Shown: one piece after another, positions 1-64,000 of the stretch
How the letters are laid out: each line of letters opens with the position of its first letter
How positions within the stretch are numbered: the first letter of the stretch is position 1
Source of the DNA: Halorussus ruber
GTDB lineage: Archaea > Halobacteriota > Halobacteria > Halobacteriales > Haladaptataceae
Reading direction: 5' to 3'
DNA: 64,000 nt
Assembly (NCBI RefSeq): GCF_004765785.1
Contig: NZ_SBIT01000008.1
Span: forward strand, 124,001 to 188,000
Notes under the pieces: model-generated
What the model saw: the letters and a program-made list of their open reading frames with translations, nothing else
Databases searched by the model: none
Told to the model about the DNA's origin: nothing
Program-made: the position numbers and the translations under genes

Positions 1-9
1 AGTATCGCG

Positions 10-663
10 TCAGACCGGTTGGGTCATAATCAGTCCGTCGACCCCCCGCCGTTCGAGCGCCCACGCCAGCACCCGAGAATCGACCGGCCACGCGTGGACC
101 TCCATCCCCTCCTCGTGAGCGCGCTCCACGAGGTCAGTCCCAAAGCAGAGCGTCCAGTGGGGGTTGGCGTACTCGCAGTCGAGCGTCGTGGCGGTCTCGA
201 AGTTGGCTTCCGGGCGCACGTCGAAGTTGAACGCCAGCGGAATCGACTCGTCCAGCATCCGAGTGCGCCAGAGCGGGTCGGGGTGGAGCGACGAAATCAC
301 CACGTCGTTCTCGACGGCCTCCAGCACCGCCAGCAGGTCGGCGACCACGCCGGTCTCCTTGATTTCGAGGTTGAGGCCTACGCTCGGCGGGATGGCTTCC
401 GTGACCTCGGTCAGCAGCGGGATGCCGGAGTCCGAGTCCTCCACGTCGAGGTCCGCGAGTTCCGTGGCCGAGAGGTCCTCGACGTCGCCCCGGCCGTCGG
501 TGACGAGTTCGACGTTGTCCCAGTGGGAGACGACGAGTTCGCCCGACCCGCACCGCCGCACGTCGAGTTCCACCGCGTCGGCGAAGCGGGCGGCTCGGCG
601 GGCCGCATCGACGGTGTTCTCGGGGTGTTGCTCGCCGAAGGCTCGGTGGGCGGTGATTTGCAC
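10..663 (-). CDS. ugpQ: Glycerophosphodiester phosphodiesterase family protein
   Basis: Predicted to hydrolyse glycerophosphodiesters to glycerol 3-phosphate and an alcohol, in the cytoplasm because no signal peptide is seen. The 217-residue protein opens with the family's catalytic block (ITAHRAFGEQHPENT), followed by the metal-binding ELDV and a downstream SHW histidine, and ends with the TIM-barrel strand GVDGLIMTQP. I chose the GTG at 663 because homology begins two residues later; an in-frame ATG at 750 would add an unconserved 29-residue extension that runs into promoter DNA. The usual HRG motif reads HRA here. Length fits the family. It stands alone, facing the ribosomal operon's end. 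Confidence 0.85.
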   Translation of the reverse strand: MQITAHRAFGEQHPENTVDAARRAARFADAVELDVRRCGSGELVVSHWDNVELVTDGRGDVEDLSATELADLDVEDSDSGIPLLTEVTEAIPPSVGLNLEIKETGVVADLLAVLEAVENDVVISSLHPDPLWRTRMLDESIPLAFNFDVRPEANFETATTLDCEYANPHWTLCFGTDLVERAHEEGMEVHAWPVDSRVLAWALERRGVDGLIMTQPV

Positions 664-852
664 GTCGATACGTTGGTGGCGAAGGGGCAAGGGGTTGGCG
701 GCGGACGAGAAGTTACTGTACAATGGGCTAAAGGATACAAATATTTGCAAGAGAACTGTATTTCATCGTCTCCTCGCTCGCCTAGAACCTGAAGCCGACG
801 CTCCGCCGTCGAAGAAAACGCCGAAAAACGGGACGAAAACCGCGCTACGTCG

Positions 853-1320
853 TTACTCGTACAGCCACGTCTCGTCGATGCGCTCGTAATCGACCAGTTC
901 CTCCTCGTCGAAGAACAGGTCGATTTCGCGCTCGTTCGCACCTTCGTCCTCGTGGTCGGAGCCGTGGATGACGTTGCGACCGAGGTCGAGACCGTAGTCG
1001 CCCCGAATCGTACCGGGCGCGGACTCGGCAGGGTCGGTCTCGCCCATCATCTTGCGGACCTGTCGGGTCGCGTCCTGGCCTTCCCAGACCATCGCAAAGA
1101 CGGGACCGGACGTGATGAACTCAACGAGGCCCTCGAAGAACGGCTTGCCCTCGTGTTCGCCGTAGTGTTCGTGGGCGAGGTCCTCGCTTATCTGCATGAA
1201 CTTGCCCGCGACCATCTTCAGACCGCGGTCCTCGAATCGGGAGACGATGTCGCCGATGAGGCCGCGCTGGACGCCGTCGGGCTTGACCATCACGAAAGTT
1301 CGCTCGGTCTCGTCGCTCAT
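853..1320 (-). CDS. ndk: Nucleoside diphosphate kinase
   Basis: Transfers the gamma phosphate between nucleoside tri- and diphosphates through a phosphohistidine. The 155-residue protein carries the family start [13 protein letters not shown] and the active-site block NVIHGSD, with His as the phosphate acceptor. The ATG at 1320 is chosen because it overlaps the rpl24e stop by 4 bases, and the sequence upstream of it in frame is unconserved. It is the last gene of rpl7ae-rps28e-rpl24e-ndk, an operon order widely conserved in archaea, so it is probably co-transcribed with ribosomal proteins. Confidence 0.97.
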
Positions 1321-1508
1321 TGCTCGGCCTCCTCGGTACTCCCGTCCTCGGTCCACTCGAGGTCTCGGGGTTCACGACCGAGGTCGGCGTTCTTCTCGCA
1401 CTTCGCCGAGCAGTAGTGAATCGTGCTACCGTCGGTGCGGACGAACATCGTGCCCGTGCCGGGTTCGATGTCGTCGCCACAGAAGTCACAGACTCGGGAT
1501 TTGGGCAT
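1317..1508 (-). CDS. rpl24e: 50S ribosomal protein L24e
   Basis: Small zinc-ribbon protein of the large ribosomal subunit, 63 residues. It shows the four-cysteine pattern CDFCG (residues 7-10) and YCSAKC, a classical L24e zinc site, plus the family phrase [12 protein letters not shown]. The acidic C-terminal tail (DGSTEEAEQ) is typical of haloarchaeal versions. The stop codon overlaps the start of ndk by four bases and the upstream gap to rps28e is three bases, indicating translational coupling in one mRNA. Confidence 0.97.
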
Positions 1509-1511
1509 TGT

Positions 1512-1739
1512 TTACTGACCTCCGATGGAGTCGGCTTCGCGGGCGGTCTCGCGCAGTTGAAGCACGTCGCCCTCTCGGACGGGGCCGAGGCAGTTCCGCG
1601 TGATGATGCGGCCCTGATTCTCGCCCTCGCGGATGCGGCACTTGACCTGCATGGCCTCGCCGTGCATCCCCGTCTTGCCGACGATTTCGATTACTTCGGC
1701 GGGCGTGGAGCCTCCTTCTTCAGTTTCCTCTGCACTCAT
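1512..1739 (-). CDS. rps28e: 30S ribosomal protein S28e
   Basis: Small-subunit OB-fold ribosomal protein, 75 residues. The hallmark segments [20 protein letters not shown] and [17 protein letters not shown] are clear. The Ser/Gly/Glu-rich N-terminus ([11 protein letters not shown]) is a haloarchaeal-type extension. It sits 12 bases downstream of rpl7ae and three bases upstream of rpl24e on the same strand, the standard archaeal order, so operon membership is secure. Confidence 0.97.
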
Positions 1740-1751
1740 GACTCAACCACC

Positions 1752-2114
1752 TCAGCGAAGTTCCTCGACCTTGTCGGCGATGTCCTCGATGTCGTCTTCG
1801 GCCTCGCCGGAGTCGGTGACGGCCGCGGCGGCGCTTCCGACTTCCAGCCCGGCAGCGTGACCGATGTCGTCCTGCGTCTCGACGAAGATGAAGGGAATGC
1901 CCTTCTCGTCGGCGAGTTCGGGCAGGTGCATGACGATCTCCTCGGGCTGGACGTCCTCGGCGATGTAGACGAGTTCCGCGTTACCGCGCTCGACCGCCTT
2001 GGTCGTCTCGTTGGTTCCTTTCTTGACGGTACCGGTGTCTCGGGCGACCTCGAGCGCCTCGACGGCGCGGTCCTGGAGGTCGGCTGGAACGTCGAAGTTT
2101 ACGTATACTGGCAT
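1752..2114 (-). CDS. rpl7ae: 50S ribosomal protein L7Ae
   Basis: Kink-turn RNA-binding protein. In archaea it is part of the ribosome, of box C/D and H/ACA guide RNPs and of RNase P. The 120-residue protein has the signature [20 protein letters not shown] and the [14 protein letters not shown] helix that contacts K-turns. The ATG at 2114 begins the conserved [10 protein letters not shown]; an in-frame upstream ATG at 2135 would add seven unconserved residues (MQGGEQP). It is first in the ribosomal operon and divergent from tmcA across a 241-base gap that holds a shared promoter region. Confidence 0.97.
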
Positions 2115-2211
2115 AGGTTGTTCACCTCCCTGCACGTCGGCTCAGGCTCCCCTGCCGGGCAAATCCTGTGCGGCTAGGAGCATCATCAACCGCGCGCAGG
2201 TCGTACCAATC

Positions 2212-2250
2212 CGTAGTTCGTCACCCCTTAAAAGCGCTTTCAAATGCCCC
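2212..2250. promoter_or_regulatory. Divergent promoter region between rpl7ae and tmcA
   Basis: The gap 2115-2355 between two divergent gene starts holds one AT-rich patch, CCCTTAAAAGCGCTTTCAAA near 2224-2243. Its core AAAGCGCTTT is a perfect palindrome with TATA-like TTAAAA on one side and TTTCAAA on the other. This is consistent with back-to-back archaeal promoters for the ribosomal operon and tmcA. Transcription starts are not known; this is inferred from composition and position. Confidence 0.45.
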
Positions 2251-2355
2251 GACGGCTTGCGAAAGGAACACACAGGCACAGGGGCCGGAACGAGGAGCCA
2301 CGGGAAAGCAGGCGGTTACGAAAATGGCTTCCCTCCCTCCCGCCAACCCCCGGAC

Positions 2356-4737
2356 ATGAACTTCGCCGAGGTCGTCGCCGCGCTCCGCGAGGAGGCCGAG
2401 GCGACCAACGAGCGCAGACTGCTGGTCCTCGCGGGCGGTCGAGACGCCTGCTACTCGGCGGCCGACCGGGCGCTCGACGCCGCCGGGGTGGACCGCGCCG
2501 AGACCACGCTCGTCGGTACCGGAACCCTCGACTGCGAGCGCGTCGGGCCGAAGCGCGCCGACCGCTTGCTGGGGACCACCCGCGAGTGCGTCGTCTTCGA
2601 CGCTCGCGCCGACTTCCGGCCGAACGCGCTCGGCCGGGTCGTCGGCGCGGTGGACGGCGGCGGCCTGTTCGTCCTCTTGGCCCCCGACCTCGACTCGTGG
2701 CCCGACGAGCGCACCGACTTCGACCGCACGCTGGCGGTGCCGCCCGACGACCTCGACGCGGTCTCGGGCAACTTCCGGCGGCGGTTCGCCGAGACTCTGC
2801 GCGCCCACCCCGGCATCGCAATCGTGGACGTGGATTCTGAAACCGTCGAGCGCGACGGGCTGACCCACCCCGCGCCGCGGCTCTCGACGGAGGAGTCGAT
2901 AGAGTTTCCGCCGGAACGCGCCTTCCCCGACGCGGCCTACGACGCCTGCCTCACGGGCGACCAGATGACAGTCGTCCGCGAATTAGAGGCCCTGCGAGGA
3001 GACGGCGATGGCCGGGAGCGAGCCGACCCGACCGCGGTAGTCGTGGAGGCCGACCGCGGCCGGGGCAAGTCCAGCGCGGCGGGCCTCGCGGCCGGGAGTC
3101 TGGCCGCCGAGGGCGACGACGTGCTGGTCACGGCCCCGGAGTACCGGAGCGCCCGCGAGGTGTTCGTCCGGGCCGAGGACCTGCTGGAGACCCTAGGACA
3201 CGAAGTCGAGACCGACCACGACCCGCCGCGAGCCATCGAGATTCCCGGCGGTGGGACCATTAGATTCGCCGACCCGACCGAGGCCGCGGAGATAGTAGAC
3301 GGAGAGGCCCCCGCCCTGCTCGGTGAGTCGGGCGATTCCGGCGCGCCGGAATCGCCGAAATCGCCCGACGCCCCGGCAGGCACGCCCGACGCCGTCTTCG
3401 TGGACGAGGCGGCCGCGCTCTCGGTCCGGCTGCTCGAACGGTTTCTGGCCTCGCCCCGAGTCGCGTTCACGACGACGATTCACGGCTACGAGGGCGCGGG
3501 CCGGGGGTTCTCGGTCCGGTTCCGCGACCGCCTCGCCGAGAGCGACCACGAAGTCGTCGAGACGCGACTCGACGACCCCATCCGGTACGCCGCGGGCGAC
3601 CCCGTGGAGGTCTGGGCCTTCCGCGCGCTCCTGCTCGACGCCCGACCCCCGGTCGAGGAGGTGGTCCGAGACGCCGACCCCGAATCGGTCGAGTACCGGG
3701 CCTACACCCCCGCCGACCTGCTCGCCGACGAAACCCTCCTGCGGGAGGTGTTCGGCCTGCTCGTGCTGGCCCACTACCGGACCGAACCCGACGATTTGGC
3801 GCGATTGCTGGACGCGCCGAATCTGGCGGTCCGGGCGCTGGTGCGGAGCGACGAGGGGTCGGCAGGTAATCGAAACCACGTCGTCGGGGTCGCGCTGCTC
3901 GCCCGGGAGGGGAATCTCCCCGCGAGCGTGCGCGAAGAAATGTACGAAGGGGGCCGCGTCCGGGGCAACATGCTCCCCGACGTGCTGACCTCCCAACTGC
4001 GCGACGAGGAGGCCGGGATTCCGGAGGGGCGGCGCGTCATGCGCATCGCAACCCACCACGCGGTTCGGTCGCGCGGGCTGGGGTCGCGCCTGCTCTCGGA
4101 GATTCGGGCCGAGTTCGAGGGCGAAATCGACTGGCTCGGCGTCGGCTACGGCGCGACCCCGGAACTGTTGGGTTTCTGGCGTCGGAACGGCTACCGGACG
4201 ATTCAGCTCTCGACCACCCGCAACGACACCAGCGGGGAGTACTCGGCGCTGATGCTCGACCCGCTCTCGGAGGCGGGCGCGGCCCTCCACGAGCGCCACT
4301 CGCGGTGGTTCGCCTCCCGCGTCGCGTCGATGCTGGCCGACCCCCTGCGGGACGCCGACCCCGACGTGGTCCGGGCGCTCCTCCGGTCGGTCGCGGCCCC
4401 GATTTCGCTCGACTTGTCGGACTGGGACTGGCGGACGATTGCGTCGAGCGCCTACGGGCCGGGCCTGTACGACGCCGCGCCGCGGCCCTTCCGCCGGGTG
4501 GCGCTGAAGTACTTCGTGGAGTCGGAGGGTGGCGATTCGGAATCGCTGTCGGCCCGCGAGGAGCGCCTGCTGGTCCGGAAGGTCCTACAGGGCCACCCGT
4601 GGCCGAGAGTGGCCGACGAACTCGGGTTTCACTCGGCGGGCCAGTGCATGCGGGCGCTCGGCGACGCCTACGAACCGCTGGTGGACCGGTACGGCAACGA
4701 GGCGGCGGAGGCGGAGAAACGGCGCTACGTGGAGTGA
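2356..4737 (+). CDS. tmcA: tRNA(Met) cytidine acetyltransferase TmcA
   Basis: ATP-dependent N4-acetylation of tRNA cytidine; archaeal homologues also relate to Kre33/NAT10 and can modify rRNA. The 793-residue protein has the family architecture: an N-terminal DUF1726-like domain, a RecD-like helicase domain with Walker A EADRGRGKSS (about residues 231-240) and the Walker-B-like VFVDEAAAL, a GNAT domain with HHAVRSRGLGSRLL (about 562-575), and a C-terminal tRNA-binding domain. The ATG at 2356 starts conserved sequence; in-frame codons back to 1999 encode unrelated residues and cross the divergent promoter. A Pro/Gly/Ser-rich insert near residues 325-345 (SPKSPDAPAGTPD) is a likely flexible loop. 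Confidence 0.95.
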   Translation: MNFAEVVAALREEAEATNERRLLVLAGGRDACYSAADRALDAAGVDRAETTLVGTGTLDCERVGPKRADRLLGTTRECVVFDARADFRPNALGRVVGAVDGGGLFVLLAPDLDSWPDERTDFDRTLAVPPDDLDAVSGNFRRRFAETLRAHPGIAIVDVDSETVERDGLTHPAPRLSTEESIEFPPERAFPDAAYDACLTGDQMTVVRELEALRGDGDGRERADPTAVVVEADRGRGKSSAAGLAAGSLAAEGDDVLVTAPEYRSAREVFVRAEDLLETLGHEVETDHDPPRAIEIPGGGTIRFADPTEAAEIVDGEAPALLGESGDSGAPESPKSPDAPAGTPDAVFVDEAAALSVRLLERFLASPRVAFTTTIHGYEGAGRGFSVRFRDRLAESDHEVVETRLDDPIRYAAGDPVEVWAFRALLLDARPPVEEVVRDADPESVEYRAYTPADLLADETLLREVFGLLVLAHYRTEPDDLARLLDAPNLAVRALVRSDEGSAGNRNHVVGVALLAREGNLPASVREEMYEGGRVRGNMLPDVLTSQLRDEEAGIPEGRRVMRIATHHAVRSRGLGSRLLSEIRAEFEGEIDWLGVGYGATPELLGFWRRNGYRTIQLSTTRNDTSGEYSALMLDPLSEAGAALHERHSRWFASRVASMLADPLRDADPDVVRALLRSVAAPISLDLSDWDWRTIASSAYGPGLYDAAPRPFRRVALKYFVESEGGDSESLSAREERLLVRKVLQGHPWPRVADELGFHSAGQCMRALGDAYEPLVDRYGNEAAEAEKRRYVE

Positions 4738-4751
4738 GAGCGACGGGGAAA

Positions 4752-5039
4752 TCAGTCGGTCTCCTCGACCCGAATCGTCTCGCCGCCGAGGACGCTGACC
4801 CGGCAGTCGGCGTACTCGAACGCGAGGGACCCGCCGCGTCGCGGACGCCCGCTCACCGTGTCCTCGAAGAGTTCGTCCAGCGCGTCGGGGTCGAGCGCGC
4901 TGTGAAGCGGGGGCAACTCGACAGGGTCGCACTCGCGGACCTCCGAGACGGCGCGAACAATCGTCTCGCTCGGCCGCTCGCCCACCACCTCGAACTCCCC
5001 CTCTGGGCCACCGCCACTGGTGGCTCGGCCGTTGTTCAT
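4752..5039 (-). CDS. HalOD1 output domain protein
   Basis: Small haloarchaeal protein (95 residues from the ATG at 5039) matching the HalOD1 output-domain pattern: ETIVRAVSEVRECDPVELPPL followed by DPDALDELF and a C-terminal beta strand segment ending in VSVLGGETIRVEE. HalOD1 domains are often the C-terminal output of haloarchaeal signalling proteins; free-standing versions like this have no known activity. A paralogue lies at 51508-51825. It converges on tmcA with a 14-base gap. An in-frame ATG at 5147 would add 36 residues with no family resemblance. Confidence 0.8.
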   Translation of the reverse strand: MNNGRATSGGGPEGEFEVVGERPSETIVRAVSEVRECDPVELPPLHSALDPDALDELFEDTVSGRPRRGGSLAFEYADCRVSVLGGETIRVEETD

Positions 5040-5196
5040 ACTTGACAGGTAGGGCGCGGGGATAGTGAGTCGAAGGCTTTCCCATGTAAACTCTTTAAGT
5101 TGAGTGTGTCGGTCGGCTGATGGAGGTCGAGTCCATGACGGAGACAAATCGAATTTATCGGTAAGTCGATGTACGTCGAGGCCGTAGTCGCTGGTG

Positions 5197-5358
5197 ATGG
5201 AGTGCGCCGAATCCGACTGTTCGGAACCCGCGGCGGTCCGGTTGCACGTCCCGTGGGACGAGAATCGGGCGGTCTGTGCGGCTCACGCTCGGGTGTTAGC
5301 GCAACAGGACGGCGTTGTCGCTGACCCGCTGGAGGATGCAGACGGTGAGTGGCCGTGA
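5197..5358 (+). CDS. Small CxxxxC...CxxH zinc-finger-like protein
   Basis: A 53-residue ORF beginning MECAESDCSEPAAVRLHVPW. Cys3, Cys8, Cys27 and His30 (CAAHAR) could form one zinc site, followed by VLAQQDGVVADPLE. I recognise the pattern (acidic, C-x4-C, then VCxxHARxLAQxDGVV) as one seen in small haloarchaeal proteins of unknown function. Codon usage is strongly GC3 like the neighbours. It is divergent from the HalOD1 gene and followed by a repeat-rich gap. DNA or RNA binding is possible, but nothing here proves it. Confidence 0.75.
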   Translation: MECAESDCSEPAAVRLHVPWDENRAVCAAHARVLAQQDGVVADPLEDADGEWP

Positions 5359-5436
5359 GGTTTTGGAGTGACTCTGTAGCTGTTTAAGCAATGCTTTTAA
5401 TCCCAATAGAATTGTAAATAATTGTGGGTGCGGTTC

Positions 5437-5575
5437 GGCGCGCGCTGGCGCGCTCTCTCGTGAGCGCGCCGCCGTCGCGCGAGGGACGAGTAGCGCAGCG
5501 AAGCGAGCAACGCAGGAGGTTGGGGAGGACGAGGTGCGGTTGCGGTGACTCCTCGGCTTCGGCAATAGCTAGCTT
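5437..5575 (-). repeat. Family B dispersed repeat, copy B1
   Basis: One of six copies of a GC-rich element in this window; consensus features are described under B2. Read on the minus strand it starts AAGCTAGCTATTGCCGAAGC, contains CTCCCCAACCTCC, and ends with the hairpin GGCGCGCT-CACGAGAG-AGCGCGCC followed by AGCGCGCGCC. Its terminal stem is GCGCGCT/AGCGCGC, different in sequence from the other copies but equally paired. It occupies the gap 5359-5844 together with A1; no gene is seen in that gap. Confidence 0.8.
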
Positions 5576-5638
5576 CATCTGGACTTTCGGGAAAACGAGA
5601 GCAGAGTAGAGCAGCAGAATAGGTTGGTGTTGTTTTAT

Positions 5639-5770
5639 TGAAGCTCCCGACCGCTCGCGGTCGCTCCGCGACATATCCTCGGTCTCTCCGCACTGCCCGA
5701 CCTCGGATAGGGGTCACGGAGCGACTAAAGTGAACGCGACCAGGCGGCCCCTTCATCCGCCCCACGGTGG
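5639..5770 (+). repeat. Family A structured repeat, copy A1
   Basis: One of five copies of a structured element of about 130 bp. The closing stem is TGAAG (5639) with CTTCA (5751), next to C-rich unpaired strands. An inner stem CGCTCCG...CGGAGCG continues, after a C-A mismatch, with GAC/GTC. The apical part is of the CTCGG...CTCGGATA subtype shared with A3. It ends with the conserved CCACGGTGG. It sits in the gap between convergent genes. Function unknown. Confidence 0.8.
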
Positions 5771-5844
5771 CTTTTCAACCGAGCGCATCCTCGCGGTCTG
5801 TCACACCGAGCGCACGCCGCCAGTAGCTGATAGAAAGTCTCGGT

Positions 5845-7569
5845 CTATTCGTGAGCAAAGTACGCCACAGACTCGTCGCTCTCCTCGTGGTCGTCAACGC
5901 GGACGAAGCCGACGCGCTCGAACTGGACCATCTCGTCCTCCTCGGTGTCGCGGAAGCCCGGTTCGGCGTAGCCAATCTGGTCGCCGTGGATGGTCCGCAT
6001 CCGGGTCAGGACCGCCGTGTCGGCCGGGACCCAGTGAATCACGTCCACGCCCTCGTCGCGGACCGCCGAGATGTCGTCGCCCGCGTACTCGAACGTCTCG
6101 CCGTCGCGCCGGAAGCATCCGAAGCCCTTGAGCCAGATGCGCTCGCCGTCCTCGGGCACGTCCTCGGCCTCGACGCGGACGCGGTTCCCGGCGTCGATGT
6201 CCCGTGTCCCCCGGTCCTCGTGTTCGGGGTGGACCGGCGGGTGTGCCTCCTCGGGGTGGTCGCCAGCGAGCGTGAAATCGACGTGGTCCTCGCGCACGAA
6301 GAAGTAGCGGTCGGCGTCGTCGTCGATGAGTTCGCGGTTGTTCGAGTAGACCGTACTCATCGCCAAATCGACGTTGGAAGTCGAGGTCCCGAGTTCGACC
6401 ATCGCGTCCACGATGGCCTCGCCGCGGATGCCCCGGCGCTCGACGCTCGGGAGGGTCGGCGCTCGCGGGTCGTCCCAGCCGTCCAACTCGCCGTCCTCGA
6501 TGAGTTCCCGGATGGTCGAGGTGGACATCTTCACGTCGTACTCGTCTACCTGCACGTGGCCCCAGTGGATGACCTCGGGGTACTCCCAGCCGAAGTAGTC
6601 GTAGACGAACTGCTGGCGCTTGGCGGAGTCCTGCAAGTCGATGCCCCGGATGATGTGGGTCACGCCCGTCAGGTGGTCGTCCACGCCCGACTGGAAGTCG
6701 AGCATCGGCCAGCATCGGTACTCTTCGGCCTCCTCGCGGGGATGGGGCGTGTCGATGATGCGGAAGCCCACCCAGTCGCGCAGGGCCGGATTCTTGTGTT
6801 CGATGTCGGTCTTGACCCGGAGGACCATCTCGCCGGAGTCGTACTCCCCGTCGATCATGGCCTCGAACTCCGCCATCGTCGTCTCGGCGTCCTTGTCGCG
6901 GTGGGGACAGGCCTCGCCCGAGTTCTTCATGTCGGAGAACTCCTCGCCCGAGCAGGAACAGGTGTAGGCTCCGCCCTTCTCGATGAGGTCCCGCGCGTGG
7001 TCGTAGTAGATTTCGAGGCGGTCGCTGGCCCGGTAGACGTCGGCGGGTTCGAAACCGAGGTACTCGACCTCCTCCAGAATCTCGTCGTAGGCCCACAGCA
7101 GGGGGCGCTTGGTCTCGGGGTCGGTGTCGTCGAACCGGACGATGAACTCGCCGTCGTACTCCTCGGCGTAGGTGCCGATGACCGCGGGCATCCGAGCGTG
7201 GCCCATGTGCCACGGGCCGTTGGGATTCGGCGCACACCGCATCCGAATCTCGTCGTACTCCTCTGCGTTGGGCAGGTCGGGGAGAATCTGGTCGTCCTCC
7301 TCGTCCTCGCTCTCGATCTCCTCCAACCAGTCGGGCGCGAGTTCGGCGAGTCGCTCGCGGCGCTCCTCTCCGGTCGAGTCGTTGACCTTCGAGACGACCG
7401 GCGCGATGACGCCCGGAATCTCGTCGCCGTGCTGGCGGAAGTCGGGGTTCTCGCCCATCAGCGGTCCCATGACCGCGCCGACGTCGGCCTCGCTCTCGTG
7501 TTTGACCGCGTTGACGAGGGCGTGTTTCTCTGCCTCCGTCTCGATTCGCTCGCGGAGTTCGTCGTTCAT
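5845..7569 (-). CDS. gltX: Glutamate--tRNA ligase (archaeal type)
   Basis: Charges tRNA with glutamate. Archaeal enzymes are usually non-discriminating and also make Glu-tRNA(Gln), which is then amidated. The 574-residue protein has an archaeal N-terminal extension and the class I motifs: HIGH-type APNPNGPWHMGHAR (about residues 113-126), FDDTDPETKRP, and the KMSKS variant VKMSTSTIRE. A cysteine-rich segment (YTCSCSGEEF) resembles a zinc-binding insertion. The anticodon-binding beta barrels follow. The ATG at 7569 starts the typical MNDELRERIE. It is divergent from the Bat-type regulator gene. Confidence 0.93.
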   Translation of the reverse strand: MNDELRERIETEAEKHALVNAVKHESEADVGAVMGPLMGENPDFRQHGDEIPGVIAPVVSKVNDSTGEERRERLAELAPDWLEEIESEDEEDDQILPDLPNAEEYDEIRMRCAPNPNGPWHMGHARMPAVIGTYAEEYDGEFIVRFDDTDPETKRPLLWAYDEILEEVEYLGFEPADVYRASDRLEIYYDHARDLIEKGGAYTCSCSGEEFSDMKNSGEACPHRDKDAETTMAEFEAMIDGEYDSGEMVLRVKTDIEHKNPALRDWVGFRIIDTPHPREEAEEYRCWPMLDFQSGVDDHLTGVTHIIRGIDLQDSAKRQQFVYDYFGWEYPEVIHWGHVQVDEYDVKMSTSTIRELIEDGELDGWDDPRAPTLPSVERRGIRGEAIVDAMVELGTSTSNVDLAMSTVYSNNRELIDDDADRYFFVREDHVDFTLAGDHPEEAHPPVHPEHEDRGTRDIDAGNRVRVEAEDVPEDGERIWLKGFGCFRRDGETFEYAGDDISAVRDEGVDVIHWVPADTAVLTRMRTIHGDQIGYAEPGFRDTEEDEMVQFERVGFVRVDDHEESDESVAYFAHE

Positions 7570-7682
7570 TACCTTCCGCTTGGACGGTCTGCGGGAAAAC
7601 TCGTCCGGATTCGCGTCGCCCCCGACGAGTCAAGTCTCTAACCAAGGTCCTTACCTTCGCGGGAGCGTACCACCTCCAAAGC

Positions 7683-9806
7683 GTGACTTCCGAGCAGACC
7701 GCGCCCGCCGACTCGTCTCGGGGAACCGACCCGCCACGGACGACCGACCCACAGCAGGAGACCGACCCACAGCGGGCGACCGACCCACCGCGAAAAACTG
7801 ACCCACCGCGGACGACCGACAGGAGACAGACCCCGTCCGCGACTCGGACCGTCCGAATCCTCTACGTGGACGACGGCGACCCGCCTGCCGCACTAACAGA
7901 GGCCGACGACGTGGCGCTCACGACCGTCTCGACCGCACAGAGCGCCCGGAATCGCCTCGCCGCCGACGGGAGCGTCGACTGCGTCGTCAGCGAGTACGAC
8001 CTGCCCGAGAGCGACGGCCTCGACCTCCTCGAATCGGTCCGCGACGACCACCCGAACCTCCCGTTCGTCGTGTTCACCGACTCGGGAAGCGAGGAGGTCG
8101 CCAGCGAGGCCATCGGGATGGGCGCGAACGACTACCTCCCGAAGGACGCGGGCGGCCAGCGACTCCGCGAACGGGTCGGCCGCACAGTCGCCGCCGCCAG
8201 CGTCGAGACCGAGTCGGGAGTCTCGGGCGACCGGCTCCGGGAGTTGACCAACGCCTTCCCCGACGTGGCGTTCATCATCGACGAGAACGGTCGGTATCTG
8301 GAGGTCATGTCCGGGCCGGGCACCGCGGACCTCCAGACCGTCGAACAGGAGCAGTTGGTCGGGACCAATCTCCGCGACGCCTTCCCGACCCCGCAGGCCG
8401 AAAAGCTCCTCGACCACATCCAGACCACGCTCGAAACCGGCGGGGTCGAGACCATCGAGTACCGGACCGAGACCGCCGCGGGCGACCGGTGGTACGAGGG
8501 CCGGACCGCGCCGCTGGGCGAGACCATCGACGGGCGCGAGGCGGTCGTCTGGGTCGCCCGCGACGTGACCGACCGCCGGGAGAGCCAGCGCGAACTCGCC
8601 GAGAGCAGGGACGAACTCACGCGACTCAACCGCATCAACGGGCTGATAAACAGCATCCTCCAGTCGCTCGTCGCCTCGACCACCCGCGAGGAGATAGAGC
8701 GGTCGGTCTGCGAGGGACTGGCCAACTCGGAGTTCTACCAGTTCGCGTGGGTCGGCGGGCCGTGGGTCAAAGACGAGCGGATGACCCCGAGCGTCGTCGT
8801 CGGGGCCGACCGCGAGAAAATCGAGCGACTCGTCGGCGCGACCACCGCCCGCACCGAGGAGAAAAACTCCCTCGAACGGGTCGTCCGCGAGGGCGAGTCG
8901 GTGGTCGTGCCGAACATCGCGGAGTCGGACATCCTTTCGGAGCGCGAGCGAGAGGCGATGTTCGACTTAGAGATGTCCTCCGCGGTCCTCGTGCCGCTGA
9001 CCTACGGGACGACGAAGTACGGCGTCCTCGGCATCAGCGGCGCGTGCGCGGGGACGTTCAGCGAGCGGGAACTGACCGCGCTCGAAACCCTCGGCGAACT
9101 CGTCGCGTTCGCCATCAACGCGGTCAAGAACCGGAACCTGCTGCTGTCGGACACCGCGGTCGAGTTGGAGTTCAAAGTCGACAGCGACAGGTCCGGATTC
9201 GGCCGCCTCTCGGTCGAACTCGACGCCGAGTTCTCGCTGGAGGGCGTCGTCTCGGTCGGCGAGGACCGACTGCTCGAATACGTCTCCATCGAAGGCGCGT
9301 CGGCAGAGACGGTGCTTTCGGAACTCGAGGACATCGAGGCGGTCGAGGAGAGTCGGGTCATCTCCGACGACGACGAGAACTGCCTGCTCGAAGTCGAACT
9401 CACCGGGTCGGGCGTGAACCAACTCGTCAAGGCCGGGACCGTCGTCAAGTCGGCCCGCGCCGAGGACGGCATCGTCCGGTACGTCGCCGAGGCCTCCTCG
9501 GACGTGAACGTCCGGACCGTCGTGGACAGTTTCCGAGCGACCTACCCCGACGCCAAACTCGTCAGCAAGCAGAAGGTAGACCGACCGGTCCACACCTCAC
9601 AGGAGTTCCAGCAGACGCTCGCCGAGAAGTTGACCGAGAAACAGCAGACCGCGCTTCAGACGGCGTACTTCGCGGGCTACTACGAGTACCCCCGAGAGAG
9701 TACGGGCGAGGAGGTCGCCGAGTCGCTGGGCATCTCCTCGCCCACCCTCCACCAGCACCTGAGCGCGGCCCAGCGCAAACTCGTCTCGACGTTCTTCGAC
9801 CGTTGA
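7683..9806 (+). CDS. REC-PAS-GAF-Bat HTH_10 transcriptional regulator
   Basis: Cytoplasmic sensor-regulator of the bacterio-opsin-activator (Bat) family, 707 residues from a GTG. Order: a low-complexity Pro/Thr/Asp repeat stretch (15-45), receiver domain (about 57-170), PAS (about 181-295), a short coiled coil, GAF (about 320-475), Bat-associated domain (about 485-635) and the C-terminal HTH_10 (about 650-700, TGEEVAESLGISSPTLHQHL). In the receiver the phospho-acceptor position, four residues before the Pro, is Glu104 (SEYDLP) rather than Asp, so it probably cannot be phosphorylated normally and may mimic the active state. No partner kinase is adjacent. The true start could lie inside the repeats. 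A TnpB element begins right after its stop codon. Confidence 0.85.
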   Translation: MTSEQTAPADSSRGTDPPRTTDPQQETDPQRATDPPRKTDPPRTTDRRQTPSATRTVRILYVDDGDPPAALTEADDVALTTVSTAQSARNRLAADGSVDCVVSEYDLPESDGLDLLESVRDDHPNLPFVVFTDSGSEEVASEAIGMGANDYLPKDAGGQRLRERVGRTVAAASVETESGVSGDRLRELTNAFPDVAFIIDENGRYLEVMSGPGTADLQTVEQEQLVGTNLRDAFPTPQAEKLLDHIQTTLETGGVETIEYRTETAAGDRWYEGRTAPLGETIDGREAVVWVARDVTDRRESQRELAESRDELTRLNRINGLINSILQSLVASTTREEIERSVCEGLANSEFYQFAWVGGPWVKDERMTPSVVVGADREKIERLVGATTARTEEKNSLERVVREGESVVVPNIAESDILSEREREAMFDLEMSSAVLVPLTYGTTKYGVLGISGACAGTFSERELTALETLGELVAFAINAVKNRNLLLSDTAVELEFKVDSDRSGFGRLSVELDAEFSLEGVVSVGEDRLLEYVSIEGASAETVLSELEDIEAVEESRVISDDDENCLLEVELTGSGVNQLVKAGTVVKSARAEDGIVRYVAEASSDVNVRTVVDSFRATYPDAKLVSKQKVDRPVHTSQEFQQTLAEKLTEKQQTALQTAYFAGYYEYPRESTGEEVAESLGISSPTLHQHLSAAQRKLVSTFFDR

Positions 9807-9850
9807 CATCCTCCCCGCCCTGAAGGGCGAGGATTCCCGCGTTGGGATAT
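9807..9850 (-). mobile_element. Right end / omega-RNA 3' end of the TnpB element
   Basis: On the minus strand this reads CGGGAATCCTCGCCCTTCAG and then GGCGGGGAGGATGTCA, the hairpin (GCCC-TTCA-GGGC inside CCTC/GAGG) that commonly closes haloarchaeal IS1341-type elements. For such elements the 3' end of tnpB and its downstream flank form the omega RNA, and the adjacent host DNA supplies the guide. Here that flank is the last codons of the HTH_10 gene, whose TGA directly abuts the element. The boundaries are inferred. Confidence 0.7.
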
Positions 9851-9856
9851 TGTGGT

Positions 9857-11137
9857 TTACGACGTGACGTGTTCTCGAGGTGCGAACGCACCAGTTTCCT
9901 TGTCAAACAGGAACGTCGATGGCTGTGCCAACCAGCCGTTACTCCTATCACCGCCATCCGTGGCGGGACTCGGAGATACTTTCTGTCGAATGTTCTCAGC
10001 ACCGTTCACGTCCGCGTTCGCCACCAAGTCGCACTCATCACAGACGTACAACCCGCGTTCAACACGGTTCGCGTCACGCTTCCGACCACAACACGAACAC
10101 GACTTCGAGGTATCCCGCTCGGACACCTGTTCGACCGTGATGCCTTCCATCTCGGCCTTATATTCGAGGAGGTCGGTGAAGCGGTCGAACGCCCACGAAT
10201 GCAGGTCGAGGTTGCCGTGCGTGCCCCAGTTCTTCGCCTCGCTGTCCTCCTCGTCTTCACGGATACTAGAAAGGTCGCCCACTACAATCGTCCCAACTCC
10301 CTCGTCCACGCATCGCTCAACGATGTGCTTCGAGAGCGTGTGGAAGTAATGGGTGCGGCGAGCCGACTTTTTGTGATTTAGCCGCGTGGCCTGTTCGGAG
10401 TCCGAGTCGTCACAGCGAGCGATGCGTTTGCTGAAGTAGTAGTCGTCCTGCTTCAGGCAGTTGAGCGGATACAGTTCGCTGTGGCCGTCTTCGTAGGCGA
10501 GTGCGGCGAAGTTGTTGATGCCGAGGTCAACACCCACAGTCTGCTCACCGGGGTCCGCTGATACTTGGATTTCGACTTTGCAGACGAAGTGCAGTTCCCA
10601 CTCCTCACCAGTCCAGACTGCCCGGACTTGTTGGACGTTCTCAACGGTGGAGAGGTCAACGTCGGGACGGGTCTGGTATTCACAGAGGATGAAGTCCGAC
10701 CAATACTCCTTAAGATTCGAGCCTTTGCTGAGTCGGACGCGGTTGTACTCGGTGTCGAGTTTGAAGCCTTTGTTCTTGAATGTGACCGTGCTTCGGGGGT
10801 GGTCGTCGCCGCGTTTGCGGTAGCCGGGCGGGTTCGCGTTCGTGTCTCCGTTGCGTCGTTTGCCGTACCAGCCGGCGAACGCCTCAGCGAGTTTCTGAAG
10901 AACGCGCTGACTTGACTGAGAATGGAGGTCATCGTAGCGTTCGTGGCGCTTGAGGTAGGCGGTGAGTTCGTCGTGGTCTGGAATGTAGTCGATTTCGTCC
11001 CAGACGCGACTGATTGCCCACCGTCCGACATTCCAGAGCTTGGACGCGGCGAACCCGAGGACATCAAGGTCGCCAGACACCTGTTGCTGGTTCCTGATGG
11101 AAGCAGTGTAGGTGCGGGTGACGACCTGTTTCGCCAT
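9857..11137 (-). CDS. tnpB: TnpB-family RNA-guided nuclease (IS1341-type, no TnpA)
   Basis: 426-residue transposon-encoded nuclease relative, ancestor-like to Cas12. Seen in order: an N-terminal wedge/REC-like region with an FKNKGFKL-type strand; RuvC-I GVDLGINNFAAL (catalytic Asp); RuvC-II region IVVGDLSSIRED; a zinc finger CSCCG...CDEC; and RuvC-III NADVNGAENI (catalytic Asp). At the usual RuvC-II Glu position (EDL) there is Gly (GDL); a nearby Glu in IRED could substitute, as proposed for some TnpB/Fanzor relatives, or the protein could be nuclease-impaired. The C-terminus ends DKETGAFAPREHVTS. No tnpA transposase is nearby, so it cannot move on its own. Confidence 0.93.
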   Translation of the reverse strand: MAKQVVTRTYTASIRNQQQVSGDLDVLGFAASKLWNVGRWAISRVWDEIDYIPDHDELTAYLKRHERYDDLHSQSSQRVLQKLAEAFAGWYGKRRNGDTNANPPGYRKRGDDHPRSTVTFKNKGFKLDTEYNRVRLSKGSNLKEYWSDFILCEYQTRPDVDLSTVENVQQVRAVWTGEEWELHFVCKVEIQVSADPGEQTVGVDLGINNFAALAYEDGHSELYPLNCLKQDDYYFSKRIARCDDSDSEQATRLNHKKSARRTHYFHTLSKHIVERCVDEGVGTIVVGDLSSIREDEEDSEAKNWGTHGNLDLHSWAFDRFTDLLEYKAEMEGITVEQVSERDTSKSCSCCGRKRDANRVERGLYVCDECDLVANADVNGAENIRQKVSPSPATDGGDRSNGWLAQPSTFLFDKETGAFAPREHVTS

Positions 11138-11230
11138 ACGTAACCTATATAGTCAATATTACTTAATAGTTCCGAGAAGCGAGGAATATCCTGCCATGCC
11201 ATCGAACGGTGGCTTGTGAAGGGTCGTGTC

Positions 11231-11266
11231 GGATTCATCCCCGCCCTGAAGGCCGGGGCTTTCTCC
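11231..11266 (-). mobile_element. Orphan IS1341-type right-end-like hairpin
   Basis: On the minus strand this reads GGAGAAAGCCCCGGCCTTCA then GGGCGGGGATGAATCC, resembling the other common haloarchaeal TnpB-element terminus (AAAGCCCC...GGGGATGAAT). It lies just outside the left end of the 9.8-11.1 kb tnpB element and has no tnpB of its own on its 5' side, where the 11421-11822 gene lies on the other strand. It is probably a remnant of a second element or a guide-RNA relic. Confidence 0.5.
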
Positions 11267-11420
11267 TCGATTCTCCGTAATAGTTGGCCGAGTGAACGTT
11301 CGTTCAACCTCTAAAACAGTTGATATTCGGCGTTTGACACGCTCTCGCGGGGTTACCTTACTATTGAGGCATGGGTTTGTTGTCCCCTCTGGCAATAGAC
11401 TCTGGTGGAGGTCACCCGCC

Positions 11421-11822
11421 ATGAACAACGATTCGCTCCGGACGGGTATCGAGGGCGACCACGCCCTCCAGAACGGTCGCGCAGTCACCACGCCCTCGTT
11501 CGACACGCTCTTCGACCTCCTCGCGGATAGCCACCGACGGTACGCGCTGTACGCGCTCGTAGGAGCCGAGGACGGTCTCGCCGACGTGGAGACGTTGGCC
11601 GACGAGGTAGCGATGTGGGAAGCCCGGACGGGAGACGCGACGATTACGGAGGAACTCCGCGAGGAAATCGGGGAGGAACTCCGGGAGACGCATCTCCCCT
11701 GTCTGGCCGAGGCCGACATCATCGAGTACGACGACCGGAGCGACGTCGCACGCTACTGGCGACAACCGACGCTCGAAGAGTATCTCGAACACACTCACTA
11801 CAAGGAGTTCCCCGACGAGTAG
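11421..11822 (+). CDS. DUF7344-type winged-helix-like protein
   Basis: 133-residue haloarchaeal protein. The segment FDLLADSHRRYALYALVG is the signature of the DUF7344 family, small winged-helix-like proteins thought to act in regulation. A charged helix (ITEELREEIGEELRETHLP), AEADIIEYDDRSDVARYW and a final LEEYLEH follow. The region after the HTH-like core, IIEYD...VARYW, matches the beta wing. The ATG at 11421 is the first in frame that leaves a family-sized protein. The upstream stretch 11288-11303 contains a near palindrome GTGAACGTTCGTTCAAC, a possible operator. Target genes unknown. Confidence 0.7.
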   Translation: MNNDSLRTGIEGDHALQNGRAVTTPSFDTLFDLLADSHRRYALYALVGAEDGLADVETLADEVAMWEARTGDATITEELREEIGEELRETHLPCLAEADIIEYDDRSDVARYWRQPTLEEYLEHTHYKEFPDE

Positions 11823-11956
11823 TTCCGTCCGCTCCGCTGACGCCCGCCCTCCGCCATCTCCCCACTACTCCGCTCCTTCAGAATCCTAATTACTTCTCTA
11901 AGCCTGCTATTAGTTGCCCTAACCTATCCATTTATTGCTCCAGATTGCTTTCGATG

Positions 11957-11996
11957 AGTTCGCCAGTTTTGACCCACGGGTCAAAACTGGCGAGTT
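11957..11996. repeat. Near-perfect 16-19 bp inverted repeat
   Basis: The arms CGCCAGTTTTGACCC (11961-11975) and GGGTCAAAACTGGCG (11978-11992) are exact reverse complements with a two-base centre, and pairing extends further with A-T and G-T pairs. It lies in the 266-base gap between the convergent ends of the DUF7344 gene and idsA. It could be a bidirectional transcription stop or a protein-binding palindrome; there is no U-run after either arm. Confidence 0.7.
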
Positions 11997-12088
11997 GGCA
12001 CTCGAAGAATCGGACTACCGGGTTCGCATCCGAAGAATCGACTGGCGAACGTCGTTCCAGCGACCGGCACGAAAAATGGGGGTCGCGG

Positions 12089-13150
12089 TCAGTAGCTGCG
12101 CTCGATGAGGTAGTCCGCGATTCCCTTCAGCAGGTCGCGGGCCTCGTTCTCGGGCAGGACCGACAGCCGGTTCTTCCCCTGCGTGACCAACTCTTGGGCC
12201 TTCTTCTCCGCGTACTCGATGCTTCCGGCCTCTCGAAGGCGGGCGACCGCCTCGTCGATTTCCTCCTCTGTAACGTCGTCCACGCTGTCGGTTCCGACCA
12301 GCGAGTCCACGTCCACGCCCTGCTCCCGGGCGTGGAGCGTGATGATGGTCTGTTTGTCCTCTACGAGGTCGCTCCCCCGCTGTTTCCCGAGTTTCTCGCT
12401 CGGGACGGTCAGGTCCAGCACGTCGTCCTGAATCTGGAAGGCCCGACCCACGTCGATGCCGTACTGGTAGAGTTCCTCGATGGCCTCGTCGTCGGCACCG
12501 AGCATGATGGCCGGGATGGTCGCCGCCGCGCCGTACAGCACGGCGGTCTTGTGTTCAATCATGTCGAGGTACTCCTCGGGGAGCACGTCGTTACGACTCT
12601 CGAAGGCGATGTCGCAGGCCTGCCCCTCGCAGATGTTGGTGCAGGTCGTCGCCAGCACGTCCGTCGCTTCGACCACGCGGTCGGCGGGCGCGTCGCTCTC
12701 GATGAGAATCTCGAACGCCTTCGAGTAGAGCGTGTCGCCCGCCAGAATCGCGGTCGCGGTGTCGTACTCCCGGTGGACCGCGGGAACGCCCCGGCGCAGG
12801 TCGTCGTCGTCCATGATGTCGTCGTGGATGAGCGTGAACGACTGGATGACCTCGATGCTGACCGCGGCGGCCATCAGGTCGATGTCGTCGCCCTCAACGT
12901 CCGGGAAGTTCCGATAGTCGAGGTCTCTCGGAGCGGCTTCGACGTCCGCGAGCGCCTCGCCGACCAGCAACAGCACGGTCGGCCGGAGTCGCTTGCCGCC
13001 CGCTTCGAGCAGGTAGCGGACCGCCTCGTAGAGGCGCTCCGGGTCGTCCATCGGGAGGTCCTCGTCGATGGCCCGATTGACGATTTCGCGTCGCTGTTCG
13101 ACCGCTCCCATCACCTGCTCTTCCAGTGTCTCGGCGCTCGCGTCTGTCAT
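12089..13150 (-). CDS. idsA: Geranylgeranyl/farnesyl diphosphate synthase
   Basis: Condenses isopentenyl diphosphate with allylic diphosphates to make C15/C20 chains for archaeal lipids. The 353-residue enzyme has the first aspartate-rich motif HDDIMDDDDLRRG (about residues 104-116) and the second QIQDDVLDL, plus the GGKRLRPTVLLL substrate loop. It lies seven bases downstream of rnj on the same strand, in the mvk-ipk-rnj-idsA arrangement that groups archaeal isoprenoid genes. The product chain length cannot be set with certainty by eye. Confidence 0.93.
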   Translation of the reverse strand: MTDASAETLEEQVMGAVEQRREIVNRAIDEDLPMDDPERLYEAVRYLLEAGGKRLRPTVLLLVGEALADVEAAPRDLDYRNFPDVEGDDIDLMAAAVSIEVIQSFTLIHDDIMDDDDLRRGVPAVHREYDTATAILAGDTLYSKAFEILIESDAPADRVVEATDVLATTCTNICEGQACDIAFESRNDVLPEEYLDMIEHKTAVLYGAAATIPAIMLGADDEAIEELYQYGIDVGRAFQIQDDVLDLTVPSEKLGKQRGSDLVEDKQTIITLHAREQGVDVDSLVGTDSVDDVTEEEIDEAVARLREAGSIEYAEKKAQELVTQGKNRLSVLPENEARDLLKGIADYLIERSY

Positions 13151-13157
13151 GGTTTCG

Positions 13158-14510
13158 TTACTCGACGAGTTGGATGAGGTTGCCGTTTCGCGTCGTGTGG
13201 AGGTCGCGGCCCATCTTGTAGCCCTGACTCTCGGCGAGGTCCACGTAGGGCGCGAAGCCTTTCATGTCCTGGTGTGCCGGGATGACGTTCTGGGGCTGGA
13301 GCGCGTCCAGCATCTCGTAGTGGCCCTCCTCGCGGAGGTGGCCCGAGACGTGGATGTCGTCGTAGATGCGCGCGCCCTGCATCTTCAGGAGGCGCTCGGA
13401 CTGGTAGCGCTGGCCCTCGTTGGTCGGCTCCGGAATGACCCGGGCCGAGAAGATGACCTTGTCGCCGTCGTCCAGTTCGTAGGGCGTCTCGCCGCGGCCC
13501 ATCCGGGTGAGCATCGCGCGAGGCTCGCCCTGATGGCCGGTGACGATGGGGAGGTAGTTCTCCTTGCCCTCCTTCATGATGCGCTTGAACGTCCGGTCCA
13601 CGGACTTGCGGTGGCCGAACATCCCCATGTCTTCCGGGAAGTCCACGAAGTCGAGTCGCTCGGCGGTGCCCGAATATTTTTCCATCGAGCGCCCGAGCAG
13701 CACCGGCTGACGGCCGATGTCGTGGGCGAACTCCACGAGGCTCTTGACGCGGGCGATGTGGCTGGAGAACGTCGTCGCCACGATACCGCCGTCGTAGTCC
13801 TCGATGGAGTGCATCACGTCTTTGAGGTGGCGGCGAGCGACCGACTCGCTCGGGGTGCGACCCTTCCGACCGGCGTTGGTACAGTCTTCGATGTAGGCGA
13901 GGACGCCCTCACCTTCGCGGCCGATTTCGCGGAACCGCTTCATGTCGATGGGGTCGCCCAGAACCGGCGTGTGGTCCATGCGCTTGTCGAGACCGTAGAC
14001 GACAGCGCCCTCCGGCGTGTGGAGGACGGGGTTGATGGCGTCGATGATGGAGTGAGTCACGTTGACGAACTCCAGTTCGACCTGCCCGGAGTCGCCGATG
14101 GACATCGTGGACCCGGCTTCCATCTTCACGAGGTCGTTCTCGACGCCGAACTTCTCCTCGCCCTGAATCTGCTGTTTGACCAGCTCGATGGTGTAGGGCG
14201 TGGCGACGATGGGCGCGTTGTACCGGTGGGCCAGCTTCGAGATGGCTCCGATGTGGTCGAGGTGACCGTGGGTCGGCACGATGGCCTGCACGTCGCCTTC
14301 GAGGTCGCTCATTACGCGGTCGTCCGGGATGGCCCCCATGTCGATGAGGTCCAAGCTGTGCAGCTTCTCTGTCTCGACGTTGTCGTGGAGGAGAACCTTC
14401 GAGAGGTTCAGCCCCATGTCGAAGATGACAACGTCGTCGCCTGCGCGCACGGCAGTACACTGCCGTCCGACTTCTTCGTAACCGCCGATGGTTGCAATTT
14501 CGATTTCCAT
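13158..14510 (-). CDS. rnj: Ribonuclease J
   Basis: 5'-to-3' exoribonuclease of the metallo-beta-lactamase/beta-CASP group, acting on 5'-monophosphate RNA in the cytoplasm. The 450-residue protein has the start [15 protein letters not shown], the zinc motif [10 protein letters not shown] (about residues 75-84), beta-CASP motifs ending in [13 protein letters not shown], and [13 protein letters not shown] for metal binding. Its gene is coupled to idsA (7-base gap). The 5' leader is long and carries a cluster of short inverted repeats (14547-14725), so self-regulation by mRNA decay is an attractive but untested idea. Confidence 0.94.
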
Positions 14511-14527
14511 AGTTTCACCTTATGTAC

Positions 14528-14725
14528 GCAAAGCCACGTCGTGTTTGTGGCAGGCCACGCCGTCTGGATGGCAAAGCCACGCTGTCCGGTGGCGAAGCCA
14601 CACGAGCGGCCGTGGCAATACCACGCTACGTGGCGTCCGTACTCACGTAAACCTGCGCGCGGCGTCACGGTCCCCGCCGCGGCGTCTTACAGCCGTCGAT
14701 GGGACCGCCCGGTGGCAAGTGCCAC
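14528..14725 (-). repeat. Cluster of GTGGC-N2-5-GCCAC inverted repeats upstream of rnj
   Basis: Five small inverted repeats of one motif lie upstream of rnj: 14547-14558 (GTGGCAGGCCAC), 14568-14580, 14589-14601 (GTGGCGAAGCCAC), 14612-14624 and 14712-14725. Half-sites are at 14528 and 14629. Spacers vary but the GTGGC/GCCAC arms persist. In rnj mRNA they would make a row of 4-5 bp hairpins; as DNA they could be operators. Confidence 0.65.
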
Positions 14726-14894
14726 GTTTCCGCGAGCTATCGGTCTATGGGGGCTTTACGCGTCCCGGTAATAAAAACTGCCGGGATTGACCGAGCGAGA
14801 GCAACGTATGAGGACTTCGGTCTATATAATATCGAGAACCTGCGGAATAAAAGTGCGTTCGTGCCTCTAACCGTGGTGCACCGCCCGGACGAGG

Positions 14895-15000
14895 TTTTAA
14901 ATACGAGGCCGGGGCGAATCCCGCCCGGACGTTTCGCGCGGTCGTTCGGTAGTCGAGGCCGGGGACCGCCAGTCCGACTACCCCGAGAGGGCTGAGCCAA
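14895..15000 (+). ncRNA. Candidate structured ncRNA, locus 1 (with TATA promoter)
   Basis: A strong TATA element (TTTTAAATA, 14895-14903) is followed 20 bases later by CGCCCGGACG (14922-14931), the probable start region. Then come a stem GCGGTC/GACCGC (14938-14943 with 14964-14969), CAGTCCGACTA, a hairpin CCC-GAGA-GGG (14982-14991) and CTGAGCCA. The same series, with identical promoter spacing, occurs on the minus strand at 46430-46635. There the tetraloop stem is CCG-GAAA-CGG, a compensatory change. No ORF follows on this strand; it runs toward the 3' end of ipk. Family name unknown to me. Confidence 0.6.
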
Positions 15001-15056
15001 GAATTAGTCGAGAATGCTGAATCGACGGACATTTACCCCGTATATTGCTCCGCAAC

Positions 15057-15821
15057 CTACCGACCGTCGATGCGCGTGCCGGGGTTCTCGCCCGCGAGGA
15101 ACCCCCGGAGGTCGTCGGGGCCGAAAATCGTGGCGGGCGCGTCGAGCGACAGCAACGCCCGGACCTTCCCGGCCATCCCGCCCGTCACGTCGGTGGCGTC
15201 GCTCCCGCCGAGGAACTGGGCCACCTCGTCGTAGGACCGGATTTCCGGAATCACGTCGTCGGCGTCGTCCAGCACGCCCGGCACCGTCGAGCAGAAGCCG
15301 ACGCGCTCGGCGTCGATGCCCTCGGCGACGGCCGTGACCACCTCGTCGCCGCTGAGGATGCTGACGCCCTCACCCTCGTGGACCACGGCGTCGCCGTGGA
15401 GGACCGGGACGAACTCCTCGCCGAGCATCGTCTCGACCTGCTCGGTCATCAGCGACAGCTCTGCCTCGCGGTCCCGGCAGGCCGCCGAGAAGGGGTGGAC
15501 CGGCACCGCGGGCACGTCTCGGTCGTGGAGTCGCGCGAGGACGAACTCGTTGAGCGTCTTCATCGCGCCGTGGATTTCGAGCGCCGCGCCCGCGTCGGCC
15601 GTCCCCTCGGTCTTCGAGACGCCGTGCTCGCTGGCGTGGTGGTGGCCGAAGCTCCCGCCGCCGTGGACCACCACGAGGTCCGAGACCTCGCCGCCGTCGA
15701 GCGCCGCGGCGATGGCGTCGGCCGCGCGGTCGAGCGCCGGACCGTCGAGCGCCTCGGCGCGGTCCTTGTCGGTGATGACGCTCCCGCCGAGTTTGACGAC
15801 CGTGGTGTCGTTCGTCGCCAT
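15057..15821 (-). CDS. ipk: Isopentenyl phosphate kinase
   Basis: Phosphorylates isopentenyl phosphate to isopentenyl diphosphate, the last step of the archaeal mevalonate route. The 254-residue amino-acid-kinase-fold protein shows VVKLGGSVITDKD (nucleotide-binding), VHGGGSFGHHHASEHG with the IPK-diagnostic histidine near residue 50-60, and VTGGMAGKVRALL. It starts one base after the mvk stop codon, so the two consecutive pathway enzymes are co-translated. Its 3' end faces the candidate ncRNA of locus 1. Confidence 0.94.
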   Translation of the reverse strand: MATNDTTVVKLGGSVITDKDRAEALDGPALDRAADAIAAALDGGEVSDLVVVHGGGSFGHHHASEHGVSKTEGTADAGAALEIHGAMKTLNEFVLARLHDRDVPAVPVHPFSAACRDREAELSLMTEQVETMLGEEFVPVLHGDAVVHEGEGVSILSGDEVVTAVAEGIDAERVGFCSTVPGVLDDADDVIPEIRSYDEVAQFLGGSDATDVTGGMAGKVRALLSLDAPATIFGPDDLRGFLAGENPGTRIDGR

Positions 15822-15822
15822 C

Positions 15823-16809
15823 TCAGGCCTCCTCCACGCGCACGCCGTCGGTGTCCAGTTCGGCGCGGAAGGCGTCCTCGCACCCCGGCGTGTAACCGAG
15901 CGCGGTCTCGGTGGCGTCTGTCGGGTCGAGCGCGACGATGCACCCGCCGCCGCCCGCGCCGGTTAGCTTCGCGCCGAGCGCGCCAGCGTCGCGGGCCGCC
16001 CAGACCATCTGGTCCAGCGAGCGCGAGGAGACACCCAGCGCTTCCAGCAGGCCGTGGTTGAAGTTCATCAGCTTGCCGAGTTCCTCGACGTTGCCCTCCG
16101 CGAGGGCCTCCTCGCCGGAGCGCACGATGTCGCCGATGTTGCCGACCGTGTCGGCGGCGAAGTCGTACTCCTCGCGGAGCGCGCGGACCCCGGCCACGAG
16201 TTTCCCGGTGTCGCCCGCGCCGCCGTCGAAGCCGATGACGAACGGCAGGTCCGGGGCCTCGATGGACCGGCAGTCGTCGCCCTCGACGCGGACCGCGCCG
16301 CCCGTCGCCGAGCAGAAGGTGTCGGCGCGAGAGGCCTCGCCGTCCTGTACTTCCAGTTCGGCTTGATAGGCGCGCTCGGCGACCTCCTCGGCGGTGAGTT
16401 CGACGCCCAACTCGCGCGTCCCGGCGTCGATGCCCGCCGCCGTGACCGCCGCCGAGGAGCCGAGTCCCGCGCCGAGCGGAATCTCGCTCTCGACGGTGAT
16501 GTCGAACCCGGCGTCGGGTTCACCCGCGGCTTCGCGGGCCTGCTCGACCGCCGCGTCGATGTAGCTGATTCCGGCCTCGACCAGCGACTCGGAGGCGTCC
16601 ACGTCGGGCGCGTCGGTTTCGTCGCTGTACTCGACCGTGAATCCGTTCAGACTCAAGTCCTCGGCGTGTACTCGGATGCGGCCGTCGTCGCGCGCTTCGG
16701 CGGTGACTCGCGCCCGGCGCTCGATGGCGCAGGGGACCGCCGGTTCGCCGTAGACGACCGCGTGTTCTCCGAACAGGTAGACCTTGCCCGGAGCGCTCGA
16801 AACGACCAT
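15823..16809 (-). CDS. mvk: Mevalonate kinase
   Basis: ATP-dependent phosphorylation of mevalonate. The 328-residue GHMP-kinase protein has APGKVYLFGEHAVVYGEPA at the N-terminus, the ATP-binding IPLGAGLGSSAAVTAAGI (about residues 95-112) and the C-terminal GAKLTGAGGGGCIVAL. I take the ATG at 16809 (MVVSSAPGK); an in-frame ATG ten codons upstream gives an unconserved extension. First gene of mvk-ipk; rnj-idsA lies downstream on the same strand after a 546-base gap. Confidence 0.95.
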   Translation of the reverse strand: MVVSSAPGKVYLFGEHAVVYGEPAVPCAIERRARVTAEARDDGRIRVHAEDLSLNGFTVEYSDETDAPDVDASESLVEAGISYIDAAVEQAREAAGEPDAGFDITVESEIPLGAGLGSSAAVTAAGIDAGTRELGVELTAEEVAERAYQAELEVQDGEASRADTFCSATGGAVRVEGDDCRSIEAPDLPFVIGFDGGAGDTGKLVAGVRALREEYDFAADTVGNIGDIVRSGEEALAEGNVEELGKLMNFNHGLLEALGVSSRSLDQMVWAARDAGALGAKLTGAGGGGCIVALDPTDATETALGYTPGCEDAFRAELDTDGVRVEEA

Positions 16810-16890
16810 GCGAGAGGGTTTCTCTCCGGGGGTTAACACGTTTGCGAAGGCGATTCCGAGGGGCGGCGGTGGAGGGGTGAGCGGGTTCCG

Positions 16891-16970
16891 GTAGCGACTG
16901 CTGAAGTCAGGAAGCGACTGCTGAGGTCGGAAGGCGACTGCTGAGGTCGGAAGGCGACTGCTGAAGTCAG
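16891..16970. repeat. Four tandem 20-bp repeats
   Basis: Four head-to-tail units of about 20 bp, consensus GGAAGGCGACTGCTGAGGTC, run from 16891 to 16970. Units 2 and 3 share GAGGTCGG; units 1 and 4 share GAAGTCAG. There are no spacers. They lie upstream of mvk and just before repeat B2. The unit length and lack of spacers exclude a CRISPR array; a slippage-generated minisatellite or regulator-binding array is possible. Confidence 0.8.
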
Positions 16971-16980
16971 AACCAGAGAG

Positions 16981-17127
16981 AAGCTAGCTTCAGGCGTGAG
17001 CCAAGCCGTCTCCGCAACCGCACCGCGACCGCGGGCCTCACGCCTCCCCAACCTCGTCGGTCGCGCGAGGCGACCGACTCCCTCGCGCGGTTTGGCGCGG
17101 CCACAGGAGGCCGCGCCAGCGCGCGCC
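16981..17127 (+). repeat. Family B dispersed repeat, copy B2
   Basis: The most complete copy. It begins AAGCTAGCTTCAGGC, continues with CTCCGCAACCGCACCGCGAC, CGCCTCCCCAACCTCGTCGG and CCTCGCGCGG, then the hairpin GGCGCGGCC-ACAGG-AGGCCGCGCC and the tail AGCGCGCGCC, whose CGCGCG can pair with the upstream CGCGCG to extend the stem. It is followed by an AT-rich stretch with GTTAAAGAAATAAAAAC (17160-17176). The gap 16810-17348 holds only this, the tandem repeats and AT-rich DNA before the hydrolase gene. Confidence 0.8.
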
Positions 17128-17348
17128 GAGTGGAGGGAGCAGAAAGCAACGAAAACAGATGTTAAAGAAATAAAAACGTTTTCTCAGTAATTAATTAGTT
17201 GTCTCTAATCCTGTACTCCTCGACTTGCCCACTCCTCGAAGTTTATCTGCGAACGGGCGGCCAATCAGGGCATGTCCGACCGGGCGACTCGGTCGAATCC
17301 GAAGCCCCCGGCACAACGGCTAACTTTCCTGCCGGTGAAGATTCGGGT

Positions 17349-18302
17349 ATGAAGCTACGAAACGTCGTCGCTGGCGTCGCGGGCGGACTCGGGGCCGCCG
17401 CGCTCGGCAATCGACTGCTCTCGTGGAAGGCCACCGACCTCCAACCCGCGCTGGAGGGCGACCAGCGGACCTACCGCTGGCGAGGGTTCGACGTCGCCTA
17501 CACCGAGGCTGGCGACTCCGACGACCCCGACGTACTCCTTCTCCACGGGGTCCACGCCGCCGCCTCGAACAAGGAGTTCGACCAAATCTTCAAGCAACTC
17601 TCGAAGACCCATCACGTCATCGCGCCCGACCTGCCCGGATTCGGGCGCTCGGACCGCCCGCCGCTGACCTACTCCGCGGCGCTCTACACCGCCTTCGTCA
17701 CCGACTTCGCCGAGGACCTGACCGAGGACGCCGCCTGCGTGGCGACCTCGCTGACGGGAGCCTACGCCACCTTGGCCCAACAGCAGTCCGGCGCGTTCTC
17801 CCGACTACTCCTCGTCGCGCCGACCGGCGACACCGGCTCGCGCCGGACGTGGGTCAGGTCGCTGTTCCGGTCGCCGCTGGTCGGGCAGGCGCTGTTCAAC
17901 CTCCTGACGAGCAAGCGCTCGCTGTACTTCTTCGACAACCGGGAGGCCTACTCGACCGAGGCGTCCTACACCGAGCGCGACGTCGAGTACCAGTGGCAGA
18001 CCAGCCACCAACCCGGCGCGCGGTTCGCCCCGGCCTCGTTCGTCTCGGGCTATCTCGACCCCGACGTGGACTTGGGCGCGGAACTCGCCCACCTCGACGT
18101 ACCCGTGACCATCGTCTGGGGTCGAGACGCGACCGTCTCGCCGCTCGAGGAGGGCGAGGAGTTGGCCGAGAAAGCGGACGCGAAGTTGGTCGTGTTCGAC
18201 GAGGCGAAGTTGCTCCCCCACGCCGAGCACCCCGGTCCCTTCCTCGAAGTTCTGCTGGACGAGTTGACCGAGGAGGAACGCGAGACCGGCGCAGAAGCGT
18301 AA
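17349..18302 (+). CDS. Alpha/beta-fold hydrolase
   Basis: Hydrolase of unknown substrate, 317 residues. The N-terminus (VVAGVAGGLGAAALGNRLLSW) is a weakly hydrophobic Gly/Ala-rich segment that might associate with the membrane. Fold motifs are LLLHGVHAAAS (oxyanion region), HHVIAPDLPGFGRSDRP, the nucleophile elbow VATSLTGAYA (Ser in place of a strict GxSxG), VTIVWGRDATVSP with the acid Asp, and LPHAEHPGPFLEVLL with the catalytic His. The ATG at 17349 is chosen because in-frame sequence upstream to 17199 has no family resemblance. Convergent with the DUF35/thiolase pair. Confidence 0.85.
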   Translation: MKLRNVVAGVAGGLGAAALGNRLLSWKATDLQPALEGDQRTYRWRGFDVAYTEAGDSDDPDVLLLHGVHAAASNKEFDQIFKQLSKTHHVIAPDLPGFGRSDRPPLTYSAALYTAFVTDFAEDLTEDAACVATSLTGAYATLAQQQSGAFSRLLLVAPTGDTGSRRTWVRSLFRSPLVGQALFNLLTSKRSLYFFDNREAYSTEASYTERDVEYQWQTSHQPGARFAPASFVSGYLDPDVDLGAELAHLDVPVTIVWGRDATVSPLEEGEELAEKADAKLVVFDEAKLLPHAEHPGPFLEVLLDELTEEERETGAEA

Positions 18303-18332
18303 CCGTCGGGGGAAAAGCAGGGCAGTTAGGAT

Positions 18333-18737
18333 TCAGTCGGCGCGCAGAATCAGCACGCGCTCACCGGCCGTCTCGCTCTCGCCCACGTCGGGGGTAACTT
18401 CCGTACCGACTTCGAGTGCTTCAGGCTCGACACCGCGGACCTGTCCAGTCAGGCGAACTCCGCCGAAGTCCGCGACCGCGGTGACGTAGGGCGCGTCGTC
18501 GGCGAACTCGGGCGAGGCGACGTGGACCGTGGTGAACGTCTCGATTTCGCCCGATTCTGGGAGCGGGACCTCTTCCAACTCGGTCGCGCCGCAGTGGGGA
18601 CAGACCCGCCGGGGCGGGAGCGACCCGTGGCCCTCGGGGCACTCGATGTAGAAGCCCTCTCCCGATTCGATTGCGTCGAGCAGGTCGTCGTAGCCGTCGT
18701 CGCGGACTCGCTCGTCGTCGGCGTTCTGGTCGCTCAT
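18333..18737 (-). CDS. DUF35 zinc-ribbon OB-fold protein (thiolase partner)
   Basis: 134-residue acyl-CoA-binding accessory protein. A rubredoxin-like zinc ribbon (CPEGHGSLPPRRVCPHCGA, three visible Cys and a His) precedes an OB fold with TFTTVHVASPEF and VRLTGQVRGVEPEALEVG. In archaea DUF35 proteins bridge thiolase and HMG-CoA synthase, binding the CoA of the intermediate. The gene starts inside the last codon of the upstream thiolase gene (4-base overlap), which strongly suggests a complex of the two products. Confidence 0.9.
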   Translation of the reverse strand: MSDQNADDERVRDDGYDDLLDAIESGEGFYIECPEGHGSLPPRRVCPHCGATELEEVPLPESGEIETFTTVHVASPEFADDAPYVTAVADFGGVRLTGQVRGVEPEALEVGTEVTPDVGESETAGERVLILRAD

Positions 18738-19897
18738 TCTTCCACCTCCAGCACGTGAACGGTAGTGCTGGCGACTGTCCCGCCAGCGTTGTGAGTCACG
18801 CCGACGTCGCCGGGCACGGCGTCGCTGTTGGGGTGGTCGCCCCGGAGGAGTCGAGTCATCTCGACCACTTGGCTCGTGCCGGTCGCGCCGACCGGGTGGC
18901 CCTTGGCCTTCAGTCCGCCCGAGAGGTTGACCGGTCGGTCGCCGTCGCGGGTGGTCTCGCCGCGGGCCGCCGCGCCGATTCCCTCGCCGGGGGCGTAGAA
19001 GTCGAGGGCTTCGAGCGCGAGGACCTCCGCGATGGTGAAGCAGTCGTGGACCTCGGCGACCGACACGTCCTGCGGGCCGATGCCCGCGTCGTCGTAGGCC
19101 TCCTCGGCGGCGTCCTCGGCGGCGGGGGTCCGGGCGAGGTACTCGCGGTCCTGGAGCGCCATCTTGTCGCCGCCCTGTCCGGTTCCGGTGATGGAGACCG
19201 GCGCGTCGAGGTCGTTCTCCTCGGCGTACTCGTCGCTGACGAGGACGGCCGCGCTGGCCCCGTCGGTGATGGGGCAGGCGTCGTAGAGGCCGAGCGGGTC
19301 GGCGATCATCGGCGCGTCGAGGGCCTCCTCGACCGAGATGGCCCGCTGGAACTGCGCGTACTCGTTTTCGAGGGCGTTGTCGTGGTTCTTGACCGCGATT
19401 GCCGCGAGGTCCTCCTTGTCGCCGCCGTACCGGTCGAAGTAGGCCTTCGCCATCAGGGCGTAGGCTCCGGGGAAGGTCATGCCCGCCCGGACCTCGTAGA
19501 GGTCGTCGGCCGCGATGGCGAGCGCCTCGGTCGTGCCCGCGGTGCCGAGGTTGTTCATGCGCTCGGCCCCGCCGACGAGGACGACGTCGGCTTCGCCGTT
19601 TCGCACGTCCTTGACGGCCTCGCGGACCGCCACGCCGGAGGAGGCGCAGGCACTCTCGTAGCGCGTGGCCGGAGCGTCGAGTCCGGCCGCCTCGGCCATC
19701 AGCGGACCCTGATGGCCCTGATGCTCGCTCAACTCGCCCATGAAGTTGCCGTAGTTCAACTGTTCTACGTCGTCACGGTCGACGCCCGCGTCGGCGAACG
19801 CTCGATTGCTCGCCTCCGCGAAGAGGTCCCGGCCCGTCCGCTCGGGGTGCTTCCCGAAGTGGGTGAGACCGACTCCCGCGACTCGTACGCCTGTCAT
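18734..19897 (-). CDS. Thiolase family protein (SCP-x / acetyl-CoA acetyltransferase type)
   Basis: 387-residue thiolase-fold enzyme for carbon-carbon bond formation or cleavage on acyl-CoA. It has the nucleophile block ESACASSGVAVREAV (active Cys near residue 85), the second-half motif EVHDCFTIAEVLALE and the GGLKAKGHPVGATGTSQ loop, whose His is in the active site. The C-terminal NAGGTVASTTVHVLEV is typical of SCP2-like thiolases. It overlaps its DUF35 partner by four bases. A second thiolase of the same subfamily is at 59860-61038. Confidence 0.92.
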   Translation of the reverse strand: MTGVRVAGVGLTHFGKHPERTGRDLFAEASNRAFADAGVDRDDVEQLNYGNFMGELSEHQGHQGPLMAEAAGLDAPATRYESACASSGVAVREAVKDVRNGEADVVLVGGAERMNNLGTAGTTEALAIAADDLYEVRAGMTFPGAYALMAKAYFDRYGGDKEDLAAIAVKNHDNALENEYAQFQRAISVEEALDAPMIADPLGLYDACPITDGASAAVLVSDEYAEENDLDAPVSITGTGQGGDKMALQDREYLARTPAAEDAAEEAYDDAGIGPQDVSVAEVHDCFTIAEVLALEALDFYAPGEGIGAAARGETTRDGDRPVNLSGGLKAKGHPVGATGTSQVVEMTRLLRGDHPNSDAVPGDVGVTHNAGGTVASTTVHVLEVEE

Positions 19898-20245
19898 GCA
19901 TCAATCTACGTGATGGACAGTTAAGAAAGCCATCGGTCTTGCGTTCGCTCCTCCGGAGGAAAGAAAAGCGAGGCGACAGCCAGCGGCGGCGTTCGGGCGT
20001 CTCGTGTTTTCGCGCGCTCCTCGGCGGCGTGTGGGCGTTCGGGACCGAACACCTCGGCGGGTGCTCTCTCAAATAAGCAATTAAGTAATAGACTTATAAT
20101 ATCTAATTATTTATTAAACATTATTAAATAGCTTCTATAGAAGTAGAGATATTTCTATAACTGCAACATCCACGTGCCGCGCCCCGTCGATGCGTTGGAT
20201 TTCCGAGTAGTGAGTTTTTCATTGCGGGAGCGAGAAGCCACCCCC
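19898..20245. other. Intergenic region, AT-rich in its right half
   Basis: No gene seen. 20070-20160 is strongly AT-rich (runs such as CTAATTATTTATTAAACATT) with a small palindrome GCTTCTATAGAAG near 20131-20143. It probably carries the promoter of the gene starting at 20246. No repeat family member lies here. Confidence 0.5.
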
Positions 20246-20575
20246 ATGGGCGTGAGGCCACCACCGTCGAACTCGGACGAGGGGCCAGACGTCATCGAGT
20301 TCGGCATCGCCGAAGTGGCGGCCAAACTCGACGACGGCGACCTCTCGTTCCCGGCGAGCGGCGAGGAAGTCGTGCAGGTACTCTCGGACCCGCGCATCAA
20401 GTACGACGCCGACGGCCACACCGTGCCGCTCTCGGAGGCCGTCTCGGAAGTCGAGCGCGGGCACTTCGAGGACAAACAGGAGTTCCTGAACGCGCTCCAC
20501 CCGGTGTTCGAGCGCTACCGGAACTCCCGGACGCCGAGCGTCATCGAGCGCGTTCGGGCGGCACTACCGCTTTGA
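20246..20575 (+). CDS. Small conserved haloarchaeal protein (DUF5789-like)
   Basis: 109 residues from the ATG at 20246. It contains IEFGIAEVAAKLDDGDLSFP, then ASGEEVVQVLSDPRIKYDADG and a C-terminal helix around VFERYRNSRTPSVIERVRA. The alternation of a short acidic helix, SFPASGEEVV and a later HTVPLSEAV recalls the DUF5789 family of haloarchaea, function unknown. In-frame sequence upstream to 20174 lacks this character. No TM segment or signal peptide. The gene stands alone between a divergently transcribed thiolase and the end of an acyl-CoA synthetase gene. Confidence 0.65.
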   Translation: MGVRPPPSNSDEGPDVIEFGIAEVAAKLDDGDLSFPASGEEVVQVLSDPRIKYDADGHTVPLSEAVSEVERGHFEDKQEFLNALHPVFERYRNSRTPSVIERVRAALPL

Positions 20576-20706
20576 GACGGGGGTTGTGTTTTGGAGTTTA
20601 GAGGGTTCTATTCTTGATGTTCGGTAAGGGTTCAGTTAGTCACTCCGTACGTCGCGTACGTCGGTGATTCGTGCCACCGAGCGCAGGATAGGGTGCGTGA
20701 GACGGG

Positions 20707-20761
20707 AAGCTAGCTATTGCCGAAGCCGATGGCGGACCACGAGGGTCCGCCAGCGCGCGCC
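20707..20761 (+). repeat. Family B repeat, internally deleted copy B3
   Basis: Keeps only the two ends of the element: AAGCTAGCTATTGCCGAAGC, nearly the same start as B1, joined directly to GGCGGACC-ACGAG-GGTCCGCC and AGCGCGCGCC. The hairpin arms differ from every other copy yet pair perfectly. Loss of the core with both ends kept suggests the ends are the functional or mobilised parts. Confidence 0.75.
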
Positions 20762-20805
20762 GGAAACGAAGGTAAAATTCGATTAGCGAACCCGCGATGC
20801 TCACC

Positions 20806-22494
20806 TCACTCCTGCTCGATTTCGGCCTCCTCCTCGGCGTCGTCCTGCAACTCGGTCCGGCGAATCTTGCCCGTCACGGTCTTGGGAAGTTCCGCCACGA
20901 ACTCGATTTCGCGGGGGTACTCGTGGGCCGAGAGTTCGTCGCGGACGTGGGTCTTGATGTCCTCCGCGAGGTCCTCGCTGGCCTCGGCGTCGTCGCTCGT
21001 GACGACGTAGGCCTTCACGATGTTGCCGCGCTCGCGGTCCGGTTTGGGCACGACCGCGGCCTCTGCGACCGCGGGGTGTTCGCCGAGCGAGCTTTCCACC
21101 TCGAATGGACCGATGCGGTAGCCCGAGGAGATAATCACGTCGTCCGCGCGACCCTCGAACCAGAAGTAGCCGTCCTCGTCTTTCCGAGCGAGGTCGCCTG
21201 AGAGGTACCATTCTCCTTCCGACCCCTCCACGAAGCAGTCGGCGGTCTTGTCCGGTTTCTCCCAGTACTCGGCGAAGAAGCAGGGGTAGTCGCCGCGCTC
21301 GGCGATTTCGCCCGTCTCGCCCGGCGGCATGGGGTCGCCGGTCTCGGGGTCCACCACGTCGGCCTCGATGCCGGGCAGGGGCTTGCCCATGCTCCCGGGC
21401 TTCAGGTCCATCGTCGGGTAGTTGTTGATAATCATGTTCCCCGTCTCGGTCTGGCCGTAGGTGTCGTGGATGGTCACGCCGAGAGTCTCCTCGCCCCAGT
21501 CCACCACGCCCGCCGAGAGGGGTTCGCCGATGGACAGCGCGTGGCGCAGGTCCAAATCGACGCCCTCCAGCACGTGTTCCTTCTCGCGGAGCATCCGGTA
21601 GGCGGTCGGCACGCTGAACAGCACCGAAATCGGGTACTCGTCCAGCAGGTCGGCCCACGTCTCGGGGTCGAACTCGCCCTCGTAGGTAAAGAGGCTCGCG
21701 CCCCAGAACCACGCGCCGAGGGTGTTGATGGGACCGGTCAGCCATCCCAAGTCGGCGGTGGACCAGTAGAGGTCGCCGGGTTGGAGGTCCACCGCGTACT
21801 TCTGGGTCGCCGCGACGCCCGCGACCCACCGCTGTTTGTGGAGGACGCCCTTCGCCAGTCCGGTCGTCCCGCTGGTGTAGTACAGCAGGGCGTCGTCCTC
21901 GCCGCCGGTCTTCGCCACCTCGTAGTCCGCGCTCGCGCCGTCGAGGGCGTCGGCGAAGACCTCGTCGCCGTCAGCGACGGTTCCCTCCCCGCGGTCCACC
22001 GTGATGACGTGTTCGACCGAGGGCACGTCTTCGAGCGCGTCCGCCACGGTGTCTCGGTTGTCGCTGGTCGTCACGACCACCGAGGCGTCGCAGTCGTCGA
22101 GTCGGTAGGAGATGCCGTCGGGGCCGAAGCGCTCGTTGACGCCGCCGAAGACGGCACCGCGCTTGAGCGTCCCGACCAGCGCGACGTAGTGTTCCGGAAT
22201 CCGGGGCATGTAGGAGAACACCCGGTCGCCCTCCTCGACGCCCAACTCTTCGAGGACGTTGGCGAACTGGCTCGACCGGTCGGCCAGTTCTCGGAAAGTC
22301 AGCGTCCTGAGTTCACCGTCGGTCCCGACCTGTCGGAGCGCCACGTTCTCTCCGTCGTCAGCATGTCGGTCGCAGACCTCGTGGCCGATGTTTAGCTCCT
22401 CGGGCGCGTCCCAGTCGGCGTCCGCGTATACGTCGTCCCAAGAGAACGATGCTCGGACCTCGTCGTAGTCGTGCAGGTTGTGACCTTCTGGCAT
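20806..22494 (-). CDS. Acyl-CoA synthetase (AMP-forming)
   Basis: Activates a carboxylic acid to acyl-CoA through an acyl-adenylate. The 562-residue ANL-family enzyme has YYTSGTTGLAKGVLHKQ (phosphate-binding loop, about residues 205-221), DTYGQTETGN, WYLSGDLARKDEDGYFWFEGR and the C-terminal TVTGKIRRTELQ with its catalytic Lys. WSTADLGWLTG and the overall pattern resemble acetyl- or medium-chain acyl-CoA synthetases; the chain length is not decidable by eye. No operon partner overlaps it. Confidence 0.88.
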   Translation of the reverse strand: MPEGHNLHDYDEVRASFSWDDVYADADWDAPEELNIGHEVCDRHADDGENVALRQVGTDGELRTLTFRELADRSSQFANVLEELGVEEGDRVFSYMPRIPEHYVALVGTLKRGAVFGGVNERFGPDGISYRLDDCDASVVVTTSDNRDTVADALEDVPSVEHVITVDRGEGTVADGDEVFADALDGASADYEVAKTGGEDDALLYYTSGTTGLAKGVLHKQRWVAGVAATQKYAVDLQPGDLYWSTADLGWLTGPINTLGAWFWGASLFTYEGEFDPETWADLLDEYPISVLFSVPTAYRMLREKEHVLEGVDLDLRHALSIGEPLSAGVVDWGEETLGVTIHDTYGQTETGNMIINNYPTMDLKPGSMGKPLPGIEADVVDPETGDPMPPGETGEIAERGDYPCFFAEYWEKPDKTADCFVEGSEGEWYLSGDLARKDEDGYFWFEGRADDVIISSGYRIGPFEVESSLGEHPAVAEAAVVPKPDRERGNIVKAYVVTSDDAEASEDLAEDIKTHVRDELSAHEYPREIEFVAELPKTVTGKIRRTELQDDAEEEAEIEQE

Positions 22495-22589
22495 GCAGTA
22501 CCATCAACTCGCGTCACAAAAATAACAGTATCGCCCACTTTCACCATCCGAGAATCGGAACGAAACCGAACGTAGTCGGCAGAACGCGG

Positions 22590-23495
22590 TCAGTCGAGAC
22601 GCCGCATCTGCTCGCGGTGGAGCGTCACGATGAGGTCCGAAAGGACGCCGAACATGAGCAACTGCACCCCGAACAGGATGGCGAACGCCGCGACGACCGC
22701 CAGCACCTCGTGAGAGGTCCGGGGCGGCACGAACCACTCGTACCCGACGTACGCGGCGACTGCGACGCCGAACAGGCCGCTCAGCACGCCAACGCTCCCG
22801 AAGTAGAACAGCGGATTGCTGGTCTTGGCCAGTTGGTAGAGCGTGAGGAGGATGACGCCGCCGTCCCGAATCGGGTGGAGGTTGGTGTCTGACCCGTCAG
22901 GCCGGGCCTCGTATCGGATGGGGACCACCGCGGTCGGCACGCCGTGCTTGACGCACTCGACGGCCATCTCGGTCTCGACGCCGAAGCCGTCGGCGTCGAG
23001 GAGGAAGTTCTCGACCGACTCGCGGGTGAACGCCCGGTAACCGCTGAGGATGTCCTCGAAGTTCTTGCCGTGGATGTGGCGGAACACCCAGTTGAACATC
23101 CCGTTGCCGAACTCGTTGAGGCGACTCATCGCGCCCTCCTCCATGTCGGCGAACCGGTCGCCGATGACGTGTTCGTACTCGCCGTCCACGATGGGTTCGA
23201 GCATCGCGTCGGCGTCCTCGGGCCGGTAGGTCCCGTCGCCGTCGAGCATCAGGACGTACTTCGATTCGATGTGCCGAATCGCCTCCCGAATCGCCTGTCC
23301 CTTGCCGCTCCCCGACTGCTCCATCACTCGCGCGCCGTGGTCTCGGGCGATGTCGGTCGTCGCGTCGGTCGAGTGCCCGTCCACGACGAGGACGTTCTCG
23401 AACCCGCGGCTGGTGAACCCGTCGATAACCTCGCCGATGGTCTCGGCCTCGTTCAGCGTCGGGATGAGTACGCAAACCTCCTCGCGGTCGGCCAT
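22590..23495 (-). CDS. aglJ: S-layer N-glycosylation glycosyltransferase AglJ
   Basis: GT2-family enzyme that in Haloferax adds the first hexose to dolichyl phosphate in N-glycan synthesis. The 301-residue protein has CVLIPTLNEAETIGEVIDGF, VVDGHSTDATTDIA, the metal-binding LMLDGDGTYRPEDA, ILSGYRAFTRESVENF, and two C-terminal membrane segments (about residues 223-245 and 260-282). DFVGVETE-like FGVETEMAVECVKHG is characteristic. It opens the glycosylation island and is divergent from the archaellin gene. Confidence 0.9.
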   Translation of the reverse strand: MADREEVCVLIPTLNEAETIGEVIDGFTSRGFENVLVVDGHSTDATTDIARDHGARVMEQSGSGKGQAIREAIRHIESKYVLMLDGDGTYRPEDADAMLEPIVDGEYEHVIGDRFADMEEGAMSRLNEFGNGMFNWVFRHIHGKNFEDILSGYRAFTRESVENFLLDADGFGVETEMAVECVKHGVPTAVVPIRYEARPDGSDTNLHPIRDGGVILLTLYQLAKTSNPLFYFGSVGVLSGLFGVAVAAYVGYEWFVPPRTSHEVLAVVAAFAILFGVQLLMFGVLSDLIVTLHREQMRRLD

Positions 23496-23694
23496 TGGCA
23501 GGGAGTGTTCACCACGAGCGCAAAAGGCTTACTCTACGGTCGCCGCTACGGGCGCTCGGAGTCGGCGCGAACCGAGACCCTGTTAAAATCACGATATGTC
23601 GACAGTTCTGCTCCAAGGGACGAAACTGAAGTTTCACCACTTCTTGCGTTCGTTCTTACCAATCGCGCAGTCCAATTATCACGGGTGAAAACAG

Positions 23695-23712
23695 ACGAAT
23701 GTTATATATATC
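23695..23712 (+). promoter_or_regulatory. TATA-box promoter of the archaellin gene
   Basis: An AT-rich TATA element GTTATATATA (23701-23710) lies 57 bases upstream of the archaellin ATG at 23767, which would leave a leader of roughly 30 bases. It is the only such motif in the 271-base gap to the divergent aglJ. Start site inferred. Confidence 0.5.
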
Positions 23713-23766
23713 GTTGGTGGTACGTCTCGATTGGGAAAGTTCCCGAATACAAATACGGTCCGAATA

Positions 23767-24393
23767 ATGACACGAAAACGTCTCTCGGCAGTTAAAGATA
23801 GAATCGAGGGCGCGGTCAACGACCGCGGTCAGGTGGGTATCGGTACGCTCATCGTGTTCATTGCGATGGTGCTGGTCGCCGCGATTGCGGCTGGCGTCCT
23901 CATCAACACAGCTGGGTTCCTCCAGACCAAGTCCGAACAGACTGGTCAGGAGAGCAGTGCGCAGGTCTCGAACCGCGTGCAGGTCGTCAGCGCGTTCGGT
24001 GAAGTCAGTAACAACGAGGTTACGGACATCAGCCTGACGGTCATGCGCGGCTCCGGGTCCGACGACATCAACCTGTCTGCGGCCACTATCGAGTGGATCG
24101 GCCCCAACACCGCACAGACGCTGACCCACGACATGGACGACGACGACGATGCCACGGACAACCCGAACATCTTCGAGGTCACGAAAATCAAGGACCCGGA
24201 CGGATCCGACCCGGTCCTGAACACGCAGGACGACCGCCTCGAAATCAAGATGCACGTCGACCAAATCGCCTCGGAGAACCTCGACGAGGGCGAAGAGGTG
24301 AAGCTCAAACTCACCACGCAGTACGGTGCCGTGACCCTCTACCGCGCCAACGTCCCGCAGTCGCTCTCCCAGGAGAGCGCGGTTACGGTCTAA
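23767..24393 (+). CDS. Archaellin (archaeal flagellin)
   Basis: Filament subunit of the archaellum, 208 residues. After a short basic leader comes [19 protein letters not shown], the class III signal peptide processed by the prepilin peptidase after Gly, followed by [20 protein letters not shown], the hydrophobic core helix. The C-terminal beta domain is rich in Asp/Asn and contains one sequon (Asn-Leu-Ser). I prefer ATG 23767 (MTRKRLSAV) over an in-frame ATG at 23731. No arl motor genes are nearby; it sits alone inside the glycosylation island, whose AglB would glycosylate it. A close paralogue is at 53266-53889. Confidence 0.92.
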
Positions 24394-24500
24394 CTGGACA
24401 GAACGACCTTCCTCTCACTTTCGTCCTGTCCGACTTTTTTCGGCGATACGTCCCGACAGCGACCAACAGTATGTTATAGCCCGATTCCATATCCGGTCGT

Positions 24501-25643
24501 ATGAATCCCCTCGTGGCCGCTGCTGGGGCGCTCGTCGCCGCCACGGCCCTGCCGTACCTCGCGTATCTCACCCTCTACGCTGTGGTTCGGCCGAGCGGTT
24601 CGCCCGCCGACAAGCGCGACGACGAACCGACGGTCAGTATCATCTTACCGACGTACAACGAGTCGGGCATCATCGAGAAGAAGTTGGACGACGTGGTGTC
24701 GCTCGACTACCCGATGGAGAAAGTCGAGTTGGTCGTCGTCGATTCCAGCGACGACGAGACGCCCGAGTTGGTCGAGGAGTACTTCGCCGACCGCGAGTCT
24801 CCGGACCTGAATCTCATCCGCGAGCAGGAGCGCCGAGGACTCGCCCCCGCGCTCAACGACGCCTACGCCGCCGCGGAGAACGAGATGGTGGTCAAGACCG
24901 ACTGCGACTCCTACGTCGCCGACGACGCGCTTCGGGAGGCCGCGGCCAACCTCGCTGACCCCGACGTGGCGGCGGTGACGGGCCAGAACGCCGAGGTCCT
25001 CGGCGGGAGTGAAGTCGAGGCCGGATACCGGGGCGTACAGGCCCACATCCAGACGCTCGAATCGCATCTGGACTCGACGCTCATCTTCCACGGTCCCTTC
25101 TCGGCGTTCGAGAACGACGCCATCGTCCCCATCGACCCCAACTCGCTGGCCGACGACACCGAGCTGGCGCTGAAGATTCGCCGAGGAGGCGACCGCGTCA
25201 TCTTCGACCCGGCGGTCCGGTACAAGGAGGCCTCTCACTCGGATTTCAGCAAGCGACGGCTTCAGAAGGACCGCAGAGGGATGGGCCTGATTCGCCTGCT
25301 GGCCCAGCATCGGGACGCGCTCGGCAAGTACGGCAACTACGGCAAAGTGGTGTTGCCGTTCAACTGGTGGTTCATGATCGTCTCGTCGTGGCTGGTCGCG
25401 CTCGACGTGATTGCGGTGACGGCGGCCGGGATATCTGTCTTCGGCCTCGCGGGACTGGCGATTCCGGTCGCGCTCGCCGGGTTCGTCTGGCTGGGCCAGA
25501 AGGACCTGCTGGGCCCCCTGCAAGCGTTCTACGCCATCTTCGACTCGCAGGTGTCGCTGCTCCACGCCGCGACCGAACTCCTCCGGGGCGAGGGCGACGG
25601 GACGTGGGAAGTGGACGAGGACCTCCGGGAGGCCTTCGAATGA
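24501..25643 (+). CDS. Glycosyltransferase family 2, membrane-bound
   Basis: Transfers a sugar onto a lipid-linked or polymer acceptor, active site facing the cytoplasm. The 380-residue protein has an N-terminal membrane segment (residues 5-28), the GT-A domain with SIILPTYNESGIIEKKLDD and VVVDSSDDETPELV, the DxD-like VVKTDCDSY, ADDTELALKIRRGG, a KDRRGMGLIRLL segment like the QxxRW region, and two C-terminal membrane segments (about 295-340). It starts the forward-strand glycosylation series, followed 46 bases later by a GT4 gene. The sugar is unknown. Confidence 0.87.
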   Translation: MNPLVAAAGALVAATALPYLAYLTLYAVVRPSGSPADKRDDEPTVSIILPTYNESGIIEKKLDDVVSLDYPMEKVELVVVDSSDDETPELVEEYFADRESPDLNLIREQERRGLAPALNDAYAAAENEMVVKTDCDSYVADDALREAAANLADPDVAAVTGQNAEVLGGSEVEAGYRGVQAHIQTLESHLDSTLIFHGPFSAFENDAIVPIDPNSLADDTELALKIRRGGDRVIFDPAVRYKEASHSDFSKRRLQKDRRGMGLIRLLAQHRDALGKYGNYGKVVLPFNWWFMIVSSWLVALDVIAVTAAGISVFGLAGLAIPVALAGFVWLGQKDLLGPLQAFYAIFDSQVSLLHAATELLRGEGDGTWEVDEDLREAFE

Positions 25644-25689
25644 GTACGATTAAAATTCGGTCGGTCGAAACGACGAGGGACCGCACAGC

Positions 25690-26925
25690 ATGACCGAGGA
25701 GTCTATCGCCATCGCCCACGGCAACTACCTCGAACGGGGCGGCGCGGAGGCGCTGTCGGACGAACTCGCCCGGACCTTCGACGCGCCGCTGTACTACGGG
25801 TTCGGAAGCGACGAACACGTCTCCGACGACGTGGACGCACAGAGTTTGTTCGAGGACTCGCCGATTTCGGCGGTGAAACGCTCGATTTTCCTGCGGGACC
25901 TCTACTACGCGTGGAACGCCCAGCAGATTCCGGAACTGGCCGACTACGACGTGGTCCTCCTCTCGAAGAACGAACTGAGTTGGTACGTCCCCGAGGACGA
26001 GCAGGTGGTCGTTCACTACACCCACAGCACGCCGCGGGTCCCCTACGACCTGTTCCAGCAGCGCGCGAACTCGGTGTTCTCTCGGCTCTACGCCTTCGTC
26101 GCGCGGACGCTGTTCCTCGCCAACACCAAGTTCCCCGACCGGTTCGTCGCCAACAGCGAACTGGTCGCGCGTCGCCTCCGGCGCTACTGGGGGATTCCCG
26201 AGGAGAAAGTCGAAGTCGTCTACCCGCCCGTGAACGTCGAGCAGTACGAGTCTCGGGAGACCGAAGACTACTACCTGACCTACTCTCGACTGATTCCCGA
26301 GAAGCGAATCGACGCCATCGTCCGGGCGTTCGAGGGGTTGGACGCCAAACTCGTCGTCGGCGGCGCGGGCGACGAGAGCGAAAATCTCGAACGACTCGCG
26401 CCCGAGAACGTCGAGTTCGTCGGCTACATGTCCGAAGAGGAGAAGGTTCGACGCCTCGGCGAGGCCAAAGCCGTCCTGTTCAACGCGATGAACGAGGACT
26501 TCGGCATCATCCCCGTCGAGGCGTTCGCCAGCGGGACCCCCGTCCTCGGCGTCGAGGAGGGGTACACCAAGTACCAGATTTTCGAGGGGAAGAACGGGCT
26601 GACCCACGACCCGACGCCCCGGAGCATCCGCGAGTCCATCGCCGAGTTCGAGCGCGAGGGCGTCGAGTGGTCCGCCGACGAGATGCAGGCGTTCGCCGAG
26701 CGGTTCGGCACCGACCGGTTCCGCGACGAGATGCGCGAAGTCGTCGCGGACGCGGTCGAAGACGCCGAGATTTCGATTCCGGGCGTGGAGTCGATTGGCT
26801 CCGAGAGCAACGAAGACGTTGCTGAAGGTAATGAAAATATTACTAAAAGAAAGGAAAATGGTGCTGAAGGAAGCGAGGAGGACGGCGAAGGCGAGATGAC
26901 GCCGCCGAAGGGGGACCGGCGATGA
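25690..26925 (+). CDS. Glycosyltransferase family 4
   Basis: 411-residue GT-B enzyme. The N-terminal domain starts IAIAHGNYLERGGAEALSDEL. The C-terminal domain shows YYLTYSRLIPEKRIDAIVRAF, KLVVGGAGDESENLERLA, NVEFVGYMSEEEKVRRLGEA and the donor-binding EDFGIIPVEAFASGTPVLGV. The last 40 residues are a charged, disordered tail (IGSESNEDVAEGNENITKRK) encoded by a conspicuously AT-rich patch at 26815-26875, unlike the GC-rich body. It overlaps the next gene by four bases (ATGA), so it is translationally coupled to the sulfatase-fold series. Confidence 0.9.
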   Translation: MTEESIAIAHGNYLERGGAEALSDELARTFDAPLYYGFGSDEHVSDDVDAQSLFEDSPISAVKRSIFLRDLYYAWNAQQIPELADYDVVLLSKNELSWYVPEDEQVVVHYTHSTPRVPYDLFQQRANSVFSRLYAFVARTLFLANTKFPDRFVANSELVARRLRRYWGIPEEKVEVVYPPVNVEQYESRETEDYYLTYSRLIPEKRIDAIVRAFEGLDAKLVVGGAGDESENLERLAPENVEFVGYMSEEEKVRRLGEAKAVLFNAMNEDFGIIPVEAFASGTPVLGVEEGYTKYQIFEGKNGLTHDPTPRSIRESIAEFEREGVEWSADEMQAFAERFGTDRFRDEMREVVADAVEDAEISIPGVESIGSESNEDVAEGNENITKRKENGAEGSEEDGEGEMTPPKGDRR

Positions 26926-27881
26926 CGCTCGCCGACTGGGCGCAGAACGCCCGCGAGCGAATCGACCGCGACGGCCTCGCGGTCGGGACCTACGGGTCGC
27001 TACAGGAACTCTGGCAGGGCGGTCTGGGCGTCCTCGGGCGGCACCTCTACAACTACGGGACCAACGTCTACGAGCGCGACTGGGACGTGCTGGTCGTCCT
27101 CGACACCTGTCGCCCCGACGTCCTCGCGGAGATTGCGGGCAACTACGACTTCCTCGAGGGCTACGACCCGAACCGAAACGTCCACCAGTCGGTCGGGTCC
27201 CGGTCGGCCGAGTGGACTCGAAAGACGTTCGAACCCGAGACGGTCCCCGCCGACGAACTGGCGAACACCGCGCTGGTGAGCGCGAACCCCTACACCCGGA
27301 CCCTGCCGGACCCCGACGCCCTCGGCTATCTTGACGAACTCTGGAAGTACGCGTGGGACGACGACTACCGGACGGTCCGGCCCGAAACGGTCATGGACCG
27401 GGCGGTAGACGTATCGCGTACCCGCGACTTCGACCGCGTGGTCGTCCACTTCATGCAACCCCACACGCCCTACCGCTCGATGCTCGACCGGTTTCCGGAC
27501 GGGCGAGTCGGGTTCGACAGCGAGGGCGGGGCCGGACTCACCATCTGGGAGCAGATTCGCACCGGTCGCATCGACACCGAGACGGTGTGGGAGGGCTACC
27601 GCGACAACCTCCGATGGGTGTTAGACGAGGGCGTCGAACCCCTCCTGCGGAACGTGGACGCCGAGAAAGTCGTCCTCACCAGCGACCACGGCGAGGGCTT
27701 CGGCGAGTACTGGTACTACGGCCACAGCAGCACCGCGCCGCTCCCGGTCCTCAAGCGCGTGCCGTGGGCGAGGACCACGGCGACCGACACCGGCGAGTAC
27801 GAACCGCAGGTCGAACCCGAAGACATACACGTCAACGACGACGACGTGACAGACAGACTACGGGCACTTGGATACGCATAA
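26922..27881 (+). CDS. Alkaline-phosphatase/sulfatase-fold protein, paralogue 1
   Basis: First of three tandem paralogues, 319 residues. The core DWDVLVVLDTCRPDVLAEIA (metal-binding Asp) and TSDHGEGFGEYWYYGHS (metal ligands Asp-His...His) place it in the alkaline phosphatase superfamily, as does MQPHTPYRSML. The region expected to hold the nucleophile reads GSRSAEW with no canonical sulfatase CxPxR. N-terminal ADWAQNARERI is shared with its neighbours, as is the C-terminal DRLRALGYA. No signal peptide, so it probably acts in the cytoplasm or on lipid-linked glycans at the inner membrane face. The reaction is unknown; sulfate or phosphate handling on the glycan is an inference from context. 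Confidence 0.8.
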   Translation: MTLADWAQNARERIDRDGLAVGTYGSLQELWQGGLGVLGRHLYNYGTNVYERDWDVLVVLDTCRPDVLAEIAGNYDFLEGYDPNRNVHQSVGSRSAEWTRKTFEPETVPADELANTALVSANPYTRTLPDPDALGYLDELWKYAWDDDYRTVRPETVMDRAVDVSRTRDFDRVVVHFMQPHTPYRSMLDRFPDGRVGFDSEGGAGLTIWEQIRTGRIDTETVWEGYRDNLRWVLDEGVEPLLRNVDAEKVVLTSDHGEGFGEYWYYGHSSTAPLPVLKRVPWARTTATDTGEYEPQVEPEDIHVNDDDVTDRLRALGYA

Positions 27882-27884
27882 ACA

Positions 27885-28853
27885 ATGACTCTCGCAGACT
27901 GGCTCAACGAGTCGCAGGATAGAATCGAAGAACACGGCGTCAAGACCGGCGGAATCGAGGCCGCCAAGGCGTTCTGGACCGGCATGCTCTGTCGCGTCGG
28001 CGAGCGCTGGAACTACGGCACGCCCGTCTTCGAGGAGGACTGGGACGTGTTGGTGGTCCTCGACACCTGCCGCCCCGACGTCCTCGAAGAGGTCGCCGAC
28101 GACTACGAGTACGTCCCCGCCGAGGTGCCCACGACCTCCTCCATCGCGTCGTGTTCGCCCGAGTGGATGGAGAAGAACTTCGCTCCGGAGTACCACGACG
28201 ACCTCGCCGAGACGGCTTACGTCACGGCCAACCCCTTCTCGGACGGCCACGACGAGGAGAAGTTCGGCCTCCTCGACGAGGTCTGGCGCTACGCGTGGGA
28301 CGACGAGTACAAGTCGATTCCGCCGGAGCCGGTCACCGACCGCGCAATCGACGTGATGCGCAACCACGACCCCGAACGGCTCATCGTCCACTACATGCAA
28401 CCCCACGAACCGTACCGGCAACTGGTCGAGAAGTACCCCCACTGGTTCGAGGCGGACGAAGCCGAGGAGGATGCCCGAGGCGAGCGACTCCGCCACTGCG
28501 CGACCGACTGGAGCCTCTGGGACAAGCTCCGCCACGGCGAAATCACCCGCGAGGAGCTCTGGCCGATGTACCGCGACACGCTCCGGTGGGTGCTGGACGA
28601 CGGTATCAATACGCTCCTGCGGAATATCGACGCCGACGACGTGGTTCTCACCGCCGACCACGCCGAGGCGTTCGGCGAGTGGGGCATCTACGCCCACCCC
28701 GAGAACATCCCGGTGCCCGTCGTGAAGGAGGTCCCGTGGGTCCGGACCTCGGCGACCGACACCGGCGAGCACGAGCCAAAGGTCGAACCCGAATCCGAAT
28801 CGCTGACCGACGAAGAGGTGTCGAGTCGCCTCGAAGCACTCGGGTACAAGTAG
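27885..28853 (+). CDS. Alkaline-phosphatase/sulfatase-fold protein, paralogue 2
   Basis: 322 residues, same layout as paralogue 1: LADWLNESQDRIEEHG, EEDWDVLVVLDTCRPDVLEE, HYMQPHEPYRQLVEKYP and the ending SSRLEALGYK. The metal motif reads TADHAEAFGEWGIYAHPEN: the Gly of DHGE is Ala and the Gly of GH is Ala, though Asp and both His remain, so activity may be altered. A Cys in IASCSPEW sits where the others have Arg or Thr. The gene starts three bases after paralogue 1 ends. Confidence 0.8.
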   Translation: MTLADWLNESQDRIEEHGVKTGGIEAAKAFWTGMLCRVGERWNYGTPVFEEDWDVLVVLDTCRPDVLEEVADDYEYVPAEVPTTSSIASCSPEWMEKNFAPEYHDDLAETAYVTANPFSDGHDEEKFGLLDEVWRYAWDDEYKSIPPEPVTDRAIDVMRNHDPERLIVHYMQPHEPYRQLVEKYPHWFEADEAEEDARGERLRHCATDWSLWDKLRHGEITREELWPMYRDTLRWVLDDGINTLLRNIDADDVVLTADHAEAFGEWGIYAHPENIPVPVVKEVPWVRTSATDTGEHEPKVEPESESLTDEEVSSRLEALGYK

Positions 28854-28854
28854 C

Positions 28855-29805
28855 ATGACGTTCGCAGACTGGCTTCGGGAGTCGAAGCACAAAATCGACG
28901 ACTACGGACTCTCCGGCGGCGTCCAGTCGGCCGCACTGGACCTCTGGGGCGGATTCGCGCGCCGGGCGTGCCACCGACTCGGACTCGACCAGTCGGGGAC
29001 CGGCATCTACGAGCGCGACTGGGACGTGCTGGTGGTCCTCGACACCTGTCGGACCGACGTCCTCGCGGAGGTCGCAGACGAGTACGACTTCCTCCCCGAG
29101 CGCATCCCGGCGTTCACGTCGCTGGGTTCGACCTCGTGGGAGTGGATGGCCGACAACTTCAACGAGACCTACCGCGAGGAGATCGCCCGGACGGCCTACG
29201 TGACGGGCAACGCCCACACCAGGCGACTCGGCGACGAGTTCGAGGCCGACCCCGAGTGGTTCGGCCTGCTGGACGAGGTCTGGGAGTACGCGTGGGACGA
29301 CGAGTTCGACGGCATCCCGCCGCGACCGGTGACCGACCGGGCCATCGACGCGATGCGGACCCGCGACCCGGAGCGCCTCGTCGTCCACTACATGCAACCT
29401 CACGCGCCTTACCGGTCGCTCGACATGGACTGGAGCGTCGGCGACCAGCAGGACGCCGACGCCGGGAAGGTCTGGGACCTGCTCCAAATCGGCGAACTCT
29501 CTCACGAGGAGGTCTGGGCGGCCTACCGCGATAATCTCCGGTGGGTGCTGGACGACGTGGAACTGCTCTTGGAGAATATAGACGCAGAAACGGTCGTCCT
29601 CACGGCCGACCACGGCGAGGCGTTCGGCGAGTGGGGCCTGTACGGCCACTACCGCCACGTGCCGATTTCGGTGCTGAAGGAGGTTCCGTGGGTCACTACC
29701 TCGGCGACCGACTCGGGCACCTACGAACCCGAGACCGAGACGGCAGACGCCGACCTGACCGGCGACGACGTACAACAGCGACTTCAGGCACTCGGATACA
29801 GGTGA
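28855..29805 (+). CDS. Alkaline-phosphatase/sulfatase-fold protein, paralogue 3
   Basis: 316 residues: FADWLRESKHKIDDYG, ERDWDVLVVLDTCRTDVLAE, HYMQPHAPYRSLDMDW, TADHGEAFGEWGLYGHYRHV and the ending QQRLQALGYR. The canonical DHGE and GH ligands are intact. It begins one base after paralogue 2 ends. Sequence similarity along the full length to paralogues 1 and 2 indicates local gene duplication; divergence in the middle suggests different substrates. Confidence 0.8.
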   Translation: MTFADWLRESKHKIDDYGLSGGVQSAALDLWGGFARRACHRLGLDQSGTGIYERDWDVLVVLDTCRTDVLAEVADEYDFLPERIPAFTSLGSTSWEWMADNFNETYREEIARTAYVTGNAHTRRLGDEFEADPEWFGLLDEVWEYAWDDEFDGIPPRPVTDRAIDAMRTRDPERLVVHYMQPHAPYRSLDMDWSVGDQQDADAGKVWDLLQIGELSHEEVWAAYRDNLRWVLDDVELLLENIDAETVVLTADHGEAFGEWGLYGHYRHVPISVLKEVPWVTTSATDSGTYEPETETADADLTGDDVQQRLQALGYR

Positions 29806-29809
29806 TACC

Positions 29810-30928
29810 ATGACAGCAAACACGCTACTCGTGACCGTCGATTCCCTGCGCTACGACCACTACAAGTACATGGAGCGAACGCGGGAGTTCCTCGGCGATT
29901 CCCACCCCGCGGCGTTCGCCACGATTACCGCGACGCCGGGGAGCTTCCAGTCGATTATCGGCGGCATCTACCCCGGCGAGGTCGGCATCGACGCCGACAC
30001 CACGGTCGTCCCGTCGATAGACAACGAGTACAAACTCGGCATCTCGACCAACCGGTTCCTCTCCGAGCGGTACGGCTACACCATCGGGTTCGACGACTTC
30101 ACCGAACCCAGCCGCGAGGAGGAAGGAATCAAGGACAAGGTCGCGCGCCACATGAACCCCAAGAGTACCCTCTACGGGGTGGCCTCCCGCGTCTGGAACG
30201 TCGTCCAGAGCGTGCAGGGGACAGTCGGCGAAGTCGGCCGGGAGTACCGGGCCGCCGACGACGTGGTCGAGGAGTTCCTGACCAAGACCGACGGCCGGGA
30301 CGACTGGTTCGGCTGGCTTCACTTCATGGAGCCGCATCACCCGTACAACCCGAACGACGCGCCCGTCTCGCGGAGCGAGGCACAACAAATCAGTCGGCGC
30401 GTCCTCGACGGTCGGGGGAGCGAGCGCGACAACCGCATCGCCCAGCAGCTCTACCGCGGCGAGGTCGAGGAGTTAGACCGCGAACTCGCGCGACTCTGGG
30501 ACTCCATCCCCGAGGACACCCGCGTCGTCTTCTGCGCCGACCACGGCGAACTCATCGGCGAGGACGGCCAGTGGGGCCACCACAAGCACCTCCTGCCGGG
30601 CATCCTCAGGGTCCCGTTCGCCACCCGGAACGTCCCGGTCGAGAGCGACGTGGTGAGTCTGGTGGACGTGCCCTCCTACCTCGCGGGCGAGGACTTCGGA
30701 CAGGGCCGACTCGACCGCGAGGTCGCCTTCGCGGCCCAGAGCGGTCGGCAGGCCGCGATGAACCGCGACCACATCGCCACCGACGAGGGCGTCCGGACCC
30801 TCGACGGCGACCCGGCCGACGACCCCCAACTCGCCCGCGCTCAGCAGGAGTTCACCGGGTCGGGCGAGCGCCCCGTCTCGAAAGACGACCTCCCGCACGA
30901 CGACCTCGAAGCCCTCGGCTACCTATAA
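29810..30928 (+). CDS. Sulfatase-like hydrolase/transferase
   Basis: 372 residues, more distant from the three preceding genes and closer to ordinary haloarchaeal sulfatase-like proteins. It has NTLLVTVDSLRYDHYKYM (metal Asp), ITATPGSFQSIIGGIYPGE with a Thr in the nucleophile position as in LtaS/phosphotransferase-type members, LHFMEPHHPYNPND, FCADHGELIGEDGQWGHHKHL, and the shared C-terminal DDLEALGYL. Thr instead of Cys argues against a formylglycine sulfatase and fits phosphoryl or phospholipid-group transfer. Fourth member of the run, four bases after paralogue 3. Confidence 0.82.
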   Translation: MTANTLLVTVDSLRYDHYKYMERTREFLGDSHPAAFATITATPGSFQSIIGGIYPGEVGIDADTTVVPSIDNEYKLGISTNRFLSERYGYTIGFDDFTEPSREEEGIKDKVARHMNPKSTLYGVASRVWNVVQSVQGTVGEVGREYRAADDVVEEFLTKTDGRDDWFGWLHFMEPHHPYNPNDAPVSRSEAQQISRRVLDGRGSERDNRIAQQLYRGEVEELDRELARLWDSIPEDTRVVFCADHGELIGEDGQWGHHKHLLPGILRVPFATRNVPVESDVVSLVDVPSYLAGEDFGQGRLDREVAFAAQSGRQAAMNRDHIATDEGVRTLDGDPADDPQLARAQQEFTGSGERPVSKDDLPHDDLEALGYL

Positions 30929-32377
30929 ATGAGTACGGCTGACTTGGACATCGGCAGAGAGGCGCTGGTCTCGCTGGTGGCGAAGCTGACGATGTCCGTG
31001 TTCGGGTTCGTCGGCGTCATCATCTTCGCCCGAGTCCTCGGTCCCGGGGGCGCGGGTCGCTACTACTTCGCGCTCGCAGTCGCCATCTCGCTGGTCAGGG
31101 TGCCCGCGGGCATCGCCAAGGCCATCAAGAAGCGCGTCAGCGAGGTCGGCAGGAGTCCCGAGGAGTACCTCTCGGTGGGTCTCATCGCCCACGCGGTGTA
31201 CCTCGGCGTCGTCGGCGTCCTCGCCTTCCTACTCGCGCCCTACCTCCCGCTCGAAGAGGTCGCCACCGAGGAGATACTCGGCATCCTCCTCGTGCTGGGG
31301 AGCGTCGGCCTGTTCCAAATCCTCAACAAGATTTACTCGGGTATCGGTAACCCCGGCGCGTCGCTGTGGTTCGACACCGTCCGGAGCGTCTTCACGCTCG
31401 GCTTCCAGTTGGCCCTGCTCTGGATAGGGATGGAAGCGTTCGGTCTCCTCGTCGGTCTGGCGGCCGCGACGGTCCTGACCGCGGCCATGGTCGCGGTCGC
31501 CAGCGGCGTCCGGCCCTCGGTCCCGACGCGCGAGACGGTGCGCTCGACCGGGGAGTTCGCGCGCTGGAGCGTCCCGACAGCGATGGTCGGAGACCTCTAC
31601 AAGCGCGCAGACCCGATTCTCATCGGTATCTTCGCCGGGGCCAGCGCGGTCGGGTTCTACGAGACCGCGCTCCGACTGGTCCTCCCGGCCTCGCAACTCG
31701 CGGCGTCCATCAGCAACCCGCTCCACGTCAAAGCCAGCGGGCAGTCGTCGCTCGGCGAGGAGGTGCGCGACGACGTGGCGAACGCGCTGTCCTACGCGGG
31801 GCTGTTCGGCATCCCGATGTTCTTCGGCGCGCTGGCGCTTCCGGACGTGCTGATGCAGACGTTCTACGGCAAGGGATTCGGTGACGCGGGAATCGCGCTG
31901 GTCGGCATCGCGCTGTTCTACGTCTTCCACATCTACCAGATTCCGCTCGAATCAGCGATTAGCGGGACCGACAAGCCGGAACTGGTGTTCCGAGTGAAAC
32001 TCGTCGGGCTAATCGGCTACCTGCCCTTCGGTATCGCGTTGGGGCGGGCCTACGGCCTGCTGGGAGTCATCGCGGCGACGCTCGTCAGCGAAGTCGTGAT
32101 GTTCCTCGTCTACCAGTATCTCTGCCGGGACGTGTTCGACGGGTTCATCTTCCCGCGCCCCATCGCGGCCCAGATTGCGAGCGCCGCGGTCATGTTCGGC
32201 GTTATCACGTGGCTCGAAACCTTCCTCTCGCTCGACAACTGGGTGCCGGTCGTCGCGCTCGTCGGGACCGGCGCGCTGGTCTACTTCGCGGTCCTGTCGG
32301 TTACGAGTTCTCACTTCCGGCTCACCGCTCGCAACGTTCTTTCGCCGATAGTGCGTCAAGTCGGACAGATCGCGTAA
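30929..32377 (+). CDS. Oligosaccharide flippase (polysaccharide-biosynthesis membrane protein)
   Basis: 482-residue membrane protein with about 14 predicted hydrophobic segments, starting LVSLVAKLTMSVFGFVGVII. The MOP/Wzx pattern is clear: FARVLGPGGAGRYYFALAVA, then GEFARWSVPTAMVGDLYKRA and DPILIGIFAGASAVGFYETA. Such proteins move lipid-linked glycans across the membrane; AglR of Haloferax has been linked to this step. It directly follows the sulfatase-fold gene (zero gap) and precedes aglB, so it is the natural candidate for flipping the finished lipid-linked oligosaccharide. Confidence 0.9.
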   Translation: MSTADLDIGREALVSLVAKLTMSVFGFVGVIIFARVLGPGGAGRYYFALAVAISLVRVPAGIAKAIKKRVSEVGRSPEEYLSVGLIAHAVYLGVVGVLAFLLAPYLPLEEVATEEILGILLVLGSVGLFQILNKIYSGIGNPGASLWFDTVRSVFTLGFQLALLWIGMEAFGLLVGLAAATVLTAAMVAVASGVRPSVPTRETVRSTGEFARWSVPTAMVGDLYKRADPILIGIFAGASAVGFYETALRLVLPASQLAASISNPLHVKASGQSSLGEEVRDDVANALSYAGLFGIPMFFGALALPDVLMQTFYGKGFGDAGIALVGIALFYVFHIYQIPLESAISGTDKPELVFRVKLVGLIGYLPFGIALGRAYGLLGVIAATLVSEVVMFLVYQYLCRDVFDGFIFPRPIAAQIASAAVMFGVITWLETFLSLDNWVPVVALVGTGALVYFAVLSVTSSHFRLTARNVLSPIVRQVGQIA

Positions 32378-32444
32378 TTGAGAGTCGTACGACGCGAAAC
32401 GGCTATCACAAGGCTTATGCGCTTTTTGGCACTTTCTCAACGCA

Positions 32445-35400
32445 ATGAGCCAGCAGACTGAGCAGGTCGAGGATTCGACCGACACCGTCGGTTCGGTCCT
32501 CGATTCGTTCGAGGACTGGTATCACGTCCCCGTGCTCGCCGCCGCGATGGCGTTCATGCTGTGGGTACGGCTCCAGTCGTACGGAAAATTCATCCAGAAC
32601 GGAGAGGTGTTCTTCTCCGGCAACGACGCTTGGTATCACTTCCGGCAAGTACAGTACACCGTGCAGAACTGGCCCGCGACGATGCCCTACGACCCGTGGA
32701 CCTACTTCCCCTACGGGACCAGCGTGGGGCAGTTCGGCACGCTCTACGACCAACTGGTCGCCACCGCCGCGCTAATCGTCGGTCTCGGTAACCCCTCCGA
32801 CCAGACGATTGCGATCACCCTCCTCGTCGCGCCCGCCGTCTTCGGCGCGCTAATCGTCATTCCGACCTACCTCATCGGCAAGCGCCTCGGCGGTCGGCCC
32901 GGCGGCCTCTTCGGCGTCATCGTCTTGGCGCTGTTCCCCGGGACCTTCCTCCGTCGGAGTCTCGTCGGCTTCGCCGACCACAACATCGCCGAGCCGTTCT
33001 TCCAGGGACTGGCCGTCTTCGCCATGATGATTGCGCTGACCGTCGGCGAGCGCGAGAAGCCCGTCTACGAACTGGTCGCCGACCGCGACTTCGCGGCGCT
33101 CCGCCGACCGATGATTTACAGCGCGCTGGCTGGCGTCGCCACCGCCTTCTACCTCTGGACGTGGCCGCCGGGCGTCCTGCTGGTCGGTATCTTCGGCATC
33201 TTCTTCGGCATCAAGCTGACCGCCGACTACGCTCGCGGCGTCAGCCCCGACCACCTCGCGTTCGTCGGCGCGGTCAGCATGACCGTGGCGGGACTGCTCC
33301 TTTTGGTCCCGCTGGGCACGCTCGGCCTGAGTCCGACCAAGTTCTCGCCGCTCCAGCCGCTGCTTGCGTTCGCGGTCGCTGGCGGCTGTGTCTTCATGGC
33401 GTGGCTCGCCCGCGAGTTCGACGCCCGCGACGTGGCGACGGCGCTCTACCCCGCGACGGTCGCTGGCCTCGTGGCCGCGCTCGTCGGCTTCGTCTACGTC
33501 GCGCTCCCGTCGCTCTACCAGCTCGTCAGCAACAACATCGTGCGCGTCGTCGGGTTCAGCACCGGCGCTGAGACCCGGACCATCGGCGAGGCCCAGCCCT
33601 TCCTCTCGCGGGCCCAGCCCCGGTTCGGCATCGAGTGGTACGACGTCATCGTCCAAGAGTACGGCCTGATGCTGTTCACGGCCGTCGTCGGCGCGCTCTG
33701 GCTCGTCTGGCGGACCTACCGCACCGACGACCACCGCGCGGAGTACCTCCTCGTGCTGGTGTGGGCCGCGTTCATCACCGCGGCGGCGTTCACGCAGGTC
33801 CGGTTCAACTACTACCTCGCGGTGCCGATTGCGGTGCTGAACGCGTATCTTGTCAAGCAGATTCTCGGATTCGCGGACCTGACCAGCCGCGAGTCGCTGA
33901 CCGACATCGAGGGCTATCAGGTGGTCGCCATCGTGTTCGTCTTCCTGCTGGTGACCCCCGTCCTCGTCTGGCCCGCCAACCTCGGGTCGTCGGGCTACGC
34001 CTCCATCGACCAGACCAACACCGCGATGCAGGCCGGTCAGACCGCGCCCGGCGCGGTCACCAAGTGGGACGGCTCGCTCGACTGGATGGCCAACAACACG
34101 CCCGCCGAAGGCGACTACGGCGGTGCGAACAACGCGGACCAACTCGACTACTACGGCACCTACCACCAGAGCGACAGCGACTTCGACTACCCCGAAGGGG
34201 CCTACGGCGTGATGTCGTGGTGGGACTACGGCCACTGGATTACGGTCGAGGGCAACCGGATTCCGAACGCCAACCCCTTCCAGGAAGGCGCGAAGACCGC
34301 CGCGAACTACCTCCTCGCGCCGAGCGAACAGCGCGCGAACACCGTCCTCGAGTCGATGAGCAACGACAGCGAGGAGACTCGCTACGTGATGGTCGACTGG
34401 AAAATGGTCGAGCCCTCCTCGAAGTTCTCCGCGCCGACGGTGTTCAACGAGAACGTCTCGGCCGGTGACTTCTACAGTCCCGTCTACCAGCAGAGCCAGC
34501 AGGGACAGGGCCTTCAGGTCGCCTTCCGGATGAAAGACCAGCGCTACTACCAGAGTCAGGTGGCGCGCCTCTACCTCTACCACGGAAGTCGCGTCGAGGC
34601 GAGTCCCATCGTCGTGGACTGGAACGCCCAGACATACGAGACGCCCGACGGACAGACCGCCTCGTACAAGACGGCTCCGCAGGGACCGAACGCCACCATC
34701 GTCCGACGCTTCCAGTCGATGGAACAGGCCGAAGCGTTCGTCGCCAACGACAGCACGTCCCAGATCGGCGGTATCGGTCCCTTCCCCAGCGAACCGGTGA
34801 AGGCGCTGAACCACTACCGCGTCGTCGAGCAGTCCAACGCCTCGGGCACGAGTTCCCGGAGCTACGTCCAGACGCTCCGGAGCGAACTCCGTCTCCTCCA
34901 GCAGGGCGGCATCCAAAACCCGAACGCGCTGTTCCGCACCTCGCCGTCGTGGGTCAAGACCTTCGAGCGCGTCCCCGGCGCGACGGTGACGGGCACCGCC
35001 CCGGCCAACACGACGGTCACGGCGCAGGTCCGGATGTCGCCGTCCGGCCAGAACGGGTCGTTCACCTACACCCAGCAGGCCGAGACCGGTCCGAACGGCC
35101 AGTTCACGATGACCCTGCCCTACTCGACGGAGGGCTACGAGAACTGGGGTCCCGAGCAGGGCTACACGAACGTCAGCGTGCGAGCGCAGGGTCCCTACCA
35201 GTTCTACACGCCCCGGAACTTCGACAACGGGACGCTGAACTTCCACAACGCCACCGCGAACGTCAGCGAGGCACAGGTCATCGGCGAGGCCGACCAGAAC
35301 GTCTCGGTCGAACTGACCCAGCAGTCGATCGACCTCCAGCAGAACCAGAACAACTCGTCTGGCAACCAGACCGCGCCCGGCAACGAGACGGCCTCCGGCA

Positions 35401-35627
35401 ACGAGACCGCACCCAACGGCACGGACTCGGTTGCGAACGGGTCGGACTCGGGCAATCAAAGTAGCAACACGTCGGCGATGACCGCCCCGAGCGCGGCCGC
35501 CGAGTCGGGCACGCAGGTTCGACCGACGCCCGCCGACGCTCTGCCCGACCGCGAGGAGACCGCCCCGGCGCGCGTCGGTCTGGTCAGCGCGTGGGCCGGT
35601 GCGCTCGTGGTTGCTGGGCGGGACTGA
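32445..35627 (+). CDS. aglB: Dolichyl-phosphooligosaccharide protein oligosaccharyltransferase AglB
   Basis: Transfers the glycan from its dolichyl carrier to Asn-X-Ser/Thr on the outer membrane face. The 1060-residue STT3 protein has about 12 membrane segments in its first 510 residues, the first acidic motif FSGNDAWYHFRQVQYT, the catalytic-site AEPF/DHN loop SLVGFADHNIAEPFFQG, the signature MSWWDYGHWITVEGNRIPN (about residues 591-609) and the DK-type VDWKMVEPSSKF. The soluble C-terminus ends in an Asn/Ser/Thr/Gly-rich stretch (repeated GNETA, GSDSGNQSSN) full of sequons, perhaps self-glycosylated. Length matches haloarchaeal AglB. Confidence 0.96.
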   Translation: MSQQTEQVEDSTDTVGSVLDSFEDWYHVPVLAAAMAFMLWVRLQSYGKFIQNGEVFFSGNDAWYHFRQVQYTVQNWPATMPYDPWTYFPYGTSVGQFGTLYDQLVATAALIVGLGNPSDQTIAITLLVAPAVFGALIVIPTYLIGKRLGGRPGGLFGVIVLALFPGTFLRRSLVGFADHNIAEPFFQGLAVFAMMIALTVGEREKPVYELVADRDFAALRRPMIYSALAGVATAFYLWTWPPGVLLVGIFGIFFGIKLTADYARGVSPDHLAFVGAVSMTVAGLLLLVPLGTLGLSPTKFSPLQPLLAFAVAGGCVFMAWLAREFDARDVATALYPATVAGLVAALVGFVYVALPSLYQLVSNNIVRVVGFSTGAETRTIGEAQPFLSRAQPRFGIEWYDVIVQEYGLMLFTAVVGALWLVWRTYRTDDHRAEYLLVLVWAAFITAAAFTQVRFNYYLAVPIAVLNAYLVKQILGFADLTSRESLTDIEGYQVVAIVFVFLLVTPVLVWPANLGSSGYASIDQTNTAMQAGQTAPGAVTKWDGSLDWMANNTPAEGDYGGANNADQLDYYGTYHQSDSDFDYPEGAYGVMSWWDYGHWITVEGNRIPNANPFQEGAKTAANYLLAPSEQRANTVLESMSNDSEETRYVMVDWKMVEPSSKFSAPTVFNENVSAGDFYSPVYQQSQQGQGLQVAFRMKDQRYYQSQVARLYLYHGSRVEASPIVVDWNAQTYETPDGQTASYKTAPQGPNATIVRRFQSMEQAEAFVANDSTSQIGGIGPFPSEPVKALNHYRVVEQSNASGTSSRSYVQTLRSELRLLQQGGIQNPNALFRTSPSWVKTFERVPGATVTGTAPANTTVTAQVRMSPSGQNGSFTYTQQAETGPNGQFTMTLPYSTEGYENWGPEQGYTNVSVRAQGPYQFYTPRNFDNGTLNFHNATANVSEAQVIGEADQNVSVELTQQSIDLQQNQNNSSGNQTAPGNETASGNETAPNGTDSVANGSDSGNQSSNTSAMTAPSAAAESGTQVRPTPADALPDREETAPARVGLVSAWAGALVVAGRD

Positions 35628-35728
35628 AGTAGCGTCGTTTTGGTTTCGAGTCGGTTTTTGAACCGGCCGTTTTTGGCGTGGCTTTCTGTTCGATGGAACC
35701 GAGAGTGTGAGCAGCAGAACAGCCACGA

Positions 35729-35765
35729 TGAACGTTTCTTGAAGCCCCCAGCCGGTGGCGTTAGA
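35729..35765 (+). repeat. Family A truncated copy (5' end only)
   Basis: GAACGTTTCTTGAAGCCCCC followed by AGCCGGTGGCG repeats the 5' end of family A; about 75 bases later the full copy A2 starts with almost the same GAACGTCTCTTGAAGCCCCC. The 3' half is missing. It lies in the 640-base gap after aglB, which otherwise holds A2 and B4. Confidence 0.6.
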
Positions 35766-35806
35766 TTGCAACCGATTCGAGGAGATTCGTAGCCGTGAAC
35801 GTCTCT

Positions 35807-35929
35807 TGAAGCCCCCGGCCGCTGGCGGTCGCTGAGCGACATATCCGACGGACGTAGTTGCGTCGGATAGAGGTCACTCAGCGACTAAACGACGCGCCAG
35901 CGGCTGGCCCCTTCATCCACCCGCGGTGG
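35807..35929 (+). repeat. Family A structured repeat, copy A2
   Basis: Closing stem TGAAG/CTTCA (35807 and 35911), internal C-rich strands, outer stem GGCCGCTGGCG with CGCCAGCGG-CTGGCC, inner stem CGCTGAG...CTCAGCG with a C-A mismatch then GAC/GTC, and an apical TATCCGACG/CGTCGGATA stem with loop GACGTAGTTG. The 3' boundary is CCGCGGTGG. Followed 60 bases later by family B copy B4. Confidence 0.8.
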
Positions 35930-35990
35930 TTTGTTCGGCAGAGCTTTCTGCCGGTTGCTCGGCGGGTATCTGCCCGTGGAAAGTCCCACC

Positions 35991-36110
35991 GAGCGCGGGC
36001 TTCACACCTCCCCAACCTCTTGCGCTTCTCGGTCGTCGCTACGCTCCTCCCTGCGATGCTCATCCCTCGCACGGATTGGCGCGCTCACGAGGAGCGCGCC
36101 AGCGCGCGCC
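35991..36110 (+). repeat. Family B dispersed repeat, copy B4
   Basis: Lacks the AGCTAGCT start but keeps CACCTCCCCAACCTC, CATCCCTCGCACGGATT, the hairpin GGCGCGCTC-ACGAG-GAGCGCGCC and AGCGCGCGCC. Downstream is AT-rich DNA with GTTTAAGAATTAAAAAC (36149-36165), like the stretch after B2 and B6. Abuts the copy A2 region. Confidence 0.75.
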
Positions 36111-36267
36111 GGCCCGAGACCAGACCTCTGAAAAATCAAAACAATCGTTTAAGAATTAAAAACAATGCCTAAACATATTAAAAACATCCTAAAGGGTCGG
36201 ACTAACAGTCGCGCGCGCCTCCGAGAAAGCAAACCGTTTTCCGGCCCGTCGTCGTACCCCACTCCCA

Positions 36268-37230
36268 ATGCGAGAGTGGCTCTCCATCTACCTCAAGGGC
36301 GTGTTCATGGGTGCCGCGGACGCCGTGCCCGGCGTCTCCGGTGGCACCATCGCGCTGATAACCGGTATCTACGAACGCCTCGTCGGGGCCATCGCCGCCT
36401 TCGACCCCCGCGTGCTGCCCGACCTGCCGCAGGCCTACGACCCCGAGGCCCGCGGGCGAATCGCCGCGATGCTCCGCGAGATGGACATCGCGTTCCTGCT
36501 GGTCCTCGGAAGCGGCGTCATCACCGCCGTCATCGCGGTGACCGGACTCCTCGAACACGCGCTGGAGGCCGCCCCAGCAATCGTGTTCGGGTTCTTTGCG
36601 GGCCTCATTCTGGCGTCGGCTATCGTCCTCTGGAGCGAGGTCGGACTCGACACCCCCGGCGAAATCGCGGCCGCACTCGTCGGGTTCGGCCTCGCGTTCG
36701 TCGTCGCGGGCATCTCCTCGGGGTCCGGACTCCCCCACGCGGTGCCCCTGCTGTTCCTCGCCGGGGCGCTCGGCATCAGCGCGATGGTCCTACCCGGCGT
36801 CTCGGGGTCGCTGTTGCTCCTTCTCCTCGGTCAGTACGAGTTCATGGTCGGGGAGCTACAGGGCTTCATCGACGCCCTCCTCGCGGGGACGGTCGGCACC
36901 GCGCTCGACTCGCTGGTCAACATCGTCGCCTTTCTCGCTGGCGCGGCGGTCGGCATCCTCACCTTCGCCCGCGTCGTGGAGTGGGCGCTGTCGAACTACC
37001 ACCAACTCACGCTGACCTTCCTCGTCGCGCTGATGGTCGGCGCGCTCCGCTATCCCGTCCTCAAGATTATCGGCGAGACCGCGGCGTGGACGCCGACTCA
37101 CGCCGCCAACGTCCTCATCGCCGGTCTGGTCGGCGCGTTCGCGGTCCTGCTGGTCGACTACTACACCGACGACTTGGACTACGTCGAGGACGAGCGCGCC
37201 GACCCCGCCCCGGCACCGCGAAACGACTGA
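36268..37230 (+). CDS. DUF368 membrane protein (PopT-like polyprenyl-phosphate translocase)
   Basis: 320-residue integral membrane protein with about eight hydrophobic segments. The family hallmarks are KGVFMGAADAVPGVSGGTIA near the N-terminus and its internal repeat ISAMVLPGVSGSLLLLLLGQ (about residues 170-190). Bacterial DUF368 proteins (PopT) were shown to recycle undecaprenyl phosphate across the membrane. Placed next to aglB, the likely role here is returning dolichyl phosphate to the cytoplasmic face after glycan transfer. This is inference from family and neighbourhood. Its 58-residue acidic tail ends in DERADPAPAPRND-type sequence. Confidence 0.88.
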   Translation: MREWLSIYLKGVFMGAADAVPGVSGGTIALITGIYERLVGAIAAFDPRVLPDLPQAYDPEARGRIAAMLREMDIAFLLVLGSGVITAVIAVTGLLEHALEAAPAIVFGFFAGLILASAIVLWSEVGLDTPGEIAAALVGFGLAFVVAGISSGSGLPHAVPLLFLAGALGISAMVLPGVSGSLLLLLLGQYEFMVGELQGFIDALLAGTVGTALDSLVNIVAFLAGAAVGILTFARVVEWALSNYHQLTLTFLVALMVGALRYPVLKIIGETAAWTPTHAANVLIAGLVGAFAVLLVDYYTDDLDYVEDERADPAPAPRND

Positions 37231-37288
37231 TTCCATCGCTCCGGTTTTCCACCGCTCCGATTTTCCACCGCCCCATTTTCGACGCTCG

Positions 37289-38611
37289 CTACTCCACCAA
37301 CGCCTCGGCCATGACCTCCAGCGGGTGGCGAATCTCGTAGCCCGTGCCGTGTTCCATCTGCATCGCGCAGGTCGGACACTCGGTCATGCCCGTCTCGGCC
37401 TCGGCGTCCTCCATGTGGTCGAACATCTCCGCGCCGATTTCCATCGAGGTGTCGTACTTCTCCGCCTTCCACCCGTAGGTGCCCGAGATGCCCGAACACG
37501 ACTCGCCGACGTCCTCGGCGCTCGCGCCGCCGAGGAGGTCCATCATCTCGACGGCTTGGCCCGCGAGGCCCTGATTCCGGGCGTGGCAGGGCGCGTGGTA
37601 GGCGAAGTCGGCGTCCTCGACCTCCGCCCGTTCGAGTTCGGCCGCCAAGTCCTCGTGGAGTCGCAGGTACTCGACGGCCTCGTAGGTCTGGGCCGCCACG
37701 CTGGCGGTGCCCTCGAAGTCGAACAGTTCGGGGTACTCCTGTCGGAGCGACATCGAACAGGAGGTACAGGAAGCGATGACGTCCGCGCCCTCCTCGATTG
37801 CGGCGGCGAACTCGGAGACGTTGGTCTCGGCCGCGCGGCGAGCGTCGGCGAGCATCCCGTTGGCGAACATCGGCGTGCCCGAACACTTCTGGGGCGGGAC
37901 GAGGACTTCGTAGCCGAAGTACTCGAACAGGCGCACCAAAGACTTGCCGACTTCCGGGGTGTTGTAGTTGGAGTAACAGCCGTGGAAGTAGGCCACGCGC
38001 TTCTCGTCGGATTCGATTTTTGCTCCGCCCCGATTGGTCCACCACTCCCGAAACGTCTCGTCGGCGAACTCCGGGAACTCGCGCTCGCTGGTGATGCCCA
38101 GCAGTTTCTCGTTGACCGACTGGACTACGACGTTGCCCATCAGGAAGTTGGTGAGGCGGGGCACCTTGCTTCCCAACTCGGCGAAGAATCGGTAGTTCGC
38201 CAGAATCCGATTCCGGAGATACTCCTGGGAGAGCTTCTCCATCTGCTCTTGCACGAACTGCCCCCGGGCCGTGTTGTGCATCTGGCTCAGGGGCACGTCG
38301 GAGGGACACGACGAGTCACACCGCATGCAGTTCGAGCAGGACATCACCGAGTCGTCGATATCCCGGTCGTCCTTGCGCTTGAGCCGCCACTGCTCGGGCC
38401 CCTGAAACTTCGGGCCGGGGAACTCGTCGTCCACCTCCGCGACCGGGCACACCGAGTCGCAGGTCGAACACTTGTAGCAGTCGTCGCTCCCCGGCCTGAG
38501 GTCCATCTCCTCGCTCTCGGGGAACACCTGCACGGGTTCGAACTCGTCGCTTTCGACCGTCTCCTCGTTTCTCGCATCGTGGGGGTCGCCCCCGCTCTCT
38601 GCGTCACTCAT
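37289..38611 (-). CDS. glpC: Anaerobic-type glycerol-3-phosphate dehydrogenase subunit C
   Basis: Membrane-associated iron-sulfur/CCG subunit that passes electrons from GlpA to the quinone pool. The 440-residue protein has two 4Fe-4S motifs, CYKCSTCDSVCP and CSNCMRCDSSCP (within the first 100 residues), then two cysteine-rich CCG domains (KCSGTPMFANG and ESCSGISGTYG regions). ATG 38611 is used; a GTG at 38617 would overlap the glpB stop by four bases and is equally plausible. Last gene of glpABC. Confidence 0.93.
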   Translation of the reverse strand: MSDAESGGDPHDARNEETVESDEFEPVQVFPESEEMDLRPGSDDCYKCSTCDSVCPVAEVDDEFPGPKFQGPEQWRLKRKDDRDIDDSVMSCSNCMRCDSSCPSDVPLSQMHNTARGQFVQEQMEKLSQEYLRNRILANYRFFAELGSKVPRLTNFLMGNVVVQSVNEKLLGITSEREFPEFADETFREWWTNRGGAKIESDEKRVAYFHGCYSNYNTPEVGKSLVRLFEYFGYEVLVPPQKCSGTPMFANGMLADARRAAETNVSEFAAAIEEGADVIASCTSCSMSLRQEYPELFDFEGTASVAAQTYEAVEYLRLHEDLAAELERAEVEDADFAYHAPCHARNQGLAGQAVEMMDLLGGASAEDVGESCSGISGTYGWKAEKYDTSMEIGAEMFDHMEDAEAETGMTECPTCAMQMEHGTGYEIRHPLEVMAEALVE

Positions 38612-38613
38612 AG

Positions 38614-39930
38614 TCACTTAGTCACCTCTCGCGCCGCGCTCCGCCCGGCGGCGAGTCCCGTGGCGAGCGAGACGCCGGACCCGGACTTCTCCGCGGCGAA
38701 GTCGCAGCCTCCCAGCACCGCACCGGCCGCGCGCAGGTTGTCGAACTCTACCTCCTCTCCCCGGTCGAGGGGTCGCAGGTCGTCGTCGGCCTTCACGCCG
38801 AATCGCGCGAAGGGGTGGTCGCCGAAGGCCTCGTCGGCGAACCAGTCGTAGCGGTCGCTCGGATGCGGGACGTGGCAGTCGAAAATCGGCTCCTCGACCC
38901 CGTTTCGGTCCGAGTCCACGCCCTTGCCGACCAATCCGCCGGTCGCCAGCACGAACTGGTCGGCGTGGAAGGGGATGGCCGCGCCGTTTCTGTCCACGCG
39001 GACCGCCCCAATCACCCCTGAACCGCTCTCTTCGTCCTCCTCGAAGTCCACCACCGGATTCCCGGTCGTGAACCGGACGCCCGCCTCTCGGCACGCTTTC
39101 CGGAACTTGCCCTCCAGACGCATCCCCGGTAGGCTCGGCGACCCCATCGGGACCTCGAAGACGGCCGCGCCGAGTTCGGTTTCGAGGTCGGCTCGAATCG
39201 CCTCTGTCTCGTGCTGGCCGAGGAGTGCCGGGAAGCCGACGCGCTCGGCGCTCCCGAGGTGGTCCGTGACCGCCTCGGCGAGGGCCTTCCGGGCCGGGAG
39301 CGTCGTGGAGACGGCAGGGCGGTTCCCCCCGACTTCGAGGCGCTCGTTCGCGTCGAGGGCGTCGGCGAGTCGGGTCCGGGCGGCGTCGGCCCGGAAGTCC
39401 CCCGGGAAGGGAACCGTGACGCCCTCGACTTCGAAGGGAACGCCCGCGGCCCGGAGGTGGTCGGCGGCCAGCGGCGCGTCGAAGTCGGTCACGGTCTCGA
39501 AGCCGACCAGCAGGACCTCGCGGTCGTCGCTTGCGACCCCCGCCGCGGCGCTCGCGGGGTATCTGGCGGTCGGCTTGACGGTCCCGCCGTGAGTCGAGAC
39601 GAGCGCGTTTCGGTCGGTGTGGCCGCCCCGATAGCTCTCGCCGACGACCTCGTCGAAGAGAGCGAGGCCCTCGCGGACGCCCGACTCGCCGACGCTCGCT
39701 TGCCGGTAGGGATGGGACTCCGGCAGGTCCGCGATCGCGTCGAAGGGGTCGGCCAGCAGAGTTCCTGCTGAATCGTATCCCAGCACGTCCACCAGTCCGC
39801 TGGCGCTCCGGAGCGTCGAGTCCTTGTGCGAGAGGAGTCGCACGTCGGCACCCTCCCGGGCCGCCGCCAGCGCCGCGGTCATGCCAGCGAGGCCGCCGCC
39901 GACGACGAGGACGTCGTCCTCAATCGCCAT
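38614..39930 (-). CDS. glpB: Glycerol-3-phosphate dehydrogenase subunit B
   Basis: 438-residue flavoprotein subunit of the GlpABC complex, with the FAD dinucleotide motif [17 protein letters not shown] at the N-terminus, [15 protein letters not shown], and [14 protein letters not shown]. The C-terminal [20 protein letters not shown] closes the FAD site. It overlaps glpA by 11 bases and is followed at once by glpC, so the three are translated together. Confidence 0.92.
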
Positions 39931-41668
39931 GCCGGGCCTCCTTCGTCTCGCTCGTCTTCGATTCGTCGCCCTTCGACGCTGACGCGCCCGAGTCGAACTC
40001 CTCGAACGAAATCGCGTCCTCGCGGTCGGCCGGGTCGCGGTCCCGGTTCATCGTGGTCGCGTGGAGCGCGTAGTTCAGGGCGGCCTGCGAGAGCTGTTCG
40101 CCCCAGAGGGCGTGGCGCTCGCCCTTCCAGCGCTCCTGAAAAAGCTCGTCCAGCGCCTCGCGGGCCTGCGGTTCGTCGTACTCGGGATGCAACTCGGCGG
40201 CCATCCGGTGACAGCAGAACCCGCCCTGACAGTTGCCCATCGAGGCCCGCGTCCGGATGCGGACCGCGTTCAGGTCGGTGCCCGACTGGTCGATGGCGTC
40301 CTGGACCTCGGCGCGGGTGACGGCCTCGCAGTCGCAGAGGACGGGATTCGGTCCGTCGGTGTCCAGCACGTCGTCGGCCCTGCTCCCGAGCCGCTGGACG
40401 CTCCGCCTGCCGATGGGCGAGCGCAGGCCGAACTCGTCCATGTAGTCGCGCAGGACCGAGAAGTCCTCGCTCCCCGGCAGGGGCACGTCGGCGGTGCGGC
40501 ACTCCGCGGAGACGCCGAGTTTGTCGCAGACGTGGTCCGAGATTTTCTCGGCCATCATCCGGTAGGTCGTGAACTTCCCGCCGACGATGCTGGTGAAGTC
40601 CGCGAGGCCGTCGCGGTCGGCGTGGTCGAGCAGGAAGAAGTCGCGGGTGATGTCGGTGGGGTCGGTAGTCCCCATCTCAGGCGGTTCGTACAGCGGGCGG
40701 ACGCCCCAGAACGACCGGACGGTCCGGGCCTCGTCGAGGATGGGAACCAACCGAGAGAGTTCGTCTATCATCAAATCGACTTCCCACTGCTCCTCGGGGT
40801 AGTCCTCGGGGTCCTCGACCTCCACGTCGGTCGTGCCCAAGATTGCGGTCGTCTCGTGGGGCACCACGATGTCGGCGTCGCCCTTCGGCCGACAGCGATT
40901 GACGACGGTGTCTACCTGTCGGCAGTTCATCACCACCATCGCGCCCTTCGAGGGCCGGACCTCCACGTCCACCCCGGCCATCTCGCCGATTTGCCCGGCC
41001 CACGCGCCTGTGGCGTTGACGACGTGTTCGGCGGTGATTTCCTCCGTCTCGCCGGGTTGGCGATGCTCGCGCTTGCCCGGTCCGGAGGTGTGGCGGACTT
41101 CCAGACCGCGGACGCGGCGGCCCGACTCGGCGGTCCCGCCGTCGTCCACGAGTACGTCCGTGACCTCGGCGTGGGTCTCGATTCGGGCACCGTGTTGCTG
41201 GGCGCTCGCGGCGTTGGCCACGCAGAGCCGGAAGGGGTCGATGGCCCCGTCGGGGACTCGAATCGCGCGCTTCACGTCCTTGGTCAGGTAGGGTTCCTCC
41301 TCGCGGGCCGCTTCGCCGGTCAGCACTTCCGCGGGAATCCCACACTCCCGGCACCCCTCCAACTTCTCCTCGAAGTACTCGTCGGGGTCGCCCTCCAACT
41401 GGACGAACTGCCCGCCGGTCATCTCGACGCAGTGCCCGGCGATGTCCCGGAGGACCCGGTTCTCCTCGATGCACTCCTCGGCGCTGGCCCGGTCGGAGAC
41501 CGCGTAGCGACCCCCGCTGTGGAGCAGGCCGTGCATCCGCCCGGTCGTCCCGTTCGTGAGGTTCCCCTTCTCGACGAGGGTCACGTCCACCCCGCGCATG
41601 GCGAGGTCGCGGGCCACCCCGCACCCGGTCGAACCGCCCCCGACGACGAGGACCTCGGTGTCGGTCAT
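39920..41668 (-). CDS. glpA: Glycerol-3-phosphate dehydrogenase subunit A
   Basis: Catalytic FAD subunit oxidising glycerol 3-phosphate to dihydroxyacetone phosphate. The 582-residue protein has [49 protein letters not shown] and a C-terminal BFD-like [2Fe-2S] region with [11 protein letters not shown] and [13 protein letters not shown]. It begins glpABC and is divergent from glpK across a 416-base gap, the normal haloarchaeal arrangement for glycerol use as a carbon source. Confidence 0.94.
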
Positions 41669-41759
41669 TCGCTTTGAGGTTAGTTTGGTCGGACTTGAGT
41701 CTACTGCTGTCGGGGATTGCTCTCGTTTAGGGGTGCGTCTCGTTGGTCACAGCCTGCGG

Positions 41760-41830
41760 TCGAGGGAAATAAATATATTTGTTTAATACTTGTATTAATT
41801 ATATGAATAAATTCATTTGTTTCTTTCTAG
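41760..41830. promoter_or_regulatory. AT-rich control region between glpA and glpK
   Basis: 71 bases of nearly pure AT (for example AAATAAATATATTTG and GTATTAATTATATGAATAAA) lie about 100 bases upstream of glpA and 250 upstream of glpK, before repeat B5. Divergent glycerol genes in haloarchaea are regulated by substrate through GlpR, but I cannot point to a defined operator. Confidence 0.4.
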
Positions 41831-41854
41831 TCGGCGGCGGAGGGGAGCCAAAGC

Positions 41855-42019
41855 AAAGTTAGCTCTAGGCTCGAACCGAGGCGTCACCGCAACCGCCCCG
41901 CGACCGCGGGCCACGTCCTCCCCAACCGATTGCGGTCCTCGGCCTCCGTTTCACTCCGGCCTGCGGTCCTCATCCCTCGCGCGACGATGGCGCGACACAG
42001 GGTCGCGCCAGCGCGCGCC
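41855..42019 (+). repeat. Family B dispersed repeat, copy B5
   Basis: Begins AAAGTTAGCTCTAGGC, has CACCGCAACCGCCCCGCGAC, CGTCCTCCCCAACCG, CCTCGCGCGACGAT, the hairpin GGCGCGAC-ACAG-GGTCGCGCC and AGCGCGCGCC. It ends 66 bases before the glpK start codon, so it lies in the likely glpK promoter or leader region. Confidence 0.8.
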
Positions 42020-42084
42020 GACCGCTTTCGCCGGACGAGATTCCGTGGCATATCCTTATCGTGCTGGCACACCCATGAGAGGGC

Positions 42085-43626
42085 GTGCCACTCGAAACGT
42101 ACGTCGGAGCCATCGACCAGGGAACCACCGGCACCCGGTTCATGGTCTTCGACCACGGCGGGACCGTAGTCACGGAAGCCTACGAGACCCACGAGCAAAT
42201 CTACCCCGAACCCGGGTGGGTCGAGCACGACCCCCTCGAAATCTGGGAGAACACCCAGTCCGTCGTCCAGTCGGCGCTCGAAACGGCGGGTCTCGACGCC
42301 GACCAGTTGGCCGCAATCGGCGTGACCAACCAGCGCGAGACCACCCTGCTGTGGGACCGCGACACCGGCAAGCCGGTCCACAACGCCATCGTCTGGCAGG
42401 ACCGCCGGACGACCGACCGGGTCGAGCAGTTGGAACAGGAGGGCAAAACCGAGGCCATCCGCGCGAAGACCGGCCTCGAAGCCGACGCCTACTTCTCGGC
42501 GACCAAGGCCGAGTGGTTGCTGGAGAACGCCGACCCCATCAAGACCCGGCGCGCCCGGCCCGCCGACCTCCGCGATAGGGCCGCAGACGGCGAAATCCTG
42601 TTCGGGACCGTAGACTCGTGGCTGGTCTACAACCTCACGGGCAACCACGTCACGGACGTGACCAACGCCTCCCGGACCATGCTGTTCGACATCCACGAGA
42701 TGGACTGGGACCGGGGCCTCCTCGCCGAGTTCGGCGTGCCCGAGGCCTGCCTGCCCGAGGTCCGGCCCTCCAGCGACGAGGAGTACTACGGGACCACCGA
42801 CCCCGAGAGCTTCCTCGACGCGGAAATCCCGGTCGCTGGCGCGCTCGGCGACCAGCAGGCTGCGCTCTTCGGCCAGACCTGCTTCGACGCGGGCGACGCC
42901 AAGAACACCTACGGGACCGGGAGCTTCTTCCTGATGAACACCGGCAATAAGGCGGTGGACAGCGACCACGGCCTGCTGACCACGGTCGGATTCCAGCGGT
43001 CGGGCGAACCGGTCCAGTACGCCCTCGAAGGGGCAATCTTCGTCACGGGCGCGGCAATCGAGTGGCTCGAAGACATGACGCTCATCGAGGACGCCGCCGA
43101 GTCCGAGACCCTCGCTCGGAGCGTCGATTCGACCGACGGCGTCTACGTGGTCCCGGCGTTCACGGGCCTCGGGGCGCCCCACTGGGACCAGCGCGCTCGG
43201 GGCACCATCGTCGGGATGACCCGCGGCACGCGCCGGGGCCACGTCGTCCGGGCCACGCTCGAATCCGTCGCCTACCAGACCCGCGACGTGGCCGAGGCGA
43301 TGATAGCCGACTCCGGCATCGAGATGAACCGCCTGAAGGTGGACGGCGGCGCGGTCAAGAACAACTTCCTCTGTCAACTACAGGCCGACATCATCGGCGC
43401 GGAAATCGTCCGCCCCGAAGTTGACGAGACCACCGCGCTCGGGTCGGCCTACGCCGCGGGTCTCGCGGTCGGCTACTGGGACGACCTCGAAGAACTCCGG
43501 AACAACTGGCGCGTGGACCGCGAGTTCGACTCCGAGATGGACGAAGACGAGGCCGACGCCAAGTACGACCGCTGGGCCGAGGCGGTCGAGCGGTCCCGCG
43601 ACTGGGCAACCGACAGCGATTCGTGA
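42085..43626 (+). CDS. glpK: Glycerol kinase
   Basis: Phosphorylates glycerol to glycerol 3-phosphate, which GlpABC then oxidises. The 513-residue FGGY-family protein has YVGAIDQGTTGTRFMVFDH, GVTNQRETTLLWDRDTGKPV, NAIVWQDRRT, and the C-terminal ATP-binding KVDGGAVKNNFLCQLQADI. GTG at 42085 gives the family start; no ATG in frame gives the complete DQGTT domain. Divergent from glpABC. Repeat B5 occupies its upstream region. Confidence 0.96.
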   Translation: MPLETYVGAIDQGTTGTRFMVFDHGGTVVTEAYETHEQIYPEPGWVEHDPLEIWENTQSVVQSALETAGLDADQLAAIGVTNQRETTLLWDRDTGKPVHNAIVWQDRRTTDRVEQLEQEGKTEAIRAKTGLEADAYFSATKAEWLLENADPIKTRRARPADLRDRAADGEILFGTVDSWLVYNLTGNHVTDVTNASRTMLFDIHEMDWDRGLLAEFGVPEACLPEVRPSSDEEYYGTTDPESFLDAEIPVAGALGDQQAALFGQTCFDAGDAKNTYGTGSFFLMNTGNKAVDSDHGLLTTVGFQRSGEPVQYALEGAIFVTGAAIEWLEDMTLIEDAAESETLARSVDSTDGVYVVPAFTGLGAPHWDQRARGTIVGMTRGTRRGHVVRATLESVAYQTRDVAEAMIADSGIEMNRLKVDGGAVKNNFLCQLQADIIGAEIVRPEVDETTALGSAYAAGLAVGYWDDLEELRNNWRVDREFDSEMDEDEADAKYDRWAEAVERSRDWATDSDS

Positions 43627-43709
43627 GTTCTGCGAAAATATACGGCGGGCTATCTGAACAGAGATTCACATCGAAGTAGTTATCTGAATGCTCCTTCAAT
43701 CAGTACTCG

Positions 43710-44120
43710 ATGGCTACTGCTTCATCCCGACTCCGCCGACTCGTCGCAGACGAACTCGGCGAGTGCTGTGACGCGGACGTAGACCGCCGCCTCACGGAAC
43801 TCGAACGACTCGCGGACGACGCCTTCGCGGACGACGCGAGTCGGCCGGTGTTCGCAGTTCTCGGCAACGAGACGCGGTATCGACTCGCCCGCGTCCTCGC
43901 CGTCGCGGACGACGAACTCTGCGTCTGCGAACTCGAACCGCTGGTAGACGTGAGCGAGAGCGCCGTCAGCCACGCGCTCTCGGACCTCGTTGACGCCGGA
44001 CTTGTCTCCCGCCGGAAGGACGGCAACTGGCGCTACTACGACAGCACCGACCTCGCCGACGGACTGTTCGCCGCGGCCGACCGCGGGGCGAGTGAGGAGA
44101 GTGAGGTGAGCGACCAATGA
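43710..44120 (+). CDS. arsR: ArsR-family metalloregulator
   Basis: Winged-helix repressor expected to release DNA on binding arsenite or antimonite. The 136-residue protein has VFAVLGNETRYRLARVLAV, the metal-binding helix ELCVCELEPLVDVSESAVSH (CxC at the ArsR position) and the wing RRKDGNWRYYDSTD. An extra N-terminal Cys pair (ELGECCDADVD) may add ligands. It overlaps the arsenite exporter gene by four bases and so probably autoregulates the operon. Confidence 0.9.
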   Translation: MATASSRLRRLVADELGECCDADVDRRLTELERLADDAFADDASRPVFAVLGNETRYRLARVLAVADDELCVCELEPLVDVSESAVSHALSDLVDAGLVSRRKDGNWRYYDSTDLADGLFAAADRGASEESEVSDQ

Positions 44121-45169
44121 GCGACGATATCGGCGTGCTGGACCGCTACCTCACGGTCTGGATCGGGTTGGCGATGGTCCTCGGCGTCGGCCTCGGCTAC
44201 GCGGTGCCCGGCATCGCCGACCTGCTGAACGCGGTCACGTTCAACGGGACGAGTCTCCCCATCGCGGTCGGACTCTTCGTGATGATATACCCGATTATGG
44301 CCGAAATCGACTACGGACGCATCCCGAAGGTGACCCGAACTGCTCGGAAGGAAATCGGGTTGACGCTCACCTTCAACTGGCTCATCGCCCCCTTCGTGAT
44401 GTACGGCCTCGCGGTCTTCTTCCTCGGCGGCCATCCCGAGTTCGTCACCGGACTCATCATCGTCGGGATTGCACCGTGTATCGCCATGGTGCTGGTCTGG
44501 AACGAACTCGCCGCCGGGAATCAGGAGATGTGCGCGGTCTGCGTCGGCGTCAACAGCCTCCTGCAAATCGTGCTGTTCGTCCCCTACGCCTTCGTCTTCC
44601 TGACCGTCCTCCGCGGAACGGCAGTAGACGTGTCTATCAGCCTCATCGCCCAGACTGTGCTGGTCTTCCTCGGTCTCCCGCTTCTGCTGGGCTATCTCAC
44701 GCAAACGGCCGCCTTCCGGACCGTCGGCGAGGAGGCCTACTACGAGCGAATCGTCCCGAAAATCAGCCCCCTCGGACTCCTCGGCCTGCTGTTCACCGTG
44801 GTCGTGATGTTCGCGCTCAAGGGCGAGTACATCGTGAACAACCCCGAGCAGATCGGCCTCATCGCGGTCCCGTTGCTCATCTTCTTCGCCGGGATGTGGG
44901 CGCTCGCCTACGGCGCGTCCGCCGCGCTGGGCTTCAGCTACACCGAGAGCATCAGCGTCGCGTTCACCGCCTCGTCGAACAACTTCGAGTTGGCTATCGC
45001 CGTCGCGGTGGCGGTGTTCGGCATCGGGAGCAACGTGGCGCTCGCCACGGTCGTCGGCCCGCTCATCGAGGTCCCCGTGATGCTGGCGCTCGTCCGAGTC
45101 GCGCTAGCGACGAAGGACCAACTGTTCCCCGAGGCGCAGGGGACCGGCGAGGTCGCGTACTCCGACTGA
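44117..45169 (+). CDS. acr3: Arsenite efflux transporter (ACR3 family)
   Basis: Exports As(III) across the membrane using the proton gradient. The 350-residue protein has about ten hydrophobic segments, GLFVMIYPIMAEIDYGRIP, and the conserved GIAPCIAMVLVWNELA segment whose Cys is essential in ACR3 proteins. FTASSNNFELAIAVAVAVFG, the family's unwound-helix motif, follows near residues 285-305. Coupled to arsR by an ATGA overlap. Confidence 0.94.
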   Translation: MSDDIGVLDRYLTVWIGLAMVLGVGLGYAVPGIADLLNAVTFNGTSLPIAVGLFVMIYPIMAEIDYGRIPKVTRTARKEIGLTLTFNWLIAPFVMYGLAVFFLGGHPEFVTGLIIVGIAPCIAMVLVWNELAAGNQEMCAVCVGVNSLLQIVLFVPYAFVFLTVLRGTAVDVSISLIAQTVLVFLGLPLLLGYLTQTAAFRTVGEEAYYERIVPKISPLGLLGLLFTVVVMFALKGEYIVNNPEQIGLIAVPLLIFFAGMWALAYGASAALGFSYTESISVAFTASSNNFELAIAVAVAVFGIGSNVALATVVGPLIEVPVMLALVRVALATKDQLFPEAQGTGEVAYSD

Positions 45170-45230
45170 CCCGGCCAGCGTCAGCGGCGCGAACGACCGC
45201 TTTTTGTGGTTGACGCCCCCACGGTGAGGC

Positions 45231-45905
45231 ATGCTTCCGCCGCTCGTCCTCGACATCGACGGCACGATGACTCGGCCCGACGACTCCGTAGACCCGCGAT
45301 TCTTCGACCTGCTCCCGAGTTGGGACGCGCCCGTGGTCGTCGCCACCGGGAAGGCCTTTCCGTATCCGGTCTCGCTCTGTCACTTCATGTACGTCGAGCA
45401 GAACGTCATCGCTGAGAACGGCGGTATCGTCCTCTCGGGCGAGGAGGTCACGCGGAACGGCGACGGCGAGGCCGCGCGCCGGGTCGCCGAGGAGTACGTC
45501 GAGGCGGGCTACGACCTCGGGTGGGGACCGACCGACCTCACGAATCGCTGGCGCGAGACAGAGATTGCGGTCGCTCGGGACCAGCCGCTCGGCCCGCTGG
45601 AGGAGATTGCGGCCGAACACGGACTGGAGGTCGTGGACACCGGGTTCGCCTACCACGTCAAGTCGCCCAGCATCGAGAAGGGCATCGGCCTCAAGTCAGT
45701 TGCGCCGCTCCTCGACCGCGAACCCGAGGAGTTCGTCGCCATCGGCGACTCGGAGAACGACGTCTCCACCTTCGGCGTGGCTGGCGAGTCCTACGCGGTC
45801 GCCAACGCCGACGCGAAGGCCAAGCGCGCCGCCGACGTGGTGCTGGAGGAATCCTACTCCGAGGGCACCATCGGCGTGCTCGACGAACTCCGGAGTCGGA
45901 ACTAA
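45231..45905 (+). CDS. Phosphoglycolate phosphatase (HAD family)
   Basis: 224-residue HAD-IIB phosphatase, related to the archaeal phosphoglycolate phosphatases. It has motif I LVLDIDGTMTRPDD (nucleophile Asp, acid Asp), motif II VVVATGKAFPYP, IEKGIGLKSVAPLL (motif III Lys) and motif IV FVAIGDSENDVSTFGVAG. The ENGGIVLSGEEV cap segment agrees. It removes the phosphate of phosphoglycolate, a DNA-repair or oxygenase by-product; related sugar-phosphate activity is possible. 62 bases after acr3, likely separate. Confidence 0.88.
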   Translation: MLPPLVLDIDGTMTRPDDSVDPRFFDLLPSWDAPVVVATGKAFPYPVSLCHFMYVEQNVIAENGGIVLSGEEVTRNGDGEAARRVAEEYVEAGYDLGWGPTDLTNRWRETEIAVARDQPLGPLEEIAAEHGLEVVDTGFAYHVKSPSIEKGIGLKSVAPLLDREPEEFVAIGDSENDVSTFGVAGESYAVANADAKAKRAADVVLEESYSEGTIGVLDELRSRN

Positions 45906-45911
45906 TCGTCG

Positions 45912-46016
45912 CTACGCTCGCTTGCGAAGTCGCCGGAGCGCGCCCTTGGCAATCGCGGCGATGGCGACGAAGAACACGCCGACGACCAGCGCCCACGGTC
46001 CCCAGTCGCGGCGCAT
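45912..46016 (-). CDS. 34-residue single-pass membrane protein
   Basis: Tiny ORF MRRDWGPWALVVGVFFVAIA then AIAKGALRRLRKRA: a short positive N-terminus, one hydrophobic helix (about residues 8-25) and an Arg/Lys-rich tail, predicting an anchored peptide with a basic cytoplasmic end. Its ATG overlaps the cutA stop as ATGA, so it is translated from the cutA mRNA. GC-rich codon usage matches. Function unknown. Confidence 0.7.
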   Translation of the reverse strand: MRRDWGPWALVVGVFFVAIAAIAKGALRRLRKRA

Positions 46017-46360
46017 CAGCGACCCTCGCCCGCGGCGTCCTCGTTCACGACTGCTTCGCTCGTGACCTCCTCGTCGCGCCACCGGGCGAACGAGTCGAGT
46101 AGGTCGCCCTCCTCGAATCGCTCGACGCAGGGCACGTCGTAGGGATGTAGCTCCTCGACCCGCGATTCGAGGCGGTCGTAGGCCTCGTCGGTGGTCTTGG
46201 CCAGCAGGACCACCTCGTCGTCGCGGTGGACCTCGCCGTCCCACCGGTAGACCGACGAGCAGGGGAATCGGTTGACGCAGGCCGCGAGGCGTTCGTCTAC
46301 GAGGGCCTCCGCGAGGTCCGGTGCCTCCTCTGGCGGTGCGGTGATGTAGGCGGTCGGCAT
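46016..46360 (-). CDS. cutA: Divalent-cation tolerance protein CutA
   Basis: Trimeric ferredoxin-like protein linked to copper tolerance, 114 residues from the ATG at 46360 (MPTAYITAPPEEAPDLAEAL). Family marks are VDERLAACVNRFPCSSVYRW, DEVVLLAKTTDEAYDRLE and ELHPYDVPCVERF. A TATA-like TTCTTAAGA... lies around 46385, so it has its own promoter. The following 34-codon gene overlaps its stop. Upstream on the same strand is candidate ncRNA locus 2. Confidence 0.92.
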   Translation of the reverse strand: MPTAYITAPPEEAPDLAEALVDERLAACVNRFPCSSVYRWDGEVHRDDEVVLLAKTTDEAYDRLESRVEELHPYDVPCVERFEEGDLLDSFARWRDEEVTSEAVVNEDAAGEGR

Positions 46361-46429
46361 GGCTGTAGCTCCGTCGCCGAGAATCTTAAGAGCCACCGAT
46401 GAAATCACTCGCGCCCGCTCTCGGACCAA

Positions 46430-46635
46430 TGGCTCAGCCGTTTCCGGTTAGTCGGACTGGCAGTTACGAGGTAGGGCGGCTCTGGCGCCAATAGCGAGGC
46501 GGTGAAACCGCCGGGCGACGGTGCTGGCTGACTCGCCAGCTATCTGCCCGCAACCACCTACCAGCGGTCCCGCTTCTCTTGCGAGACCGCTGTGAAGCGT
46601 CCGGGCGAGGTTCGTCCCGTTCTCGAATTTAAACC
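46430..46635 (-). ncRNA. Candidate structured ncRNA, locus 2 (with TATA promoter)
   Basis: On the minus strand a TATA element GGTTTAAAT (46635-46627) is followed 20 bases on by CGCCCGGACG (46608-46599). A stem GCGGTC/GACCGC (46591-46563) follows, then a large extra arm closed by GGTAGG/CCTACC with inner hairpins GCTGGC/GCCAGC and GGCGGT-TTC-ACCGCC. After it come CCAGTCCGACTA, the hairpin CCG-GAAA-CGG (46447-46438) and CTGAGCCA. Every element except the extra arm matches locus 1 at 14895-15000. It could be a cutA leader, but cutA seems to have its own TATA further down. Family name unknown. Confidence 0.6.
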
Positions 46636-46689
46636 TTCGGCACGCGAGAGCAGGCTGACCAGACCACCGGAACGCTTGGCCGACCAGTC

Positions 46690-46818
46690 CACCGTGGGCG
46701 GGATGAAGGGGGCGCCCGGTCGCGCAACGCTTGGTCGCTCCGCGGCCCCTATCCGAGGCGGGTTGTGCGGAGAGCCGAGGATATGCCGCGGAGCGACCGC
46801 GAGCGGGCGGGGGCTTCA
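46690..46818 (-). repeat. Family A structured repeat, copy A3
   Basis: Minus-strand copy. Closing stem TGAAG/CTTCA, outer pairing around GCCCG/CGGGC, and a perfect inner stem CGCTCCGCGGC/GCCGCGGAGCG where A1 has a C-A mismatch. Apical part CTCGGCTCTCCGCACAACCC is the A1 subtype. Located between candidate ncRNA locus 2 and the gene starting near 46977; the 595-base gap contains nothing else recognisable. Confidence 0.8.
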
Positions 46819-46976
46819 AGAAACGTTCAACACTATGTTCCGTAGAATCGACACAAATCGACCGTCAAAGCGAGTTGGAAAACAAAATTCTGTGAACGTC
46901 GTAAGTCCGCAACCCGAGAGCTTACACCGGACGCCGCGACACCCCGGCGTGTAAGATGAGCTTCATTCTCCTCCCC

Positions 46977-47402
46977 ATGGACGTGGACCGGCCCGTCCTC
47001 TGGCTCCTCGCGCTCGTCGCCATCACCGCGACCGGAATCGGCCTCGGCATCGGGTGGTCGGCGGCCCAGACCTCGCTGGTCGAGATTCAGGTCCGCGACC
47101 ACGGCGCGGACGCCCCCGTTGAGATTACGCTGGAGAAGTCCGAAAACGGAAGCTTTCACCTGGTCGAGGAGGCCACGCTGAACCCCGCCGAGGCCGACAA
47201 CGCGACGGTTCGCTGGACGACCCGCGAGACGGGGTGGTATCGGCTTCTCCTCGCCACTCCGGACCGCGAGTGCGAGATGCGGATTTTCATCCAGCGGTCG
47301 GGCGACGAGTTGACGGGCCGGATGCTGGCCGATTCGGACGGCGAGTGTCCCGACGTGATGGTGGCGGTAAACGAGATAGAGCGACCGTTCTGGCTGGTAT
47401 AA
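46977..47402 (+). CDS. Membrane-anchored extracytoplasmic protein, function unknown
   Basis: 141 residues (148 from an in-frame ATG at 46956). One N-terminal membrane segment, VLWLLALVAITATGIGLGIG, is followed by a soluble domain of short beta strands (LVEIQVRDHGADAPVEITLE; WYRLLLATPDRECEMRIFI) with two Cys that could pair outside the cell and Asn sequons (NGS, NAT). I recognise no family. It resembles small immunoglobulin-like surface proteins of haloarchaea. No gene partner nearby. Confidence 0.65.
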   Translation: MDVDRPVLWLLALVAITATGIGLGIGWSAAQTSLVEIQVRDHGADAPVEITLEKSENGSFHLVEEATLNPAEADNATVRWTTRETGWYRLLLATPDRECEMRIFIQRSGDELTGRMLADSDGECPDVMVAVNEIERPFWLV

Positions 47403-47418
47403 GACAATTATAGTTGTC
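47403..47418. repeat. Small palindrome after the 46977 gene
   Basis: GACAATTATAGTTGTC: the five-base arms GACAA and TTGTC pair around TTATAG, immediately after the stop codon. It may help end transcription or bind a regulator; too short to decide. Confidence 0.35.
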
Positions 47419-47528
47419 CTAAACACATATTTTTGTTTTCTTACCAATGGTAGAGGTATATTATGGCTGCCGAGTCACCGACGTAAAATTTCTTTCCGTA
47501 CGACTGTACAGCAGTAGGGTTGTCCTCT

Positions 47529-47662
47529 TGAAGCCCCCGCGCGGTGGCGGTCGCTCAGCGACCTCTCTCCGACGGACGTAGTTGCGTCGGAGAGAGGTCG
47601 CTGAGACGACCATGGGCCTGACGGCCCGCCACCGCGCGGCCCCTTCATCCCGCCCACGGTGG
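47529..47662 (+). repeat. Family A structured repeat, copy A4 (best-paired)
   Basis: Closing stem TGAAG/CTTCA, then CCCC opposite CCC unpaired, a 13-14 bp outer stem CGCGCGGTGGCGG with CCGCCACCGCGCG, a side hairpin GGGCC-TGAC-GGCCC, and an inner arm CTCAGCGACCTCTCTCCGAC with GTCGGAGAGAGGTCGCTGAG plus one more pair, a 21-bp perfect stem around a ten-base loop GACGTAGTTG. It ends CCCACGGTGG. It lies between the 46977 gene and the GNAT gene. Confidence 0.85.
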
Positions 47663-47800
47663 TCCGGTCAGCCGAGCGTCCGCTGGCGATTGGTCCACCG
47701 AGCGCCTGCCGGTGGTCTGCTCCATCCACCCTCGTTTTCCGAAATCCGGCCTGCTGTGCCCTCCCGAACCACTATTTTCCCCGCCCGCGAACGCCTCGAC

Positions 47801-48328
47801 ATGGCTATCGAGATTCGGCAGGGCAGACTCGGCGACATCGACGCGCTCCAGCGAATCTCCCGTCTGGCGTGGCACGAGGCCCACGCGCCGATAATCGGCG
47901 AGGAGACCGTCGAGGAGTTTCTGGACGACTTCTACGACGTCGAGAGTTTCGAGGCTGAAATCGAGGACGACGAGACCGTCTTCGCGGTCGCGGTCGATGG
48001 CGGCGACGCCGACGAATCCGACGCGCCGGTCGGATTCGTCTCGGCGCGGCCCGCCGACGACGACCCCGCAGTCTACGACCTCGGGCGGATTTACGTCCTG
48101 CCCGAGCGATGGGGCGAGGGCATCGGTCGGCGACTCCTCGCTCACGCCGAGGAGACAATCGCCGAGAGAGGCGGCGAGCGCGTGCAACTCGGCGTGATGG
48201 CCGACAACGAGCGCGCGGTGGCCTTCTACGAGGCGGCGGGCTACGAGCGGACCGACGAGTTCTACGACGAGCGCATCGCCGCGCAGGGGTACACCTACGT
48301 CGTGCAGTTGCTATCAGAAAGTGAATAA
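47801..48328 (+). CDS. GNAT-family N-acetyltransferase
   Basis: 175-residue acetyl-CoA-dependent transferase. Motifs: IEIRQGRLGDIDALQRISRL, the beta strand AVYDLGRIYVLPE, the acetyl-CoA pyrophosphate loop WGEGIGRRLLAHAEE, and NERAVAFYEAAGYERTDEFY. The ATG at 47801 begins conserved sequence; upstream in-frame codons run into repeat A4. Substrate (small molecule, or protein N-terminus) unknown. It is followed 57 bases later by pyrB. Confidence 0.9.
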   Translation: MAIEIRQGRLGDIDALQRISRLAWHEAHAPIIGEETVEEFLDDFYDVESFEAEIEDDETVFAVAVDGGDADESDAPVGFVSARPADDDPAVYDLGRIYVLPERWGEGIGRRLLAHAEETIAERGGERVQLGVMADNERAVAFYEAAGYERTDEFYDERIAAQGYTYVVQLLSESE

Positions 48329-48385
48329 GTTGCGCTCGACTCACTCCGAGAGATTCAAGGCCCACTCGCCCCCGATACACTACCA

Positions 48386-49309
48386 ATGCGGCACGACCAC
48401 CTCATAACTGCCAAACAACTCTCCCGAGAGAACGTCGAGGCGGTCCTCGACCGCGCGGCCGAAATCGACGCCGACCCGGCCGCGTTCGCCGACCGCCACG
48501 ACGACGCCGTACTCGGCCTGTGTTTCTTCGAGCCGAGTACCCGGACGAAGATGAGCTTCGAGACCGCAATCAAGCGCCTCGGCGGCGACATCGTGGACAT
48601 GGGGAGCGTCGAGTCCTCGTCGGTCAAGAAGGGCGAGAGCCTCGCCGACACGGCCCGCGTCATCGAGGGCTACGCCGACGCGCTCGTCCTGCGCCACCCG
48701 AGTCAGGGCGCGGCCAAGATGGTCAGCGAGTTCGTAGACGTCCCCCTGCTGAACGCGGGCGACGGCGCGGGCCACCACCCGACCCAAACCCTGCTGGACC
48801 TCTACACGATTCGAGAGAACGCGGGCCTCGACGACCTCACCATCGGCATCATGGGCGACCTGAAGTACGGCCGGACGGTCCACTCGCTGGCCCACGCGCT
48901 GACCAACTTCGACGCGGACCAGCACTTCATCAGCCCCGAGAGCCTGAAGTTGCCCCGGAGCGTGCGCTACGACCTCCACGAGTCGGGCGCGATGGTCCGC
49001 GAGCATACGGAACTGGACGAGATTCTCCCCGCGCTCGACGTGCTGTACGTCACCCGCATCCAGCGCGAGCGCTTCCCCGACGAGAACGAGTACCAGCAGG
49101 TCGCGGGCGAGTACGGCATCGACCTCGAAACGCTCGAAGCCGCCAAGGACGACCTGACGGTCATGCATCCCCTGCCGCGGGTGGACGAAATCGCGCCCGA
49201 GGTGGACGACACCGACTACGCGACCTACTTCGAGCAGGCCCACAACGGCGTGCCGGTCCGCATGGCACTTCTCGACCAGATGCTGGCAGAACGGGAGGAG
49301 GACCGATGA
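48386..49309 (+). CDS. pyrB: Aspartate carbamoyltransferase, catalytic chain
   Basis: Condenses carbamoyl phosphate with aspartate in pyrimidine synthesis. The 307-residue protein has the carbamoyl phosphate motif [40 protein letters not shown] and the C-terminal [11 protein letters not shown]. Its TGA overlaps the pyrI ATG (ATGA), so the two chains are made together and should form the regulated dodecamer. Confidence 0.97.
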
Positions 49310-49767
49310 GCGACCATCAACTCCGCGTGAGCAAGATTCCGAGGGGGACCGTCATCGACCACATCCGGGCCGGACAGGCCCTGAACGTCCTCGCCATCCT
49401 CGGCATCGACGGCCGGTCGGGCGAGACGGTCAGCGTCGGGATGAACATCCCGAGCGACCAGATGGGCCAGAAGGACATCGTGAAAGTCGAGGGCCGCGAG
49501 TTGAGCCAAGACGAGGTGGACGTGCTGTCGCTCATCGCGCCCGAGGCGACCATCAACATCATCCGGGAGTACGAGGTCGTCGAGAAGCAGTACCTCGAAC
49601 GCCCCGAGCGCGTGGTCGGCGTCCTCTCTTGCCCGAACCACAACTGCATCACCAACGCCAACGAACCCGTCGAGACCAAATTCGACGTGCTGGACGACGG
49701 CGTCCGGTGTGAGTACTGCGAGACCATCGTCCGCGAGGACCTCGCGGCCCACATCGCGGTCGAGTAG
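49306..49767 (+). CDS. pyrI: Aspartate carbamoyltransferase, regulatory chain
   Basis: 153-residue nucleotide-binding regulatory subunit. The effector domain opens [20 protein letters not shown]; the zinc domain holds CPNHNC and CEYC (four Cys ligands) that contact Pyr[14 protein letters not shown]-type sequence links them. Together with PyrB it gives feedback control by CTP and activation by ATP. Confidence 0.97.
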
Positions 49768-49873
49768 GTGCGGGATAAGCGACCGCTACCCGGTCGGAAA
49801 CGTTCCGTTACGTAAGAAAACGGTTAGAACAGTCGTTTTCGTTTATCTTCCGCCTCGGAGTACGTCTCGGGGA

Positions 49874-50608
49874 ATGAGTACACGAGCAACGCTCGCAGTC
49901 GCATTCTCGGCGCTGGTTCTGCTGTCAGGGGTCGGTCCGGTCGCGGGGGTCGCAGGCCCCGCAGACGAGCGCGTCGGCGAGGTCCGCGACGAGACGGTCC
50001 GGAGCGACGGGCCGGTTCACCGGAGCGACGGGCCGGTCGCCCAGTACAAGGTGTCGCTCAACAACGTGACCATCGAGACGTGGCTCCTCCGGAACTCGAC
50101 GGTGGTGAACGCGGCGATAGACGAGGTCGTGATTCGCAACGCGACGACCGAAAACGGGTCGCGGACGAACGTGACGCTCTCGAACGTCTCGGTCGGTCGG
50201 TTCGACCTCGACAGGGGCCGACTCAAGAACGTCACCGCGAGGAAACTCGTCGTCCGGAACAAGTCGGTGCTCTCGGTCCCCGGCGGCGAGTTCATCGACC
50301 CGAACGTCGAGAACCGGACGCTCGAACGCCATTGGACCCGGAACCAGACGGTCTCCGGCGTCGTCATCGACCGCATCGTGGTGGACGCCGCCTTCCTCTG
50401 TGGCAACGCCACCCTCGGGTCGAGGACGACCGGGAACGACTCGGTCGCTCCGGCGTCCGGCGACGAGAGGCCCGACATCACCGTCCAGAACGGCACGGTC
50501 GGCGAGGCGCTCGTCATCAGCGGCGAGGCCTCGAACTGGTCTGTCGGGTCGGTCCAGCAACCCGGTCTGACCAACGCGAGCCTGCCGAAGGGGTGCAGTC
50601 GGGGATAG
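49874..50608 (+). CDS. Secreted, sequon-rich protein of unknown function
   Basis: 244 residues. A signal peptide (TLAVAFSALVLLSGVGPVAG, cleavage near Ala25-Gly30) is followed by about 215 residues that contain 15 Asn-X-Ser/Thr sequons, spread as repeating strand-like units (NVTLSNVSVGRFD, NVTARKLVVRNKS, RNQTVSGVVIDRIVV). The regular spacing suggests a right-handed beta-helix or solenoid. No hydrophobic C-terminal anchor is seen. If exported and glycosylated by AglB, it would be heavily decorated. ATG 49874 gives the complete signal peptide. Confidence 0.75.
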   Translation: MSTRATLAVAFSALVLLSGVGPVAGVAGPADERVGEVRDETVRSDGPVHRSDGPVAQYKVSLNNVTIETWLLRNSTVVNAAIDEVVIRNATTENGSRTNVTLSNVSVGRFDLDRGRLKNVTARKLVVRNKSVLSVPGGEFIDPNVENRTLERHWTRNQTVSGVVIDRIVVDAAFLCGNATLGSRTTGNDSVAPASGDERPDITVQNGTVGEALVISGEASNWSVGSVQQPGLTNASLPKGCSRG

Positions 50609-50664
50609 AGAGTTTTCGCCGCGAGAGCGAATCACTTACCCACTCGGCCCGCCAAGTCGGGCGC

Positions 50665-51486
50665 ATGTTCGGCGTCGTCACGCGCAACGAGGAGGAACTC
50701 GACTGGCCGGAGTTCGGCCTGAGCTTTCTGGAGGTCAAGGACGTCACCGGCCGGTCGGCCGAACCGGTACCCGAGGGGGTGAGCATGGTGTCGTGTTTCG
50801 GAGACAACGCCGCGGTCGAGGCGAACCCGGACCTCGCGCCCGTCAGCGACGAGGGAGAGCGCGCCACCCGCGAGCGACCTTACTTCGACTGGGCCTACGT
50901 CTGTCCGACCCGCGAGGACTACCGCGAGGGACTGCTCGAAATCGTCTCGGACTGCGCCGAGGTCAACCCCGACGTGCGACTGGACGACGTGGGCTTCCCG
51001 CGCGCGGAGTACTGTTACTGTGACCGATGCGAGCGCTTGTTCGCCGAGAGCGACTTCGAGGACCGATTCGCGTGGCGCGCCGACGTGATTACCGAGTTCG
51101 TCGCCGAAGCCACCGATCGGATTCCGGGCAAGACGTATCTGACGCTCTACCCCGACCCGTACCCGGGCCACCTCTACGAGCGCGCCGGTCTCGACCTCGA
51201 GGCGCTCTCGGAGTACGTCGACGAGTTCGTCGTGCCGCTCTACGACATGGCCTACACCACGACCTACTGGCTCGAAACCATCGCCAGCGGGTTCGAGGAC
51301 GCGCTGGACGTGCCCTTCAGTATCGAACTCTACGCGGTTGACGTGGACGTGGACAATCTGATTCACGCCGCGGAAGTCGCCGAGGCGTACGCCGAGAACG
51401 TCTTCTTCGGCTACGACGCCAGCAACGCGCGGGCCGCGCTCCGCCGGAAGAAGGCCGAGTCACGCGACGGCGTCTCCCACGGGTAG
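50665..51486 (+). CDS. Conserved protein, probable TIM-barrel (glycosidase-like)
   Basis: 273 residues beginning MFGVVTRNEEELDWPEFGLS. Segments such as YFDWAYVCPTREDYREGLLE, VNPDVRLDDVGFPRAEYC, KTYLTLYPDPYPGHLYERAG, FVVPLYDMAYTTTYW and NVFFGYDASNARAALRRK have the strand-ending acidic pattern of putative glycoside-hydrolase TIM barrels that predict 'extracellular' sugars in other prokaryotes, but no signal peptide is seen. A CYCDRCERLF cluster (three Cys) may bind a metal. I do not know the family by name. Confidence 0.65.
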   Translation: MFGVVTRNEEELDWPEFGLSFLEVKDVTGRSAEPVPEGVSMVSCFGDNAAVEANPDLAPVSDEGERATRERPYFDWAYVCPTREDYREGLLEIVSDCAEVNPDVRLDDVGFPRAEYCYCDRCERLFAESDFEDRFAWRADVITEFVAEATDRIPGKTYLTLYPDPYPGHLYERAGLDLEALSEYVDEFVVPLYDMAYTTTYWLETIASGFEDALDVPFSIELYAVDVDVDNLIHAAEVAEAYAENVFFGYDASNARAALRRKKAESRDGVSHG

Positions 51487-51507
51487 CGCCGAGTCGCTCG
51501 CCCGGTC

Positions 51508-51825
51508 CTATCGCTCCGGCGTGACCTCGATTTCGCCGGTCGCGTCCACCGTGACGTGGTGGTCCGCGAACCAGAACTCCGCCTGTCCCGACGAGCGGAT
51601 GCGCCCGCCGGGCGTCTGGCGGAACAGCGCGTCGAGCGCGTCGGGGTCGATGGATTCTCTCAGCGGTTCGAGGTCCAGCGGGTCCGTCTCCGCAACCGCC
51701 GCGACTGCCGTCACCACGACGGTACTCGGCAGTTCCTCGCTCGAATCGTATCGGACCCGATACCTGTCTGTCGATTCGTCGCGCTCGATTTCCACGCCTC
51801 TCGGAAGTAAGACTGCTTCGTCCAT
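51508..51825 (-). CDS. HalOD1 output domain protein
   Basis: 105 residues from the ATG at 51825. It repeats the HalOD1 layout of the 4752-5039 gene: STVVVTAVAAVAETDPLDLE, SIDPDALDALFRQTPGGRI and FADHHVTVDATGEIEVTPE. The N-terminal MDEAVLLPRGVEIERDESTD is a distinct addition. In-frame residues upstream to 51915 look unconserved. Output-domain relatives occur in haloarchaeal signalling; this one is free-standing, partner unknown. Confidence 0.78.
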   Translation of the reverse strand: MDEAVLLPRGVEIERDESTDRYRVRYDSSEELPSTVVVTAVAAVAETDPLDLEPLRESIDPDALDALFRQTPGGRIRSSGQAEFWFADHHVTVDATGEIEVTPER

Positions 51826-52049
51826 GTCGTGTTTCTCCCCCGATACCGGCTGCCGACCGTTCTGAACGCGGTTGTGTCGTCCGCCTGTGCGGGCGCGCCA
51901 CCCTTCCGCTCGCACGACTCACCGCTTTTCCACCCAACGATTCACGTGGTCGAACGCCAGTTATCGAACGTAACGAAAGTAGAGGAACATCATAAGCAAT
52001 CGCGCTCAAAATTAATGCTCGGTTATCTGAATCGTCGCGTCGAGCGGCG

Positions 52050-52613
52050 TCACTCCAGCGCGAACTCGCGCCACGCTCGCAGGTCCTCGCGGTCGCGGGT
52101 CTTCTCCGGGAGGTCGTCGAACCACCTCGCCTCGGTGATTTCGCCGTCCGGGTCGTCGGGTTCCGGCGTCGGGTCGCCCGCCGGACGGGCCTCGAATAGC
52201 GGGAGGACGCCCCACGTCGAGTAGTCCTCGCACTGGATGTCCACGCGGACGTTCATCGCCAGTCCGTCGTAACTCGCCGAAACGCCCGCCTCCTCGGCGA
52301 GTTCGCGCTCGGCGGCCTCGCGGAAGGACTCGCCGGGGTCGGGTTCGCCGCCGGGGACGACCCACATCCCGACGCCGTCGTGCCAGACCAGCAGGAGTTC
52401 GCCCGAGGGCCGGTAGACGACCGAGTGTGCGCCGTAGGGCGCGCCGGTCTCGGTGATTCGCTCGGCCAGCGTTCGGAACCGCGAGCGCGAGACGCGACGG
52501 CTGTGGGTCCGCTCCAGAAAGTCGTCGTAGGCGTCTGTCAGCCGGTGGTACACCTGTTCGGCCTGCTGTTCGGCCTGCGTCGTGAGGTACCACAGGTCGT
52601 CGACGGTCGTCAT
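52050..52613 (-). CDS. NUDIX hydrolase
   Basis: 187-residue pyrophosphohydrolase. The Nudix box reads GGEPDPGESFREAAERELAE then EAGV, matching the G-x5-E-x7-REUxEExGU pattern with all catalytic Glu. An N-terminal helical region (MTTVDDLWYLTTQAEQQAEQ ... FRTLAERITETGAPYG) is common in haloarchaeal members. Substrate (nucleotide derivative) unknown. ATG 52613 is used; in-frame sequence up to 52784 is low complexity and unlike the family. Confidence 0.88.
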   Translation of the reverse strand: MTTVDDLWYLTTQAEQQAEQVYHRLTDAYDDFLERTHSRRVSRSRFRTLAERITETGAPYGAHSVVYRPSGELLLVWHDGVGMWVVPGGEPDPGESFREAAERELAEEAGVSASYDGLAMNVRVDIQCEDYSTWGVLPLFEARPAGDPTPEPDDPDGEITEARWFDDLPEKTRDREDLRAWREFALE

Positions 52614-52967
52614 CGGGGCGACGGCCGGACGGCGACTGGTGGCGAGCGAGCGGCGACCGGCTGCGAGCGCGGCGAGCGGACGGTGGGTGGAGAGCGCGAA
52701 ATCATACTCGGACGCTACTCCGGCGGGCCGAATAAGCCTTCGGTCGGACGATTTCGGTATCCGTCTCCGAACTATCGCCAGCAATCGACGGGAGAACGCC
52801 GAGAGTATTGAAATGCCCCTCTCATGCGTGAAGAATAATATAGATCATCTTAACATACAAAATATAGTATTTAAGCAATTATATTCGGGTTTGCCAATCC
52901 TTCCTACCTGACTCGTCCTCGGTTGTGAATCAATCGCTTTTTCACGAGTGACCCAGTAGGACGCAAC
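52614..52967. other. Intergenic region without recognised elements
   Basis: No gene, no family A or B copy. The left part is GC-rich with repeated GAGCGGCGACCGG-like words (52640-52685); the right part (52830-52890) is AT-rich (ATATAGTATTTAAGCAATTA) and can hold promoters for the gene at 52968. Confidence 0.5.
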
Positions 52968-53156
52968 ATGGCATTTGAGAAGGAAGACCGCGTCATTCTC
53001 CACGACGAACACAGCGACTACGACGGCGAGGAAGGCGAAGTGACTCAAGTCATGGACACCATGTTCGGCGACAGCACCTACACCGTCAGCTTCGAGGACG
53101 GTCAGGAGACCGGCATCCCCGAGGACTCGCTGGAAGCCGTCGAAGACGAAGAGTAG
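52968..53156 (+). CDS. Small acidic protein, SH3-barrel-like (DUF1918/KOW-type)
   Basis: 62 residues: [40 protein letters not shown], then [20 protein letters not shown]. The pattern 'basic strand - [13 protein letters not shown] - TYTVSFEDG - GIPEDSLE' is that of a small SH3-like barrel found in haloarchaea, where it is of unknown function. No membrane segment. It is followed by an archaellin gene 109 bases downstream. Confidence 0.75.
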
Positions 53157-53221
53157 CGCTCAATCGTCCGATTTCTTCGGATTTTCCCCGCCCGGCGAGA
53201 GGAGTCGCCGTCTTTTCTCAC

Positions 53222-53246
53222 TGCTATATAAAGTATTAAATACATA
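53222..53246 (+). promoter_or_regulatory. TATA-box promoter of the second archaellin gene
   Basis: TATATAAAG (53225-53233) followed by an AT-rich stretch lies 32 bases upstream of the ATG at 53266, which would leave a very short leader. Position and sequence match archaeal core promoters; the start site is inferred. Confidence 0.5.
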
Positions 53247-53265
53247 TTCGAACAGAGGTATAGCT

Positions 53266-53889
53266 ATGGACGCGCCGTCGTCGGAGCGACTGCCCGATAG
53301 GGGGCAGGTCGGTATCGGGACCCTCATCGTCTTCATTGCGATGGTGTTGGTCGCCGCGATTGCTGCCGGAGTACTGGTCAACACCGCAGGAGTGCTACAG
53401 ACCAAATCCGAACAGACCGGGCAGGAAGCCAGCGCGCAGGTCTCGAACCGCGTGCAGGTCGCCAGCGCACACGGGAACGTCGCCAACGACGACCACGTGG
53501 AGTTCGTGAACCTGACCGTGATGCGCGGGTCCGGGTCCGACGACGTGAACCTCTCGTCGGCCACCATCGACTGGGTCGGCCCCGACGCCGCGAGGACCCT
53601 CGTGGGCAAGAACGCCACCATCGAGAGCGGAAAGTACGTCGTCGACCCGAACGGAGACGAGTTCGAGGTTACCCCGATTCAGGACCCCGGCAACACCGTC
53701 CCGGTGCTGTCCGACCAGACTGACCGCTTCCGCATCACGATTCCGGCCTACCTCTTGGACGACGACGGCGACGGACTCGAGGCGGGCGAGGAGGCCCAAG
53801 TTCGAATCGTCACCCAGCACGGCGCGATTACGCCGTACCGCGTCACCGTCCCCGAATCGCTGACGAATAAAAACGACGTGACGGTCTAA
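53266..53889 (+). CDS. Archaellin (archaeal flagellin), second copy
   Basis: 207 residues, the close paralogue of the 23767 gene: [20 protein letters not shown] then [20 protein letters not shown], with prepilin-peptidase processing after the Gly of DRG. The C-terminal domain has three sequons (NLT, NLS, NAT). Both copies share MRGSGSDD[VI]NLS and end in V-T-V. No other arl genes are near, so it is an orphan subunit gene whose role (minor or alternative archaellin, adhesion) is unknown. Confidence 0.92.
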
Positions 53890-53935
53890 GCCGAACGAAA
53901 CGCCTTTTTCCGTTCGGGGGTCCTACCCCCTTCTA

Positions 53936-54361
53936 ATGGCCGAAGTTCCCTTCCACTACATCGACTTGCGGGCGTTCTGCTACGCCACCGAGGACGACAA
54001 GCGCGTCGAGCAGGCCCTGCGGACCTACCTCCCCGAGGAGTTCGAAATCGAGCGCGCCCAGAGCGAGGGCCACCACGGCGACCGCATCCTCGTCCTCTCG
54101 GCGCGCGTCGAGAACGCCGACGAGATGCGTCACGTCCTCTCGAAAGTCGCCGAACTCCCCGACGCGGCGGACCTCATCGACGAACTCGACGACCGGGTCA
54201 ACGACAACTGCGCGATGTTCCTGCGCCTCGACAAGCAGGCGGCCTACCGCGGCGAGGTCGAACTCGGCGAGGGCATCACCTTCCGCGCGAAGGTCGAAGC
54301 CTACCCCGCGAAAAAAGACGCCGCGGTCGAGAACGCCCGCGAGGCGCTCGAAGCTCTCTGA
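53936..54361 (+). CDS. RNA-binding protein (former DUF54, exosome-associated type)
   Basis: 141 residues: VPFHYIDLRAFCYATEDDKR, the ferredoxin-like core GHHGDRILVLSARVENADEM and NDNCAMFLRLDKQAAYRGEV, and a final AKVEAYPAKKDAAVENAREA. This is the PF01877-type RNA-binding family of archaea, often beside exosome or ribosomal genes. Cytoplasmic. Precise RNA target unknown. It follows the second archaellin gene by 46 bases on the same strand. Confidence 0.85.
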   Translation: MAEVPFHYIDLRAFCYATEDDKRVEQALRTYLPEEFEIERAQSEGHHGDRILVLSARVENADEMRHVLSKVAELPDAADLIDELDDRVNDNCAMFLRLDKQAAYRGEVELGEGITFRAKVEAYPAKKDAAVENAREALEAL

Positions 54362-54426
54362 ATCGGTCTCGCCGAACGCGACCCCAGAAGGAGTCCGCGA
54401 AAAGAGTCCGCGGAGAGGCTCCGCGG

Positions 54427-54582
54427 TCAGTGGGCCGTGAACCCGTCTATCATCTCGTCGCAGTCCGGGCAGGAGACGAGTTCCGAACCGGTCGATTTGC
54501 CGCCGAGCGGCTCGCCGTTGCGCCGCGTCTGAGTCTTCGTCCGACGATTCAAGTCAGAACCGCAGTGTGGACATTCTATCAT
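54427..54582 (-). CDS. 51-residue double-CxxC zinc ribbon protein
   Basis: MIECPHCGSDLNRRTKTQTR, RNGEPLGGKSTGSELVSCPD, CDEMIDGFTAH: two CxxC knuckles (Cys4-Cys7 and Cys38-Cys41) about 30 residues apart make one zinc ribbon. Basic linker (RRTKTQTRRNG) could bind nucleic acid. ATG 54582; read-through in frame beyond it is a long shadow of the neighbouring genes. Such ribbons are widespread and of unknown function in haloarchaea. Confidence 0.7.
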   Translation of the reverse strand: MIECPHCGSDLNRRTKTQTRRNGEPLGGKSTGSELVSCPDCDEMIDGFTAH

Positions 54583-54701
54583 ACGTCTCACCAAAATCCT
54601 GTGCGAACAGGTACCAATACCCGCACCACGCTGATATACTTTGTGCCGATGTCGCACGATGATGACGAGTCCCCTCGCAGGCGTCGAAATCCCCCGACGG
54701 C

Positions 54702-55283
54702 TCACGACCCCGGCAGAATGTCGCCGAGGGCGGCGGCCAGCGACATCGGCGCGAACGCGACAGCCACCTGACAGAGTGCGAGCCACGGGTCGGACCACTC
54801 GACTCGACCCCACCCTGTCATCAGCGCGGTCGCGGTCACGAACGAAATCGCCAGCACGCCGACGAGTCGGCGCGGGACCACGCCGAAGAAGGGCCGGTAG
54901 ATTTCGACTTGCTGGATTTCGGCGACGTAGAGGACGCCCACGACCAGCGCGACGCTGGCGGCCACGGTCCCGACGAACGCCGCCGGATTCGCCGCCAGAA
55001 AGGTCCCGATTTCGAGCGTCCCGCCCTCCGCGAGCATCGGCACGCCGAACAGCACGCTCCCGACCAGCGCCTCCGCGGCGTCGTGGCGGTCGAACCCCCG
55101 AATCACTCGACCGAACGCGCTGGGTTGGACCCGGCGAGCGACCCGAATCGTCTCGCGGACCTGCTGGCGCTCGTCGGGGTCGTCTACGGTCTCCTCCAGC
55201 GTTTCGAGTTCGTCGAGCAAGTCGGCCAACTCGGGTTCCGGGGGCGGGTCCGAGGCCGATACCGCCGAATCGGAGTCGCTCAT
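54702..55283 (-). CDS. DUF2391-like membrane protein
   Basis: 193 residues. A soluble helical N-terminus (ELADLLDELETLEETVDDPDER) precedes membrane segments AFVGTVAASVALVVGVLYVA, RRLVGVLAISFVTATALMTG and LALCQVAVAFAPMSLAAALG. The RGFDRHDAAEALVGSVLFGV stretch fits the DUF2391 family, function unknown. The ATG at 55283 (MSDSDSAV) is chosen; the reading frame continues upstream but has no family resemblance and overlaps the divergent fabG start. Confidence 0.7.
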   Translation of the reverse strand: MSDSDSAVSASDPPPEPELADLLDELETLEETVDDPDERQQVRETIRVARRVQPSAFGRVIRGFDRHDAAEALVGSVLFGVPMLAEGGTLEIGTFLAANPAAFVGTVAASVALVVGVLYVAEIQQVEIYRPFFGVVPRRLVGVLAISFVTATALMTGWGRVEWSDPWLALCQVAVAFAPMSLAAALGDILPGS

Positions 55284-55404
55284 GGCCGTCGAATGATGCT
55301 CGGCGGATATAAACGCCGAGGTCCCTCCCCTCGACCAGTCCCCGACTGCGCGCCGCCAGCGCGCAGTCGCAACCGCCAAGACCCCGGCGTGCCGTGGTTG
55401 TGGT

Positions 55405-56166
55405 ATGCCAGCAGCACTCGTTACTGGTTCCTCGCGGGGCATCGGCCGAGCAATCGCCGAGCGGTTCGCGCGCGACGGCTACGACGTGGCGGTCAACTAC
55501 GTCTCCAGCGCCCAGAAGGCGCGGGCGGTCGCCGAGTCGATTCAGCGGGAGACCGACAGCGAGGCCGTCGCGGTCCGGGCCGACGTGGGCGACCCGGACG
55601 ACGCCGCCGACCTCGTGGAGGCGACTGTCGAGGCGTTCGGCGACCTCTCGCACGTCGTCAACAACGCTGGCATCGACCAGCACGTCCACACCGAAGACCT
55701 CTCGCCGGAGGACTTCGACCGCGTGATGGACACCAACGTCAACGGCGCGTTCAACGTGACCAAGGCCGCCCTGCCGCACCTGAAGGAGTCCGCGGCGAGC
55801 GAAAAGGCGGACGCCGACTCCGCGCCCACGCCCTCGGTCACCAACGTCTCCTCGATTCTGGCCTACACGGGCGCACCCATCGAGTGCCACTACGCGGCCT
55901 CGAAGGCCGGACTTCTCGGCCTGACCAAGAGCCACGCCGGGGACTTCGCGCCCGAAATCCGGGTCAACGCCATCGCGCCGGGCCACGTCGAGACCGACAT
56001 GACCGCCGACCGTACCGAGGAGGAGGCGAAATCGGAGATGGAAAAGATTCCACTCGACCGGTTTGGGCAACCCGCGGACATCGCGGAGGCCGCCGCCTAC
56101 CTCCGAGACGCCGGCTTCGTCACGGGCGAGACGCTGAACGTCAACGGCGGCGAACTGATGCGATAA
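55405..56166 (+). CDS. fabG: SDR-family 3-oxoacyl reductase
   Basis: NAD(P)-dependent short-chain dehydrogenase, 253 residues. It has ALVTGSSRGIGRAIAERFAR (cofactor loop), NNAGIDQHVH, the catalytic Ser of NVSSILAYTG and the Tyr-x3-Lys of HYAASKAGLLGLTKS, then the NAIAPGHVETDM and FVTGETLNVNGG ends. Best guess is acetoacetyl-/3-oxoacyl-CoA or ACP reductase because enoyl-CoA hydratase and 3-hydroxyacyl-CoA dehydrogenase genes follow (on the other strand). Substrate not certain. Confidence 0.88.
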   Translation: MPAALVTGSSRGIGRAIAERFARDGYDVAVNYVSSAQKARAVAESIQRETDSEAVAVRADVGDPDDAADLVEATVEAFGDLSHVVNNAGIDQHVHTEDLSPEDFDRVMDTNVNGAFNVTKAALPHLKESAASEKADADSAPTPSVTNVSSILAYTGAPIECHYAASKAGLLGLTKSHAGDFAPEIRVNAIAPGHVETDMTADRTEEEAKSEMEKIPLDRFGQPADIAEAAAYLRDAGFVTGETLNVNGGELMR

Positions 56167-56183
56167 TCGTCATTCTAACCGGG

Positions 56184-57020
56184 CTACTTCCCTTCCCACT
56201 CGGGGTCGCGGTCCTCGAAGAAGGCGTCGATGCCCTCGTTTTTGTCCTCGGAGGCGAACAGGTGGGCGAACAGTTCGGCCTCGTACTCGATGCCCTGCTC
56301 CAAGTCCATCCGACTGGAGGCCTTCACGGCCTTCTTCGCAAATTCGAGCGCGAGCGGACTCTTCTCGGCCATCGACTCGGCGAGGTCGTAGACGCGGTCC
56401 TCGAACTCCTCGTCGTCGTGGACCTCGTCCACGAGGCCGATGTCGCGGGCCTCTCGGGCGTCGATGAGCTCCCCGGACAGAATCAGCTTCATGGCCTGCC
56501 CTTCGCCGACGAGTCGGGCGAGGCGCTGGGTGCCGCCGCCGCCGGGCATGATGCCGAGGTTGATTTCGGGCTGGCCCAGTTTGGCTCCCTCGCGTGCGAT
56601 TCGGGTGTCGCAGGCCTGAGCGAGTTCGCACCCGCCGCCCAGCGCGTGACCGTTGATTGCGCCGATGACCGGCTGTTCGAGGTCGTCGACGTACTCGTAG
56701 ACTCGGGGGCGCTTGCTGGCCTCGCGCTGTTCGAGGGGACCGCGCTCGCGGAGTTCGGTCACGTCAGCGCCCGCCACGAACGCGCCGGACTCGTCGGAGC
56801 CGGTCAGTACGACCACGCGAACGTCGCTGGCCTCGATGGCGTCGAGGACATCTTTCAGCTCTGCGCGAAGTTGGGCGTTCAGCGCGTTGCGGGCGTCGGG
56901 CCGCGAGAGCGTGACGGTGGCGACGTTCTCGACGCGCTCGCCGACCTCGACGTTGACGGTCTCGCACTCGTCTGCGACCTGTTCGGGCGTGCCCACGGCT
57001 TCTCCGTCTTCGTCGCTCAT
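56184..57020 (-). CDS. Enoyl-CoA hydratase/isomerase
   Basis: 278-residue crotonase-fold enzyme hydrating trans-2-enoyl-CoA. FVAGADVTELRERGP (oxyanion), NGHALGGGCELAQACD with the first catalytic Glu, and LGQPEINLGIMPGGGGTQRL with the second Glu position are intact. The C-terminal SEDKNEGIDAFFEDRDPEW is normal. It overlaps the 3-hydroxyacyl-CoA dehydrogenase gene by four bases, giving consecutive beta-oxidation steps. Confidence 0.93.
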   Translation of the reverse strand: MSDEDGEAVGTPEQVADECETVNVEVGERVENVATVTLSRPDARNALNAQLRAELKDVLDAIEASDVRVVVLTGSDESGAFVAGADVTELRERGPLEQREASKRPRVYEYVDDLEQPVIGAINGHALGGGCELAQACDTRIAREGAKLGQPEINLGIMPGGGGTQRLARLVGEGQAMKLILSGELIDAREARDIGLVDEVHDDEEFEDRVYDLAESMAEKSPLALEFAKKAVKASSRMDLEQGIEYEAELFAHLFASEDKNEGIDAFFEDRDPEWEGK

Positions 57021-57913
57021 TCCTCGTCACCCCAGTCGCCGCTGGTCCCCACGATTTCGCCGTCCTCCCAGACGTAGAAGCCCTCGCCGGTCTTCTTGCC
57101 GAGCTTTCCGGCCCGGACCTTTCGGCGCAGGATTTGGGGCGGGCGGAACCGCTCGCCCAGCTCGTCGCGGAGGTGTTCGAGGATGTCGAGGCGCACGTCG
57201 AGACCCACCACGTCGCCGAGTTCGACCGGCCCCATCGGGTGGTTGTAGCCCAGTTCCATCGACTGGTCGATGTCGCGGGGGCTGGCGACGCCCTCCTCGA
57301 CCATCCGCATCGCCTCGACGCCGAGCGCGACGCCGAGCCGCGAGGAGGCGAAGCCCGCGGTGTCCTGCACTTCGATGGCTGTCTTGCCGATGTCCTCGAT
57401 GTAGTCGGTGGCGAACGCGACGGTCTCGTCGTCGGTCTGCTCGCCCACGACGACCTCCACGAGTTGCATGATGTGGACCGGGTTGAAGAAGTGCAGCCCG
57501 ATTCCCCGGCCGGGTTCGTCCAGCGCCGAGACGATTTCGGTCACGGGGAGCGACGAGGTGTTCGAGGCGATGATGGTGTCCTCGGACACCTCGGCCTCCA
57601 CGTCCTCGAAGGTCTCCTTCTTGAGGTCCACGTCCTCGGGGACGGCCTCGACCACGAGGTCGGCGTCCGAGACGGCCTCCGCGAGGTCCGTCGTGCCCGA
57701 GATGCGGTCGAGGGTGGCCGCCTTCTCCTCGGCGGTGACTTTGTCGCGCTCGACGCCGCCTTGGAGGTTCTGCTCTATCGAGGAGATGCCGTCGTCCACG
57801 AAGTCCTCCTCGATGTCCCGAATCGTCACATCGTGGCCCGCCATCGCGGAGACTTGCGCGATACCGTGGCCCATCGTTCCGGCTCCGAGTACACCGATTT
57901 TCAGGTCTCTCAT
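57017..57913 (-). CDS. 3-hydroxyacyl-CoA dehydrogenase
   Basis: 298-residue NAD-dependent enzyme. It opens with KIGVLGAGTMGHGIAQVSAM (Rossmann), continues with ASNTSSLPVTEIVSALDEPG and HFFNPVHIMQLVEVVVG (catalytic His), and has the C-terminal MELGYNHPMGPVELGDVVGLD. It oxidises 3-hydroxyacyl-CoA to 3-oxoacyl-CoA. The downstream enoyl-CoA hydratase gene starts within its last codons, suggesting a fatty-acid-degradation or hydroxyalkanoate operon. Confidence 0.94.
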   Translation of the reverse strand: MRDLKIGVLGAGTMGHGIAQVSAMAGHDVTIRDIEEDFVDDGISSIEQNLQGGVERDKVTAEEKAATLDRISGTTDLAEAVSDADLVVEAVPEDVDLKKETFEDVEAEVSEDTIIASNTSSLPVTEIVSALDEPGRGIGLHFFNPVHIMQLVEVVVGEQTDDETVAFATDYIEDIGKTAIEVQDTAGFASSRLGVALGVEAMRMVEEGVASPRDIDQSMELGYNHPMGPVELGDVVGLDVRLDILEHLRDELGERFRPPQILRRKVRAGKLGKKTGEGFYVWEDGEIVGTSGDWGDEE

Positions 57914-58089
57914 GTCGGGTAAAACGGCGTCCGGAGTGGGGTTAAGCGTTTATCTCTCGGCATTCTTCGGGTGGTTTTGGGTTGGATGGGCGTTCTTCGT
58001 GAGCCAGAGAAATGGAGTTAACAGGGTCGAGTCGTCTCGAATCCGGACCATCTACCGCGACTGTACCGGAAACGAGTACGAACCGACAA

Positions 58090-58292
58090 AAGCTAGCTCC
58101 GACCTCGGACGAGACGCCTACCACGACCACACCGCAGATTACAGCGAATCGGCAGAGCTACCTTCAGGCTTGAACACAGGAGTCTCCGCCCCGCACAGCA
58201 CCGCACCTCGTCCTCCCCAACCTCCTCGCTCGCTCCGCTCGCTCGTCCCTCGCGCGGTTGGCGCGGCCACGAGGGCCGCGCCAGCGCACGCC
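58090..58292 (+). repeat. Family B dispersed repeat, copy B6 (longest)
   Basis: Begins AGCTAGCTCCGACCTCGGAC, carries an insertion-like stretch to about 58170, then GTCTCCGCCCCGCACAGCAC, CGTCCTCCCCAACCTCC, CCCTCGCGCGGTT, the hairpin GGCGCGGCC-ACGAG-GGCCGCGCC and AGCGCACGCC. It fills the gap 57914-58366 together with the tandem AT-rich repeats that follow. No gene there. Confidence 0.75.
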
Positions 58293-58294
58293 AA

Positions 58295-58356
58295 ACGTTA
58301 AAGAACTATCTATACGTGTTAAAGAAATGAATATGAGTGTTTAAGAAATGTATATG
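58295..58356. repeat. Three AT-rich tandem repeats of about 21 bp
   Basis: ACGTTAAAGAACTATCTAT, ACGTGTTAAAGAAATGAATATG and AGTGTTTAAGAAATGTATATG follow one another directly after repeat B6. The shared core is GTTwAAGAA(A)T. Similar single words follow B2 and B4. They could be multiple TATA/BRE sites or a bent-DNA block. Confidence 0.6.
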
Positions 58357-58366
58357 TTGTTATCTG

Positions 58367-59863
58367 TCACTTCGTTCCCTGCGGGCGGATTTTAAACCCG
58401 TACCGCGTCACGCCCTCCTGTGTGTAGATGCGGCGCATCGTCGTCTCCACGCGGTCGCCGATTTCCACGCTCCCAGCCTCGACGCCGACGACCTGCGCGG
58501 GGATGCTGGCCTCGCCGCCGTCCGGCCCCTCCAGAGCCACCACGGCGACGCCGAAATCACCGGACTGGGCCTGCTGTTCGGCGAACTCGGGCGGCGCGCC
58601 GCCCTGCGAGATGACCGTCGCGGCCTCGACGGTGCCCTCGCCGGTCAGTTCCACCGTCTCGTAGTCGTCCACGAGCGATTTGCAGGCGTTACAGGCACCT
58701 TCCGGCGGGAAGTTCAGACTCCCGCAGTCGGGGCATTTCCCCGCCAGCAGGCGGTGGCGCTGGTCCAAGGTCCGCTTCCACGAGGGCACGCTGACGTAGG
58801 CCCCGCCGCCGTCCGGCGGGCCGGAGGTCAACTCGCCGCGCTTGCGGAGGTACTCGGCGTAACTGACCTCCTCGCCGTCGTCCAGCGCGAGCGAGGCGGG
58901 GATTCCCTCGCCACCCTCTCCCGCGCTTTCGACCAACAGCGCGTCAGCGCCCGCGCCGCTTCCGAACGAGGCCGCCAGAACCGTCTCGGCACCCTCCGCG
59001 AGGGCCTTCGCAATCCCGAGCGGGACGCTCGCCGCGCCCGTATCGCCCAAGTCGTGGACCGTCGCACCTGCCTGAATCGTCTCGGTGCCGACGCCGAGCG
59101 CGCCCGCCGCGCGGTAGGGCAGCTTGCCGTTGGGGGCCTGTACCGCGGCGGCGTCCACCGCTTCGGGGTCGAAATCCAATCGCTCGACCGCTCCGGCCAG
59201 CGTCTCGGTGAACGCCTGTCGCTCGTACCCGGTCGCGCCGAGGCCCTCGACCGCTTCGGACCCCGAGCGCCGGAAGCGCGTGCCGGGGTACTCCTCGGCG
59301 TACTCGCCTCTCGCGGCGATTTCCGCTCCGCTCGCGTTCCCGGCCGCGTCCCCGGCGGCGTCCCCACCGGATTCCGAGAGAACGAACGCGGCCGCGCCCG
59401 CTCCGGCGGCGTGGTCCTCCGAGCTATCCGGTTCGCCCCGCGGGCAGTCCGCGGCGACGACCAGACCGACAGCATCCTCACCCCACGGCCCGGCCGAGAG
59501 CGCGGCGTCGAGCGCCCGGGTTCCGGCCCGCGTGCTTCCGGTGAGGACGTGGCGCGTCGCGTCGTCGGGAACCGAGAGCATCCCGCCGAGGCGGGCCGAG
59601 AGGTCCTCCTCGGCCAGCGGCGGCGTCGTGGAGGCGTATATCAAAAACGATACGTCCGCGCCCGCGAGGTCGGCGGCGTCGAGCGCTCGCCGAGCGGCCT
59701 CGTAGCCCATCGTCAGGGCGTCCTCGTCGGCGTCGGGGACCGCCTTCGAGTTGACGCCCGCGGCGTGGAACTGTCCCCACGCCTGCCGGAACTCCTCGGC
59801 CGAAACGCGGAATCGGGGCGCGTAGGCTCCGACCGCCTCGATTTTGGGATTTTCGTCCGTCAT
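58367..59863 (-). CDS. HMG-CoA-synthase-like protein fused to a DUF35 OB-fold domain
   Basis: 498 residues, two parts. Residues 1-about 345 have the thiolase/HMG-CoA-synthase fold (IEAVGAYAPRFRVSAEEFRQ; VSFLIYASTTPPLAEEDL; VQAPNGKLPYRAAGALGVG). Residues about 365-498 have a DUF35 domain: zinc ribbon CPDCGSLNFPPEGACNACKS then the OB fold (GEGTVEAATVISQGG). At the place of the catalytic Cys in HMG-CoA synthases (ACxAGT) it reads STRAGT, with no Cys, so a true synthase is unlikely. It probably acts as scaffold or acyl-CoA channel for the adjacent thiolase, which it overlaps by four bases. Confidence 0.82.
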   Translation of the reverse strand: MTDENPKIEAVGAYAPRFRVSAEEFRQAWGQFHAAGVNSKAVPDADEDALTMGYEAARRALDAADLAGADVSFLIYASTTPPLAEEDLSARLGGMLSVPDDATRHVLTGSTRAGTRALDAALSAGPWGEDAVGLVVAADCPRGEPDSSEDHAAGAGAAAFVLSESGGDAAGDAAGNASGAEIAARGEYAEEYPGTRFRRSGSEAVEGLGATGYERQAFTETLAGAVERLDFDPEAVDAAAVQAPNGKLPYRAAGALGVGTETIQAGATVHDLGDTGAASVPLGIAKALAEGAETVLAASFGSGAGADALLVESAGEGGEGIPASLALDDGEEVSYAEYLRKRGELTSGPPDGGGAYVSVPSWKRTLDQRHRLLAGKCPDCGSLNFPPEGACNACKSLVDDYETVELTGEGTVEAATVISQGGAPPEFAEQQAQSGDFGVAVVALEGPDGGEASIPAQVVGVEAGSVEIGDRVETTMRRIYTQEGVTRYGFKIRPQGTK

Positions 59864-61038
59864 GCTTCCACCTCCCGTTCCTTCTCGAAGACGTGAACCA
59901 CGGCCCCGCCGCCGCTTCCGCCGACGTTGTGGGTCAGGCCGCGAGTCGCGCCCTCGACCTGCCGGTCCCCGGCCTCGCCGGAGAGCTGCTTGAAGGCCTC
60001 GGCCACCTGTCCCGCACCGGTCGCGCCGATGGGGTGGCCCTTCGACTTGAGGCCGCCGGAGGTGTTGACCGGAAGGTCGCCGTCGAGCGCGGTCTTTCCG
60101 GACTCGACTAGCTCGCCGCCCTCGCCGGGTTCGCAGAAGCCGAGGTCCTCGTAGGCCAGAATCTCGGCGATGGAGAAACAATCGTGGACCTCGGCGAAGT
60201 CCACTTCGTCGGGGGTGATTCCGGCGCGCTGGTAGGCAGTCTCGCCAGCGCGCTGGGAGGCCTCGATGCCGGTGTAGCTATCGCGCTGGAAGAGGCCCAC
60301 CGCGTCGCTGGCCGCGCCGACGCCCGCGACTCGGATGGGGTCGTCGGTGTACTCCGAGACGACCTCCTCGCTGGCGATGACCGCGCAGGCCGCGCCATCC
60401 GTGGTCGGACAGCAGTGATACAGCGTCAAGGGGTCGGCGACCGTCTGGGCGTTCTCGGCGTCGTCGAGCGAACACTCGAAGCCCAACTGGGCGTGAGGGT
60501 TCTTCGCGCCGTTGCGGTGGTTCTTGACCGCGACGTGCGACATCTGCTCGCTGGTCGTCCCGTACTCGGCCATGTGGGCGTCGGCCATCTGGGCGTAGAC
60601 CCCGGCGAAGGTGGTGCCAGAGAGTCGCTCCCACTCGGTCTCGCCCGAGACGCCGAGCCAGTACTTGGTGGCGTCGCCGGACATGTCGGTCATGATTTCG
60701 ACCCCGCCAGCGAGCACCACGTCGGCCATGCCGGACTTGACGGCCTGTACCGCCTGCCGGACCGCGTACCCGGAGGCGGCGCAGGCGTTCTCGACTCGCG
60801 TGGTCGGGATGCCGTGGAGACCGACGTGTTCGGTGGCGGCCGGTCCCGAGAGTCCCAACTGTCTGCCGCCCACGCCGAGGGTCCCGACGACCGCCTCGTC
60901 TATCTCCTCGGGGTCGAGACCCGCGGGAACGGAGTCGCGGGCCGCCTCGAACGCGGTGCGGAACAGCGACCGGTAGCTTTCGTCGGGGAACGACCCGAAG
61001 TCGGTCTGGGCCGCGCCGACGAGATAGGCGTCGCGCAT
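59860..61038 (-). CDS. Thiolase family protein, second copy
   Basis: 392-residue SCP2-like thiolase. Nucleophile block ENACAASGYAVRQAVQAV, EVHDCFSIAEILAYEDLGF and SGGLKSKGHPIGATGAGQ are present. It ends NVGGSGGGAVVHVFEKE. The ATG at 61038 (MRDAYLVGAAQT) begins conserved sequence; the preceding in-frame stretch includes promoter DNA. Its partner is the HMG-CoA-synthase-like/DUF35 fusion. Similar in order to the 18.3-19.9 kb thiolase-DUF35 pair. Confidence 0.92.
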   Translation of the reverse strand: MRDAYLVGAAQTDFGSFPDESYRSLFRTAFEAARDSVPAGLDPEEIDEAVVGTLGVGGRQLGLSGPAATEHVGLHGIPTTRVENACAASGYAVRQAVQAVKSGMADVVLAGGVEIMTDMSGDATKYWLGVSGETEWERLSGTTFAGVYAQMADAHMAEYGTTSEQMSHVAVKNHRNGAKNPHAQLGFECSLDDAENAQTVADPLTLYHCCPTTDGAACAVIASEEVVSEYTDDPIRVAGVGAASDAVGLFQRDSYTGIEASQRAGETAYQRAGITPDEVDFAEVHDCFSIAEILAYEDLGFCEPGEGGELVESGKTALDGDLPVNTSGGLKSKGHPIGATGAGQVAEAFKQLSGEAGDRQVEGATRGLTHNVGGSGGGAVVHVFEKEREVEA

Positions 61039-61149
61039 AGATGGGAACTCGCGGCCGGACCGGATAGGTGTGACGTTCTGCGGGCCACCGCAGCGTACTG
61101 GCGAGTCCCGAACGGAGAAACCTATTGTTTTATTAATCTTTCTAATACA

Positions 61150-61200
61150 AAATATATAAGTTCTGTAAATTAAACTATTCGTATAGGAGGTGAAAAAGTC
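61150..61200 (+). promoter_or_regulatory. TATA box and Shine-Dalgarno site of a tiny ORF
   Basis: A TATA element AAAATATATAAG (61149-61160) is followed by about 25 AT-rich bases, then TATAGGAGGTGA (61183-61194). Its GGAGGTGA is a near-perfect complement to the 16S rRNA tail, seven bases ahead of the ATG at 61201. Few genes in this window show so clear a Shine-Dalgarno sequence. The gap 61039-61424 has no other gene. Confidence 0.65.
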
Positions 61201-61245
61201 ATGACCTTCCCGTTCCCGTGGACTCCGATCTACCCCCTGCTTTAG
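61201..61245 (+). CDS. Putative 14-residue hydrophobic-aromatic microprotein
   Basis: ATG to TAG encodes MTFPFPWTPIYPLL: five prolines, two Phe, one Trp, one Tyr and no charged residue. A TATA box and a strong Shine-Dalgarno sequence lie just upstream. A hairpin (GGTACCCG/CGGGTACC, 61310-61333) could end the transcript before the promoter of the next gene (TTATAAAA, 61393). It may encode a functional peptide, a toxin-like or signalling peptide, or a leader peptide for control of the antiporter gene downstream. I do not know any family. A chance ORF is possible because it is so short. Confidence 0.45.
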   Translation: MTFPFPWTPIYPLL

Positions 61246-61309
61246 ACGCACAGTCATCGACAACCATCGCGTTGTTTAGCGAGTGGTAAGCGAGTCGACG
61301 TTGCGGACC

Positions 61310-61333
61310 GGTACCCGTCGGTTTCCGGGTACC
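61310..61333 (+). terminator. Possible terminator hairpin after the microprotein
   Basis: GGTACCCG (61310-61317) pairs with CGGGTACC (61326-61333) around TCGGTTTC. Downstream is AGATTTC, not a long U-run, so termination is only a suggestion. Its place between the microprotein ORF and the antiporter promoter gives it context. Confidence 0.35.
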
Positions 61334-61424
61334 AGATTTCTACGCGGCCACGGAGTCGCTCGCCGAGGAGTAGCGTTCGCCGCCGGTCGTGGTTATAAAA
61401 GACTCCGCGTCGTCGTGTGAGACG

Positions 61425-62342
61425 ATGCTGGTGGAAGTCGCCGGTTTTCTCGCCGGATTGGTCCTCTTAGTCTACGGGGCGGACAAGACGGTGCGCGCGG
61501 CGGGCGAACTCGCGCTCTACTACGGCGTCTCGCCGTTCTTCGTCGGCGTCACCGTCATCTCGGTCGGCACGTCGATTCCCGAGATGACCACCTCGGTGTA
61601 CGCCTCCTTCTACGGGGCCGGGGACCTCGTAGTCGGCAACATCGTCGGGTCCGAGACGGCCCAAATCACCCTCGCGGTCGGCATCGTCGCGCTGGTCGCG
61701 CCCGTGGTCGCCGAGCGCCGGAACGTCCTCATCTACGGCGGCGCGATGATACTGGCGATGATCATCATGATTCTGACGCTGGAGGACGGCATCACGCGCT
61801 CGGAGGGCGTGCTGATGGTGCTCTCGTACGCGGTGTTCGTCCACGACCTCTACTCGAACGAGGGCGGCGAGGAGATAACCGAGGAGGTCGTGGACGAGCG
61901 CGAACCGCCCGAGCGGGCCCTCCCGTGGATTCTCGGCGGCCTCGCGCTGGTCGTGGTCGGCGGGCACCTGCTCGTGACCAACGGGACCGCAATCGCGCGC
62001 CTCCTCGGGATTCCGGAGTTCGTCGTGGGCCTGCTGACCGGTCTCGGTACGACCGCGCCGGAAATCGCGGTGGCCGTCGTCGCGGCCAGAGGGGGCCGCG
62101 AGGGCATCTCGGTCGGGTCGCTGCTGGGGAGCAACATCACCGACCCCGTCTTCTCGCTGGGCGTCGGCGCGCTGGTCGCCGACGTAGTGGTCACGGACTT
62201 CGGGTCGGTGATGGCCTCGACGACCTACATGCTCGCGGTCTCGCTGGTGGTGCTTGGCCTGCTCTACTGGCGGCGGGGATTGGACCGGGTCGGGGGCGTG
62301 GTGTGTCTCCTGCTGTATCTGCCGTCGTTCGCGCTGTACTGA
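61425..62342 (+). CDS. Sodium/calcium exchanger-family antiporter
   Basis: 305-residue membrane protein of the CaCA superfamily, with about ten hydrophobic segments. Its two alpha-repeats are visible: SVGTSIPEMTTSVYASFYGA and TGLGTTAPEIAVAVVAARGG, each with the ion-binding Glu, plus GNIVGSETAQITLA and SVGSLLGSNITDPVFSLGVG. An acidic cytosolic loop (GGEEITEEVVDEREPPER) lies between. The first repeat has SET where many homologues have SNI. A TATA box (TTATAAAA) lies at about 61393, 32 bases upstream of the start. Ion specificity (Ca, Na, K) cannot be set by eye. Confidence 0.88.
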   Translation: MLVEVAGFLAGLVLLVYGADKTVRAAGELALYYGVSPFFVGVTVISVGTSIPEMTTSVYASFYGAGDLVVGNIVGSETAQITLAVGIVALVAPVVAERRNVLIYGGAMILAMIIMILTLEDGITRSEGVLMVLSYAVFVHDLYSNEGGEEITEEVVDEREPPERALPWILGGLALVVVGGHLLVTNGTAIARLLGIPEFVVGLLTGLGTTAPEIAVAVVAARGGREGISVGSLLGSNITDPVFSLGVGALVADVVVTDFGSVMASTTYMLAVSLVVLGLLYWRRGLDRVGGVVCLLLYLPSFALY

Positions 62343-62429
62343 CCGATTCGCTGCTCTCGACAATCGCCGAGACGATACTTCGCCGCTGACCAAAGGATTT
62401 AGACCCCCTCTTGCGAATTGTTACCTGAC

Positions 62430-63725
62430 ATGGCCTATAGTGATATCGAGACGGCCTCCCGAGACGAGATTCGGGACTTACAGAACGAGCGACTCGCCGA
62501 GACGGTAGAGTACGCCTACGAGAACGTCGATTTCTACCGCGAGGCGCTTGACGAGGCGGGGGTTTCGCCCGAGGACGTCGAATCGGTCGAGGACATCACG
62601 AAGCTTCCGTTCACGACGAAAGAAGACTTCCGCGACGAGTACCCGGACGGCCTCTTCGCGGTCGACCACGACGATATTTGCCGGATTCACGCCTCCTCCG
62701 GAACCACCGGCAAGCCGAAAATCGTGAGTTACACCGACGAGGACCTCGGCGTCTGGCGCGAGGTCATGGCCCGGTCGCTGTACGCCGCGGGCGTCCGGCC
62801 CGACCACGTCGTCCAGAACGCCTACGGCTACGGGCTGTTCACCGGGGGTCTGGGCTTCCACGACGGCGTCGAAGAACTAGGAGCCTGCGTCATCCCGACC
62901 GGCGGCGGGAACACGGCCCGCCAGCTCGACATGTTGCAGGACCTCGAAAGCGACGTGCTGGCCTGCACGCCATCCTACTGCCTCTACCTCGCGGAGGCCG
63001 CCGAGGAGCGCGGCATCGACCCGAGAGACCTCCCGCTCTCGACGGTCGTCATCGGCGCGGAACCGTTCACCGACCCGATGCGCGAGGAAATCGAGGAGGC
63101 GCTGGACGTGACCGCGGTGGACATCTACGGCCTCTCGGAGATCATCGGGCCGGGCGTCTCCATCGAGTGCGAGGAGGCCCAGAACGGCCTGCACCTCTGG
63201 GAAGACCACTTCTACCCCGAAGTCGTGGACCCACAGACCGGCGAACCCCTGCCCGAGGGCGAAGAGGGCGAACTCGTCATCACCTCGCTCACGAAGCAGG
63301 CCCTGCCCGTCTTCCGGTACCGGACCGGCGACATGACCTCGCTGCACTACGAGGAGTGCGACTGCGGCCGGACCGTCGTCCGGATGGACAACGTCACCGG
63401 GCGCACCGACGACCTCATCATCGTCCGCGGGGTCAACGTCTACCCGAGCCAAATCGAGGAGGTCATGGTGGACATCGAACACGTCGCGCCTCACTATCGC
63501 ATCGACCTCTACCGGAAGGGTAACCTCGACACGATGGAACTCACCGTGGAGTACGCCGAGGACTACGAGGGCACTCACGAGGAACTGGAGCGAGACATCC
63601 GGACCAAGTTGGAGGAGACCCTGGAGGTCAAGCCCGACGAAATCGAAGTCGTCGGTCCGGGCGTCGTCGACCGCACCGAAGTCGGGAAGGTCAAGCGCGT
63701 CTTCGACCACCGCGACGAGGAGTAG
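62430..63725 (+). CDS. paaK: Phenylacetate-CoA ligase-family enzyme
   Basis: 431-residue ANL-family ligase: activates phenylacetate or a related aryl acid to its CoA thioester. It begins ENVDFYREALDEAGVSPEDV, then IHASSGTTGKPKIVSYTDED (phosphate loop), YGLSEIIGPGVSIECEEAQN, RTGDMTSLHYEECDCGRTVV with the zinc-type Cys pair, and GVNVYPSQIEEVMVDIE. The C-terminal VGKVKRVFDHRDE retains the Lys. ATG at 62430 is chosen; a TTG at 62418 is in frame. Aromatic substrate not proven. Confidence 0.9.
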   Translation: MAYSDIETASRDEIRDLQNERLAETVEYAYENVDFYREALDEAGVSPEDVESVEDITKLPFTTKEDFRDEYPDGLFAVDHDDICRIHASSGTTGKPKIVSYTDEDLGVWREVMARSLYAAGVRPDHVVQNAYGYGLFTGGLGFHDGVEELGACVIPTGGGNTARQLDMLQDLESDVLACTPSYCLYLAEAAEERGIDPRDLPLSTVVIGAEPFTDPMREEIEEALDVTAVDIYGLSEIIGPGVSIECEEAQNGLHLWEDHFYPEVVDPQTGEPLPEGEEGELVITSLTKQALPVFRYRTGDMTSLHYEECDCGRTVVRMDNVTGRTDDLIIVRGVNVYPSQIEEVMVDIEHVAPHYRIDLYRKGNLDTMELTVEYAEDYEGTHEELERDIRTKLEETLEVKPDEIEVVGPGVVDRTEVGKVKRVFDHRDEE

Positions 63726-63810
63726 CTTCGGGATTCGAAGACTGCTTTTTTTGGAGTCGGAAATACCGAGGTTCCGGTCGAAAGCTACAGAATAGCGTCT
63801 GTTTTGGTTT

Positions 63811-63945
63811 CGAAAGCCCCCGGCCGGGCGCGGTCGCTGAACGACATATCCGACGGACGTGGTTGCGTCGGATAGGGGTCGTTCAGACGACCACGGGTCT
63901 CCGACCCGCGCCCGCCCGGCCCCTTTCAGTCCACCCGGACTGGTG
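63811..63945 (+). repeat. Family A structured repeat, copy A5
   Basis: Closing stem GAAAG/CTTTC (63812 and 63922), a compensated version of TGAAG/CTTCA in the other copies; outer stem GGCCGGGCGCGG with CGCGCCCGCCCGGCC; inner stem CTGAACGAC/GTCGTTCAG; apical TATCCGACG/CGTCGGATA with loop GACGTGGTTG; side hairpin CGGGTC-TCC-GACCCG. It follows paaK by about 85 bases and runs to near the end of the window. Confidence 0.85.
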
Positions 63946-64000
63946 GATTTTCCACCGAGCGCAATCCGCCCGAGAGCGGACCACGTCCGACTTCGCGGCG

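Follow-up and report, generated by a model that had tools for sequence, protein, structure and literature searches.

Does the window, the 64,000-nucleotide stretch of Halorussus ruber DNA analysed here, carry two copies of one structured noncoding RNA (ncRNA) gene, and what might such an RNA do? The question arises from a preliminary description of the sequence, in which two loci on opposite strands were proposed to represent a probable haloarchaeal ncRNA family. The core pattern of these loci matches exactly twice within the window and never in 100 shuffles. Across the genome, it returns 13 matches, loci 1 and 2 among them, versus none for the reversed pattern; these 13 copies are a lower bound, and the first 11 bases of the pattern alone occur 15 times.

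A conserved fold with compensatory changes

The core of the family comprises helix P1 (CGGAC/GTCCG, 5 bp), an internal loop of 7 nt against CA, helix P2 (a stem base of up to 11 bp plus a variable arm), the linker ACTAM, the 3-bp hairpin P3 (YCC-GNRA-GGR) and the tail CNGNGCCA. Locus 1, on the + strand, encodes a putative RNA of the short P2-arm type (14927-14999) that is conserved as far as CTGAGCCA. Its P1 5' strand, CGGAC (14926-14930), pairs with GTCCG (14972-14976), and P2, formed by GCGGTC...GACCGC with a variable apical arm (14938-14969; strands 14938-14943 and 14964-14969), adjoins CAGTCC. The CA, the P1 3' strand and the single-stranded ACTAC follow at 14970-14981, the covarying, GNRA-capped P3 (CCC-GAGA-GGG) at 14982-14991 and the tail CTGAGCCA at 14992-14999, where conservation ends abruptly and no T-run terminator is seen. 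Locus 2, on the - strand, is of the long P2-arm type and carries an extra inserted hairpin (putative RNA, 46430-46602). This hairpin, GCGGTCTCGC...GCGGGACCGC (46564-46590), is inserted in the P1-P2 loop, and P2 itself (GTGGTTGCGGG...CCTCGTAACTGC, 46460-46557; strands 46557-46547 and 46471-46460) bears a long arm with the conserved GCTGGCGAGTCAGCCAGC hairpin. The remainder of the core, CA-GTCCG-ACTAA-CCG-GAAA-CGG-CTGAGCCA (46430-46459), supplies the P1 3' strand, linker, P3 and tail.

These assignments modify the preliminary description in several respects. The element CAGTCCGACTA, the three-pair GNRA stem and CTGAGCCA are present at both loci, as had been noted. The TATA box, spacer and CGCCCGGACG also recur at both, with a spacer of 18 bases, but only the CGGAC(G) of CGCCCGGACG is conserved family-wide. 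This segment is the 5' strand of P1, and its partner GTCCG lies within CAGTCCGACTA, a pairing that had been missed. The GCGGTC/GACCGC stem described as shared is P2 in locus 1, but in locus 2 it is the inserted hairpin (46590-46564), so the two are not equivalent elements.

A covariation test and a first covariance model were based on 46 trimmed copies. Across these sequences, 92.1% of cells are paired, two-sided changes occur at 12 of the 19 pairs, and covariation amounts to 0.314 versus 0.163 in shuffles, a value reached by none of 500 shuffles. As a control, sliding the partner strand by one base reduced pairing to 40-45%, and the covariation result held after sequences of other genera were added. 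The two variable pairs of P3 rank top by mutual information and are intact in all 82 distinct sequences, as C-G, G-C or U-A; the swap between CCC-GAGA-GGG and CCG-GAAA-CGG, earlier read as compensatory, is thus a real compensatory change. In the same 82 sequences, mutual information revealed no extra pairs or pseudoknot in the core outside P1-P3. Both G-U pairs and GNRA loops are found on the promoter strand, which fixes the strand of the RNA. The copies therefore display the conserved fold with compensatory changes expected of a stand-alone structured ncRNA gene.

Outside the paired regions, the GYTTCG loop, CA, ACTAM and CNGNGCCA are invariant. The P2 arm, conversely, is variable, with short, medium and long forms, some of which contain a conserved hairpin (GCTGGC-GAGTCA-GTCAGC), and some copies have more hairpins inserted in the P1-P2 loop. 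A tertiary contact of the linker GACTA with an AGTC of the P2 arm was considered: AGTC occurs in 10 of 27 short-arm copies, whereas shuffles predict 3.5 and reach at most 9. The contact is not claimed, as the remaining short-arm copies lack the AGTC. Loop lengths vary in steps of one base and the copies have no conserved start codon, which excludes a small protein gene. The earlier statement that no ORF follows does not apply to locus 2, downstream of which a CutA1-family gene starts at 46360 on the same strand; the gene downstream of locus 1, of the amino-acid-kinase family (15057-15821, - strand), is convergent.

Promoter and RNA ends

Conservation begins abruptly at a BRE (CGAAGG), followed by TTYAARTACGA and then by a CGGGACSAAY element. 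At locus 1, this sharp 5' limit coincides with a promoter at 14891-14919 (+), which consists of BRE and TATA (TTTAAATACGA) with a downstream CGGGGCGAAT element; the TATA box TTTAAATA occupies 14896-14903. The promoter of locus 2 (BRE, TTTAAATTCGAGAACGGGACGAAC) lies at 46610-46638 (-), with its TATA box TTTAAATT at 46633-46626. A second copy of CGCCCGGACG (14882-14891) directly precedes the TATA box of locus 1 and is probably due to chance or partial duplication. P1 lies 34 bases from the BRE in 81 of the 84 copies, the fixed spacing from a promoter of its own that a stand-alone ncRNA gene would be expected to show. Copies in other genera have the same promoter.

Several leaderless protein genes share this promoter and have their start codon 31 bases past the beginning of the TATA motif. 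By analogy, the RNA is predicted to start at the first G of GGAC, which places the 5' ends at G14927 (+) and G46602 (-). The 3' limit of conservation, GAGCCA(A), is equally sharp; most copies lack a T-run, so the 3' end is uncertain, and the sequence downstream is not conserved. The promoter was rejected as an RNA-specific signal, since leaderless protein genes and a second family of RNAs also have TATA plus CGGGACSAAY in front of them. In this promoter class, TTYAWRTNCGARRNCGGGACSAAY, a TATA box is followed at about 20 bases by a GC-rich element. The class is represented by 21-46 sites in the genome (46 versus 0 for the reversed pattern) and precedes some ten leaderless protein genes as well as both RNA families.

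Distribution, positions and history

With up to one mismatch allowed, the pattern search was positive in 15 of the 17 relatives of the same genus, with 2-12 copies each, and negative in two; the pattern was also absent, at the same setting, from the other searched genomes of the taxonomic family. The covariance model detected 3-15 copies in 16 of 18 Halorussus genomes, one copy in another and none in the last. The genomes with one copy or none (G009 and G013) are natural knock-outs, indicating that the multicopy state is dispensable. Haladaptatus genomes have exactly one copy each, with the same promoter and flanked by genes for an ArsA-like ATPase (as read in homologous loci) and a class I aminotransferase. 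In three further families of the order, a single copy occupies this aminotransferase site, which also carries weaker yet recognisable copies in Halegenticoccus, Natronomonas sp. CBA1123 and Haloglomus.

A second covariance model was applied with stricter filters to the whole class and found the family in 15 of 391 genomes and 6 of 86 genera. These counts include one match (L265) that was discounted, as it reads as coding sequence, lies at a different site and lacks the promoter. No match was found in the viral contigs, phages or plasmids searched. The consensus search and covariance models thus extend the family by further copies whose stems are kept with different bases, and the shared sequence cannot be the product of one recent duplication devoid of paired changes. 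Together with the at least 13 copies in the genome and the homologues in other families of the class, this strongly supports the haloarchaeal ncRNA family first suggested from loci 1 and 2.

Within Halorussus, the copies sit at about 15 gene contexts that are common across the genus. In 14 of the 15 assigned contexts there is at most one copy per genome, the exception being context I, where two genomes have two or three. The genes next to the copies serve unrelated housekeeping functions (GATase, TRM, cyclophilin, CutA1, amino-acid kinase and aminotransferase), and the orientation towards them varies by site, being usually, not always, convergent. Copies at the same site in different genomes are slightly closer to each other than other pairs are (1 of 500 shuffles reaches the difference). 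In one species (G002), copies from different sites share 89% identity, compared with about 77% for unrelated copies, which suggests homogenisation by gene conversion. The simplest history is a single ancestral gene at the aminotransferase site, followed by repeated losses and by amplification in Halorussus.

Comparison with known RNAs

Searches with Rfam 15 at gathering and relaxed thresholds gave only sub-threshold chance matches at loci 1 and 2, consistent with the earlier remark that no known family could be named. ARAGORN detected no tRNA or tmRNA in the window, and a literature search limited to openly accessible papers found no such RNA family. The family is new, but its kind, orphan structured ncRNA genes, is known.

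Among archaeal RNAs, H/ACA and C/D guide RNAs have a helix-internal loop-helix layout, which the present family resembles. Unlike them, it has no C/D box pair. An H/ACA assignment would call for a two-sided pseudouridylation pocket and for an ANA box immediately 3' of the lower stem; the family instead has an invariant ACTA after P1 and a loop of 2 nt on the 3' side. HEARO-type RNAs are structured, mostly without an ORF, dispersed in many copies per genome and linked to HNH endonuclease elements. The family shares their dispersed, multicopy and structured nature and lack of an ORF; in contrast, it is inherited vertically at fixed sites, has no ORF and gives no match in Rfam.

Several haloarchaeal intergenic sRNAs have been described individually, such as Haloferax volcanii sRNA132 (PMC6560208) and s479 (PMC8155600). 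Like these, members of the family are small and intergenic, have their own promoter and contain no ORF; unlike these, as far as their descriptions go, they are multicopy and covary within a common fold. The only Rfam match in the window, sot0042, lies at 9812-9981 and belongs to a TnpB gene: an IS605-type tnpB (OrfB_IS605, Cas12f1-like TNB) at 9812-11137 on the - strand overlaps this reRNA. Like sot0042/TnpB reRNA (RF02656), the family is haloarchaeal and has a defined 3' boundary, beyond which the sequence varies. It differs in having its own promoter and in showing no match in sequence or structure, no TnpB linkage and no transposon end; no tnpB was encountered among the neighbouring gene families read.

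Proposed role and alternative explanations

We consider it about an even chance (probability roughly 0.5) that the loci are stand-alone ncRNA genes whose structured RNA acts in trans as a ribonucleoprotein scaffold, a reading drawn from sequence. Each locus would use its own archaeal promoter to drive a structured RNA of about 70-200 nt, the 5' end of which would close helix P1 and the 3' part of which would consist of the linker, the GNRA-capped hairpin and the invariant tail. The unrelated housekeeping neighbours, mixed orientation and invariant core favour action in trans over control in cis. The invariant unpaired pieces (the GYTTCG loop, CA, ACTAM and CNGNGCCA) suggest a single protein-binding platform, to which the variable P2 arm would be peripheral; no candidate protein partner was found. 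The copy number, in turn, suggests that the many Halorussus copies, grown from a single ancestral gene adjoining the aminotransferase, may provide extra gene dosage or act as paralogues with different arms. A genus-amplified ribonucleoprotein is proposed tentatively, as a possible but doubtful elaboration: the ancestral single-copy gene would have become a dispersed family of up to about 15 fixed loci, kept by selection, subject to gene conversion in G002, and combining a common protein-binding core with different arms, which would give Halorussus a set of ribonucleoproteins whose arms are interchangeable.

The main rival to trans action, although rather unlikely, is that the RNA acts as a cis-antisense RNA, running into the 3' end of a convergent gene and controlling the end or stability of its mRNA. 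In most contexts, and likewise at the ancestral aminotransferase site in several genera, the next gene is indeed convergent to the RNA, which often lies within tens of bases of that gene's stop codon or overlaps it, and no terminator is visible after the tail. However, the cutA and tRNA-methyltransferase contexts have a neighbour in the same direction, several convergent neighbours are 150-450 nt away, an identical core stands before unrelated genes, and nothing is conserved past the tail. Less probable still is a non-autonomous mobile element or repeat without cellular function. Such an element could account for a dispersed, multicopy family amplified in one genus and for the homogenised copies of G002, yet nearly all copies keep both structure and promoter, their positions are common across the genus with one copy per site, other genera have a single syntenic copy, there are neither terminal repeats nor conserved flanks, and plasmids and viruses are without a match. 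A guide RNA, in which a conserved scaffold up to GAGCCA would precede a variable 3' flank that guides a nuclease as in TnpB-type RNAs, is very improbable: the sharp 3' boundary followed by copy-specific sequence, the missing terminator and the TnpB gene in the window fit it, but that gene has a different reRNA of its own (sot0042), flanks at the same syntenic site differ among species, transposon ends are absent, and no second site in the genome matches the 18-nt flank of either locus 1 or locus 2 at up to 2 mismatches, which speaks weakly against a guide function.

The family is of interest because structured ncRNA families restricted to archaea are rare and the majority of haloarchaeal sRNAs are orphans without a structural model. 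Its covarying fold, predicted 5' end, promoter, syntenic, single-copy Haladaptatus ancestor and multicopy state in Halorussus give a direct starting point for deletion, pull-down and structure-probing experiments. The contrast between genomes with a single copy and those with about fifteen further offers a natural test of why an archaeon would amplify an RNA gene.

A second RNA-like family with the same promoter

The second conserved RNA-like family preceded by this promoter is marked by GTGACCTGAGAACYGCCGCGAGG and has the same spacing as the family of loci 1 and 2. It is represented by loci L246, L243, L236, L231, L293 and L276-L292, in the Halorussus ruber genome for example at G000:C6:117566, C8:184402 and C2:85142. 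Five loci were scanned against Rfam and gave no match. The loop GCGGCGCG pairs with the 3' CGCGCCGCC, forming a pseudoknot; two-sided changes occur in 5 of 9 pairs, and none of 500 shuffles reaches the observed covariation. This family is present in many Halorussus genomes and in at least one other taxonomic family.
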